Source of the DNA: Sinohyriopsis cumingii
Taxonomy: Eukaryota; Mollusca; Bivalvia; Unionida; Unionidae
Assembly: GCA_028554795.2 (NCBI GenBank)
Contig: CM068826.1
Location: forward strand, 100,089,846-100,153,845
Direction of reading: 5' to 3'
Length of the DNA: 64,000 bases
The notes under the pieces were generated by a model, which worked only from the letters and a program-made list of their open reading frames with translations, was not told the origin of the DNA and did no database searches. Position numbers and translations under genes: made by a program. Of the stretch, positions 1-64,000 are shown piece by piece. Numbering within the stretch: the first letter of the stretch is position 1; each line of letters opens with the position of its first letter.

Positions 1-1807
1 CCGTCTGTTATGAATGAGTAAGAGTACTTTTGTGAAAATGGGCCCTGAGCCATTGTTGACGAGAGCGATGATAGTTTACTTTGGGCCAATTGCTTTTTTT
101 ATCTTATGATCGATCATTTTGATTTCAAACAGATTCGAGTGCAATTAAGTGGACATGACGTTGACACAAATACCTCTGTGCTTCCTTTCTTCAGTAGAGA
201 TTAATGCAACTGAGCTGTCGCTGCTGTTTCTTCAACGTAATGGGAAAGGCAAAGAGGAATTTAATTTGAGCTTGACATACTATTTGTGTAATATATCCAA
301 GTTTTAGCTGGTGCTAACTTATCGAGGAATAACGACACTGACAACTTAGGTTCTTTTTAGTGCGCCTAGACTTTTACAATCTCTTTTCATATTATATCTG
401 TCGAAATGTAATAATGTATAAGCGACCTAACAAATTTCAGTATTGCCAATAACGGTTTTCGTCGATGGAAAGGTGAAAGCTGTTTTCTTTTATGACCGAT
501 AGGACTGACAATGGAGGAATCAATGTCTGGATATCAAGAAAAGTACAGTCAATGGTAAGTAAAGTAAAGTCGACGTAATCATGAAAAGGGTGAAACATGT
601 AAATGACTTTTGAGAAGTAAATCAAATTCTAATCTAGATTCAACGAAATCTTAACGCAAACTCTTTCAAGTCAAAGCAAAACGTTTTTTTTTTTTTTTTT
701 TAAACCAGGCACCATTATTACTCCCTATCACAATATTTCCTTCTCAGGTTGAGTTTTGAGCATCTGTCCCTCTGCTTGGTTAGCAACAATTTTTTTTTCC
801 AAAGAATTTTCAGCATACATTTGAAATTTGAATATAGCCATAAAATCTTTAATTTTCCTTTAAGGACTGTCGCCTTATCTTTAAGGAAATTTGGAGAATC
901 TCTTCAAATTGTTTTTTTTTTTTAAATCTAAGGCGGTTGACGTTTACGATCGAAGGCATTTTATTTGCAGTTAAAAGCAGCAATATGCCTGTTCCATTTC
1001 TTACAAATATTACATCAGGAGAAAAATTACCTTATGAAATACAACGACCACTACTTGTTTGTATGTGCTCCTTTTACTGTGTGTCGCTGGACAACTAAAC
1101 AAATACACCTACTTTGATAGTAGGAACAAGGTTTGGTGCCCAAGTAATCGAGAAAAAGATTTTATTTTTTTAAAAACTACATTTCCCCTCCCCAACAAAA
1201 AACCAACACCCTTTGATGAATGTCCCGCAGGCGACTCTTCAGACTGTACATACTTAAAAAATCCTGAACTTTATTCAAGACCATGTATAACTAACACCAA
1301 TATGCGTTCTTAGTTAAGTTACAACGGACAGTGACAACTAAATAGCTTGCTTAAGTTTAAATACGAACAATCATACAAATGAAAATTAGATAAGTTGAAC
1401 TAAAAAAGAATGAAAATAAAAGAAAGACAACACACTAATCTATTTCTTCAGAATCGTATTGCTTCCGTTTATAACTTAGTTCAATCCTGACTTTAACTGG
1501 TTTTCTTAATGCTGAAGCTCTCACGACGATATTTCATCTTTTGGGAGCACATACCCAGTATGAAAAGGTAAGACGATTTATGATATTTTGCCACACAAAA
1601 AATTTAAAAACATAAGTGGGAGAAAAACTGTATCGCCATCTGTATCTTTTTTCATTTTGCATGAAAACAATATTCAGTTGGATAAATACAACATTTAAAC
1701 TATTATGCTCTATTTTTAAAAAGTCGCCGTCTCAAAACTGTTGTAAATTTCGGTTATTTTACCGATGTAGTGGTAACATATCCGTTAATTACACTGGCAT
1801 AGAACGG

Positions 1808-1809
<2 letters not shown>
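1..1809. other. Gene-free AT-rich stretch
   Basis: I see no coding signal here. The short open frames are single, biased toward Phe, Lys and Ile, and have no recognisable domain. T-runs near 685-700 and 910-925 are low complexity. No RNA gene or mobile element was recognised. Confidence 0.5.

Positions 1810-1877
<68 letters not shown>
1810..1877. repeat. (TA)n microsatellite
   Basis: An uninterrupted (TA) run of about 68 bp. It creates false Tyr-Ile open frames on both strands. Similar runs lie near 8.0 kb and 40.0 kb. Confidence 0.98.
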
Positions 1878-1880
<3 letters not shown>

Positions 1881-2368
1881 TCATGATATTTTGGATAGTC
1901 ACTCGTGGTTTCGATACTCGTAAAGGTACAGTTTCCACATCACTCATTAAAATTTGTTTTTTTATATCTACTCCAAAAACTTAGACATGCTCTATTTTAT
2001 AATATTATATATCAACAACCACATTTGTGTTTCTGTGTATAACACCTGCCAAACAAGAGGTCGTGTTCCAATTTTTTTTATATAAAAAACACCTTTTTGT
2101 ATTTTCTTCTTCACACTTTCTTTTTAACTCACTCATCCCAATTTTTTTATTTATATTTTTTAATACTTCTTTGAATCTTGGAGCGTTCTTTTGTCACGCG
2201 CGTCCTGGGACGCGCAACGCTAAGCCATTCACCTACTGGATCATGTATATTATTGCGGAATAGAAACTAAGCGAATTGACCTACCAGCAAGAGGTAATTA
2301 AAATATCTTAATATATTTCAAGTTGATCTAAGTCATTATTTTGCTTTAGTAACAGCACCACCGACCAT

Positions 2369-2371
<3 letters not shown>

Positions 2372-2405
<34 letters not shown>
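2372..2405. repeat. (TC)n microsatellite
   Basis: A pure CT/TC run of about 34 bp in otherwise unremarkable gene-free sequence. Confidence 0.95.
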
Positions 2406-2410
<5 letters not shown>

Positions 2411-4437
2411 CAATCGACATCAGAAGACAGTTGTGCAATTTGTTTTATGGTCAGAACTGTATAAAGTAAATGGTTACAAACTACTTAATGACTGTTAATG
2501 AAAAATATCGACGAATGAGCAGAACAAATTTTTAAATACATACAAGGTCAAAGATAGGTCACAAATCAATACATTGCTATTTTTGAAGCTCTGATCGCTA
2601 TCGCGAGGAATGTATCTCACACCGGACACGATCGTTCGCTCGTGAGCGGTCGGTATGAAATTCAAAAATGTATTATGTGTTGGAACAACTACGAAATATG
2701 TATAGCCTAGTAAGAAACCGTTGTCATTAAACCAAGTCAGGGTAACGACGTTCTGAAATCAGATGGGACAGACACATTTCAACAGTATTTTCCTTCCGAT
2801 TAGTATAAGTCCTCTGATTGTTAATTTCAAAAATAGAAATCCGTAATGAAAATAGATATATTTTTTTTCCCTAGTTCTCACTATTGATTACGTATGGTTT
2901 ATATGGTTTCATTTTTACAATTGTGAGTATTGCCACCTGTAAAAATCATAAGACATTAGCAATTCGTATAAATCAAAATGCCCGCATGTTTAAAAATGTA
3001 TATATAAAAAACCCAAATCAAATTATTTATAATATACAATTTGTACAATCCTCTCGAGAGAAAATAATACGGTTTATTTGCGCCTTACAGTGCTTAGGGA
3101 AACTTATGAACACTGGATATACGAAAATGAATGTCAGTCTTATCTGTAACTTTCTTCAAACTTGATGTGCGCGATATTACCGGCATACCGGTTAACCTCG
3201 GTAGTTGTTTCCGGTGGTAAGTACTACGATACTTTTTCACTGTACCGGTACGTCGATAGCGTCCGTCGTATGAAATGTAAGCAGGTTCCCGAATAATCGT
3301 TTTACAAATTGAATGATATTAACAGCATGTTTTCATTTTTGGTGACAAAAAAATTATAATTTTTTTTAAAGAAAAGTTGCATTTGTGCCAATTTTATTTT
3401 GAGTAGTACAGATCTGATAATATCTATGATCCTTAAGCACACGTTTGACACTTGTCGTGGCAGCCAAACGGGTTGTTGTGAAAGATATTTTGGCCAATTC
3501 CGACGTTTAGTAAAATTTCGGATTAAGAAAATGTAATTTTTAAAATTTGTTGTAGAGTATGTTAATGTGTTAAATATATATTCCTTTGTAGTCCTAATAT
3601 TCTCAGACGAGCAGTTATTTGCTTTTTTTTTTTTAATTTTACGCAATTTCCCAAGTCCACATGAGATTTTCCAGTTGTTGAGTGCGTTTGTTTTATGTTT
3701 ACTGGATGTTTACTGGAAATCTCTGATAAATACCTTGCCCGTGTGTTGGCATACTAATGAAGGTTTCCCTGGCTGTTATATAAATAGTATAGCTAATGAA
3801 TTGTAGGCTACAGTGTCAGTACTTTCTATTTTTATCTAAAAGACCTAAAATGTCAGCTTAATGTCTTTCACATGGTACCAGCTATAGTGTAATCTTAATC
3901 ATGGCACTATATTCATAGTTTTTAGATTACAATTTATAAAATAATCAACATATACATCTGGTACTATCATTTAATTGGGGGGGGGGGCCTGTGATTTCTG
4001 TCAAGCTGAGATAATAAAAATTATTTGATCACAAGATAATTTTTTTCTTTTGAATTACAAAATGGATATCATATGGTGTTATTTAATTAGAATTCAGATC
4101 AAGATATTTTATTCAGCTTTCGACTGACGAAAATTTAAAAATAAAGTGCCAGCCCCCCCCAACATTAATTTGTTGATCCATTCTATAATTGCGGCATACT
4201 GTAGTATTATCTCGGTATGATCAGAAATAACGAGGTACACTCTTTTTCGTGGTATCCAGCTCTGTCTAGAATCCAACATGATTTAAACGGCAACAAAGCT
4301 GATATTTTAAGCATGTTATCCTGGAAAATTCAGTTGCCAACCCACACTCCGTTCCTCCTTTTCACTCGTACACACACAAATACAGATACAGACATGAACA
4401 CTACATGCATGGTCAGCTAGGAATTATATTGCATTCG
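2406..4437. other. Gene-free stretch
   Basis: I found no coding feature. A GC-richer patch near 2590-2660 and another near 3170-3280 contain short imperfect palindromes (CGATCG, ACCGGT). They could be remnants of small transposons but are too degraded to assign. A G-run lies near 3979 and a C-run near 4153. Confidence 0.4.
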
Positions 4438-4785
4438 TTAATGTTTACGATTATACTATGCCAGTAAGCTTTAAATGTTTACATATATAATATGCCTGTC
4501 AACTTTAAATGTTTACACATATAATATGCCTGTCAACTTTAAATGTTTACACATATACTATGCCTGTCAACTTTAAATGTTTACACATATATTCTGCCAG
4601 TCAACTTTAAATGTTTACACATATACTATGCCTGTCAACTTTAAATGTTTACCTATATAATGTGCCTGTCAACTTTAAATGTTTACACATATACTATGCC
4701 TGTCAACTTTAAATGTTTACACATATATTCTGCCAGTCAACTTTGAATGTTTACACATATACTCTGCCAGGACAACTTTATATTA
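4438..4785. repeat. 34-bp tandem array, about 10 copies
   Basis: Unit of about 34 bp built on TTTACACATATA followed by ATGCCTGTCAACTTTAA. The block CAACTTTA (AGCTTTA in the first unit) recurs every 34 bp from about 4467 to 4775. Units differ by a few bases: CCTGTC versus CCAGTC, TAATATG versus TACTATG versus TATTCTG. No open frame runs through it. Confidence 0.93.
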
Positions 4786-5305
4786 AATAACATTAAACGC
4801 TTCTATTCATGATCATCCTTCTATCGTCGAATAAAAAACAAAAATTTATTCTACATCATATGTACTAGCGTTGAAAGGCACCTCATCACATCGATGGCAA
4901 TATGGTTCAAATTAAAAGTAAAGTTTTAATAATGTAAAAATTAACAATTGTAACAAACACCAGGAAGATAAACCCTTACAAAAATGCAAAAATGAAGTAA
5001 TGTAGTATAAGATATAAGAATGAATTATGTTACATCTCTGTAAAATGTATTTAAAATAATCGCTGAAATTAAAACATGTCAAATCCTGTCAACATGTCGT
5101 TAAAATTCATTATATAAATCATATTCCCTTAAAATGTCCAAGACTTTCTTGGGTGGTACATGATAAATTTTGTTTCACTGAGTTCACGTCAAAATACATC
5201 TTTCTCGTATGGTATAAATGAACACACTAGACCGAAAAATGTACCACTGACAGTGGACAATGGCAAGTATAAGCTCTGGTCAAGATTCACCCTTCGGGAG
5301 GTATG

Positions 5306-5525
5306 CATGAGTCAGGTATTTGTATCGGATATCCAATATGAGTCAGGTACTTGTGTCGGATACGCAATATCTTGAGTCAGGTATTTGTATCGGATACGCA
5401 ATATGAGTCAGGTACTTGTATAAGATACGCAGTATCACGAGTCAGGTAATTCTTTCGGATGTGCAATATCACGAATCAAGTATTTGTATTGGATACGCAA
5501 TATGAGCCAGGTATTTGTATCATAC
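5306..5525. repeat. About 33-bp tandem array with TGAGTCAGGTA core
   Basis: Seven imperfect units of about 32-36 bp built on TGAGTCAGGTATTTGTATCG and GATACGCAATAT. The GTATCGGATAC part is close to palindromic. The TGAGTCA core matches the AP-1 consensus, but nothing here shows it is used. Confidence 0.85.
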
Positions 5526-7995
5526 CTCCGATTAGATCCTTGGATGCCACTCTCCAATGGTGGGTTTTGATGTTTTGAAAAAATTAATTGGGGGGGGGGT
5601 ATTTCCACATAGTTTACTTCGGACTAGTATACTATTTTAAGTCATTATGTGGAAATGCGGAATCATCCATTCGGAAACGGGTAACTGCAGGGCAGCTTGA
5701 ATGCTTTACATGCCATTTCATTATACTTAATGCCAGTGGGTCAAGGCAACCGTCTGTATATATGATTTCCATATGGTAGAAGCAAATCGTGTTTCCGTAA
5801 CACTTGGGATATTACTAGTTTGTCATAGTAGGTATGTGCAGTGATTTCATTATTTCTGGGTATTCCAAAATGATGACGAAAATTGTTTTTAAAGAGATTC
5901 AGTGAAGTTCAAATATTTTATTATAGCTGCAATTTCTGCGGTAACAATGGACTATCTGCATAGTCGGAGCTGTTGCAACACCCCATAAGCAGACTATATT
6001 TTCGCGAATACTGAATAGCAAATCTATATCCGACTATTTCTTGCTTATCTGCTGAGTTGCGACAACCCAATACAAACTCAGAAATAGACCCTCTGACGAC
6101 AGGTACTCCATTCTATCAGTAATGAAAAGGAAACAAATAACACCCATCCCACTTCTCGCTACACAAATTTCAAACAGAAGGTAACTATTTCGCGCGCTTC
6201 AAAATCTGACCCTATCCGAATTCTCGCTAGTTTTCTTTCACTGTCGGCGTCTTATCGCTTATAACAAACAACGTAGATCAACGTAAATGAGATATTCCAA
6301 ACTTTTTCACCCATGGACTATTTAAAGACTTGATTAAGGACCACTTCATGCGAGAGTTAAGCCGCTACGTCGCGTCTTACCCGCTTGAATCCAGTTTTGA
6401 GATTATGCACTGAAGTCTGGACTGGATACCAGTAGTATCAACCCGTAAAGCCAACTAGAGTTCCAGGAGTTTGAATGATGTTTGCTCAGAAGCAGCATTG
6501 TTCCCCTTCAGCGACATTTTTACTGTAATGACCAATTATACAACGTATAGAGCTGTTAGATTAATCACTGAAGAGGTACAACTGTCCTGGATCCACTATG
6601 TTGCAGATTCTGAGAATGGAAGACTTAGCTTCGGATACCCTCCCTATTCAATCCACAAGCCTTGATTAACTTGTCGCATCTCGCAAGAGGAAATAAACAC
6701 TCTCGGTTCAGCTATAGTGGCAAAATGGCAGAGACCTTATTTCTTTATTTCTTTATTTCTTTATTTATTTATCCAAAAAAGATTGATAGAAAATCAGAGA
6801 TTGTTCAATGCATTCTCAGCAAATGGGATAATCCTTAGATCTAGATGTTCATGTTGTAAACCAGACTCCTTCAAACTAATTGTTTATTTTGTTTATATTG
6901 ATTTTATTTCTTAAAGCATTTCATTTAAACCGCAACTATAACAGAAATAAAGGATATTTCATTGACTGATATTTTTTTACAAGTATTACCCATCTGCAAC
7001 ATTGCATCCCCCTTCTACCCCCTCGCCCCCTCGAGCACTTAGTTTAGAATATATATTATATAATATATTTTCACATGAACTTCGTTTAACACATCAATAA
7101 TGATTCTTGAAATAATTGTCTTTCTAACTACGAAAAGGTTAATAAAGATTGTATTATAATCTTATCTCTGAGGAAGATGAGAGATTTTATTTTTATTTTA
7201 TTTTGATAACTGTGAACCAAGAATGAAAAATATAGGAACAATGATAAGTATTTATTTATTATCATAATCTTACTAAGCATCATCGTGTCATAAATATTTT
7301 CCAAATGCTTTTTTCTCCCCACATTATGTTCTCTTATACAGTTATCCACGTAATCAGCCGCACTGGAATTCGACGAATTGGTTGGTTTGAAACGGATGAT
7401 TTGGAGTATGCATGGGTATATGAATTAAAATGGTCGTTTCGCAAGGCTAGTAGAATCTTACAGAAATAATATCGTACATTTCTCACTAAACGTTGCGTGG
7501 AATGCCTTTGATCAGTACTTTTGTCATGCTGACCATACATTTTAGCAAGGGCATATATTGCTAATATATAGTCATGATTTTATATATTTATTATATCGAA
7601 AGGCCCCCAGGATATTTGAGTATCAAAAAAATTTCGTTAGGTCACGGTATTTCAAGATATTACGTTCTTTTGTCGCTACGTATAAGGTATTATTCAGATA
7701 ACGTCTCTTTTCATGGTTAAGTGTCATGTAAAATGGAATATTTGTATGTTTATTTCCAAGTAAAATATAAAATCGGAATATCTCTATTTTTCCCAAAAGT
7801 AAAATACGATCGAGGGTCTAAAGTCGAAAGTTTGTTAAAACAAAGAATCGAAAGTTTATGGGGATAAACGGGAATGGTAATGATAACATTTTAGATACAA
7901 TCCCAAACTCTGTATGTAGTATCCAGCAACCTTTTTTTGAATATAATCCAACAATAAGCTTTCCAGCACAGCTTTTTTATTATTATCCATCACAC

Positions 7996-7998
<3 letters not shown>
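5526..7998. other. Gene-free stretch
   Basis: No gene supported. The segment 5940-6090 contains repeated motifs (GACTATCTGC, AGCAGACTATA, CCGACTATTTC) in an imperfect inverted arrangement that could be a decayed short transposon. A (TTTCT) run lies near 6739-6770 and an AT palindrome near 7050. No domain was recognised in any short frame. Confidence 0.35.

Positions 7999-8069
<71 letters not shown>
7999..8069. repeat. (TA)n microsatellite
   Basis: An uninterrupted TA/AT run of about 70 bp, the second of three long ones in the window. Both strands give false Tyr-Ile frames through it. Confidence 0.98.
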
Positions 8070-8070
<1 letters not shown>

Positions 8071-8619
8071 TATCCATTACCAGCTTTGTTTGTTTCTACA
8101 TATCCAAAAACACACCACTACTATACAACTAAAAGAGTAGAATTCTTATACACACACGCTATACTTACATCACTGCAAACAGACTATCACACAATAGAGC
8201 TGGTAGGGTGTAAAAGAAGAGGATGAAATCACACATACTATCCAACACACACGTTTTGAATACTTTCCAAAATACTTTAAATATACTATCCATCACCCTT
8301 TATGATATATTATCCAGCATCAATTCTTGAGTACTGTCCAGCACATGTTTTTTTATTACTATTCCACTCCTACTTTTTGGTTACTATCCAATAACTTATG
8401 CATATTATCCAAAAAGCCTTGTGAATTGTCTTTTAAATAATCCACACCTACTATCCAATGAAAAGAATATGATATAAAATAAGGGGGATAAAATCACACA
8501 AACATAACATACAAACACACATCCATACGATCTAATGGATAGGGAAGGGGCGTTTAAACACACAATCTATATTTATATATTATCAGACAAGAAACGTAAG
8601 GGAGGTTAAGACATTTTTT

Positions 8620-9235
8620 GGCTTTTGTATTTTTTTTTTTATCATTGATAGTATTGACCACTATGTCATAGCTTGCGCTAAATCTAAATTCAGGAGCCAA
8701 AGGTTTGGGGCTTTCTTTTCTTCACTTTCAATTTTTATTTCTTAATTATTGAATTTAAATTGTTTATTTCAAATATTTGGTTTGTTTTAGTTTACAATTT
8801 TGATTTTTAATGTCATTTTTAATTTTCATTTTTAATTTTCACTTTTAAATTTAGTTTGCCAAATTTCATTTTTTATTTATTTTCATTTTCAATTTCAGTT
8901 CTATTTTAAAATTATTTTTTAATTATTCAGTTTTCAGTTTTTGCTTTCATTTTATCATTTTATCGTTTTCAGTTCTAATTTTCCAATATGGTTTTTAATT
9001 TTCTTATTTTTAATAATTTTCATTGCTTAACTTTTAATTTCCGGATTCAGTTTTAGTTTTCAAAATTCACTTTCCTTTTTAATTTTTAAGTTTCAAATTT
9101 AGTTTTTCCAGGTTCTAGTTTCTTACATCTTCGTTTTCAACTTTAAATTTTAATTTAAAAGTTTTAATTTCATTTCCAAATATTTTCCATTATCATGACT
9201 TAATTTTCATTTTCGACTTTGATTTTCAATTTAGA
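8620..9235. repeat. T-rich degenerate repeat field
   Basis: About 600 bp made almost wholly of variants of TTTTAATTTTCATTTT, TTTTCAATTT and TTTCAGTTT. There is no fixed period, so it is a slipped, decayed simple repeat rather than a clean array. No coding potential. Confidence 0.75.
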
Positions 9236-9559
9236 GTGGTAATGTTGCCTGGATAGATATTTTTTTCTTCTTGGGTCAAACTATAGATTGACAGAAAGGA
9301 AATTTTTTATTTGAGTTTGAAAACTTTTAGACTTAAAATATCATAGTCTTCTATTGACATTAAACAGGGTTGAGAGAAAGGAAGTTAAGTATCGTAATTG
9401 GAATCTTTAAGCTTATTTAAAAATAAGTTTCCGTCTATGTATAAAAGCGCGAAGAGTAATAGTGCTTACAGACACGTACACACAACGCACAAACAAGGGA
9501 TACGGGGTTTGACGAAGAGAAAACAACCCAACCCTGCTAAGTTTTCTGTTTCTACATCG

Positions 9560-9715
9560 ACGTTCACTGCTGGGACGCAACAACTACCAAAGCAGCAACG
9601 ACAGTTAATACTACAGCTACCACAAAGACAACGGCAGGTAGGCTAATATTACAGCTACCACAACGACAATGGCAGGTAGGCTAATACAACAACTACCGCA
9701 AGAGCAGCAGTAGGA
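9560..9715. repeat. Short tandem array, about 39-bp unit
   Basis: About three to four units containing CTACCACAA, GACAA, GGCAGGTAGGCTAATA. It reads as Gln-rich in one frame, but the frame has no domain and stops at once, so I do not call a gene. Confidence 0.6.
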
Positions 9716-11605
9716 GGTCGTGGCAGTGGAAAATGCATAAGAGAGTTACACCTAATGAAGTGAAGTTTATCAGTTTTAAACGTATATTTTTGTATCATAA
9801 ACTTTATTTCTAGAAATTTAAATTTGTTAAAATGAAAGACAAATATGCTTATGTCGTATGAAATGTCAATATGTTGTACAATAGTTAAGAAGTTTGTATG
9901 CCATGGGAATCAAATGTAGCATAAACTTTTTCTTTTACTGAATATTTCTTTGAGGATGAACTGTGTTTATGAAATGTCAATATGTTATACATGAATTTTT
10001 TTAAATTTTTTTTTTACATCCACATTGGTTGTAGCATGATATTGTAAATCGCAATACAGAAGGAAAGAAAACATGTTGCAATTTAAAAGAAAAGAAAAAA
10101 GAAATAATTAATGTTACAACCAATGAGGGGTGTTTTGAGAGCAATAAAAAGCAGGTAATGTGGTAGTCCCGTTAGACCCTCGATTGTACTATAATAAATG
10201 ATAGAAATATAAATATTATAATGTTTACATCATACTTAAAAACTGAAACAGAGATGTTCCTATGTGAACATATGCTAAACTATGAAAATTTGTGTTATCC
10301 GAATTTTGCATATACTTAAAGATTAAAACCGAGATAATCGAAAATTTGCTGTATACTTAACGTTGAAAGAAGATGATCTCCGAATTTTATATTAATGTAA
10401 CGATGAAACCTTAAATATTGCGAAATAGTATGATGTAAGGATATAGTCTTAGGATATTCCAAGATCACAGCGGCCCTATCGTAAAATTGGCGACGGCCAT
10501 AAGAGACAGACCGTTAAAACCGGAAGTGGAAGAAACATAATCGAAATACTCTTTGTAATTTTCGTTTATTTCCAATTTGGCTCCAAATGGTCATTCTCTA
10601 CTGCTGACCAAGTAGATCTATTGCTTTCAGGATAGGGGAAAGCTTTGAACTTTAAAAAAAAAGTCTTCTTTATTTGCAGTATGTCTGAAAACCAGTTTTG
10701 TTTAAAAAAATCGTCAATTTCAAATAATCTCTTAAAAATACAATACAAAAATGAATAAGAAAAACTGAGATTGTGCTGGAAATGCAACTGAACGGTGTGT
10801 GGTTTCTTCATAATTCTTAGCCTGTTTAAAATAATATAAAAAAACAGCAAAACAATATACTGAAAGAAGAAATTATATTGCCTTATTATTCATCGAATAC
10901 AATATTGCACATAAAATTATTCACGTCGAATCTGAAGTCACAAAATTGCAGTATTAACACATTGAATACATATTGGTAGATGTAAAGATGCAATCTAGAA
11001 TCCTACACTTATGGAAAATGCAAAATATAATATACCGCAAATACTAATAGAATATAATTATCTAGAATTAGAATTTATGTATAGAATTATGGTTGTAAAA
11101 TGAATGCATTTAATTCGTAATTATATACGCATATTTTTATGACACATTTTAAGTTCTAATTAAAAGACTAATTTCAAAGAAACACTAACACTAACAGTAA
11201 CATTTCTGTTCCAGAACTGAGTACTTTCCGGTCGCATTTTTGTATGCAAGCGCGGATGTTAAACCACGTCATGATTAGGTGTTCGGTCATGGTACAACTG
11301 GACTCATTCTGATAATGTATTCGCAAAGCTCATTGCTTGGGACCCCCCCCCCCTCCAACGTCGAATGTATTATGGTGATAATCAGCTCATCAACACGCAC
11401 ACACACCAATCTTAAATCAAAATGTTGCAATGTCGTTTTAGACTGGAACTATAAATAATTGAGACACAATGAGTCTATTACCTAAACATCTGACAGATAT
11501 AGACCTGATAAAACAACGATACCAGAGCTCAGTCATGATCGGGTTGTTCACACAAAATGTCTGACATATAAATGCCTGATTCTGTAATTTGTTGCATTTT
11601 TACAG
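9716..11605. other. Upstream region of the exchanger gene
   Basis: AT-rich with no recognisable coding feature. It must lie upstream of, or inside, the 5' untranslated region of the exchanger gene. A C-run lies near 11342-11352. No core promoter could be placed with confidence. Confidence 0.4.
11589..11605 (+). promoter_or_regulatory. Probable acceptor of 5' untranslated exon
   Basis: A pyrimidine-rich tract ending in TTTTTACAG lies 61 nt before the exchanger start codon. An in-frame stop at 11628-11630 shows that translation cannot start further upstream in this exon. This suggests a non-coding first exon farther 5' that I cannot locate. Confidence 0.6.
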
Positions 11606-14252
11606 GTTATAAAAAGGATGCAAATGCTGAGTTTTCCACAAGAATAGCGACCAACTTACTTTAAATATGACCGTGGACCTCTACAACTACACATGTTCAA
11701 ACAAAGGCCTTTTTCTTCCCATCATCAGCGAGTACACATGGTCCATTGGTGTCCGAGCATTTCTGTACCTTGTTGCCATGCTTTGGTTTTTCCTTGGAAT
11801 CGCCGTTGTTGCGGATGTGTTCATGACAGGAATAGAAAATATCACCAGCAAGACGCGAATCATTAGGGTTCCGAATCCAGAGGCCGAGGGTTGTGTAAAG
11901 GAGATTAAGGTCAAAGTATGGAACGATACCGTTGCCAATCTTAGCCTTATGGCTTTCGGGACGAGTGCTCCAGAGATACTTTTGGCTGTCATAGAAACAT
12001 GCGGGAAAGGATTTAAAGCTGGGGAACTGGGTCCGGGAACCATCGTGGGATCGGCCGCCTACAATCTCCTCATCATCACATCCATCTGTATTGTTTGCAT
12101 TCCTAAAGGGGAAGTGAGATCAATTAAGAACATGCGGGTGTACATAACGACGTTCATTTTCAGCATGTTCGCGTATATATGGATTGTGATTGTCTTGTTA
12201 TTCTCCTCGCCGGAAGTTATAGAGCTTTGGGAGGCCATCATTACGTTCTTGATGTTCCCGACGTTGTTAATCGTGTCCTATTTAGCGGATAAACGCTGCT
12301 GTTGCAGACATAACAAGACGTCATCGGAAGTGGAACTCGGAATAGGTAGGTAGCGTTTCTTGAGATACCGTTACTTTGAGATGTCTTTTTGCAACGTTTC
12401 TGACCCAATTTGACACGTTATCACTAAATTTCGTAAATTTTTATATTTATATATATTTAACAGAGTTTATATAATTAATCTTTATTAATCTTTTTGAAAG
12501 AGTTGAGAAATGTTTTAAATGTTAAGAAATCCTCAGAGTTTAAAATGAAAATGACGACTTTTTCAGGATATTGGCGAGATATTTCCCGTATTTTAGGTAT
12601 AATGCCTGCTAAAGTTTCAGTGTCGCAAACCAAGCTTATAACAGAGGAAGAAAAATTAGATAATTAGTGAATTGGGCCAAACATTTATAGTTTTGAGGGC
12701 AAGGATTAAATAAAATACTCCAAGGAAGGGTAGTCATATAAACAGTGTAGGCACTTTAGGAATACTCGAGGAACAAAATTCGGAATCTCCAGTGATTGCA
12801 TTCTTGTCCATCCTTCTCATATTGGCAAAGTGTTGTGTTAATGGTTGTTCCTTATACACCTTTGTCTCGTCATATAACATTGTGTGTGGATGTCCCCACC
12901 TCTCTCTCTCTCTTTACGAGTTCAACGTCCCTCTGCCAATTTTTTTTAATTGTGTCATATGTTTCACGCTTTCGCTTTGTGCTGACTTTGCGTAAAATCC
13001 CCATCTGACGACCCCGTACCGCTTACCCACAATCCCTCTATGTTCTTAAACTATGTAACATAAAGAAAGCGAAAGCAACAAGTTTAGTTCAATTCAACAA
13101 ATAATTATTTCTCTTAGAACTTACAGTAATATTAAAGTAAAGTGTGTTTCGAATGAATTCCAATGAGCCCCCAATAATCCGATATAGCGTTTTATTCCAC
13201 AAAAGCAATGAGCAGTTTGTAATTCCAATGAATAATTTAAATAAATAATTTCCCTCAAACTATATCTGAATCCAACAGTAAAAGATTACCCCAACTGAAC
13301 TTAAAATAGGAATTAATAATTTGTTCACTACAAACTTTATATACGTTTTGCAACTTGTATGAAACAACAGAATGCCCTGGATGTAGGTCATTTCAAATTG
13401 AAAATCCATCAAATACATTCGTCAACAAGGCCATGTCTTGAACTTAAATTCAAGTAATCATTTTAAAACAAATGACAAAAGTAAAGTAGGCCAAAACTCT
13501 ACCTTAAACCACGGACAAATGTCAATCACAACATACAAATTAAATATACTTAACAGAGCGAAACAACCAAAACATTTTCCAGAGTAAGTTTCTTTACAGT
13601 TACGTGGTTACAATTATGTCTTGGAAACGCATAAAATGTAGGAAGAATCGGGGACTTGCCCCTCCCCCATGGGTACTCACAACGGATTCCGTCAAGCTAA
13701 TCGATTCTTATTTACGATCCCCCTAAAAGATAATGAGCGATATTTCTGGATCCGCCCCATGGCTTCTTTCTGTTTTGTTTTACCAGAACCTATTGTTTCA
13801 GACTACTTGAGTTCTAAATAAGTATGTGCCATGTCGAAAAGCAGGTGAACTATATATAGAGTGATTGAGAAGCATGTAGCCTGTGCGTTGACGTTGATAC
13901 CCTGGTATCTAAATAGTGTCTTTAGCATAGACGCAACACTAATTATAAGGCTTTTGTGTGAGACGTTAGCCAGTATGGCAGGGGTTGCACCAACATTTAA
14001 TCAAGCTTGCCCCGTGTCAATGCTTGGCGAGGTCGGCCTTTATTGTGTACTAGGATCGGTCAACACAGAATGGGAACGAGAACTCTGATAGATTTGCATC
14101 GCGGCACTAGAGAAGTCATGGCCATGGATACTCAGAGTGTGCTGGCGAAACCCCTGCTAGTTCCTAACAGTAATCTTTAAGCCTAAAAGGGGTATCATTA
14201 TTATTTCTGTGTGACTGTGTGTGTGTTTATGTGTATGAGTGCGTGCGTGCGT

Positions 14253-14330
<78 letters not shown>

Positions 14331-16420
14331 ATATTTATTATATGGACATATGGATTGTGTGAACTATATATAAACACCCAAAACACCGTGTCAGATGGTG
14401 TTAAAGGCAATCTGTAAAATCCTGACATTTGTAATGACAATAATAAATTATAAAAATGGATCATAGCTCGTCAACAAACAATTATCGACCTCGATCAACT
14501 TTGCAACCTTATCTAAACTGTTGAAAAACGCATCGCACTTCGTCTTAATCATAATCCTAGCTAACAATTAGATTTCAAAGGAAAGTATTGATACATAGCT
14601 AGAAGCTATGGCTGATGAAAAAAATAATCGTATAAATTTATTTAGATTTTTAAAAAGCGCTTCAGTTAGTAAGCCAATTAAAACTTGTTAAAAAATACCA
14701 CAACGCTTACAAAGTCAGTGATAATTTGCTTAATTGGTTTGATTCTTAACTAACAGGAAGGCAACAATACCTTTCACTAGCAATTGCTGCATCTTTATAA
14801 TGTGTCAAATATGGAGTCCCTCAAGGTTCTATTTTTGACCATTCGCTCTTTCTCCTTTTCGTTAACGATTCACCAAGTCATATGGAAGTCACTCTTTTCC
14901 GAATGCTTAGGAAGTGATCTTTTACATGGATACCGACCATTTCAGATTTTCCGGAATTATAACGAATAGGTAATGAAAATTAAGTATTTTGAACATAAAA
15001 TAATCCTAAAAATTAAAAGGGGGGAGGGAAATAACAATTCAATAGATGTTTTCTGGATGCACGCAGGTCAGGAGAAAAATACTTCAGCACCAGTATTGTT
15101 GACTGGTATACAGAATGTAGTTCATAAATATAAAAAGAAAAAACAAGATAGGGACAGCGGGAAACTAGATAACTAGACTGTAAATAAGTGAAAAATGGTG
15201 GCAGATAGAAAGAGTAATGGAAGATGCAGAGAACTCATGGAGGAAATTATTGTTGGTGGTCCTGCATTTGGAGGAATAAATACACAATTTATTCTCACTG
15301 GCCCCTGATTAATGCTGAGTCATGGCATGTATCAGCTCATATTACACTGCATTTTGACTGCAGGAAAGCTTGTTACCCTCAGACAAAATAAAAACAACAC
15401 AGAAATCTGGCCAATGAACAGTAATAATATTAAAGAAATTAGTGATTGCGGTCCTCGCGCGATCTTAGAAAATGTAATCTGGCCCTTGGCCGAAAAAGGA
15501 TGTGCACCTTTGGTCTAGAGAGTATAATACCTATAGCATGCTTCTTTCCTGTATTCTCCAATGCCATTACTTCTAAAACATATTTCACATTTTTCATTAA
15601 GTTCATTAAAAGTGCCGAACCAAAAGTGTTTTCTCTCTTATTAATGTCCATATTATATCTTTATGGATGAATATATAGTTTATAAATAGATTATATTTTG
15701 ACTATATGTTACATCAAGGGGTATAGAAGGACTCATGGTACTAATTCAGTTCCCATAGTAAACCTATGCAAACATCATGATATTAAAAATTCAATAACCT
15801 AAAAATTTTGAGTGCTCATGATCAAACCTATATTTATCAGTATAGTTGAGACTTGGATGTCAGTTTCTGTGTAGAGGAAAGGTTATGAGCCGCGGCATTT
15901 TCTGGACCTGCATGTGTTTGAAACATGTGCTTTCAATTCCGCACCAAAGAGTCAGATGCTAATTTTAGTAATGAGTGTTCCAAACTCAAGACTGTTAAAG
16001 AACTGAAATTCCATCAATAAAATAATGTCTCCATTTTTTTCACTACAACTAGGACGATCTGGCTTGCGGGTCGGCGGTTGTGCACCCCTGCTCTAGACCT
16101 TTTGCGTCTATTTTTAAACCAGCACGGGAATTCTGCATACAGTTGTCTGTGAAATGAGAGGATGCATACATTTATAAAGAACATATATCTATAATGAACA
16201 AATGGAAACACATTTTATTATTCGTTTTGTAAATGCTATTTACCAGCACTTAGAGTCGGCAAAGATGGTGATTTACATCGTGTAAGATTCGGTGATTCAT
16301 AGAATGAATGCAAATTTCAAAGAATTTTTGGGAACAAGCTTGCACATAAACATGGATGAAAATTGAGTCAAAGTAAGTATTTATCTACATTTTCATTGTT
16401 TAAAATAACCATATATGACT

Positions 16421-16457
<37 letters not shown>

Positions 16458-17457
16458 CTATAGTGGGCAGGGGCCATTTTTTATGTACAAATTTAAAGCC
16501 GCATTCTGCGACCTAGTATAAACAAATCATGAAAAATCAAATACACAAGTGAGATCAAAAAGGTCCATATTTTGGATGCCTATATTAAAACAAAGCCTAA
16601 GAATATTATCCACTTGACCAAAGAAGGCAATGGCAGTTCATAGCAGAAGAAGTATTTGCATCCCGATCCTAAACTTATACCTGCAGTTTTCGTGTCCAAA
16701 GGTCAATATGGACACCATGTGATGCTCACAGTGCAAACACAGGCCCTTTTCCTAGATGATAATTCTGCATAACAGTGTGTACTAAACTGGCTGATGCAAC
16801 TGAAAATAGTTTTCATCAAAGCCGTTTTCGAGATATTTTACTTGCCCCAAACCAATGTATTTATTGCTATGGGAGGCTAGCTCTTCTTCCTAGCCAACTA
16901 TTGGTATTTCACTATCAACACACTACAGATTAAATATGGAAGGTATATAAACCTGACATCAATTTAAAGAACAACACAAACCCGAAACATCTAGTCCACA
17001 AATACATCCATATCTTTAAAAAGTAAACAATAATAGCTGAAGAAGTCACACCATAGCCTTAAGTTAAGATTTTTGCCAGGGACCAATTTACGAAACTGTA
17101 CCCTGCCACATATAATCCATTCTTTGTTGCGACTCTAAACTGGGGCCCTCGATGGACGCAATGAAAAAATTTAAAAACGTATAGAAAAAATTTACCGAAT
17201 AGAATAACGTTATATTAATGTCTTCATATATACCATTAACATAAAGCTAGTCACATTATTACATTGACTATTATAATTTGACGGCATTTTCGAAGACAAA
17301 TTGTGTGCATACATATTTTAAGTACGGTATACTATACATGTAAGCCGACATGATTGTCCGTATTCCTACGCAAAAATCATGCGAATATCTCGCCGTCAGG
17401 TCTCGCTGGACAGTTTATCTGGTGAATTTTCATCCGTCAGTGAGCTATTGCAGAAAA

Positions 17458-17495
<38 letters not shown>

Positions 17496-20400
17496 TTTGG
17501 ATTTTTAACGTAGCTTTAACAATATTTCAGTCATATCACTACGATGTCTGCAGTCTGGCGGTTTTATAGTGATGTTTAGTACTGTGGCATCATACCGCAG
17601 ATATGTAGCATGATGTCCCACCCAGTCACATTATCCTGACACCAGGCCGACCAGTCCTAACACTAACCTCTTAATGCAGAGTGCCAAGCGAGGCAGCTAT
17701 TAGTACCATTTTTATAATTTTTTGGTATGGCTCAGCCGGGGATCGAACCTGCAACCCCCAACCCCCCGCATCCGAAGCGGATGCTCTAACCACTAGGACA
17801 CCGGAGCGGTCTGCAGAAAAATGAGAATAATTTTTAACTTAAGATACAAATAAAAACAAACTAATGATTTTTGTTGAAAGCATGCATTTGAGATTTCGAC
17901 GGCGGCAATCAGGATAATTCCTTATACAACTGGAGGCTTTCATACTGAACAAACACTGCCACCAACTCCTCTTTTTTACATTCATTTTTGACAGCAAAGA
18001 GCTATTTTGAATACTTTCCTGTGACAAGGCAGCTAAATGAATTGGTATGTGCCTTACTTTTCATCACCCCTCAATCATCTCGATTTTTCATATTTACCTC
18101 TGTAGCAGACATATGTAAATACGTAAGCCAAGTCGGCTGTTCATTTGCATCCCAAGTTACGCATTTAATCTCCAGTGTTAGTCTAATTGTGACAGGCAGT
18201 CATCAAACAACCCAACACATTTTCAAGCCTAACTCAAAGTAAATCTTAACCACATTCAAGATTTAGCTTCTGTGTGAATTTATGAATGCTAGGCGTATGA
18301 TAATTAGGTTCATGCTTTCTACCTTAAAAATTAGTTGTCAAATTACGAAACTAGTCAGTGAGACCAAGGGCTTTCTATGCAACTAGAGGTTCAGGGAAGT
18401 GTTAAAATGAAAATCTATGCAAGCAAGAGACGATGAAGCATCTGATAAAAGAAATGCAGTCAATAAACACGTATTACCTAACGGTAGCAGTTACCTAAAA
18501 CTAATAGCAAATCCTGATGATTGTAATATCCCCACTCATCCACCCGCAATATGACCCAGGGGTGATGTACTCATGTTGTCTGTACAGCTGAGATGAACAA
18601 ATGTTACTGTAACAACCACTTTGTGTATTTAACTTTGACCTCTCTTAGATTCACTGGGAGGTGACCAGACAGAACTTGCAATGAATGCACAGTCATCAGA
18701 GAGAATAAAAATCATTAAAAACTATTCAGGCCAACATGGACATAAAAAGTCAAATTATGAATGAGCATGTCTTAACAATATACCTTTCTGTATTAATTTG
18801 TATATGGTATGTACATTGCCAGATTACCCATTAAGCATACCAAACACGTGCTTTAGGGCACCAGCCTAACAGGGGCACCAGAAGAAATTATAATTATTTG
18901 CTGATGATAGAATTGAATGAATTATATATGACTATTTCGATCTGCATGTACGAGTATTTTGATTTGGAACGGTGGCAGCACTGGTATTTTCCAGCCCTTT
19001 TATCTTCTGATATTTGTTTTTTTTTTTAAATTTCATATTTAGTAGTGTGGTGGGGTACTATAATATGTTCAGTGTTAAGGGCCCAGGAAGGCCTTAATCT
19101 GGCAATTGTTATGTATTTTCATTCTCTTTTCATCAATATCACACCAGTAAGATGCATAATAATGGAAACATCATGATATTGATGACAATTCAAATTATAC
19201 AAAAGTATCATTTGTCATATAAACATGAAAGGAACCAGATGACTACTGATGAAAGTAGTGGTCAGTGTAGAAAAAGAACTCCTCATTTGATTCCCCATTG
19301 TCATATTCACATTCTGGAATAGATGATGCAACCTTAAGATGGCTAGTTAGTGATGCATTCCTTGTCAACTCATCATTTACCCATCTTTTGCAGCCAATAA
19401 ACCATAGAAAACTAGATACATGGGCACAACACCGAACAACCCAAGCACCATCCTTGCAGATACAGTATCATCCTTTGATGGAGCCCATGGAATAGTTCGG
19501 TTTATATTGGATCCACAGCAAATGAATTTTATTTTTGGAGTGGCGAGACTGGATTTTTACATGTAACCGACCTGGAAAATCCAAGCATGCCATAACCTCT
19601 TAGTGCCCCTCCCCTGTGAGATGTTCATTTGCATACTTCTAGCCTGTTTGACTTGATAAATAATGTCCATGGTGATGTCACGCAGGTGATCAACCAATAT
19701 CCTGGGAAATTCATTCAATTTCCAAGTGGATGCATCCATCGTGAAGTACAATTTGTGCTTTTCAGCAGGTTGTTCTCTTGAACCAGGATTTAGACCTTAT
19801 GCCATTACAGGAATTGATTCATTTTCAAGCCAAGAATGGCGAAATTAGTCATCATTGGATAAGGAAGAAGGAGCATCAAAGTTAAGATATGACTTTGTTT
19901 TACTTAGCTCACGCACATTTTGTAAAAGTGATTTAATATCTGTTCTTGAGAAGTTTTCAACTATTTAGTTGCATTGATAGATCGCAGGGATTCATTAGTG
20001 GAGTGGGAGATTTCTAAATAGAATTTGCGACATCTACTATTTGACTATATAAAAATACTACACTCTGCAAAAAACGGGTTATGGCACACATTGGGACATT
20101 AACAAGATGATTTTGATGCCCATATGGTCTTTTACGTACAACACAATGTCCGTGAGATCTTGATGTCGATGGAAGTTTAAGTTGAATGGATTGTATACCT
20201 GTTATGGCATCATTTGAAGTGTTTTAGACCATTCACCAACTTACTTGTCATGTCTGACATAATGTCTCATTTGTTAGGTGCTTTTCATACATTTGCAAGT
20301 ATTAATTTTGGCAGTCATATTTAGTCTATAATGATACACAAAGCCTTCGAATTACATATAATCAGTTATTGTAGGGATGGAGCCAGAAACTAATTTTATG

Positions 20401-20624
20401 AACAGTGTCTAAAAAGAAACAACTCTGCTCATTATGTATCAAATTATCATAATTCTTGTTTTACATCATAAATTCTTGTGTCATCTATTATGCCATGGTA
20501 CATCCCAAACTTGTTTGTTTCAAAATAGTTTTGGTATGAATATATTGTACGCTTGATATGTTTCATGGTTCATGCCCCCCCCCCCGTGTCTGTTTCCACT
20601 AGAAAAATAGGTAGATGAATATTC

Positions 20625-20658
<34 letters not shown>

Positions 20659-23600
20659 AGTAGTAGTAGTAGTAGCATTTTTAATTGTAATAGTAGTATT
20701 CATAGTAGTGGTACTTATATTCATTTCTGTAAATGTTATTATATTTATGGTTTTCTGTTGTTATAATCAGTAAGTGTATCAAGTTATGAGGTTATCATTT
20801 AATGAAATCAAGAAAATATGATATTGACATAAATATGCATTATTTAGATAAATAGATTGAACAAACTTTTTTGTTTATTTTTATTTTTGCTGATTATGGG
20901 GTAGGAATAATAACATTATCCTTTTCAATTAACAAACATGAGTCAATTCAGTTACTTTAGCTTCTATCCTGACCTTGGGACATGTTTTTCACTGTTTGGA
21001 AACAAAATGTGTAATTTGTAATTTCCGTAATTGCTCGAAAAACCATTGATTTAGTAGGCAAGTAAAAAATTGTGTCATTCCAAAACCAGTTTTTCTTGAT
21101 TTGGAGGAGTGATAAGGAAACTGTGATAAGTCTGAAAAAGTTAGCATGAACAAACATGTATAAAAAATATTATACTGTATAATTATGGAATTCTCTTCAC
21201 AGCACTAGTTCCACCACAATCAATTTCTGATGCAAAGATATTTGGCCACTCTCCTATAGTTTCCTTTTAGATGAATACCATACCCATGAAAAATAGCACT
21301 CTTTAGGAACATAACATTTTAATGATTGCAAATGATTGCAGCTCAGATAATTACTGGGGTGTGGCGTAGAAGTAATGCAAATAATATTTTCAATTGAAAA
21401 GTCATTGAATAAATTCAGTTTCTTGGCTTCCATCGTGACTGAGGACATGGTTCCCACTGTTTAGAAATGGTTTCTAATTTCAGTAATTGTTAGAAACATC
21501 GTTGATGTAGTAAGCAAGTTTAAAATTGTTACGTCAGTCTAAAAGAAATTGTTCTTCATGTGGATGCATGCTCCGGAAAATGTGATAAAAATTCAGTATG
21601 AAAAATTGAATATAATTAAACTTGCATGAAAGTTACGCTATCCAATTATGGAAGTATAACCGTTTAACAGCACTGGTTCCAATACCATTTTATTTTCTGA
21701 AGCAGACGTAACTGGCTGTCCTTGTATATTTCCATTTTAGATGAATAACATAATGATGAAAATGTTACCATGCATGACATAAAAATAAAATGATTTTCAA
21801 ATTGTGCATTATTTTGGTTGAAAACTGAGTAGTTAAGAATTTTCTTTCAAACCTATAATTTGACAGCTGTTGATATTATGGATATTAATTCTTAGAAAGA
21901 AGAAGAATAAAATTGGGAACTTTGTGGATTCGAACTTGGCACAATAAAGCTATACTGTCTATATAACTGCAGACGATTCTTTGTTGTTTTCCTCGTTAAT
22001 GCTTTAGCTTTAAAGAATTAATATTGTAACTATATGAAGAAAGACCCAGTTAACAAAATTTAATGAAAAATATGCTGGTTGTAACTGTTATTTCATTCTG
22101 GAAATTGACAGATTCATTTAAAGATTACATGTACGGAATTTACGCTGTAATAGTGAGTAAATTAAACGTAGCAAATGGTATCATAACTGAAATGAGGAAT
22201 GACCCGTGTTATTTATGTATAAAACAAATAATATATAGGTACTTACCTTATTATTTACGACATGCTTTCGCAAAAATTGGCAACGTAAAATTATAATTCC
22301 ATTTAAGGTTTACTCCACGTAGTCTTTGTTTACATATAGTTCCAAATGTCCTGTTCAGCGCCTCTTAGAAAAATCTTGTTCCCAAGGCAATTTAGAAAGA
22401 ATGAAGAAAGAGAAATGAATGGATAACGTTTTTAAAAAAATATATGAATCGTTATTTTTCCTGGGATTTTTTAAATATAATAATGAAAGGAAATAATATA
22501 GCGCACTCTAGAAATGCGGTCCTAATTGCCCATGCGTAGTGATACGTAGGCAGCTACCGTGCAACAGGGAAAAAACGAAAATAATACATACATGGACAGC
22601 AAAACATAAGAATTTTTTAAGTTTTAGTGATTAGCGCAAACGTGAACACATAAGTGAATAGAAGAACCCAAAGTTTTTAATAAAAATGAATCATTCAGTG
22701 TAAATATATAATCTGATCAAGCCTGCTCCTAGATATTATATCTAGTTTTAAGTTGCTCAGATGTAACATTTTCTCTTCAATTTCCCATACCAGACCTTGT
22801 TCAAAGGTCGTGTTTAAGTATGGAAAAGAAATTTATATGTATATTTAGTGCATAATATCCTAATTTATTAATTGAATAATACAATGAAACACACAGTTGT
22901 AACATTTACTATAATTTTTCCCATAAAAACGGGGTAAAAATTGGCCCTTATTCAATATAGTCCTTTGCGAACAAGTACCCTAGTGGGGTAATACTGAACC
23001 AAAACAGATCGTGTATTTAGATGGCACACATTTGAGCAAAGAAGCCCATATTTTCCAATATTCGGTTTAGTCTGAGAATTTATTATTGATGAATTGGATT
23101 TAGTTTGTTCATTATGCTTAGTCTTGCACATTTCAGACCTCTACAGTAAAGACACGGATGGCTGTGCTGATATTCACATCATCCATCTCGCCCGGCAGCT
23201 TGGCGAGCATAATGAATTATCCGAGGAAGAGGCGGCTAACATTGCTTTGGCGAAGCTGTCCGAACAACAGAGCCACAACCGAGGCTGGTATAGAATTAAT
23301 GCCATGCGGAAAATAACCAGTGGACATAGGCTGGTTCCTCACATGAACGATAAGTTTAAAGAGGTACAGACGCACTAAAATTGCATAGGTAACTTCCTTA
23401 AAATCTGGAGAAACCCCCCAAAATATATGGGATTTTGAGAGTCGGATTTAAAGTAGGTGATGCGAAAGCCGAGCATCATATCAGTTCCACTGAGTCTATT
23501 AAATCTCATATCATGCCAGCAGCAAACTATGTAGCAAGATTGAACCGAAGACACGACATCGGAACCTCAGTTAACATAACAATTCTTATCAAAATAAACA

Positions 23601-26600
23601 AATTATCTTTAAAGTATTAGGTTTTAATGCATTCTTCTGCATCCAGTGATCGACAAGCAACGTGGTTTTAATTTTGTTTATTTAATTAAAATAATTTCAT
23701 AGATATGCACATTTTAGGATTAGATCTTTACTTTTGTGATGTGCTAAAAAATACACGCTGACATGTTTTTGCTAACTGTTCATTTCCAATAGACTGTTCT
23801 ACAGAGATGCATTCTTTTAGTCTTTATACATCATTCAACAGAGGTGCTTTCTGTCAGTGGCTATATTTTTTGAAGTTTTTTTATGCCATATGAAAATATT
23901 AGTTGCAGCTGAGGTAACAAAATTTTATAAATCAATAAAGGGAAAGGAAAAAGTAGATTGCGGAAATTGTACACATTCCTTTCCTGAAGTTTTCAGCCTG
24001 TTCATTTATGTCGTTTCTTTTACACCTGATATATGTCTTTATTTATTTTCATTCCACACGTGTTGATTTTGACTACATTTTTTATACTGCATCATTATTT
24101 TTCATTCACTGAGTCTGCACACGATCAATAGATAATAATTCACTGAGTACTTCACATATCAGCCTTAGAAATTCGAAAGATAAATATGGGGAAAACTATC
24201 AATGGCTGAGAGTAATACGGAAGAAAACACCAACTTAGAGTCTCTGAGCATTACCGTTGCTTGACGAAGACTGTCATCAAACGCAAGCTTCCTTTGTAAT
24301 CATGATTTGCTTTCACTTTACTTATAGTTAAGCCAGAAAATATGTATCGATTGTCAATTGAAAGAAATTCCATCAGTACCCGAGGTCTCCGTTACAGATC
24401 TGAAAGAAAACGAGGACAAAGTGCTGGTGGAATTTACTGCAGTGGAATGCGCAGTAATGGAGAATGAAGGAAAAGTGCGGATTGGTATTCGGCGATATGG
24501 AAACCTTAACTCGGAGGTCACAGTATGGTATGTTCTGATGTACTGATGATATACATATAATTTTTGAAACATTGCAATGAAAATGAGATGAGCGTGCAGC
24601 TGACAAACGAACAAACAAACGTGACATTGTAAAACATAAGGTGTTCATGTTAACATTTGTATTAGTGTGTATGTCTTAGCTCAATTTTCTTAGCCTGTTA
24701 GACACGGTACAACGGTCAAGCTCGACTTGAGTTTTAGGGAGAAGTGACTTCTCCTTTTGAACAGAACATGGAGAAGTGAGAGCTCAACAGTAAAAATACT
24801 TAATCAACTACCCATAATCAATTTTATACAATTTCTTTATTTGTTTCATATTTTTTCTCAGTAACGGCACTTTCAAAGAGTTCTAAAAATGTTTGAAACA
24901 ACCCCTATACCATGTACCTCGAGGGCTAATGTACACATGTCTTCAAATCATGCTGTTCTTCCTCATTTCTTTGTTGCGGATAAAACATTGCTGTAACTAT
25001 TCATACTTACCACACTAAAATGCATAAAATTACAGTTATGGTTCCTTTATAGTCGGTATATGAACTAAACCCTTCTTTCCAAACGAAATCAACACAGACG
25101 TGTGTGCATCTATTTTTAGGAGGGGTTTTCGTAATGTGTAATCACTAACTTTGCTTCATTACAATGATCTATTAATAGGATTGCAAATTTATTGTTTATT
25201 TATTTGTCTATGTAACTGCAGTAATTTTAGGCATTAGTTAAATAGTATCTGATTAGCTGCTTTTTTCCGTATTTTCACAAATATGAGTTAAGTCAGCAAA
25301 CAACTTGGACCTTACAACACTTCTCCGTTTTCGCCAATTCAACAAAAAAGCATTGTCTCATACATTTCTGACCTACATAATTACATTTGAAAGTTAAATC
25401 TTAAATAACATAATACATAGACTTTGCTTTCGATAAATTGTATATTTTTCAGAATACATTCGCACCATGATTTACGAAAACAGATAATCTAATACACTAG
25501 TACTTCCCAGACATAACGACGTCCGTCATTATTTACCTGTTACTGGCTCACTTACAGTTTCAAACTAATTTTATGACGAAGTGGTTAGTGTACAAGAGGC
25601 AGTTAAAATATCCAGATCACCGATTCTGATCTGAAAACATAAATTGCTATTTGCATAATATAGTTAAAGCTTCAAAAACAAGTTTGTATGTTTTATCATC
25701 GACAGATAACATACTGAAATCGGTCCGTGATACTGCTGTTAACTGACTTGGGAAAGGGTGAATGGTCAATATGTTATCAAAATACATGCCTGTGAATGTG
25801 CAAAAGTTTGTCGGCTTATTTTATATAAAAATTAGGCCTTGTTACTGATGGCTTGATGAATACATTTCGCTATAATACAACACTAGAACTAACATGGCTA
25901 AGGCGAGGGGGCATCTCAGAATATATTGTCAGTCAATGTACCTCTTTACAGAAATAAACGGGGCGAAGTCGTGTTTGCTTTCCTAAGAGAAGAAGGCGAA
26001 GTTTACATTTTTAGGCGACTTGGTCGCCCACATCGCCTGGTAGCATGACCCCTGACTGTATAGTGAACATCTGTTCAGTTAGAGGAAACAAGTCAATGAG
26101 TAATCTGTACATGTCTGTGATGTATGCATGCATGTATGTATGTATGGATGGATGCATGCATGCATGCAGGTAGTTAGGTAGGTAGGCAAGTAGGCAGGTA
26201 TATAGGTAGGTCAGTAGTAAGAAAGGAAAGAAGTTAGAAGGTTAGACGAGTACTTCAAACACATCTGTTGACTTGTTTAAATATACGTTTAATCAGGGCA
26301 GAAACAATTGATGGCAGTGCCCAGGCTGTGGAGGACTACATCCCTTTCAACAAAGCATTGAAATTCCCTCGAAACGAAATATTGCAAGATATATATGTGG
26401 ATATCGTAGACGATAACATCTGGGAACCGGACGAGTACTTCTACGTTAAGCTATACGTCCAACAAGCCAATCAAAATGGGACAGAAGTCCTTTTGGGCAA
26501 AACCAGCATCACCAGAGTGACAATTATAAATGATGATGGTAAGCACATACTAATAGTATTTTTTCGGTAAGAGAATTCTCTGAAGGACTCGTATCACAAT

Positions 26601-29600
26601 TATTTTGTATACACAGTCTCTACGTTTGTTTCACAGTATTGAAATGTTCACGGTGTCCAAATCCTAACGAATGATATGTTAATCTAAAGTACCTTCAAAT
26701 AGGAACTCACGGTGAAGTTCTTGTCAAAGGTTATCATGCATTGTTGTGATGCGGAACTGTAAACAATGGAACGTGCTATGGGTCACAGATTTCACTTTCG
26801 GATCAGCATTAATGTCTCATTTCTTAATGTGCACACAAAGACAACCACATAACAATGCTCATATTCTAAAGATTAAGCAAATACCTTTTAATCAATATCA
26901 AGAATGACAAAATCTAACTCTTGTATTTCCAAAATATGCCCTAAATTTAGGCTGAGACTACGTTCGTAGGTACTGAACCGGAAGTAATAATTGTAACCCG
27001 AGTACTTTAAGGAATGGCAGCTATCAGTTATGTAACACTTTTGATATCTACAGCCTGCATTTAATACTGTATTAATTTACTTTGCACATCAATTCAGAAG
27101 TGAAACAAGAATAGTTAAATAGAACTTTTAAATGCAAATACGGGATGTTTTACAAGATTGTTCCTATTTATTTGCGTTTTTTTTACCATAAGAACTTCTA
27201 CGAGGAAAAAAAGCCACCACCACCACCCAAAAAACTGCAAATTAGCCATTTTTCGACAAACATTGACTTTCCTTGTTATGTGAAATTCTTTTAAAGGATT
27301 ATTTTTGCTCAAATAATATATGCGTATAATCGTACAACCTTGTAATTAAGTTTTAATCATTTGGTAGAAAGAAAGGCAACACAAATATTTGTTACATTTG
27401 GTCACTCTGCCCGTATTCTTCAATTCATTTTGAGAAAAATTTTCACAACAGCAACCAAACTAATCCGCTATTCGAACCAACTTCCGTTATTTTGGTTTAA
27501 ATGGCTATTCTTTGTTCAGAGTGTATTTATCAGCGTAACTAATCGTTTGTCTGTGTTTTGTTGTGGGTATTTCTGAGTGTTGTTGCTGTTGTCAGTGTAA
27601 CTAATCGTGTGTCTATGTTTTGTTGGTTTTTTGTTTAGAATGTTGTTATCAGCGTAACTACTGTTGTTATCAGTGATGTGTCACTGGGCCTGTGTTTTTG
27701 AATAGAGAAGAAAAACACAAACACTTTGTTTAATACAGGCTCATTTTTGAATTTGTCACATCGTATATTGTAGCTGTATGTACAGTATATTTATTAACAA
27801 GTTTTAAGTACAATTTTTTTATTTCTATATTTTTGAAAGGGGGTTTATAGCCATCGTCTTTGTTACTCGATGCTGGCTTTATGTTTCAAAGCGACTGAAC
27901 ATTTTGTGCAGTGTATAACAAATAAATAAAACAAAACTAGCAGCCATTCCGGAATAAACATTCGCCATATTTATATCCATATCTGAATTACACTGCATTT
28001 TTTTGATAGAACCAGGGACGTTAACATTTTCAAAACCCAGCTACGTTGTAAGGGAGGGGCATGGAACGGCCCAAGTATTTGTGAACAGACTGAATGGTGC
28101 CGATGGGAGAATAAGTGTTCGGTACAGAACTTGTGATTTAACGGCCGTTGGCGGTAGGGATTATAGAGCTGCAATGGGGACTCAAGAATTCGAACACGGT
28201 GAGACCTGCAAGGCGATAGAAGTGGATATTCTCAAGAGCAATGTACGTTTTGTTTGCTTCATTTTATTTAAAACAATATGATACCAGAAGACCTTGTGTC
28301 TGAAGATTTGTATCACAATACATAGCATACCGTAATTCCAATAAAGCAAATGTTACTAGAAAATGTCACAGAAGAAGATGATGAAAAGAAGAAGGGCAAA
28401 ATAATAATAATAATAATAATAATAATAAACAGAAGAAGAAGGAGTAGGAGAAGAAGAAGAAGAGTGTTTATTTGTAATTCAGGCAACTAGTCTGTAACGT
28501 CTCCCTCTTAGTAAGAGGGGTGGTTAATTGTATTTGGCTGTGGTTATCTAGAGGATGACCTCACTTGATTTTATACCTCGGTGGGAGTGGCAAGATAGAA
28601 TATCAACAGAGAACTGTGTAAGAATATTGGGAAGAAATAATACAATACGAGCCCCCTTAGACATGAAAAATAAATTTAATCAACAGCAATTAATAGCGGC
28701 ATGTCCAATTCAAGCTAAGTTATGTCAACATAATGTGATAGTAGCTTCTAATTTGGATTTTTTGCATCATAATTACGAGTGGTGAAAAGAGCGCAATATC
28801 CACCACTGATTGCATCACCTTCCTCTTGTGACCCATGTATCACGTCTTCCTATTCTCTAGTCTCCCTATTCTGAACGCTTCATTTCTTCTGGACTTCCTA
28901 GTCTTTTATTCTGAACAACAATCTTTTTCCAGACTTCCGACTTCCGTCTTCGGACTGTCCTGTCTCTCCCAGAAAGCTGTTTTCTCAAAGGACAAAATTA
29001 CCCCTAAATCTCTATACGTATCACTTTCTATACGTACATAAAATTTCCTCACTTACGTTACTCAGAGCATTACTAGCTATATGAACACTGCATAAATTCT
29101 GACCTAATTCGATAGATTATCACTCTCACTTCACAGAGACCGACCATAAATTAACACGTGAGCAATGTATTTAATATTACCGTATCTCTTTACCTATGCT
29201 ACCCTATGCTCGATTACTATTGCATAAAATTCACAAAATACTAGCTCACAGCAATCCCTAATTTACAAGATTATTTAAATCTTACAAAAATCAGATATAA
29301 ATATGCGAGTATCATTATCTTGCGATAATCAGTATCGTCCTAACAGACAGGAAAATTATTTTATATCACCCTATGAAATCCTACACATGAAAATTTCTAT
29401 CGCATGCAATCGTCAATTTTATCAATAAACTAGCAACTGTAAAATTAAAGAGATATATTGCATAACTACTCTAGCATCAACAGAGTTCTATGAAATTGAA
29501 TAAACGATACATAATATGGATCCTAGTCATACCAAACACATTTGCATAAAAGAAACAATCAAAAATAGACAATTACGTGAAGAATTAAAATTGCTACCAT

Positions 29601-32600
29601 AATGCTATTCTCTTTCAGAAACTGTGCGTCCTTGCACTAAACCCAGTCTTTTCTTACAAGACAGCCACCTGGTCCCGTTTTCTTGATGAATGAGGAAAGC
29701 ACTATTCTTTTTAGGCTCCCTCAAAGCCAAACTTATCCTCTCTTAGGGTTTTCGGACTAAAACATTTCGACCCAGGTTGTCACTTTAAATTCACATTACT
29801 TCCAAAGTGTCCGCCTTAATTTACTCTGACCAGTCGTATGCAGCGGTTCCTAAATTTCTCTCAAGATAATCCTTTCCTTCGTCAGATTTTGGAAAGCCTA
29901 GAATCTCTGAACTACGTTGCATATCAATTTCCCTTTGAAAATGATAATTTGACATGGATTCCTATCAAGCGGTTATAGTTGATAGCTCAGATGTTTACTT
30001 TCTCAGGACAGCGTTGTACTGCTCTGGTCAAATCTCAATGAGTCATAGATGCTAGCCTTTCAAGTTTAACACTGACATGGGGGGGGGGGGAGAAAAGAAG
30101 AACGGTCGAAATTACCTTTCAGAAAGACTTTTCTGGCTTAAATTGATAAAATTTAATGCTCAATGCATTCAACATTAAGGTTAAATACAATTCAAAATTC
30201 GACACTTTACATAGCCCATGATACGTATCCATACATTATGCAATACAAAAAGGTGTTTGAGTATGTAACCGAAAGAAAAACATTGTATCCATTGCAATTG
30301 TTATGCATGAAAGTAATCAGTTATTATATATTGTTTCTATTTGAATGAAATGCAAATTATATTACACAGTAATCACACATTACAGATTAAATAAACCCTA
30401 ATGCTTGCATGGTGCAAACAGATGTTTTGTTGTATCAATCGAGTGTCCACGCTGCAGGAGTTGTTAATAAAACAGCTTCACTAACCTTTAAGGCTTTTAT
30501 TGTAATAAATGGTAATAGCTTTATATATTCTTGTGTTATTTCTGAATGGCAAGTTCCCTATTCTAAACATAGTGATTACATAACAAAAATCGTTATCTCC
30601 CAACAATTCTAGATATCTCAAACAAGTGAATTATATTCTTAATGACTTATAGCAAATGCGGTTTTGCGTAAAAACATCTTCACATCTCTGACTAAACTAT
30701 CTAAGAAATGTATTTTCATTATTGACACCATGAGTACACCAAACATTGCCAATCCATACTTAAAAAAAAGCTTTCTAACATTGTTAACCCAGCAATCCCC
30801 CATCTGATCCTAGCTGTAAATGATAGCATAGTGTAGGATATCTGTCCTCTGGTATTTTTAGAATTGTAAGCGACATTTCTGCATACATTTATATCTAATA
30901 CTCTGCATTCTAAATCTTTCTAGATTATTGTCTATGAATGCATTTGGAGGAGACTTGGATGTTCGAAGAATATATTTACAAAATAACAAATTAACTTTTT
31001 CAATATCATAGGCTTCATAAAACCCCAAAACTCAGACCCATAGTTCAGAGTGGGAGTTACCGTCGAGTCAAACAGTCAAATCAATCCAGTTACAGTTAAT
31101 TTGCCAAGACTTTGCTTCAAAGTAGGCGTAGCCTTCAGCGCTTACAAAGCAGAGTTTTCTGGCGTATACTCCAGATTTGTTTTGAAGAAAATATGCATCT
31201 TTGATACTTGTAATATAACTCACTCTATACTTCTGTATGGCCAAAGTACGACTTTTCGTAACTTCTGAGATAGTAACCTCTCATTTAGCATGTACTTAAT
31301 TTGTTTGTCATGGTTATTTGCTTTTCCAGGTAGCTCCAGAAGATCTAGTAAGCATATTTAGTGTACACATGGCCTTTGCAAGTTTTGAGCATCTTTTTTT
31401 CATGCTTCTTTTGTAACAGTTTCATATTTTTTTTAAATCTAGTTTTCAACAAGTGTACTTGTATTATTGTAAGCTTTGTGTGTCATCCTTTCCTTTATTT
31501 TAGAAATAGATACATGTATTATATATCTATATCAATAGTTATTAATTTGAGATTAAATGTGAAAATGTTTACCTCACCTATCTTATATTATTTATGCAAA
31601 GTAAGCTCATGATATGTCCCTGATCGTGCCATATGTACCGTCCGTCGATCGTCATTAGTCATTCACTCTTAAGGCTTTATTCCTTATGATAAGTTGATTT
31701 TTTAGTTATCGAAATTGGTTTATAAGCTTGAATCATAAAGATCTTTGATGCGTTTGCTTACAAGCGACCTCTTTGCTTATTAACTTGGAGATCCAGCCTC
31801 AGATTGGCTTATCATATTTCCACAACTGAAGGTATATTTTGGAACTAATTTAGATCACCTTTGGCATGGGTAGTCTTTGGTCTTCAGGCTAACAAAGATA
31901 TCTGTTCTTATTATGACATGTTATGTGATCTGAATGGTTTAGTTAGTTATCATTCGACAGTGTCAACATATTATTATGGGAAAAAATGTTCTTATTTTTA
32001 AAACGGCACCAAATTAATGTAAATCTTTATTTAATATTTGGGAAAGAGAAGCACAATGTAGGTACCCCAAAATGCCAGTCATGAATATTTATCTAAATAG
32101 TATACATAAACTGCAATTCAATCTTGACTTTACGCACACTCACCCCTCCCGAATAAATAAGTTTCACGAGTCAATAAAGCCAACATTTACATGTATTTCA
32201 TGTATAGTTTTGGAACAAACAGTAGCATCTAACGTTAATAAACATGATGTATTGCGTAACAAGGATTCCATGAGATTAGGCCATGTGAAACTCAGACAAG
32301 ACCACTACTTGATGAATTAGCTACAATTCTTCACAGGCCATCACTTTATACCATATTGCTACACTTCAGCTTTCATAAAGTAAGTCACATAAAACTTCAT
32401 TTTAATTCCCTTTATCGCCTTACATAGACTTGGCCAGAATAACCAGACGCATGCCAATCTTTCATTAGTCCCAATTCAGGTAATGGCCAGTTATTACAAA
32501 TATGTTTATTCACTTGACCATTGTACAGGGGGACAAACTCCCACAAAATATCGCCATGTTGCCTTTATTCTCTTTCTTCTTATTAATTACCTCTCCTGTC

Positions 32601-32892
32601 ACCTAAATGGTTAGAGCGTCTGCCTCGGATGCGGGAGGTCGTGAATTCGAACCATGGCCGACTCATACCAAAGACTTATACAAATGGAACTAGCAGCTGT
32701 CTCGCTTAGCAGTCAGTATTAAGAGGTTAGTGTTAGGAATGGTTGGCCTGGTGTCAGGATAATGTGACTTGGTTGGACATGATGTCACATGTCTGTGGCA
32801 CGATGCCCCAATAGAACGAAGTACAACACTATAGACATTGTAGAGGTGTGACTCAAATTGTTAAAGCTGCGTTAAAAATCCCCCACCACACA

Positions 32893-32935
<43 letters not shown>

Positions 32936-34048
32936 ATTAATATACACAAACGTGCAACTGCACATTATCTTCAAGAGAGGTGCTGCATTATAGATACATA
33001 TGAAGACAGAAATATATTATATTATTTTTTTGTTACTCACTTTTTGTTATGTTTCAAGTGCTTCAAACAGTTAAGAGTAGTGCTTCAACCATTAAGAGTA
33101 TTTTAATCAAACAGAGAAAAACAACTTAAAGATTACAACGTTGTTTGCATAGAGATACATGCTTGCAAAATTTAACACGTATGCTTACTTCACAATAACA
33201 AAAGCTAGTTTAGCGATATCAGCCATAATTGGGCCTATCGTATATTCCTTGTCAGGTACCTACAAATGTTATATGTACCTTTATACGAATACATGTGTAC
33301 ATGCATATTTTTATTTGTGTAGATCGATGTCATTAATATTTATTCTGTTGATTGCGTTGACCGTGCATTATTTGTTTAACTTATTTTACTTTCTATTAGT
33401 TGAAACTTCAAACGAATCATTCAAAATGCTTATGGCGTGTAAATATAAAATACAGCCTTCAAATTATTGCATAGTATAGTTACACTACTAGTATATAAAA
33501 TTGGTTTTGTAAAGATTGTTGATATAAATATTCGCAAAATCTTGCAATCTACATATATATCCTGCATCACTTGAAGACGAAAACCTCACAATAATATACA
33601 TTGTGAAAGAAAATGATGTCTGCAATATAATGAGTGGGGGAGTATTAACACTACAAATAGGTATCAGACTCCAGCAGCTGAAATGGACCACCATCGCAAC
33701 CCCCTGCACTTTACGTTGGATGTTCTTACCCCCCTCCCCTCCCGCCACTGCTCTAATGGCCTAGTGGTCAGAGCGTCCGCCTCGGATGCTGGAAGTCAGA
33801 ACCCAGGCCGAGTCATACCAAAGACTTATTAAAATGGTACTAACAGCTCCTTCGCTCGGCGCTCAGCATTATGGGGTTAATGTTAGGACTGGTCAGCCTG
33901 GTGTCAGGATAATAATGTAACTGGGTAGGACATCGTGCTACATGTCTGTAGCGTGATGTCCCAATGCTAGACATCACTCTTAAGTGCCACACTGCAGACA
34001 TTGTAGAGATATGACTGAAAAATTGTTAAAGTTACATTAAAATCCAAA

Positions 34049-34129
<81 letters not shown>

Positions 34130-37100
34130 GACACACACACATACATGCCTCTAAGAGACAATTACACAGAGGTAATCATTTAAAATCCACTGCATCTCCC
34201 ATGCCACTTATTACTATTATTGCCTACATAAAAAAAGTTTGGTTACAAAAAGTTTTTTTAAAATGAGTTTTTGTTTTGTTTTTGCTACATTTGACCATTG
34301 ACCGCATCCCATAAACCACAGCACTGAAGCCAAAGATGATATCATTCTAAGAGATGGTTACCATCAGGGCAAATTAACAGCAAAGTTTTGTGGAATTCCA
34401 CTCATCCTTAGTGAAGAAAATGCTGTAACGGACATACTACCAAACTGACTGCCACATGGTATAACAATATCCCATAAGCTTTTTAAAATAGTATGGGGAT
34501 AATACGGTGTGATACAGTATTTTAATTTTGTAGCTTATCCTTAATTTTAGTACCAGCACCATTGGTAACTAGATGGCTGCAGTGGAGTGGCAAATTATCG
34601 ATTTTCGCTACTTATTTAATCTTACCTCTCTGACCCTTTAACATACTGCCCCATCCCCCTCTGCCTGTCGTCTTAATGTCCGCCTAAAACACGTCATTTC
34701 AACCTGAAATTCTCTTTGCTTTTCGCAAAATATGGCGCGGAGCAGTCTGTATTCGTGTCCTGGAATTCAACGCCTACAATCGTCTATGTCCCGTGACAAG
34801 TCACTTCCAAATACAAGTATATTTGAACATACATCAATATTATTAAAAAATCTCTATTTGTAACTAAATATCTCTGGTGAATTAACGGCAATTACGATGC
34901 AATGTTATATTTGTATAAGAAAAATCTACATTGGTAATTATATGAAAATTATCACCAATTGCACATATATTATTGAGAAATTCAGTTGTCTTTTCTGATG
35001 AATACAAATCTGTATGACTGAATGAATCGATGTTAAAACCAATACACTGTTTTAATTCATAATATGTAGGTATAATTTCAAATTAAGAGCGTTGGCGTGG
35101 GAATGCATTACTTGAGAAAAATAGCTGTGCTGGATTGGTTTATTCTGCTAATTGTAATTGGATTTTAAAAAAAGTTGCAATGATAGATGATAACATTTAC
35201 ATTGTAGTATATATATTCCATTCATTTCCCTTTTCTTTCTACTTTGATAGGTTCCAGAGATGAGTAATAGCTTCTGTGTTGAGTTATTTGAACCTACTGC
35301 AGGAGCACAAATAGGAAAGGTCAAAAAATGTATAGTCACAATAGTCAGCGACGATGGTAAGACATTTTGATTCTATCCATGAATAGATTTGAATATTTAT
35401 TATTATTATTATTATATGGAAGTTCAGAAGCTGCTAAAGGGCTATAATTCTCTTTAAAATGGTCTCACCAAATGGTCACGTTTTGACCATGATAAGTATC
35501 AACTTAGTTTCAAAGATTTGCTGCAAGAAACTCTTTTGCTTATAACTGGAGCCATGGAGTAAAAAAATAATGGAAAAGTACTTTTATCCTAATTTTTGCC
35601 ACATTTCTAAGAAATTAATGAAATATAATAATAAATGCCAACGTTTTAATGATACACATCAATTATGTTAGCTGTTAAAGAAAAGTACATACTCTTCCAG
35701 CAATGTTAGATTATTTCAGAGAATTCTAAGATACAACGATAACTACCAAAAATTAATTAAATAAAATCTTCATTTCTGTTGCATGAATCGAAATAAAATT
35801 ATTCGTATTGAAAATAATGAGTGAAAGGTAAAGGTAAATCCTTTAAACCCTAAATCTAAAAGAGATGAATAGTTGTTAAGTTAGTTTTCCATAACTATGA
35901 TAAATTAAATATATGCAATCCTGGGCACCATACTTGTGTCTTAGCCTGTGCTTGGTTACATGCATGCTTGATTAGCCAAGGTAGTTTGTTTTCTCCGCCT
36001 CGAGGGTAATTTAAAATCTTAACTATCAAGGGTGCTGAATATAAATTACTCGAACTTGCCATAGAATCGATGAAATAATTCATTAAATTTCAACTTTAAT
36101 TTTAATTAAATGTAGCGACGACTGCCTTTTACAGTTTCTAGAACAATTGTTATATTAATTAATAATTTTTATTTATTTATTAACTCATTCATTTTCTTCA
36201 GAATTCAGTGGGATGGTGTCCAGAATAGCTGCTAAAACAAAAGAGAATATGGACGCACTAAGGTTGGAGAAGAGCACGTGGTTGGAGCAATTCCAGCATG
36301 CAATAAACATCAACGACGGTGACGTGCAAACGGCTACAGTACTCGATTACGTTCTGCACTTTTGTTCTTTTTTTTGGAAAGTAAGTTCAATAATTATGCG
36401 TAAAAGAAATAATATTACAGTGTCACAACTGTAATACTGTTCTTTAATGAACCCGATGTCTCACCTGCGACCGTGTATCAATCTCGTGGTACTGTAACTA
36501 ACAAACAACTTTAACACAAAACGTTAGTATTGTTGCACCGAAAAAGTGACCCCTGTATTTCATTATTGTACCGCTGGTGAGATGATGATGATGATAATGA
36601 TGATGATGATGATAATAATAATAATAATAATAATAACAGCAATAAGAACAACAGCAACAGCAATGATGATGGTGATGATGATAATGGATGTGGTACAGCT
36701 GTCACTGCCACTACTACAACATTTGATTTTAGTTCTTTGCTTCTGCCGACTGCATTATTAGTATCGTCATCATCAACAACAGTAATGACATAAATAACGA
36801 CATTAATGTCAGGAACATTAGAATAATTTATCTTTGGAAAATCACATCCATACTTTTTGGAAAAACTAAGAACAAAGCTTTGTGAAAAGGTCAGATGACT
36901 TACGTGACATGCAACTTTATTGAAATATATTGTTAGTTATGGTGATGGGCATTTGATTTGTTGTGATGCCTTCATTCACTTTGTTGCCATTGTGAACAAT
37001 AATAATGAAAAAATGTACAGTTTATATTACAGTTTAAAATGTTAACTTTTTCTCTGCATTTAAAAGGTTGAAACTTATTTTAAATTGATGGCCTACCATC

Positions 37101-39892
37101 AAAAAAATTTGTCTCAGTGTTCCAAGCGAAAAGATCGCGACATTCATTTTTCGATTTAAAAAATAATGAGGTTTTTGTAATATCTTGCTTCAAAATATAA
37201 GACATTAATGCGCACCTTCGTTCTTTCCTGTTATCTGAGAAAATCTCTCTTATCGATTAAGAAATTTTAAACTCTGACATTTATGAAACTTAATCCAGGA
37301 TCTTGAGTCGAAGCAAAGCATTGTCAAACAAATCTTTGTAGTTTCTCCCCAAAATACTAAATATTAAGCAAAGTTCGAATTATTTCCAGAAATCTTTTCA
37401 TATTTCAGGTTCTGTTTGCTTGTATTCCTCCGCCTTCAATTGGTGGCGGCTGGCTGACGTTCTTTTTATCCCTTGTTTTAATCGGCATAATGACAGCCAT
37501 TGTGGGAGACCTGGCGTCCATATTTGGTTGCCTTGTCGGGCTCTCGGATACAACTACTGCCATTACATTTGTGGCGTTGGGAACGAGTATGCCTGATACA
37601 TTTGCGAGCAAGCAGGCAGCTTTAGCGGAGAAATACGCTGACAGCTCGATCGGCAACGTCAATGGCAGCAATGCTGTGAATGTATTTCTTGGGCTAGGAC
37701 TGCCATGGTTAATTGCCAGTATATACTGGAATATTCAGGTAAATATGAAGTGGGAGAATTACGTTTTGTTTGATTTGTGCGTATATGTGTTTGTGTTGTG
37801 TGGAGAGAAGGAGAGGGAATTATGATATAAATGTTGTAGTTTTTACTCAATCAGCGCGCTCTCCTTCCCACTAATGACAGCCAACCATTCTACTGTAGGG
37901 ACCTTTATGGACCCACAGATTGAGGCCAAACTATCAGGGTTCCTTGAATCCATAAAAGCCTGGGGGAGGTGGCACCATCCCCTTCCTCAGGAACAACTAG
38001 CAGACTGCGGTGCAGTCAGAAAAGTGCCACATGCACAATTGTGCGCACGCCACTATAATTAAACTCAACAACAACAACAACAATCAGCGCATTTCCAAAT
38101 GTTTGGTGGGTAAATTTCCATTTAGCATTGATTATTTGATTTCCTGCACAATATTTTTGATTGAATTTTACTTACAATGGTACGAAATTTGTCAGTTCCA
38201 AAAGTATTTTGCCTATACATATATAAGCGTATGATCTTTGCGAGAACTTGTATATTTACTGTATTCAATATTCAAGTTATTACCTTTTTTATTTTAATAT
38301 GTGTTATATCACACACACACACACATACACATACACACACACACACAGATGAAATTAGCTAAGTCAAAATACATCAAAATACTATCTGATGGAGTAACAA
38401 ATCCTCATTAAATGACACATTTAATAAAAAAAACTCCTCGTTAAATGACGCATTTGGTAAAATATCCTCATTAAATGACGCATTTAGTAAAATTAATCGT
38501 CATTAAATGACACATTTAGTAAAACAAATCCTCATTAAATGACGCATTTAATAAAATATTCCTCATTAAATGACGCATTTCTTTTTTTAAAAATCCCCTT
38601 TAAATGACGCATTTAGTAAAATTAATCGTTATTAAATGACACATTTAGTAAAACAAATTCTCATTAAATGACGCATTTTGTAAAACAAATCCACATTAAA
38701 TGACGTATTTAATAAACATATTCATGATTAAATGACGTATCTAGCAAAAAAAAGATCCTCATTAAATTACGCATTGAGTAAAATTTGTCATCATAAAATG
38801 ACTCATTTAGTTTAAAAAATCCTCATTAAATGACGCATTTAGTAAAATTATTCATCATTAAATGACGCATTTAGTAAAAATAATCCTCGTTAAATGACGC
38901 ATTTAGTTCGAATAATCATCATTAAATGACGTATTTAGTATCTTTAGAGTTATCACTGTACTACTGTATCATGTCTTCAGTATTTAAATTTTTTAAAGAA
39001 GTAGATAAGACATAACAGCACCTGCCTTAAAAGCCAGTTTTGAATCTTGAAATTCTAGATTTCATCCCTGTTACCATCATATGTTCGACGTTCTAGTCAC
39101 CCATTAATGGTCAGTAGTGTACTTTGGTTTCCTCCACTTCATAGAGAGCTTCCGCAAGTAACAAATCTTTAGACACTTGGATGTGAATAATTTTGAGATG
39201 TTCCTGCTTTAGAACTGGGTGTAAAAGAATCGCGTAGAGAAGGAGCATTAGAATAGCATGGCGTGAACTGAGACACCCCAGTTTTTTTCCTTCTGCTTTT
39301 AGCTAATATCCAGTGTTTCTCTGTAATGGTAGAAGAAGTCTTTACTTACCAAATTGACCATTGCACTTTTTACAATTCCAATAAAAAGCTTACAAATATT
39401 ATGCAGACTTTAAAATGTTGACCTACAACAATTACAAAGAGCATTAGACAGTTGCGACCTATGCGTTTTATTACTTGCACACATGAGGAAACTGTCTCAA
39501 TTAAATAATTGTCTTGACATCGTTAAAGATAATTACGATTTGATTCACTTTGTTTTTCCAGGGTTCCACGTTTGACGTCCCGACCGGTGACATTGCCACC
39601 AGCGTCATTATCTATATGTTGGCCGCCACCCTGGCGATTATTATACTCGCAGTTAGAAGACATTTCGCCTTTTTCGGATGTGCTGAATTAGGTGGGCCTC
39701 GCGGACCCAAGATTTTTACAGCAATCCTAATATCTCTTTTGTGGATTTTGTATATTATTCTTTCCTCTTTAAACTCGTCTGGTACAATAAACATAAATGT
39801 ACACTAGTGGCAATTTAAAAAAAAAGTCTATTGTTTATGTTTGACAATTTAAACATCAAACATTATCAACATATCGATGTTTTTTAAATAAA
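11606..39892 (+). CDS. Na+/Ca2+ exchanger, SLC8/NCX family (whole gene, 9 coding exons)
   Basis: Plasma-membrane antiporter expected to export one Ca2+ in exchange for about three Na+. Coding exons at 11667-12345, 23137-23363, 24328-24527, 26297-26538, 28010-28242, 35251-35356, 36202-36380, 37409-37738 and 39562-39807 join in frame to 813 residues. All introns are GT-AG and every phase agrees. Residues about 29-206 form the N-terminal membrane half with the alpha-1 motif NLSLMAFGTSAPEI (N91). About 207-600 is the cytosolic loop with Calx-beta domains 1 and 2. About 623-813 is the C-terminal membrane half with the alpha-2 motif GTSMPDTFASK (from residue 680) and GNVNGSNAVNVFLG. Vertebrate NCX proteins are about 900-970 residues, so the loop is short. 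The basic XIP segment (YKYVYKRYR in mammals) is absent and replaced by a Cys-rich CCCRHNK stretch. Family assignment is firm; the exact paralogue is not. Confidence 0.96.
11667..12345 (+). CDS. Exchanger exon 1: N-terminal membrane half, alpha-1 repeat
   Basis: Residues 1-226 plus one base. The first ATG after an in-frame stop (11628) is used. The open frame runs on to 12353, but GGAATAG followed by GTAGGT gives a phase-1 donor that matches exon 2. NLSLMAFGTSAPEI and GTIVGSAAYNLL are the alpha-1 ion-binding repeat; in NCX proteins this Ser/Glu set coordinates Na+ and Ca2+. Unlike mammalian NCX1 there is no clear cleavable signal peptide; the start is only about 28 residues before the first helix, with potential N-glycosylation at NYTC. 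Confidence 0.96.
14250..14328. repeat. (GT)n-(GA)n compound microsatellite
   Basis: A GT run of about 36 bp passes directly into a GA run of about 43 bp. It accounts for the false frames of repeated Cys-Val and Arg-Glu here. Confidence 0.95.
14720..14905 (+). mobile_element. LINE reverse-transcriptase fragment
   Basis: Frame from 14723 reads NLLNWFDS, then LTGRQQYLSLAIAASL, then CVKYGVPQGSI followed by FLLFVNDSPSHM. This matches the fingers/palm region (NWFxSYLxxRxQ ... GVPQGSxLGPLLFLLFINDLP) of CR1/Jockey-type non-LTR reverse transcriptases. Two in-frame stops and loss of the rest of the element show a dead, truncated copy in the exchanger intron. Confidence 0.85.
16424..16456. repeat. (TC)n microsatellite
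   Basis: A TC run of about 33 bp in exchanger intron 1. Confidence 0.95.
17461..17811 (-). mobile_element. tRNA-derived SINE, family A, with (CA)n tail
   Basis: On the minus strand the 5' end has a tRNA-like box A (CCTAGTGGTTAGAGC), then a tRNA-like box B (GGTTCGATCCCC), then a body shared with five other copies here (TGTTAGGACTGGTCGGCCTG, GGTGTCAGGATAATGTGACT). It ends in TTAACGTAGC-type sequence (seen reversed) and a (CA)n tail, which appears as (TG)n at 17461-17493. A perfect 12-bp target-site duplication, TGCAGAAAAATG, flanks it at 17449-17460 and 17812-17823. This fixes both ends and shows that the microsatellite belongs to the SINE. Confidence 0.92.
17824..20626. other. Intron stretch without recognised features
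   Basis: AT-rich. Short frames at 19298-19495 (plus) and 19557-19751 (minus) have slightly protein-like composition and may be transposon relics, but I recognise no family. Confidence 0.35.
20627..20677. repeat. (ATT)n-(AGT)n microsatellite
   Basis: A trinucleotide ATT run followed by a short AGT run, in exchanger intron 1. Confidence 0.93.
23137..23363 (+). CDS. Exchanger exon 2: start of cytosolic loop
   Basis: Residues 227-302. The acceptor CACATTTCAG joins phase 1 to exon 1, making an Asp codon across the junction; the donor GAG/GTACAG leaves phase 0. ANIALAKLSEQQSHNRGWYR, then INAMRKITSG, aligns with the mammalian NCX segment ending in SRAFYRIQATRLMTG just before the first Calx-beta domain. 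This shows homology beyond the membrane repeats. Confidence 0.93.
23364..24327 (+). other. Exchanger intron 2
   Basis: Phase-0 intron of about 960 bp, AT-rich. I see no element or gene inside it. Confidence 0.85.
24328..24527 (+). CDS. Exchanger exon 3: first half of Calx-beta domain 1
   Basis: Residues 303-368 plus two bases. The acceptor TTTACTTATAG keeps phase 0; TATG/GTATGT is a near-consensus phase-2 donor. VEFTAVECAVMENEGKVRIG, then IRRYGNLNSEVTV, matches the opening strands of NCX CBD1 (Tyr-x-Cys-x-Glu-Asn ... IIRRGG ... V), including the early acidic residue used in Ca2+ binding. An alternative in-frame acceptor at 24336 would drop three residues. Confidence 0.9.
24528..26296 (+). 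other. Exchanger intron 3
   Basis: Phase-2 intron of about 1.8 kb. Apart from an ATGT/GGTA simple repeat (about 26125-26215) just before the acceptor, I see nothing in it. Confidence 0.85.
26125..26215. repeat. Tetranucleotide ATGT/ATGC/GGTA repeat
   Basis: A degenerate tetranucleotide run that changes from ATGT through GATG and GCAT to GGTA units. It lies within 90 bp of exchanger exon 4. Confidence 0.9.
26297..26538 (+). CDS. Exchanger exon 4: second half of Calx-beta domain 1
   Basis: Residues 369-449 plus one base. The acceptor TTTAATCAG completes a Trp codon; the donor is GATG/GTAAGC. VEDYIPF, DIVDDNIWEPDEYF and IINDD match the three acidic groups of NCX CBD1 (mammalian GSDYEF, IIDDDIFEEDENF, IFDDD). 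Residues equivalent to D421, D446, D447, E451, E454, D499 and D500 are acidic; the D498 equivalent is Asn. The high-affinity Ca2+ sensor is therefore probably functional. Confidence 0.95.
26539..28009 (+). other. Exchanger intron 4
   Basis: Phase-1 intron of about 1.5 kb. It contains a poorly conserved duplicated segment with TAACTAATCGTxTGTCT and TTATCAGCGTAACTA motifs near 27530-27680. No gene was recognised. Confidence 0.8.
28010..28242 (+). CDS. Exchanger exon 5: Calx-beta domain 2, first part
   Basis: Residues 450-527. The acceptor TTTTTGATAG restores a Glu codon (phase 1); the donor is AAT/GTACGT (phase 0). GTLTFSKPSYVVREGHGTAQ, then VFVNRL and RISVRYRTCDLTA, is a clear Calx-beta fold. 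VDILKSN sits where mammalian CBD2 has VIDDEEYEKN, so the acidic Ca2+ ligand cluster is missing. By comparison with insect CALX, whose second domain does not bind Ca2+, this domain may be purely structural. Confidence 0.93.
28398..28465. repeat. (AAT)n-(GAA)n microsatellite
   Basis: ATA/AAT triplets followed by GAA/GGA triplets, in exchanger intron 5. Confidence 0.9.
30770..31060 (-). mobile_element. LINE C-terminal fragment
   Basis: Minus-strand translation gives TPTLNYGSEFWGFYEAYDIE, then KVNLLFCKYILRTSKSPPNA and LERFRMQSIRYKCMQKC. This matches the conserved end of non-LTR reverse-transcriptase ORFs (LLYGSEVWGF ... HLHFCKxILxVKKSTPN ... GxxPL). The rest of the element is missing and frames are decayed. 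It is an old copy lying opposite to the exchanger gene. Confidence 0.85.
32588..32932 (+). mobile_element. tRNA-derived SINE, family A, with (CA)n tail
   Basis: Plus-strand copy: box A near 32607 (AAATGGTTAGAGCG), box B near 32642 (GAATTCGAACC), the shared body, then TTAAAGCTGCGTTAAAAATC and a (CA)n tail (32891-32932). A 9-bp target-site duplication, CTTATTAAT, lies at 32579-32587 and 32933-32941. Confidence 0.9.
33749..34145 (+). mobile_element. tRNA-derived SINE, family A, with (CT)n(CA)n tail
   Basis: Plus-strand copy with box A GGCCTAGTGGTCAGAGCG; box B is degraded (AGAACCCAGGC). The full shared body follows, ending in TTAAAGTTACATTAAAATCC. The tail is a CT run followed by a CA run. Only a weak flanking duplication is visible, so the ends are approximate. 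Confidence 0.85.
35251..35356 (+). CDS. Exchanger exon 6: end of Calx-beta domain 2
   Basis: Residues 528-562 plus one base, only 106 bp. The acceptor TTTCTACTTTGATAG and donor GATG/GTAAGA are strong. It reads VPEMSNSFCVELFEPTAGAQ, then IGKVKKCIVTIVSDD, matching the last strands of a Calx-beta domain (FFLEI ... VTI.DD). A micro-exon like this is easily missed by gene finders. Confidence 0.93.
35357..36201 (+). other. Exchanger intron 6
   Basis: Phase-1 intron of 845 bp, AT-rich. No feature was recognised except a short TTA repeat at its start. Confidence 0.85.
36202..36380 (+). CDS. Exchanger exon 7: end of cytosolic loop
   Basis: Residues 563-622. The acceptor ATTTTCTTCAG and donor AAA/GTAAGT are strong. 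STWLEQFQHAI ... VLDYVLHFCSFFWK matches the mammalian NCX segment SWREQFIEAI ... CFDYVMHFLTVFWK just before the second membrane half. Confidence 0.95.
36381..37408 (+). other. Exchanger intron 7
   Basis: Phase-0 intron of about 1 kb. It contains a GAT/AAT trinucleotide repeat field (about 36580-36690); nothing else was recognised. Confidence 0.85.
36580..36690. repeat. (GAT)n-(AAT)n microsatellite
   Basis: GATGAT and AATAAT triplet runs with CAACAG interruptions. False poly-Met/Ile and poly-Leu/Ser frames result. Confidence 0.9.
37409..37738 (+). CDS. Exchanger exon 8: alpha-2 repeat
   Basis: Residues 623-732, exactly 110 codons, phase 0 at both ends (acceptor CATATTTCAG, donor CAG/GTAAAT). 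GDLASIFGCLVGL, FVALGTSMPDTFASK and IGNVNGSNAVNVFLGLGLPW are near-identical to mammalian NCX. The Asp and Ser/Thr of alpha-2 that bind ions are intact, so transport should be possible. Confidence 0.97.
37858..38080 (+). mobile_element. Short retroelement insertion with (CAA)n tail
   Basis: A 223-bp segment ending in CTCAACAACAACAACAA and flanked by a perfect 10-bp duplication, CAATCAGCGC, at 37848-37857 and 38081-38090. The duplication and A-rich tail show target-primed insertion of a SINE or a 5'-truncated LINE. I see no tRNA boxes, so a LINE 3' end is more likely. The family is not recognised. Confidence 0.8.
38396..38940. repeat. 32-bp tandem array, 17 copies
   Basis: Seventeen units built on CCTCATTAAATGACGCATTT followed by AGTAAAATAAT. 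The TTAAATGAC core is nearly invariant, and the next bases alternate between GCA, ACA, GTA and TCA. It lies in the last intron of the exchanger gene. Confidence 0.95.
39562..39807 (+). CDS. Exchanger exon 9: last membrane helices and stop
   Basis: Residues 733-813 and stop (acceptor TGTTTTTCCAG). FDVPTGDIATSVIIYMLAAT is followed by a helix, then GCAELGGPRGPKIFTAILIS and LLWILYIILSSLNSSG. This matches the NCX C terminus (IGGELGGPRTAKLLTSCLFV, LLWLLYIFFSSLEAY). Confidence 0.96.
   Translation, partial: GSTFDVPTGDIATSVIIYMLAATLAIIILAVRRHFAFFGCAELGGPRGPKIFTAILISLLWILYIILSSLNSSGTININVH
39887..39892 (+). terminator. Poly(A) signal of the exchanger gene
   Basis: AATAAA about 80 nt after the stop codon, the first on the plus strand downstream. 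Confidence 0.7.
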
Positions 39893-40028
39893 ATTATTAT
39901 TTAAATAATGTATAAATGTTTAAAAAAAATTATAGCTTGTAGGTGTCAGCACCAATAATAGTCGAGATGACGGATGTTAATTTTCATTCACATAAAACGT
40001 CGTTACTTCATTGAAAAAACGTAGCCTA

Positions 40029-40175
<147 letters not shown>

Positions 40176-41782
40176 TATTGGAACGTTAATTAAATTTTGG
40201 GAAATGAATGTTTTAGATATCTTTATCATGATTAAAAAATAAGACATGAACAGCAAGTGTAAATAATTTTTAACTTTGGTTTCCAATCAAGAGTGTTAGA
40301 TTTTATTTTTCCAAAAGAAGGCTAGAGTATGTGACCGTACCACTCCGTGCCCCCTAGCTTGCCTGTACACATGTTGAGCCTTTTATATACACAGACATTA
40401 ACATATGTCTGAAAGGAAGAAAAGATAGTAACACGGACAGCACTTACCAGCTTCTATTATGTGCAATTTCCTTCTTTAAATTTTGATTGCATATTTTATA
40501 TTTTCTAACGTTACATTTGTAGATTACGTTCTGCAAAGTACTTGGAAAGTTTGGGTTTTTATCCCCACCGGAAGTTGAAGATCGACCATGTCTGTTGATA
40601 TTATGCATGTAGCATTGGGGTATATATTAAGGCTTTATAAAAGTAGCATACTCTCATACGTCACTAGTTTTAATTTGAATACAGTCGATTAGGGCAGGCA
40701 ACTTGGACTTGGCAATAATCCCAAAATTACATATTTATTCACAGTCGGGTAAACATGTATTGTAAACAAATAAGCATGGCTTTCTCACGATCACACACAC
40801 ACATACACACACACACACAAACACTTGAGTTTATATCATGTCTAATTCCAACCTTTGGGACATTCTTAAAATGCAACTTTTGCATATTGTGCCTGCAAAA
40901 TTAAACCTTTTAAATAAACAGTAATGCTGTGGTCAGCCGCTGCATTGTTGGGCCGTGTAAATTTACTTTTTACGATCTGCATGAAACAGCTGACTTCACG
41001 TAGAACATATTTACATCACACGGATCATAAAGAAATGCAAGTTTATGTCCAACGGATGAGATGTTGTTTTGAACTTGTCATCAACATGGCAACATTCATG
41101 GTTCCGCATAATGCATAACTAAGCACAGTGGTTCAAAAGGCAGGGGTGGGCTAAGATACCGTATATGGTCAAAAGTGATTGGTCACTTGCAAATGTACAT
41201 GCACAGCATTCTTGCTTTTCCCCAGTGGTTTAAACTCCTTAGCAAAAACAAGTTTTTAAATTGTTTGCTTGTTTTGTTTGGCTTGGGTCACGGAAAAATT
41301 TAAACAAAATTTGTTTGAATTTGTTTCGTACATTATTTTATGTCATTTGAACAATTGTTATAAACTGATTTCAGCGCAGTTTTGTTGTTAACTCAAATGA
41401 TGCATTATCGATTAGGAAAATATGTATGTTTTTGAGTGTAGTTTAGCCATTGAAATATTTGCTGACATAAAAATTATGAGATCCAAACTTGTGGTAAGGT
41501 GTGGAGCATTAAAAGACAACTCCCTAGTCATATGTTGGAAACGTACTTTTTTAAGGATGTTGCAGTCTACATGAAATAAACTTTGACAACGCTTTCAAAC
41601 ACTGGATTGACACAAGTTGCTGTACCCATGCATGTTTCTGTTTTAACGTTGTCCATTTATTATTTTATTTAATGATGTTTTGTAACACTGGTTACAAAAA
41701 AAATATAAAAAAATGAAATATTTTCACCTTGAAATAAAATAATTGAGTCAAAATAAACACGTTTTATCACATACTTGTGTTT

Positions 41783-41827
<45 letters not shown>

Positions 41828-42043
41828 GGCACACACACGCACACACAAACAGAATAAATTCATAAGAGAACTAATAATTTGAAGATTTAAAGAGAAACGC
41901 AAACACAGGAAATGTAAACAAAAGTACAATAGAGCCACTGGGGTCAGAACACTGTTGCACCAATATTAAGGTTTGAGAGAAGAAAAAAAAACTATTATGC
42001 GCACTAGATTTACTTCTTGATAAGAGCTGGAGCAAATATTCTG
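40176..42043. other. Intergenic stretch
   Basis: No coding feature was recognised. It holds a CA repeat (about 40793-40820) and a CT run (about 41787-41824). Confidence 0.5.
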
Positions 42044-42387
42044 AACCGCTCCGGTGGCCCAAATGATTAGAGCGTCTGCCTCGGATGAGGAAGGTCGCGG
42101 GTTAGAAACCCGTTGAGTCATGCCAAAGAAATAGTACTAGCAGAGGTTAGTGTTAGGACTGGTCGGTCTAATGTCAGGATAATGTGAATGGGTGGGACAT
42201 GATATTACATGTCTGGTGCTTGATTCCCTACTGCTAGACATAATTATAAACTACCACACTGCAGACATCGTAACGATATGAACGATATGACTAATGTTGT
42301 TAAAACTACGTTTAAAAAACGAACAAAACAAACAAACAAACAAACTATAAAACTACAAATAACAAAACACACACACACACACACACA
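42044..42387 (+). mobile_element. tRNA-derived SINE, family A (degenerate)
   Basis: Begins ACCGCTCCGGTGGCCCAAAT with box A AAATGATTAGAGCG and box B near 42100 (GGGTTAGAAACCC). The body is shortened in the middle compared with other copies but keeps GTTAGTGTTAGGACTGGTCG and the AAACTACGTTTAAAAAA end. An (AAAC)n and (CA)n tail follows. Confidence 0.85.
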
Positions 42388-42485
42388 TTTTCTAAAAAAA
42401 AACAAAAATGATGTGTTTCACGGCATTTTTTAAAGAATAATACCCTTAAAATTGCATACCCGTAAAAACTACCTAAATCAACAGT

Positions 42486-42660
42486 CTCGCACTTGATATG
42501 CACATCGTATGTGTTAGCGATAGTTTTGCACTTGATATACACATCATATGTGTTGGCAATAGTTTTGCACTTGATATACACATCGTATGTGTTGGCAATA
42601 GTTTTGCACTTGATATACACATCGTATGTGTTGGCAATAGTTTTGCACTTGATATGCAGA
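42486..42660. repeat. 39-bp tandem array, about 4.5 copies
   Basis: Unit built on CTTGATATACACATCGTATG followed by TGTTGGCAATAGTTTTGCA. Because 39 is a multiple of three, it stays open in several frames on both strands; I do not regard these as genes. Confidence 0.93.
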
Positions 42661-44270
42661 ACATAATTGTGACCTATGGGGAAAACATTACAAATTGTGT
42701 TAGTTTAAAGGCAATATCTGTGTACAAAATGGCAAAATTTTGATCACCGACTTGAGTGCACTATATAATTGCTCCATTCAACCTGGCTGTATTTTTGTAT
42801 TGTTAACTGACTGAATTTATTTAAATGCTCTAATAAATGCTCCAAGTTCTTATATTGGTTGGGATAAAATGAAACTTTACTGATTCGAACCGAATAATTA
42901 CAATATGTTTATGTCCTGACAGTACGGTGAACCAAAAAGATTTAAAACTTCCCTGATCGTTGCAAGATTATTCATTTTATTGTAGCAGTAATAAGTTGTT
43001 TTTCAACGCTAAATTTTATCGGTGAAACAGTAATTTTTGCCTTGTAACGATATAAGAACGATATTAATGACACGGGTGTCATTGCAGAGGTGTCTGTATT
43101 TGTTGAACTTGTATTCATACACTCACATACCCTTGCAACAATATTCAAATGCATGTGTGTAATTATTTGTTTATTGCGACAGTATGGTATGTTTAATCGT
43201 TACAACAGTAACTACAGTCTTGTAACGGTCATGTTTTTCGTCGTGATGAAAACAATTGTTTTACGGTTTTTAAAGATAGTTTTATCGTTATAACATTAAT
43301 CGCTATTGTTATATTTATTATATTTAGTTTATATATGATTTAATTTAATTGTTTGTTTGTTAGTTTTAAATTCTTTATTCCATTACATGCTATTTCAGTG
43401 TAACTTTATTTACTGGATTTGATATTGTCCAGATTGGAGTTCAGTTCTGACTGTTTTTAAAATAAATTTTTTGACGTAAACAGCTAATACTAGAGACAGT
43501 GTTACTAATGTTGACATATTTAAAGACCTTGATTCAGAACCAGTGATAGTTTGTGGTAAACAACATTTTTTTTAATAGCCTTTCCCAGAGTAAAAACCAT
43601 TGATTTAAGTTAAGGGTATACTATGAGAACGTGATGTTAGGCATGTTTAAAGCTTCTATTTTGTTCTAGAAAGATGACATTGTGACCCTCATCCGGGAAT
43701 CTGTTTTGCGTCTTAGACTTATTACTAATGTTCTGAGAAAGAATTATCATTCGTGCTTAACACTTGAGACCTCCAGGTGTTTTGTAATGTGTCCTGTTTG
43801 GGCTAATTATTTTTTGTCTTCAAATTATTTGGATTTCAAGTAATTGTTTCCCTGGAAATATTAGTGCTCTAAACTAATTCTTGGACAGGGACATTAATCG
43901 AAATTTATACAGAATTCAAAACCTGGAATAATATTTTATTTGATTCAACAAGAGACTGTTTACACTGCAGCACTTCACAGATTACAACAGATATCATCGT
44001 CTTCCATTTTGGATTTCATCGGGATTCGAACTCAGTTTCATTTAGGACTTTGTAAAAGTAGGACTTCTTTTTTAATTCTTTGATTAATTTTGGATTTGAT
44101 TCGTAGAACCGTAAGTTCTTTTTCTCTTTTTACTTTCTTTTTCTAGGGGCTTAAATCATTTGTAAAATTTTACAAAGCTTGTTGTCTTCACTTTTTATTG
44201 TTACGTTTTGTAACAGCCTATATACAATTAGCAAATAATTACTTACCTTTGTAAAGAAAAAACTTACGAC
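42661..44270. other. Intergenic stretch
   Basis: AT-rich and without a recognisable gene, RNA or mobile element. Confidence 0.45.
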
Positions 44271-44406
44271 TGGTGTGGTATGTATGTATGTATGTATGTA
44301 TGTATGTATGTATGTATGTATGTATGTATGTGTGTGTGTGTGTGTATGTGTGTGTATGTATGTATGTGTGTGTATGTATGCGTGCGCGCGCGTGTGTGTG
44401 TGTGTG
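44271..44406. repeat. (ATGT)n-(GT)n microsatellite
   Basis: Tetranucleotide TATG units followed by GT/CG units. The GT part joins the tail of the minus-strand SINE that follows. Confidence 0.93.
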
Positions 44407-44678
44407 TGATTTTTTAGTCATATCGCTACGATGTCTGCAGTGTGGCAGTTTATAGTGATGTCTAGCACTGGGGCATCATGTCGCAGACATGTAGCACGAT
44501 GTCCCGCCCAGTCACATTATCCTGACACCAGGCTGACCAGTCTTAACGTTAACCTCTTAATCCTGAGCGCCAAGCGAGGCAGCTGTTAGTACCATTTTTG
44601 TAAGTCTTTGATACGACTTGGCCAGGGATGGAACCCACGACCTCCCGCATCCGAGGCGGACACTCTTGCCACTATTCC
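44407..44678 (-). mobile_element. tRNA-derived SINE, family A, with well-kept duplication
   Basis: Minus-strand copy with intact body and promoter part (GCCTCGGATGCGGGAGGTCG, GGGTTCCATCC). A perfect 14-bp target-site duplication, ACTGGTGTGGTATG, lies at 44269-44282 and 44679-44692. TATG arrays follow both duplications, so insertion occurred at the edge of an existing (TATG)n tract or tract material spread from it. Confidence 0.9.
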
Positions 44679-44689
44679 ACTGGTGTGGT

Positions 44690-44808
44690 ATGGTATGTAT
44701 GTATGTATGTATGTATGTATGTATGTATGTATGTATGTATGTATGTATGTATGCATGCATGCATGCATGCATGCGTGTGTGTGTGTGTGCGTGTGTGTGT
44801 GTGTGTCT
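44690..44808. repeat. (ATGT)n-(ATGC)n-(GT)n microsatellite
   Basis: Pure TATG units shading into ATGC and then GT. It accounts for the Tyr-Val-Cys-Met frames on both strands. Confidence 0.95.
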
Positions 44809-45529
44809 ATCAAGGAGGTGAACAAAGAAACCGTTCAAGACTTAGTGGATTAACAAGTACTTTTAAAGAATTGATTCATGTTGTTTCAATCTGCAAAGCT
44901 GGAAGAACCATAACAGACCAGGCATCTGGTGAGAGATTTACAAAGAGACATTCGCAAATACAATTCCAACTAGATTTAAGACTACTCCTCTCGAGATTCA
45001 AGATAATTGTTATTTATGTCAAGAGTCCCATGATGTCCACAACGTCAGCCCTCCAAGGCTGGAGAAAAGAAAACTAAAACTAAAGATACTTGTTTCCAAC
45101 GTCAAGAAAAATGGCTCTGGTTTACACTGTCCCAAGAAAAATCAAACAAGGAGGAGAAGAGCTCAGTAACAGATTCAGGAGCTATTCAAAGACGCGGGAC
45201 ATGCAGTAGAAACAGTGGAAGACAATTCGATGTCAGTGAAGAAATTAAAAAAGAAAAACAGTAAGCACAAACAAATAGGCTCTTGGGATGTGTTCTGAAA
45301 TTTATTTTGATTCTCATTCAGGAAAATATGCCAGACAAATACAACCGATAACTGGGTAACTTCTCAATGAAAGAATTCAAATCTAGGGCTACAAAAGCGA
45401 ATGTAGTATAGCGAATGTGTGTTGACCATGATAAGGTAATACAAATTGTGTTTTTGCTCGTTTCTTCATCTTGTTTAATGTCTATAGGAGATTATGCCAG
45501 TGTGAGCACTTCACCTTGTCTACAGTCTT

Positions 45530-45905
45530 AGTGAACACGCACTTTTGTGTCCACTAGTATATGCATGTTTGTTTCACATAGTGTACATGTATGTTTGTGC
45601 CCAATAGTGAATATGTACTTTTGTTTCTGATAGTGTATATATGTTTGCGACAGATAGTATATATGTATGTTTGTGTCTGATAGAGTCATTTATTTGTGTC
45701 TGACAGTGAATATGTATTTTTGTTTCTGATAGTGTATACGTGTGTTTTAGTCTGATATTGTATACATGTCTGTGTCTGGTAGTGTATATGTATGTGTGTG
45801 TTTGTTAAGTTTATATGTATGTTTGTGGATGATAGTGAATATGTATTTTTATGACTGATAATATTAGTATGCGTGTGCCTGTTAGCATAAATATGTGTTT
45901 GTGTT
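45530..45905. repeat. Degenerate tandem array around GATAGTGTATATGTATG
   Basis: About 12 diverged units of roughly 30 bp built on TTTGTGTCTGATAGTGTATA followed by TGTATG. It looks like an old array blurred by substitutions. Confidence 0.75.
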
Positions 45906-47163
45906 GATTGTTCAATGCAATCAACTGCCTGTCCTTTAATGTGTGTATCTTCTTCTCTCCATCTCTTTAATCTCTACAGAAAGTAATGCTGTTATAGTTT
46001 TGCAGTTTTCGAACTTGGAAAGAAAATGTTACAACCTCAGAATAAACCTTAACTAAATACTAAAGCCGGATTTCATTTGATAATGTGGTAAACTGAATCC
46101 TCGTCTGAACATTTAATTCATCGTACGATAACCAACGTTGGGAAAAAAGTGAACCGACATTAAATAAGGTCAATCGGCGTACTAAAACCTAGGGTAGAAA
46201 AAACAACTGTAATTTGTTTTTTTTTTTTTAAATTAATCCCACTTCTTATGCTTAAAAGAGCCAACAATATGTCAAAAGGTCCGATAAAGCAAACATCAAA
46301 CAACCAAAAAAAGCCAACCACCGGTGATAATCTCATTCAAACGTGTCTGGTCACTTTTAAACTTGGCAAAAAGACGTTTAGAATTCAAGACAAGTTCGCG
46401 TTTGATCGGCCGTCAACAAATGAGGACCCATCTTGCACAAACCTTTATGAGTTTCAAATGATTTTTCAGTATAATGAAAACAGCTTAAGCCTTAAAACTC
46501 TTGATAACAGAAACATCTTCCGCTGTGTATCTAACATCTTCGTTGATTGTTTCCATCATAGCAGCCACGTCCCCAGATCGCAGATAAAGATATTCCAGAG
46601 CGTGTGGCATCTTACATAGATAACGACAATTTGACGGAGAATTGCATCATCAAAGTTTATCTAATAGACAGTGACGTCTGACGGGGACTATCGCACAAGC
46701 GTCGAATTATGTAGTATGCTCTTTGCATAGTAGCAGAATTGTTCTCATTCTCCGACAATTTACGTCACTGTCACTTACCTCTGTTACCTCAAGTCACATA
46801 CTTATTTTTGCAGATGTTCGGCGTGATGCAAGTGTAGCAGCAGAACATATTACTGAAGCGTTACTTATTTATTGATTGGCGTTAAATTTATTGACAATTT
46901 CAGATAGTAAAATATGTTGTAACAAAACATTCAGAACTTTTCAGTACACATCGTATTTACATTATGAGACCATATGTATTTACATTAGCCTGTTCCAATT
47001 AAATTAAATGTTTTGATTGGTTTTAATGGCACTTTTAACGCTTTTTTGGCCATATCATGCAGAGAAAATTGGATATAGTTGCCTTTCCGGAGGAAGCATT
47101 CGGGGAAATAAAGGGTATTATGACGTCACGACCATTACGTCATTACATCCAGCGTTTGACGCC
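45906..47163. other. Region upstream of the FAM187-like gene
   Basis: One open frame at 46248-46619 (123 codons) has mixed composition and no recognised domain; it is uncertain whether it is coding. The rest is AT-rich with no feature. The promoter of the next gene should lie here, but I cannot place it. Confidence 0.4.
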
Positions 47164-47610
47164 ATGTCAGTCAAATACATTTTCATCGTTGTCACTTATG
47201 TTCTTCATTGTAATGCAATCAGTAATAGCATAATAACAAATCTAAGCAAGGGCGAGATCGGATATGACATTATTAATCATAAAACGTTACCAATCTGGAG
47301 GAAAACCAAACGCGGTTTAGATTTGTCGTCATTTGGAAACAGTAAATGGCGAATGACAAAGGAGGAAGCAAAGAAAATGTTTGAAGAATATTATAAGTGT
47401 ATCACGGAAAGAAATAAAAAGCTCTTGGACGAGAAGGAGGCAATTAAAGCAATTCTGGCTCTTGAAGGACAGAGAGTAATACTCGAGTGCCACACTTGCA
47501 GTTGCCCAGACCAAGATCGTGGAAGGCAGACGATATCTTGGCAGAAATTGGGTCTAGCTGATGGTGTTGTACAGTATGTTACATCTGGAGAAAATCGACG
47601 CATTAAAGAG
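47164..47610 (+). CDS. FAM187-like exon 1: signal peptide and start of Ig domain 1
   Basis: Residues 1-149. The frame is open from 47017, but I chose the ATG at 47164 because MSVKYIFIVVTYVLHCNA is a good signal peptide. A charged helical stretch (KEEAKKMFEEYYKC) precedes the Ig strand ILECHTCSC and ISWQKLG. The donor GAG/GTATTT is phase 0. Confidence 0.85.
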
Positions 47611-49196
47611 GTATTTGATCTTAATTCTCTGTTTTTATTGTAAGTGACTCGGGTACATTTTAGTGTGACAGAAGGTTTCCATTTGTGAGCCAACGTAGAA
47701 TTGACATGTACAGTAATGCTAGCCGAAAGCTATGTAACTGTTGTAACATTATATGTAAAGCTCCACACGCCACAAATATGTAGCAACGTTGACAACGACA
47801 CGTAAAGCTACAATAATAATTGTTTTATATTCCCATGCATGTGTCTTATTAATTTCAACTAATAGTATACTCAATATGGATGAATATCAATAAGGGGCAA
47901 ACATGAATTATTTTATTTCAGGTGAAAAGAGACTAGCTTTAAAATGATTGTACCTGAGATGAAACATTCCACTTACTTGTTTTAGGATGCTCTAAAAGTC
48001 GGTTAAAAATAAAACAGCAACTATAGTAAATGTAACATGGGTCATGTATGCGCATTTACTCATTTTAAATTAAATATAAATTGTTCTTTTAAAATTTGAC
48101 ACTAATTTTCTTTAATCAAAGTCTCTTCAATCCAGATTATTGAATGCACAACACCAAAACGGTCATCAATAAACTTCCAGACGAAAATTATCGATCTATA
48201 TGGTCTTTTACTGAAGTTGATGCTACCATCCAAAGTGTAGAGAGGTGCATTTCTGACGTGAAATCATGGATGACATGTAACAAGCTGCAGATGAATGATG
48301 ATAAAACTGAGGCCATTCTGATAACAACACAAAGACTTTCTCATTCACATCCTTTACCTCAAACAATAAATATCAGCAACGCCAACATTAAATTCACACA
48401 ATCAGTACGAAACCTAGGTGTTATTTTGGACAGTACTCTCACATTGCAGCAACATGTCATGAACATATGCAAGGCTGCATATCTTGAGCTGAAATGCATC
48501 AGCTCAGTTCACAAATATCTTTCAGTTGATGCCACTAAAACACTTCTGTGTTCATTAGTACTTTCAAGACTGGACTATTGTAACTCAATTCTGTCTGGTT
48601 CATCTCAATATCTACTCCAGAAACTTCAAAAACTTCAAAAACACAGCTGCTCAGATCATCCTTAGAGCACCACGATCAGAGCACACCTCCCCACTGCTCT
48701 GTACCCTACGCTGGCTATCCATTCGATCCAGAATCAAACACAAAATTTGTTCTCTGTGCTACATTTCACTGTCGGACTCAAGTCCAACATACCTATCTGA
48801 CCTCACCCATGTGTACACACCAGCAAGATACTTATGCTCCTCTTCTGACAATCGTATGCTCATTATTCCCACTATGAAAATAAAATCATATGGACAGCGT
48901 TCTTTTGCATACCAGGGCCCAGCAACGTGGAATGAATTGCCCACTGAACTTAGACACAAAGACACAGTGATCACATTCCAGAGGGCTCTCAAAACTCACT
49001 TATTTCGACTGCAAGAACAAACTTAAAGACCTAATAATGTTTCCTACCTTAAATATTCTCAGCATGTTTTTTAATGTTTTCTAATTTCATGGTGTTTGTT
49101 TTTGTAATCATATCATTATATGTTTTTTATGTTATAGGTGTTGTCTAATGTTGTAAAGCGCTTAGAGCTTCTAAAGATTAGGCGCTATACAAAGTC

Positions 49197-49232
<36 letters not shown>

Positions 49233-50487
49233 TTACAGTGGTGGCCATATACTAAACTTGGGTCAAGTAAAGAGCATGTCGAGTGGAATCATCACAATAT
49301 AGGGTAGTAAGAATTAGTTTATCAATAGGCGTAGCTTTCATTGTGACATCACAGCGCGCGACTTTCAAGCCGGATTGTACTGGATCACAAATTGAGGCGT
49401 ATTTCCTCCAAAAATGTCTACTTACTTTGACATTGATGTTGCTGTATGCACTTCTTGGGGCGTCTAAACAATGACCTTCCCAAGAAATCTGGATGTATAA
49501 GATTCCAAATGAAGTGAATACTTGCCACTTAAAGGTATGTAGAATCAAATTCCAAAAATTGACACCATCACTGAAATAGTCGGTGTTGAATGCCTACATG
49601 ACCTGTGTGACTTTTACTATATCAGAAATGAAATAAATCATTAATTAATGAATTATTGTTTCCTAATTATAACTTACGACAAAACCTTATATACAGAAAC
49701 CACTGTGCCAAAAGTCCAGTCATAGAGTTACTGTTTGGAAAGATGCTATGAAAGGAAATTAAAATATCAGCATTGATAACATAATGCAGGTACTGATTTA
49801 ATTGAGTTAAACCTATGTTTTACGCCTTTTTAGTGTTATTGTTTCTAGAAAATCAAGAGAATTTAAGCTGATGCAACTATTAAGCTAACGAATCATAAAT
49901 GCATCAATGAAAATCATCAGACAAAAATTTAAATCTCGATACATATTCTCTAACCAATGGTCATCGATCCACATCTACCTTTGGTATATGCAACTAGCCG
50001 ATACCATTGTCTTCCGATCTGCTGTGTGATCGGATGCAACTAAAATAAACTGATTTCAATCAGATTGCACGTTTCATTTACATGTTAAGATGGTTTTGAG
50101 TTATCGCAAATAGCTTATGTAGACAACGACACATATTAATGTTACTCTGTCTCATTTAAACCTTTCATACAAAAGGTTTTCTTTCCAGCCAAGGCGTGAA
50201 GACATCAGTGAAGTAGCCATCTTAAACAGGTCACGTAACGAACGCTTCTATTGGTCAATACATAAAATTCCTTCATACCCAAGACGGCTCGTGTTCAATG
50301 CACTGGCTATATAAGGCCACAGAACGATGTGGAACTAAGTGGGTCTAAAACCTTTGACTAGCGAAGATGACATAAATTTTGTGCAATATAATCTATTGCG
50401 AGGTACAATCGTTAAAATGTGACCAATCACGTATCTGATAAATAACAATTGACTAAAAGCATAAAGACTTTCATTTGTATCATGTGC

Positions 50488-50547
<60 letters not shown>

Positions 50548-50728
50548 CCCCTAGTGGCCAAGTGGTCTAAAGCGTTCACCGTTACGGATCACTGCCATCT
50601 CTTGTCTGTCTGCGTGGGTTCGAGTCTCGGGTTCAGCCAATGTGGGTATGTGAGAAAGCTTGCCAGACAATGTATAGCTTATCTTGTGCTGAAAAATGGC
50701 GTTAAACCCTATAACAGCAACAACAACA

Positions 50729-50818
<90 letters not shown>

Positions 50819-53800
50819 GCACACACACACACATTAAGACTGTTCAGGCCAGTAAGACTGGGGGGATATAGAAACAATTTCATAATTGGTTGTACGTCAA
50901 AAATATTGAGTCATTTATAGAAAAAATAGCATACCTCATGCGTTTTAAAAAGTAAGATTACAGGTGAATGTACATAATTATTTTGTTGTTATAGTTACAA
51001 AATCATCTGCAGAAAGGTGGCGAGCTTTTTGTGTTGTATCGAAGTCCCTAACCTGTGTGTTGCTTTAATTTATTGTTGTTCTTATTCTTATAATTTTTAT
51101 TTTTATCAATTCCTTTTAGGACAACACTTTAGAGTTACAAAATGTTGATGTGAGTGATTCAGGTCAGTATTTTTGCGTCTTGAGCGGGGAAACATTAGAA
51201 ATTTATCAGGTCGATGTACTGTTTAGAGAGCCGCTCACGACTGTTCCAGAAGCAAACAGCAGTCTACTAAAGCCGCCACAACTCCTTGTAGAACATAATT
51301 ATTTTGTTGTTATAGTTACAAAATCATCTGCAGAAAGGTGGCGAGCTTTTTGTGTTGTATCGAAGTCCCTAATCTGTGTGTTGCTTTAATTTATTGTTGT
51401 TCTTATTCTTATAATTTTTATTTTTATCAATTCCTTTTAGGACAACACTTTAGAGTTACAAAATGTTGATGTGAGTGATTCAGGTCAGTATTTTTGCGTC
51501 TTGAGCGGGGAAACATTAGAAATTTATCAGGTCGATGTACTGTTTAGAGAGCCGCTCACGACTGTTCCAGAAGCAAACAGCAGTCTACTAAAGCCGCCAC
51601 AACTCCTTGTAGAACATAACTTACAGGTATTCAATAATGTTGTTCTCAATAGTATCGTTCCAATCATCATTATCACCATCATTACATCATCAAAAGCAAC
51701 GTCGTCCTTATTTTTTTAGAAGAAGAAGAAGACGAAGAAGAAAGAAAAAAAAAAGGAAAAGGATATCAGTCTATGTATTAGAAATCACAAATGCTGTAAA
51801 TTTTAGTGTTTGTTTCTGGCATTTTGCAGGGCTTTTTGATTTGACATTTTAGGGCCCCAACACAACATATAAGCATGGGAATAAATGTGTGTGTGTGTGT
51901 GTGTGATTTAGATTTTTTAACATGGCTAGAACAATCAATACAGCGATGTCTGGTACTGGGGCATCATACCGCAGACACATCGTTCTGACACCATACCGAC
52001 CAGTTTCTAACTTTAACCTCTTAATGCTAAGCAGCAAGCGAGACAGCTGTTAGATTTGTATAAGTCTGTGACTCAGCCGGGGTTCGAACCCACATCATCT
52101 CGATTCGCAGGCGGACACTCTAATCACTTAGGCTGCCGGAGGGGTTGGGAATACATGAATAGACATTTGTTAACATGAGGAAGACTGGCTAAAGGTTGAA
52201 ATTAATCAATGAATTTCATACAATTCATTGAAATAAGGGAAAGTTTAAGATTCTATTTATTGCATACAAAAAATGTATATTGCATATGACCAAACTGTGT
52301 GAAATAACATTGAAATACATTCGGAGACTTCTGTAGTTGGGCTTTTCCTTAGTCTGGTTCCCGGCCCGATACAGCTATCGCACATATCATGGCCCGGTAA
52401 TGCGAATCTCCTATTTCAAAAATAGTGGCAGACTGGTTTACGTTTTATTTTCTTCTCATCACTAATGACGTTTGATTATGTTACGGTGGTTTTGTTGCTG
52501 GTTAAAGACGTTTCGAGGACATTATGTTTTCATACACTCTCAACTAATGTTAAATTTAGATTGCCCATTTTTCTAATTGTGAATTATAAAAGCTCAAAAT
52601 TCAGGCGTTTACACTCCGTCATAGATGTAAAATAATTCGTTTGTGACAGAGAAGATATTTTATATGCCGTCAGGAGAAATGTTGACGCATTTTATACTCC
52701 GATTCATTATTTGCAATCACTCTGATAAGCAACACGGTCATGTAATATTGAAGAAATATTTTAAATTTTATCTTTTTCCTGAACTTTCAATTGTTCGTTT
52801 GTATTTGCACGCAAATCTGCAGATTTTGAAACTGGAACCATGCATTTTACTGTTGTACGCTAGTTTCATACAAGTAATCAAGCAAGAGTTAGTCCCCTTA
52901 GGTACCATTCTTTAAGAAAAATACTATTTAAAACAGATTGCTATCAACATTTTTGTTCGCTGTTATTATAAGATTTTCTTTCATTTAATGAAAATGTAAA
53001 TATAGTGAGTTCATTTATTTCCTTTAACATTATTTTAACGTTGACCACATTTGTTAAGTTGTTATCTGTTACTAAACATTTCCATATCTATTTTAAATTA
53101 GATTTACTACATATGGGTTAACTTTATTATGCCAGATGGAAAATCTTTTTACATCCAGTCAGATCAACGGTGATATACATATGTAACGTACGTACTGGGT
53201 CTGCCTACTTGTCTATAACACAGACTAGATATGTGTATAGCTATAGACGTTTTTCAGGTATTCACTCACTGGTCGGAGTGGGGGTCGTGTGATCAGTGTG
53301 ACAAGGCTGGCAAACGACTTCGCTCTGGCACGTGCATGGTACAGAAGACTGACAAGGATCAACCAATCAAACCTGTGGATCTTCCCATCATGACGATGTA
53401 TCCAGACGGAGTTCCTTGTAGATCCACAGTATTGCCTAATGTGATTGCAAACATCCGAGGCATTAGGTCTAGAAAAAGTGAACGCATAGTTGGTAAGAAG
53501 ATAGACATTTAAGCAATATAACTAAGCTTTGGTGACCTTCTCTACTGTTTGCGATTTCGCAATTCTGTTCTAATGTAGGATTAACCTTTATTTATAAAAA
53601 AAAAATATTTAAATTTAGAAGAAGACAAAATGCTATCCATTGAGTTTATGCCTCACAATAAACGAGTATGTTAAAAATTATTCTGACTCATTGAATGTTT
53701 GTCATAGCATACACACAACAATAGTATATCATATTTTTAGAATTGTTTTAAAAGATAGAAAAAGAAATTTCATTCAGATTTGATAAGTTCGTGTAAAGAG

Positions 53801-55940
53801 TTGATTATGACCTTCTTTTGGTTCTATAAATACTCTCGTTAAATATGTTAATTTCTTTAACCGCATTTTCCTCTTTTTTGTCCATGATTATATTACATTT
53901 TAAATTAGCTGCAAGTAATGTCCGGTACAATACTTTTTGTGATTGTTATGATAGAAGAAGCAGAAAACTAAAGCCACACAATATGTTTATGCGCATGTCT
54001 TGGTCATCCGAAAGACTCTTGCTGAGTGTAGTGTTATACCTTCAGCACAATACTAGTTTAGAAGCCAGCAAGGATATACGTTAGTGTGTTAGTGTGCTTA
54101 TTAAATGGAAATGATAAAAGGAACATTAACTTGCTCATCTCTTGACAAAATATTAAAAGTATGGACTTTTATAACCTAAAGTTAAATGGCCTGAATTCTC
54201 TGAATGGTTCATTAAATGCTCTTGGAAAAAAAGTCAGTCATGCTTTCATCGTTCCATGCTATAACCATCCTGTTCAGAAACTAGTAGTGGCAGAGTGTCG
54301 TAGTATGTCCTTTTATATTATGGTATATGTATGTGTGATTTAGATTTTTACAGTAGCTTTAACAATTTTCCAGTCTTATCGTTCCGATGTCTGCCGTGTG
54401 GCAGTTTATAGTTATGTCTAGCACTGGGGCATCATGCCGCAGACATATAACATCGTGTCCCACCCAGTCACATTATCCTGACACCAGGCCTACCAGTTCT
54501 AGTACTAACCTCTTTATGTTGAGTGCCTAGCAAGGCAGCTGCTAGTACCATTTTTGTAAGTCTTTGGTATGACTAGGTCGGGGATCGAACCCACGACCTC
54601 CCACATCCTTGGCGGACGCTTTAAATACTTAGACTACCGGAGCGGTCTTGTATATTGGTTGTTTTAACATAATCTAAAAGGAAAATACAAAGTCTGTAAC
54701 CTTCACAAAAACATAATTTTACATTAAGGACATTACTAAAGCCTAAATTATTCCCTGTTTCACACCCATTCCCCATTACCCTGTTTATTGTCTTCACAAT
54801 TAAGATTTTGAATCCTAAAGCAATGGGACTAGCAAATAAAATGTCTTTAAAAGTAGTATTGCAACGTCATTTTGAATTAGTCTTTTGTTTTAGATCTTCA
54901 AGTATAATTCTTACGAAATTAGTTTCACTGCTGTTAACTGTGCTAACCGAAATCAACGTTTTTCGTTGTTGTCAGAAATAGACTCTAACCACCATTTGCC
55001 CATTAGTGAAATGCTTTTGATAGATCTGAATTTCCGTTTGTGACTTGAAATGTAGTCTACATTACAAATATGCATCATTTGTGCCACGCCTTGACTGATA
55101 TATGATTCATTTTCCCACATTTACTCTTTTTGAAGGTAACTGTTATGAACCGTGCCCTACCACACCTCGTATGATCAATGCAACCGACAAAGACGGCAAT
55201 GTGATCAAGGTAGTCGGAGGGCCATATGTACCAATTAACAGCAAACCAACCTTTGCGCCCTTGGTGAATAGACAAGTTTTGTACGAAGAGGCTGGAAAAC
55301 ATCTCGTTTTGAAATGTCCTGCATCCGATTCCAGCAAAGTAAGATGGCAAAAAGCGGAACTAATAATCAACTCGGCAACAATCCGGTACCAATCTCACGG
55401 CCGGCTCTGGATTGATGGGTTAAGCAGACTTCATTTCAGGCGACTTATTTTACGTGATAGCGCCTCATACATTTGCTGGGAATGGAAACGACACGTGTCC
55501 ACAATAAAAGTTGTCGTCTATAAACCATTTGACCCGAGAATCAGGACCTACATTACATATGGAGGATTTTTAGCTTCAGTTTTAGTTGTCTTCATTATCT
55601 GTGTTTGTGGATGTTTAAAACGTACAGGAAAAACGGGGCGATAACAATCATTGTTGTCCAAGAGTATTAAATCTTGCATTGATTTTATGTGAGGGAACAA
55701 CTGATAGCTATCACACGATGTAGAGAAACGAAGAATTATGTGAATAGAAACTTTATCATTGATATGTTGATATGTAAATTTAGATAATTCGTGACTGACA
55801 TGAATACATTTTAACAAACGAAAGCGTTGGCAATAAGCGATATGCATTAAATGTCCTTACAAACTTCGTATGCCTGATTATTACAATATAAATATCGTTG
55901 TAATACAATGCATAAGCAAACTAAATAAAAGCAGAATAAA
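47164..55940 (+). CDS. FAM187-family membrane protein (whole gene, 4 exons)
   Basis: Coding exons 47164-47610, 51441-51626, 53258-53492 and 55136-55644 join in frame (phases 0, 0, 1) to 458 residues. Order: signal peptide (residues about 1-18), linker with NLS glycosylation site, Ig domain 1 (about 100-200, ending DSGQYFC), a Cys-rich thrombospondin-like segment (THWSEWGSCDQCDKAGKRLR), Ig domain 2 (LKCPASDSSKVRWQK ... DSASYICWEW), a TM helix (about 430-452) and a short basic tail. Vertebrate FAM187A/B share this order, including the W-x-x-C-x-x-C segment and LPNV motif, and are about 370-410 residues. The function of the family is not known to me with confidence; a surface receptor or adhesion role is inference. 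Poly(A) signals AATAAA lie at 55924 and 55935. Confidence 0.9.
48160..49232 (+). mobile_element. LINE (L2/CR1-like) 3' end, 5'-truncated
   Basis: The frame from 48144 reads SWMTCNKLQMNDDKTE, then FTQSVRNLGVILDSTLTLQQ and LVLSRLDYCNSILSGSSQYL, the C-terminal part of a non-LTR reverse transcriptase. A one-base shift near 48640 moves the ORF to another frame, which continues with YGQRSFAYQGPATWNELPTE and ends at 49026. The 3' UTR ends in a GTAAAGCGCTTAGAG ... GCGCTATACAAAGTCCTCATT hairpin and (ATT)n, typical of L2/CR1-type tails. A dead but fairly young copy. Confidence 0.92.
49197..49232. repeat. (ATT)n tail of the LINE
   Basis: Triplet tail directly after the LINE 3' hairpin. Confidence 0.9.
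50487..50545. repeat. (CT)n microsatellite
   Basis: A CT run of about 58 bp directly before the family-B SINE. Confidence 0.95.
50546..50731 (+). mobile_element. tRNA-derived SINE, family B
   Basis: It differs from family A. Box A is AGTGGCCAAGTGGTCTAAAG and box B GGGTTCGAGTC. A short body follows (GAGAAAGCTTGCCAGACAAT, CTTATCTTGTGCTGAAAAAT), ending GGCGTTAAACCCTATAACAG with a CAACAACAA tail. The GGCGTTAAACCC end is typical of SINEs mobilised by LINEs in marine invertebrates. The tRNA part could be Leu- or Ser-like; as a tRNA gene it is degenerate. Confidence 0.82.
50732..50834. repeat. (CT)n-(CA)n-(CG)n compound microsatellite
   Basis: CT run, then CA run, then CG run, then CA again, directly after the family-B SINE. 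Confidence 0.95.
50972..51292 (+). repeat. 321-bp tandem duplication, upstream copy (exon 2 without donor)
   Basis: This segment is repeated at 51293-51613 with an offset of exactly 321 bp. I found one difference over the unit (C at 51052, T at 51373). It carries the whole exon-2 acceptor (TATCAATTCCTTTTAG) and the exon from 51120. The copy ends inside the exon at a shared ACATAA, so the donor CTTACAG/GTATTC is missing. Reading on from it reaches a stop within the next copy's intron part. Confidence 0.96.
51293..51613 (+). repeat. 321-bp tandem duplication, downstream copy
   Basis: Second unit of the duplication. It contains the functional exon 2 because the true donor lies just beyond it. 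The near-identity points to a very recent event or an assembly collapse/expansion error. Confidence 0.96.
51441..51626 (+). CDS. FAM187-like exon 2: end of Ig domain 1
   Basis: Residues 150-211, exactly 62 codons, phase 0 at both ends. DNTLELQNVDVSDSGQYFCV is the C-terminal Ig strand set, with the Asp-Ser-Gly-x-Tyr-x-Cys signature. The donor is CAG/GTATTC. Confidence 0.92.
51888..52145 (-). mobile_element. tRNA-derived SINE, family A (internally shortened)
   Basis: Minus-strand copy in FAM187-like intron 2, with box B near 52081 (GGGTTCGAACCC on both strands) and a (GT)n-marked tail at 51888-51904. A 12-bp duplication with one mismatch, TGGGAATA(A/C)ATG, lies at 51876-51887 and 52146-52157. 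The middle of the body is partly deleted. Confidence 0.88.
52158..53257 (+). other. Rest of FAM187-like intron 2
   Basis: AT-rich; no gene or element recognised. Confidence 0.6.
53258..53492 (+). CDS. FAM187-like exon 3: thrombospondin-like Cys segment
   Basis: Residues 212-289 plus one base (acceptor ACGTTTTTCAG, donor GTTG/GTAAGA). VFTHWSEWGSCDQCDKAGKR, then RSGTC, resembles the W-x-x-W-x-x-C start of a thrombospondin type 1 repeat and the equivalent FAM187A segment ([20 protein letters not shown]). RSTVLPNV also matches the vertebrate KTLPNV motif. Confidence 0.92.
53493..55135 (+). other. FAM187-like intron 3
   Basis: Phase-1 intron of about 1.6 kb with one SINE (54.33 kb). Nothing else was recognised. 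Confidence 0.8.
54333..54647 (-). mobile_element. tRNA-derived SINE, family A
   Basis: Minus-strand, nearly full-length copy: GATTTAGATTTTTACAGTAG end first, then the shared body, then box B GGGATCGAACCC and the CCGGAGCGGT end. The tail is short (GTATATGTATGTGTG). I could not define a clear duplication. Confidence 0.85.
55136..55644 (+). CDS. FAM187-like exon 4: Ig domain 2, TM helix, stop
   Basis: Residues 290-458. The acceptor TCTTTTTGAAG restores a Gly codon across the phase-1 junction. NCYEPCP matches the vertebrate SCLVPCE motif. Ig signature: LVLKCPASD, VRWQK, LHFRRLILRDSASYICWEW. The TM helix begins near YGGFLASVLVVFIICVCGC, followed by KRTGKTGR. Confidence 0.93.
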
Positions 55941-56402
55941 TAAAGAAGGTAGACAAATGTAAGCGTGTTTATTTGTGTTTAAAAATAGTTTTTGGGGGTG
56001 GGTAAGTTGAAAATAATACAGCGAAATTGCTTGCTATTCATGCTTTTAAATCTACATCTTTTATTTGTATGAGGACTGTTTTATCCCACGAATGCCTTGG
56101 TAGGATCGTCTACACAGCCTCATGAGGATGAGGGTAGTTTCAATTAACAATTATGCCATATCTGCCTCAACAGTAAAAAATAATCACAAGAAGTTAAATA
56201 TTTTCAGATAACTCTGAGCTAGAAAAAAAACCACATGAAAATATAGTTTATTTTGACTTGATAGTTTGAAATAAATTCTTGTAAAAGAAGTTTATCGACT
56301 GCATCCTTCAATTTGCACAGTCTTATTTCTCTGTCGAAGCATATTTCTAAGACATTGTGATGAACACCGTGCAAACACAAGCCATTTCGCAATCTTGTAA
56401 TT

Positions 56403-56935
56403 TAGAATTTAACAATGTAATTTAAAGTAATAGTGTATACAATATAGTAATTTAGAATAATAGTGTATACAATGTTATTTAGAATAATGGTGTATAGAAT
56501 GTAATTAGAATAATAGCGTATACAATGCAATTTAGAATAATAGTGTATACAATGTAGTAATTTAGAATAATAGTTTATATAATATATCAATTTAGAATAA
56601 CAGTTTATACAATGTAGTAATTTAGAATAATAATATATACAATGTAATTAGAATAATAGTGTATACAATGTAATTAGAATAATAGTTGATACAATGTAGT
56701 GATTTAGAATAATAGTGTATACAATGTAGCAATTTAGAATAATAGTGTATACGGTGTAATAATTTAGAATAATAGTGTATACAATGTAGGTTAAAATAAT
56801 AGTATATACAATGTAGTAAGTTAGAATAATAGTGCATACAACGTAATTTAACATAATAGTGTGCACAATATAATTTAGAATAATATCGTATACAATGTAG
56901 CAGTTTAGAATAATAGTATATACAATGTAATATAA
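56403..56935. repeat. 30-bp tandem array, about 18 copies
   Basis: Unit built on AATTTAGAATAATAGTGTAT followed by ACAATGTAGT, with units of 26-31 bp. On the minus strand it gives false Tyr-Ile-Val frames. It lies about 460 bp downstream of the FAM187-like poly(A) signals. Confidence 0.93.
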
Positions 56936-58239
56936 AATAGTTAACATCCAGATACCATCATTCTGTTTCAGGCAGCTAACTCTGCTTTCTGGCAAAATCT
57001 TGGTATCCCAGTGCACATATGAATACAATACAGTAACAAAGGCAGGTGTACATGATCCGTATCAATTTCTGGAGTATCGCAAGCCCATTTTGTTTTAAAA
57101 CACAAATATAACGCTATCTTTAATTACGAAATACTTTGAAGCAGATATACTGATACGATAGACCTAATTTAAGAAGTTGTAGCGGAGCCAGCTTATCAAA
57201 CTATCCCCGGCCATCTCACCATCCCATGCCTGAACATTCGGAATAATTCGAACCTTTTGCCATGTATTTTCTTAAGAATTGAAACAACGGGCTAATGTAT
57301 TTAAAGAAATCAGAAATGTTCAGAAAAATGAAGAGATCAATACTATTGGTTCAGCGCCTTTTGTTCGTTACGTAAATGTCACCAAAGAGTGATGATAGCA
57401 AAATCACGGGCAATTAACTTGTTTTAAATCGGGAGCTGCCGTTTTGCGAAAGCACGAATGGCTGCCGTTTGTGGTTATGGTTTGCCTCTATTTTGCTTTA
57501 AGTAATGTTTTCTGAAAACGATGTGACAACTCTGTATACTTCATTTTTTGTGTTTGTGCAGCGGAGAATGTTTTAAACAAGCTGAAGACAGGTTAAACGC
57601 GTTTCATTTCAGGAAACCGCATATGTTAAAAGAATGACTTTGCATGGACACCTATAATTCATCAACAAAACTTAAGTGAAGGTATGCTTTTACATGATAA
57701 ATTTATATAGCATTAGATCGTTTAAAATTGTTGCTTAAAAGTACCATTATAAATAGAAATATTAGTTCATGCGCCGATATGGATCTTTGATGCTGAGAAA
57801 TTTCGAATATTTATTTATATGTATGACTGACTGACTGACGATATTTCCTCTTCAAAAGTAATTGCATGAGCTTAATCAAATTCAGGATATACAAGATCAT
57901 GAAAAACAACAGAAAAGTGCCAAAATAAAAGAGTAGTACCAAAGTCAGCTACCGTACTGACAAAACGAAACATCTCAATATCCGCAGTCATGAAAATATG
58001 TAGTCAGAGTTAACTAGCATTTGGCTTAGCATGGCACTTATCTTTGAACATTTGCTGCATGATGATAATGAAGCAACGAATGTCAGCACGTCTATATTGT
58101 TATGTGATTAACATTAACTTTGAAATAGTAAAGAAAAGGAATGTGAAAGCTTGCAATATGTGTATTTCTTTCTACATGACAAATATATGCATGTATATAT
58201 GTTTGCATGCATGTGTTCGTGAGTGCGTGTAAGTAGTTA
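56936..58239. other. Intergenic stretch before the Polinton
   Basis: No coding feature recognised. The 57.2-57.65 kb segment is somewhat GC-richer but has no open frame with a known domain. Confidence 0.45.
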
Positions 58240-58450
58240 AGTGGGCCACCATAGGGACAATGGGACTTAGCATTAAAAACACCCCTGGGCAACTCTAGGG
58301 ACAATGGAAATTTAACATGGAGAAAAACGCTGGGCCACTTCAGGGACAATGGGAATTTAACATAGAGTTTGGGTCTGTCTAGGGACAAGGGAAATTAACA
58401 TGGGAATAGAGTTTGGGTTTGTCTAGGGACAAGGGGAATTGAATATGGGA
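58240..58450. repeat. Subterminal tandem repeats of the Polinton, about 45-bp unit
   Basis: About five imperfect units, each containing TAGGGACAATGGG or TAGGGACAAGGG followed by AATTTAACATGG-like sequence. Repeats of this kind are common inside Polinton terminal inverted repeats. Without the right end I cannot show the inversion. Confidence 0.7.
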
Positions 58451-58529
58451 TTTTTTTTTTTTTTTTTAAAAGTTTTTTTAAATTTAAATTTAAATTTAAA
58501 TTTAGAAAAGGGGTAGGCAATGGAAAGGC

Positions 58530-58569
58530 TATCTCTTTTCGAGAAATATGGCTGGCCCTGAAAAGGGCC
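58530..58569 (-). terminator. Histone-type 3' stem-loop and downstream element (Arg-rich gene)
   Basis: Read on the minus strand: CCCAAAGGCCCTTTTCAGGG, then CCAGCC. The 6-bp stem GGCCCT/AGGGCC closes a TTTC loop (58554-58569), preceded by CCAAA as in replication-dependent histone mRNAs. The purine-rich ATTTCTCGAAAAGA follows at the position of the histone downstream element bound by U7 snRNA. It lies about 24 nt after the stop codon. Confidence 0.88.
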
Positions 58570-58593
58570 TTTGGGTTTATGTTAATATTAATA

Positions 58594-58830
58594 TTAACAT
58601 AGATGGCATCTGTCACATCTTCTTCTTCTTCTTCTTAAACTCCTTCTAACTACCGGTCCATACACAAGTACCCTCTTGAGACATCCTTGTCTTTCTATGT
58701 AAACTCTCCTCATCCATTGACTAGTATCTGTCCTATCAACAACAGTCCACTTGGACCTGACATACATGAGCATGTCCGTCCTAAACATCATGGAAGACAC
58801 AAGGGTGGATGACTCAACTGTGGTCCACAT
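58594..58830 (-). CDS. Polinton small Arg-rich protein (78 aa)
   Basis: Basic 78-residue protein ending VVRRSLRRRRRRCDRCHLC; the Arg run is coded by a short AGA-type repeat. I recognise no family. An adenovirus core-peptide-like DNA-packing role is a guess from its composition. It has its own TATA box 45 nt upstream of the ATG (58875-58882, minus strand) and a histone-type stem-loop just after the stop. Both strongly support a real gene despite its size. Confidence 0.65.
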   Translation of the reverse strand: MWTTVESSTLVSSMMFRTDMLMYVRSKWTVVDRTDTSQWMRRVYIERQGCLKRVLVYGPVVRRSLRRRRRRCDRCHLC

Positions 58831-58874
58831 CTTGAAGCGACGAGAATAGGTGAATCAATGCAGTGAACTGTGCT

Positions 58875-58882
58875 TATTTATA
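58875..58882 (-). promoter_or_regulatory. TATA box of the Arg-rich gene
   Basis: TATAAATA on the minus strand, 45 nt before the start codon. It mirrors the TATA box of the divergent plus-strand gene. Confidence 0.7.
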
Positions 58883-58980
58883 GGTACAGGAAGGATTGAA
58901 ACGGATTGAATTCATTCACCAATCCGAACACGCGTTACAAAATTCAGTCAGCTCGCATCCAATCCGAAGAGAGCAGTCTG

Positions 58981-59003
58981 TGACGTCACGTGGTCTATAT
59001 AGA
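58981..59003 (+). promoter_or_regulatory. CRE, E-box and TATA box of the Gln-rich gene
   Basis: A perfect CRE/ATF palindrome TGACGTCA (58981-58988) overlaps an E-box CACGTG (58987-58992) and is followed by TCTATATAGA (58994-59003). The TATA box lies about 50 nt before the ATG at 59050. Factor use is inference from consensus matches. Confidence 0.7.
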
Positions 59004-59049
59004 TTCGTTAGCGCTTGTGTGCAGTCAATCTATGCGACAGTGATTCAAC

Positions 59050-59604
59050 ATGACGGAAACTCAGAAAACGATCCATTGGGGTGCACCAGCAGGGGAAACT
59101 GCCCAAGGGAACCCGGACTTACTTTCAGAAGAGGTACACTGGGATTTTGTGGATTTTCTTACCTCGCAAGAATTTGTTCCAGAACCTTCGTTACCTTCTT
59201 CATTACCGCAAGTGGAGAATTTTAGACAGAGACAGAAAGAAGAATTGGAGAAATTTATGCAACGACAAAAGGAAGCGGAACAAGCTTTTCTCCTACAGCA
59301 ACAGCAACAAGAAGAGGTAAGAAAAAAACAACAGCAACAACAGCAAGAAGAAGTAGCAGCAAAGAAACAAGAGGGTGAAAATCAAACGGCTACGGTACTG
59401 TTGGACATTTTAGCGGAGTTAAGAAGTCTGAAACAAATGTATCAGACTTCTTTATCACGACCGAAGAGAATACGACCTTCCCGAGCTAAACACGCCAACC
59501 CTGTGACTAAGCCTGTCGTACCACCCTTAGTGATTTCAACCCAATCATCAGAAGTAGGCCTTGGCCGTGGCAAAGGCTTAAGGCAGTTAAAGTTGATTGG
59601 TTAA
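59050..59604 (+). CDS. Polinton Gln-rich coiled-coil protein (184 aa)
   Basis: An acidic N-terminal third (LLSEEVHWDFVDFLTSQEFV), then a Gln/Glu/Lys-rich helix (about residues 55-110, with runs of Q) predicted to form a coiled coil, then a basic C-terminal tail (RPKRIRPSRAKHAN ... GRGKGLRQLKLIG). Family not recognised; it could be a structural or scaffold protein of the element. It has a TATA box about 50 nt upstream and a histone-type stem-loop 26 nt after the stop. It looks whole. Confidence 0.78.
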   Translation: MTETQKTIHWGAPAGETAQGNPDLLSEEVHWDFVDFLTSQEFVPEPSLPSSLPQVENFRQRQKEELEKFMQRQKEAEQAFLLQQQQQEEVRKKQQQQQQEEVAAKKQEGENQTATVLLDILAELRSLKQMYQTSLSRPKRIRPSRAKHANPVTKPVVPPLVISTQSSEVGLGRGKGLRQLKLIG

Positions 59605-59629
59605 ACTCACCCCTACACCAAAATAAAAA

Positions 59630-59668
59630 GGCCCTTTTCAGGGCCACCCACATTTCTCGAAAAGAAAT
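59630..59668 (+). terminator. Histone-type 3' stem-loop and downstream element (Gln-rich gene)
   Basis: GGCCCTTTTCAGGGCC (59630-59645) is a 6-bp stem with a 4-nt loop, followed by the canonical ACCCA. Then comes ATTTCTCGAAAAGAAAT, which shares ATTTCTCGAAAAGA with the minus-strand copy 1.1 kb away. This fits the animal histone mRNA 3' processing signal (SLBP-bound stem-loop, cleavage after ACCCA, U7-bound purine-rich element) and needs no poly(A) signal. Confidence 0.92.
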
Positions 59669-59897
59669 ACAATTTCAATTTGCCAATAACTCAAAAATAA
59701 ACCCCACCCATTTTACCCTTATAGTACGTGTCTGTGTATGAGTGCGTGAGTGTAGCTTCTTATTTTAAAATCAAAACTCAAAGACACTTACCTTATATCA
59801 TTCATGTATTCTTTTATCCATTTTTTTTACAATCCAATTCACAATTCACCACAGAACACTTTAATTAAAAGTTCATTGACTTCTTCTTTCTCCTTGT

Positions 59898-60368
59898 TTA
59901 GTCTCTCTGTTTTTTGAATTTCTTCACCGTTTTTACCTCATTTTCTTCCCTTCTTCTTTTCTTCTCCTGTTTCTTCGCTTCTTTTAAATAGAATTGTCTT
60001 CTTTCTTCCTCTTCTTCCTCTGAAGAATCCCTCTCTTCTTCCGAAGAATACCTCTCTTCTTCTGAAGAATCCTTCTTTTCTTCTGACTCCTCTTGTTTCT
60101 TTTTTGGGCAATCTGGAGACCAATGTCCTTTTTCTTTACAATAATAACAGGTATCTTGACTTTTGTCCTTTTTAGCCCCTGTTTTTTTTCTTTTTTGACG
60201 GTCTGGACACTCTGAAGACCAATGCCCTTTCTTCTGACAGATATAGCAAGTATCTTGACTTTTATCTCGAAAGGAAGGAGAGTAGTCCGTCGGCTGGTCT
60301 GAAGAGAATTTTCTAATGACCCCTCGCAAAGCTCTGACGAAACGTTCCATCTGGGTAGTCTCTTCCAT
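59898..60368 (-). CDS. Polinton zinc-knuckle protein (about 156 aa)
   Basis: Two CCHC zinc knuckles, CYICQKKGHWSSEC and CYYCKEKGHWSPDC, each preceded by DKSQDT and so duplicated. An acidic Ser/Glu repeat (SSEEER) and a basic Lys/Arg-rich end follow. It probably binds nucleic acid. The frame is open from an ATG at 60416, but that ATG sits almost at the TATA box (60421-60432). The ATG at 60368 (MEETTQMERF) leaves a normal leader and is preferred. It resembles knuckles of retroviral nucleocapsids and host CNBP, with no close match recognised. Confidence 0.78.
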   Translation of the reverse strand: MEETTQMERFVRALRGVIRKFSSDQPTDYSPSFRDKSQDTCYICQKKGHWSSECPDRQKRKKTGAKKDKSQDTCYYCKEKGHWSPDCPKKKQEESEEKKDSSEEERYSSEEERDSSEEEEEERRQFYLKEAKKQEKKRRREENEVKTVKKFKKQRD

Positions 60369-60420
60369 CGTTCTCCTCGGTTTGAGAGTGAAATGAATAG
60401 TGAAAGGACAAGACACACAC

Positions 60421-60458
60421 CCTTTTTATATACGCTGGTTTGCCATGACTATAAATTA
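60421..60458. promoter_or_regulatory. Back-to-back TATA boxes of the second divergent pair
   Basis: Minus-strand TATATAAAAAGG at 60421-60432 drives the zinc-knuckle gene. Plus-strand TATAAATTA at 60450-60458 lies about 46 nt before the ATG at 60504. An AP-1-like TGAGTCA lies at 60477-60483. Confidence 0.7.
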
Positions 60459-60503
60459 GTCTGTGGTGTTTAAACTTGAGTCATTTGACGTTTTTCACTC
60501 AAG

Positions 60504-61040
60504 ATGAAACGATCCCATTCATTCGAGAAGAAAGAAGAAGAAGAAAGTAAAAGGCGGAAACGTGATCTATCGCCTCGTACCAGAGCTGAAATCTTGGCAC
60601 AAATTCATGCCAGTGATTTTGAAGAGGACATGAGTGAACCAGAATTTGAAACCTCTAAACCAAGTTCACCACCCTTAGTCAACCCTGAAAAGTACTATTC
60701 CATTCGAGAGACGGAAAAGCGCTCCTCTAGAAAATTTAGAACCACGGCTTACACCTACACGGTGAAGTTTAAAGATTTCAAGGCCGACGTACCCTTGGAG
60801 AAAGCAGAAGGGTTTATCACCGAGATGTGGGATTCTTTGCTCACCGCACTCAAGCGACAATGTCAACCCAAAGAAGACGATCGCTTGACACTATCCATAG
60901 ATCATGACGGTTTGAAATCCCCTGTTTGGATCGAGTTTAGCAGACCTGCAGAACTAACCCCTTCCAAAATCATGGACAAGATTCAACACGTACAACATCT
61001 AATGACCAGTTTGACATCACCGATGGTAAAGCCACACTGA
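60504..61040 (+). CDS. Polinton PolB-associated protein (178 aa)
   Basis: A Lys/Glu/Arg-rich N terminus with likely nuclear signal (SKRRKRDLSP), an acidic linker, then a folded part: KFRTTAYTYTVKFKDF, then WDSLLTALKRQCQPKEDDRL and PVWIEFSRPAELTPSKIMDK. In many animal Polintons similar sequence stands just before the polymerase core. It is directly followed by the polymerase gene on the same strand. Role unknown. Confidence 0.75.
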   Translation: MKRSHSFEKKEEEESKRRKRDLSPRTRAEILAQIHASDFEEDMSEPEFETSKPSSPPLVNPEKYYSIRETEKRSSRKFRTTAYTYTVKFKDFKADVPLEKAEGFITEMWDSLLTALKRQCQPKEDDRLTLSIDHDGLKSPVWIEFSRPAELTPSKIMDKIQHVQHLMTSLTSPMVKPH

Positions 61041-61042
61041 AA

Positions 61043-64000
61043 ATGGCCCACGTCTCTCTTCCTCAAGGGACAGGACGCAAAAAGATGTTATTGGTGAACG
61101 AGCTTCGCAGCATTAAGCGTAGTCTTGTCCAAATTCACAATCCTCATGACCAGATGTGTTTAGCCCGTGCCATCGTGGTGGGACGAACCTATGCCAACAA
61201 GAACGACACAGTAGAATGGAAAAGAACCTGGGAGAACATTCGAAAATCGAACCGAACCAACCAACGAAACGAAGCAGAACTCCTGTTGCAACAAGCTGGC
61301 CTGTCCAAAGACACACCCTGTGGCATTCCTGAGATGCAAAAATTGCAAGATGCCCTAGCTCCACGCTACACCTTGAAAGTGCACCCTCAAGAAATGCGCG
61401 GGTCTCTGTTGTTTCGAGGCCAAGACTTTAAGGACGGAAAATACATTCATGTTTATCATCACGATGACCATTTCGATACCATTACCAGTATCACCGGATT
61501 CCTGGGATACAGATATTACTGTGAGAAATGTGACTATGGTTATAATAATCGAGAGCAACACAAGCATTGTGGATGGAAATGCCCAGGATGTTTGGCCTCT
61601 CCACCCTGTCTGAGCGAAGAACCAGTGCCTTGTTCGACTTGTCTGCGCACGTTTGTCAGCCCTACCTGTTACCAACAACATTTGAAAACACAAGGTTCAC
61701 AGAAGAAATGCGCTTGTCAACTCCTGAGATTGTGCCCTACGTGTAGACAAGGCATACGTACCAACAATGCCAAGGCACACGTATGTCGAGGAAAGAAAAA
61801 ATGTCACATTTGTCACCACATCGTGGACTTGGAACACGAATGTTACGTGCAAAAATACCAACCCCCACCAGAGAAAGAGGACGGTCACAAGAAGAAAGGC
61901 AATTTCATCTTTTTCGATTTCGAATGCATGCAAGAGACTGGCATTCACATCCCTAATTTCTGCGTGGCTCATCGAGCGTGCGAGAAGTGCATTCAAGAAC
62001 CTATCTTCAGTCATTGCCCTCACTGCAGCAAGATTCCTGGAGGACGTGAAAAAATCTTTCGGGGACCAAACACGTTAGCCGATTTTGCCTAATGGGTCTT
62101 AGACCCCATCGACAAGACGTGGAGCCAAGGGGACATCGAACGTTACGGAGATTGTCATCGTCATGCCACGGTGATGGCTCACAATTTCTCCGGATACGAT
62201 GGACAGTTTCTTTTGAGGTACTATACGGAACATGGCACCGAACGTCCTAAAGTGATTTTGAACGGAGCCAAAATCATTTTCATGCAAGTGGGACAAGTAC
62301 AGTTTAAAGATTCGATGAGTTACTTGGCCATGCCTTTGAGCCGAATGCCTAAAACGTTTGGAATGACAGAAATGGCTAAAGGGTACTTTCCACACTTTTT
62401 CAATACGGAAGCCAATCAACATGCTGTTCTACCCCATTTGCCTGAGGCTCACTATTACGACCCCGACAACATGCGTACCGAACAACGAGAAGCTTTCTAC
62501 GCTTGGTACCAAGCTCACGCCTCGGACCCTTTCGACTTTCAGGAAGAAATGTTAAAGTATTGTCGTTCCGACGTGGACATTTTACGGCGTTGCTGTGGAA
62601 AATTTCGAGAACTGTTCATGGAACACGGAGGGGTCGATCCTTTGAAAGAAGCTTGCACCATTGCCAAAGCGTGTTCCTTAGTGTACCGGCAACGATTCAT
62701 GCCTGAAAACACCGTGGCTGTCATCAGTCCTCAAACGACCCACTATGTCAAGCGTCAATACTCGGTCAAAGCCCTACGTTGGTTACATTACTTGTGCGAC
62801 AAGGAAGACAAATGGATTCAGCATGCCCGCAACGGAGGAGGCGAAAAGACCATCGGAACGTATTCGGTAGATGGCTGGGACTTAGAAAACCCCAAGATCG
62901 TGTACGAGTTTAACGGTTGCTTATTTCACGGATGTCCCGTCTGTTACCCTGACCGTGGCACTAAAAATCAGTTTTTGCAACGAACCATGGAAGACTTGTA
63001 CCAGGACACTTGTCAGCGACGCCTAAAGTTAGAACAGCAAGGATACCAAGTGGTGGAAATGTGGGAACACGAGTACGATCACCGTTTGAAAACCGATCCC
63101 GAGTTTAAACGCCTCGTGGAAAGTTACCAGTTCATGGACCCGCTGAACCCGAGGGATAGTTTGTACGGAGGAAGGACCAATGCCACCTGTTTGCTGTACC
63201 AAGCCGACGAAGAGAAAGGAGAAGAAATCAAATACTTGGACGTGTGTTCGCTGTATCTCTACGTGTGCAAATATTGTCGCTTTCCTGTAGGGCACCCGCA
63301 ATTGTTCACGGAACACATCGACCTGAAAAACATTCGACAATACGAAGGCTTGATCAAGTGTAAAGTTTTGCCTCCCACGAACCTATACCATCCCGTCTTA
63401 CCTCACCATTGTCAAGGCAAACTGATGTTTCCCTTGTGCCGTACTTGTGCTGAAACGTGCAACCAGGACCAACCTTGCCATCACAGCCAGGAAGAACGTG
63501 CCTTGACGGGAACCTGGGTCAGCGTGGAATTGTTCAAAGCTCTGGACATGGGATACCAACTGTTAGAAGTGTACGAAATTTGCCACTTTCCCAAGACACA
63601 ACAGTACCACAAGGGTGACCCTACTCAGAAAGGCATTTTCGCTGACTACGTGGATGCCTTTTTGAAACTGAAACAAGAAGCCAGCGGCTATCCTTCCTGG
63701 TGTCACACTCCCGAAGACCAAATACAATTCAAAGAGAAATACTACGCACAAGAAGGCATCTCTTTAGACCACATCGAAAAAAACGAAGGCAGGCGATCGT
63801 TTGCCAAAGTGATGTTAAATTGCTTGTGGGGTAAAATGGCACAACGACCGTGTTTACCCAAGACGGAATATTTGACAGAACCTTCCCGCTACTTCCAGAT
63901 GATTCACGACAAAACCAAATACATGAAACACGTGGACGTCGTTCGAGAGAATTTGATCTTGGTCAATTACGACGAAGATCTGGACTTTGTACAAGACGAC
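61043..64000 (+). pseudogene. Polinton protein-primed family B DNA polymerase (broken, runs off window)
   Basis: Conserved parts in order: LCLARAIVV-type N-terminal region (seen as MCLARAIVVGRTYANK), a long Cys/His cluster rich in CxxC pairs (about residues 158-270), the exonuclease motif FIFFDFECMQETG (Asp-x-Glu), an AHNFSGYDGQFLLRYY exonuclease region, the motif A region YLDVCSLYLYVCKYCRFPVG, and the motif B region KVMLNCLWGKMAQR. These identify pPolB of Polintons and relatives, which replicates the element's own DNA from a protein primer. The window ends before the last motifs. The copy looks broken by about one change and otherwise well preserved, suggesting young age. Confidence 0.92.

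Follow-up and report, generated by a model that had tools for sequence, protein, structure and literature searches.

The window, that is, the whole stretch of 64 kb analysed here (C3:100089846-100153845 of a 2.9-Gb genome, which looks molluscan by its size and histone genes), contains the left 5.8 kb of a mobile element (58232..64000, plus strand), whose total length is 17,037 bp and which ends 3' of the window (L069:1268). The element is flanked by a 6 bp target site duplication, CGTGTA, found at 58226..58231 and again past the right end (L069:1269-1274), and is bordered by terminal inverted repeats, the left of which (586 bp, 58232..58817, plus strand) is identical to the right one at 582 of 586 positions. 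An A+T-rich repeat array with units of about 27-30 bp lies just outside the element, at 56395-56940.

In the defining passages of earlier papers Polintons (Mavericks) are described as elements of 15-20 kb with terminal repeats, a 6-bp target duplication, PolB, an RVE integrase, an FtsK/A32 ATPase, an adenovirus-like cysteine protease and two capsid proteins, a major one with a double and a minor one with a single jelly roll (PMC4028283, PMC11071296, PMC8097293), and adintoviruses as having a PolB with an N-terminal OTU-like domain (PMC11071296). By its length, its terminal repeats, the 6-bp duplication and its genes for PolB, an A32/FtsK-type ATPase and an rve integrase with a C-terminal chromodomain, the present element is like Polintons/Mavericks (adintovirus-like), in agreement with the sequence-only reading, in which it had been called a Polinton. 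The DNA polymerase B region (PF03175) starts at 61043 on the plus strand, fills the window to its end (61043..64000) and continues past it; the match (E 3.8e-42) is on the piece that follows an in-frame stop codon (62090-62092), which means that the PolB gene of this copy is broken. The integrase matched PF00665 (rve, E 2.5e-14) and, at its C-terminus, the chromodomain family PF00385 (E 1.3e-7), and the packaging ATPase scored above the cut-off of PF04665 (E 1.2e-7). No Pfam match to an adenovirus-like cysteine protease was obtained with those element ORFs that were scanned. The size and order of two core ORFs would fit the penton and major capsid proteins; these putative capsid ORFs had no match in Pfam, PHROGs or NCBIfam or among the sequences of the PDB.

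The outermost genes on the left are an Arg-rich ORF on the minus strand (58594..58830; 78 aa, net charge about +12; pN/pS 0.21 in 16 intact copies), most of which is included in the terminal repeat, and a Gln-rich ORF on the plus strand (59050..59604; 184 aa; pN/pS 0.47 in 11 intact copies). The sequence-only reading had thought of structural or DNA-binding products; neither protein scored above the cut-off of any Pfam family. TATAAA is located 52 nt 5' of the Arg-rich ATG (58877..58882, minus strand) and TATATA 54 nt 5' of the Gln-rich ATG (58996..59001, plus strand). By eye, CCAATCC/GGATTG motifs are visible on both strands of the divergent promoter between them (58895-58993), and TGACGTCACGTGG adjoins the plus-strand TATA. 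Further inward there are a zinc-knuckle (CCHC) ORF on the minus strand (59898..60368), which lacks a stem-loop and has ATTAAA 32 nt past its stop codon, and a plus-strand ORF of 178 aa with no assigned function (60504..61040), which has neither a stem-loop nor a poly(A) hexamer within 250 nt.

Histone-type signals behind the terminal genes

The stem-loop sequence GGCCCTTTTCAGGGCC follows the Arg-rich gene at 58569-58554 on the minus strand and the Gln-rich gene at 59630-59645 on the plus strand. The sequence-only reading had claimed that both genes end in histone mRNA-type stem-loops about 25 nt past the stop codon, with CCAAA before one of them, ACCCA after the other and a common block downstream, and each of these points was confirmed. 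The measured distances are 24 nt for the Arg-rich and 25 nt for the Gln-rich ORF, CCAAA is 5' of the minus-strand and ACCCA 3' of the plus-strand copy, and ATTTCTCGAAAAGA is found downstream of both, with GAAAAG beginning 14 nt past each stem-loop. This block, which resembles a histone downstream element, reads GAAAAGA at 58534..58540 (minus strand) and at 59659..59665 (plus strand). Scored against RF00032, the Rfam model of the histone 3' UTR stem-loop (Histone3; gathering cut-off 34 bits), the minus-strand stem-loop reached 35.6 bits (E 1.2e-6) and the plus-strand one 41.2 bits (E 9.6e-9), and when the 64 kb were compared with 4227 Rfam families, these two were the only matches above any cut-off. 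Allowing up to three mismatches, GGCCCTTTTCAGGGCC had 2 matches in the whole window, whereas 100 shuffles gave 0.09 on average; the shuffles, together with genome-wide reversed-pattern controls that gave zero matches (see below), reject a chance origin of the stem-loops. The minus-strand stem-loop is included in the left terminal repeat, and the right repeat, beyond the window, has a further copy with one mismatch. A palindrome, TGTTAATATTAATATTAACA (58577-58600), which occurs in other copies in the forms TGTTAATGGATACATTAACA or TTAAGGGCATATTAA, spans the stop codon of the Arg-rich ORF just 5' of the stem-loop.

Two ORFs at the right end of the element, beyond the window, also have a stem-loop: orf8512 (L068:8512-8871) and orf9364 (L068:9364-9750). 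In these AGCCCTTTTCAGGGCT is placed 32 nt (orf8512) or 28 nt (orf9364) past the stop codon and is followed by CTAGAAAAGA. AGCCCTTTTCAGGGCT (A-type) differs from GGCCCTTTTCAGGGCC (G-type) in the first stem pair, which has changed from G-C to A-U with both sides altered, and the RF00032 scores of the two right-end stem-loops, 31.0 and 29.3 bits (E 1.5e-6 and 6.3e-6 in that stretch), do not reach the cut-off of 34. Thus all four signal-bearing genes of this element, which are placed independently of one another, have a stem-loop in sense orientation 24-32 nt past the stop codon, its 6-bp stem perfectly paired and its loop 4 nt long, and GAAAAG 14-15 nt past it. The four genes are short and apparently intronless, and three of them have a TATA box near the ATG. 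In contrast, none of the core ORFs, 10 in number from PolB up to the putative major capsid protein, had a stem-loop within 250 nt of its stop codon; the first poly(A) hexamer of this core block is an AATAAA located 166 nt past the last putative capsid gene. As for the terminal genes, AATAAA is present just 5' of the Gln-rich stem-loop in 6 of 17 copies, that of the window included, and 113 nt past orf8512, and the 250 nt that follow the stop codons of the Arg-rich gene and orf9364 contain no poly(A) hexamer.

The signals were compared with those of the host's histone genes, which are arranged in repeats of about 8.27 kb, using one repeat unit (L070) with H3, H4, H2B, H2A and H1. All five histone stem-loops scored above the RF00032 cut-off (35.0-39.4 bits), and GAAAAG begins 14 nt (H3, H4 and H2B) or 15 nt (H2A and H1) past the stem-loop, so the element agrees with this host unit both in the block and in its spacing, a comparison that the sequence-only reading had proposed. 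Further similarities to replication-dependent histone genes are the 6-bp stem, the 4-nt loop, the ACC that follows, the distance from the stop codon, the TATA boxes near the ATG and the lack of apparent introns. There are also differences: the stem-loop genes of the element encode no histone, the right-end genes have an A-U first pair unlike the host histone stem-loops, and the left-end genes lack the C before GG present in the host's four core histone genes. Apart from the common blocks, the sequences flanking the element's signals do not clearly resemble any of the five histone 3' ends.

A third block was noticed on viewing the sequences, and the motifs were chosen afterwards. YTGYY occurs 34-36 nt past the stem-loop in five of five host histone genes (0.27 expected by shuffling), and TTGYC about 34 nt past it in 54 of 60 distinct, although mutually related, element stretches (0.5 by shuffling); behind the Gln-rich gene of the window it reads TTGCC (59680..59684, plus strand; 35 nt past the stem-loop). 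This block might be an additional part of the processing signal.

The human U7 snRNA contains CUCUUUU, which is complementary to AAAAGAG. A search of the host genome for U7 snRNA by RF00066 gave 0 matches with a control that was unable to give a signal, and a motif search for U7 yielded 12 places, none of them with a convincing 3' hairpin. The SLBP RNA-binding domain, which would be split by introns if present, also had 0 matches in the host genome, with a control that was likewise silent.

Copies of the element in the genome

At least 75 places of the genome were scored by Rfam as histone stem-loops, all of them above the cut-off, and the best 30 of these 75 served as loci for comparing copies. 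An element gene was found in 30 of the 30 loci and a histone gene in none, and by tblastn neither the window nor L025-L069 showed similarity to histones. The idea that the segment is a captured fragment of a histone cluster, against which the sequence-only reading had cautioned, was rejected on these grounds.

Since each locus had been picked via one stem-loop, only its other ("off-centre") stem-loops were judged. Nine of 13 off-centre stem-loops of the Gln-rich gene were exact and four were damaged, whereas GAAAAG was in place in all 13. Mismatch frequencies in these 13 copies were 0% for GAAAAGA, 4.7% for the stem-loop, 5.2-7.4% for the codon positions, 20% for the spacer and 28% further downstream; over all 17 Gln-rich copies GAAAAGA had 3.3% mismatch (L037 and L051, which have no Gln-rich 3' end, were left out of the 3'-end counts). 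The value of 0% beside a spacer diverged by 20% shows that the downstream block is clearly constrained; the stem-loop itself is hardly more conserved than the codon positions because the copies are young. The off-centre Arg-rich stem-loops were exact in four of four cases, although synonymous sites of the Arg-rich gene differ by 43% among 16 intact ORFs. 

The right-end genes were followed in 14 loci, in which the stem was perfectly paired in 11 of 14 cases and GAAAAG present in 13 of 14, for orf8512 and orf9364 alike. In other copies the last right-end gene encodes a different charged protein, of which two types were seen, and is followed by a G-type stem-loop, 15-21 nt past the stop codon in the intact ORFs among those listed. 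The pN/pS ratio was 0.26 for orf8512 (7 ORFs) and 0.36 for each of the two other right-end types (5 and 3 ORFs). In other copies, then, these genes are again followed by the signal, which is decayed in some of them; this answers a check proposed in the sequence-only reading. A second hairpin around GAAAAG was also considered, but its paired cells rose and fell with the slid controls and no claim is made for it. In one locus (L067, G000:C3:65400900-65410899), a nested or rearranged copy, an Arg-rich/Gln-rich pair is flanked on both sides by a right-end gene, and three G-type stem-loops are found on the minus strand.

In the whole genome there are 34,230 exact copies of the G-type and 21,286 of the A-type stem-loop, and the one-sided intermediates are few (410 AGCCC...GGGCC and 271 GGCCC...GGGCT); the reversed-pattern control gave 0 for each of the four patterns. 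The split into A-type and G-type was probably a single old event multiplied by copying, so these counts show that pairing was retained, not that it changed many times independently. GAAAAG is located exactly 14 nt past the G-type stem-loop in 30,498 of 34,230 places (89%). Part of the G-type places belong to host H2B genes. Of 100 G-type places taken from the start of the listing, 56 fall into 28 outward-facing pairs whose members are separated by 1066-1104 bp, as the Arg-rich and Gln-rich signals are. At least one stem-loop at the proper end and on the proper strand was found for 26 of these 28 pairs, and at least two A-type and one G-type stem-loops for 17, compared with 7 pairs with any and 3 with at least two A-type stem-loops in the wrong-strand control. 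With about three G-type and two A-type signals per element, the numbers correspond to roughly ten thousand copies, an estimate derived from signals and not from a count of elements. The exact element-type stem-loops amount to 55,516, as against at least 150 histone ORFs scored.

Origin and possible use of the signals

Taken together, these observations make us confident that the terminal genes of this Polinton carry behind them the 3'-end signal of the host's replication-dependent histone genes, whereas the core genes do not. With somewhat less assurance, we think it probable that the metazoan histone 3'-end code was adopted for the modules at both ends of the element, giving replication-timed ends around a polyadenylated core in the order of ten thousand copies, with element signals far outnumbering those of the host's histone genes. 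In the part of PMC9756948 that deals with this pathway, which comprises SLBP, the histone downstream element (HDE) and U7, S phase is described as the only time at which histone locus bodies contain the active machinery. By analogy, the stem-loop would be bound by host SLBP and the GAAAAG block paired with U7 snRNP, and a cut made between the two by the histone cleavage complex would yield short intronless mRNAs without poly(A). Judged from the sequence, host histone 3'-end processing is most likely what forms the ends of the terminal genes. The unpolyadenylated ends and the limitation to S phase that the sequence-only reading had proposed would follow from such processing: the terminal genes may be expressed mainly while it is active, in S phase and possibly in the oocyte and early embryo. 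The core block would run to a poly(A) signal, and the element would thus have two 3'-end programmes.

A possible but less probable reading is that the histone-type ends are real and used, and that instead of coupling to S phase they serve maternal or germline storage, help mRNAs without introns to be exported or translated, or allow histone-type ends to be exchanged for poly(A) ends. The terminal genes are indeed short and apparently intronless, and the AATAAA near the Gln-rich and orf8512 stem-loops suggests that some polyadenylation is possible and leaves room for a switch as in human H2AC18, for which the relevant section of PMC9756948 describes overlapping poly(A) and HDE signals whose use is mutually exclusive. 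On the other side, AATAAA precedes the stem-loop in just 6 of the 17 Gln-rich copies, and a poly(A) hexamer is missing within 250 nt of the Arg-rich and orf9364 stop codons. Germline use is a serious variant, considering that in C. elegans oocytes, according to the portion of PMC12803260 concerned with them, histone mRNAs are kept by a stem-loop-binding complex other than SLBP.

The remaining explanations appear much weaker. That the element once captured the 3' end of a histone gene and has since copied it passively, without present use, is quite improbable: very many copies did arise from few ancestors, and damaged stem-loops occur (four of the 13 off-centre ones of the Gln-rich gene and three of 14 both for orf8512 and for orf9364), but the gene classes differ in a stem pair of which both partners have changed, with few intermediates, GAAAAGA is unchanged in 13 off-centre copies beside a divergent spacer, and outside the common blocks the flanks do not clearly resemble any of the five host histone 3' ends. 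We give very little credence to the notion that the hairpins work as DNA in the terminal repeats, as origin, terminus or integrase recognition site, and are like histone signals by accident. It would fit the location of the Arg-rich stem-loop inside the terminal repeat, hence at both ends, and the common sequence downstream of the outward-facing stem-loops; it does not fit the Gln-rich, orf8512 and orf9364 stem-loops, which are outside the repeat, the sense orientation of every stem-loop to the gene just ended, or GAAAAG at the host spacing. Least probable of all is that the stem-loop RNAs are a sponge for SLBP or U7 that perturbs the host's histone supply, since, large as the excess of exact stem-loops over scored histone ORFs is (see above), genomic copies count only if transcribed, and the signals follow coding ORFs under purifying constraint.

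PMC12803260 and PMC9756948 present the stem-loop pathway of SLBP and U7 as peculiar to the mRNAs of replication-dependent histones, and the present element differs from described Polintons/Mavericks in the histone-type 3' signals of its terminal genes; in a survey of vertebrate Mavericks (PMC8097293) the words histone, polyadenyl and stem-loop are absent. The sequence-only reading knew of no earlier description of this feature. That view held in so far as no description of histone-type 3' ends on Polinton genes was found in the open-licence literature, but it has to be qualified by a bare count in print: Bulzu et al. 2025 (PMC12220804) list six histone 3' UTR stem-loops (n = 6), identified by Rfam, among 8,300 genomes of Polinton-like viruses and virophages, so that the same Rfam family is matched in related elements. 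None of the six is in cryptophyte elements, and the main text, as far as available, names no gene, downstream element or interpretation. In IMG/VR the strict stem-loop pattern had 0 matches, and the loose pattern hit 6 stretches, none with element genes, histone Rfam matches or GAAAAG in the 35 nt shown. Queries with the PolB piece, the putative major capsid protein and the integrase found no relative there, single-protein queries of this kind reaching close relatives only; a PolB motif picked out 24 stretches, which gave no tblastn match at E 0.01 and whose 197,452 bases contain nothing like the stem-loop.

A virus-like mobile element that has very many copies and the animal's own histone RNA signal on its outermost genes suggests, as far as sequence can tell, that histone mRNA machinery was borrowed. 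If so, the histone 3'-end pathway can be taken over by a mobile element, Polintons would have a direct means of tying the timing of their expression to the germ line or to the replication of the host's DNA, and their little-known life cycle would become testable. Should the copies be transcribed, the question arises how the host's supply of SLBP and U7 copes with them. The copies of the element also form a very large natural collection of histone-type 3' ends, in which the positions that matter could be studied. Two clusters of stem-loops stand apart from the usual arrangement. At G000:C1:5073417-5084538 seven stem-loops on the same strand, spaced every 1850-1852 bp, form a tandem array of the element end, and at G000:C3:8673907-8674261 eight A-C mismatched copies of AGCCC...GGGCC, about 49 bp apart, form a short tandem repeat with a damaged stem-loop.
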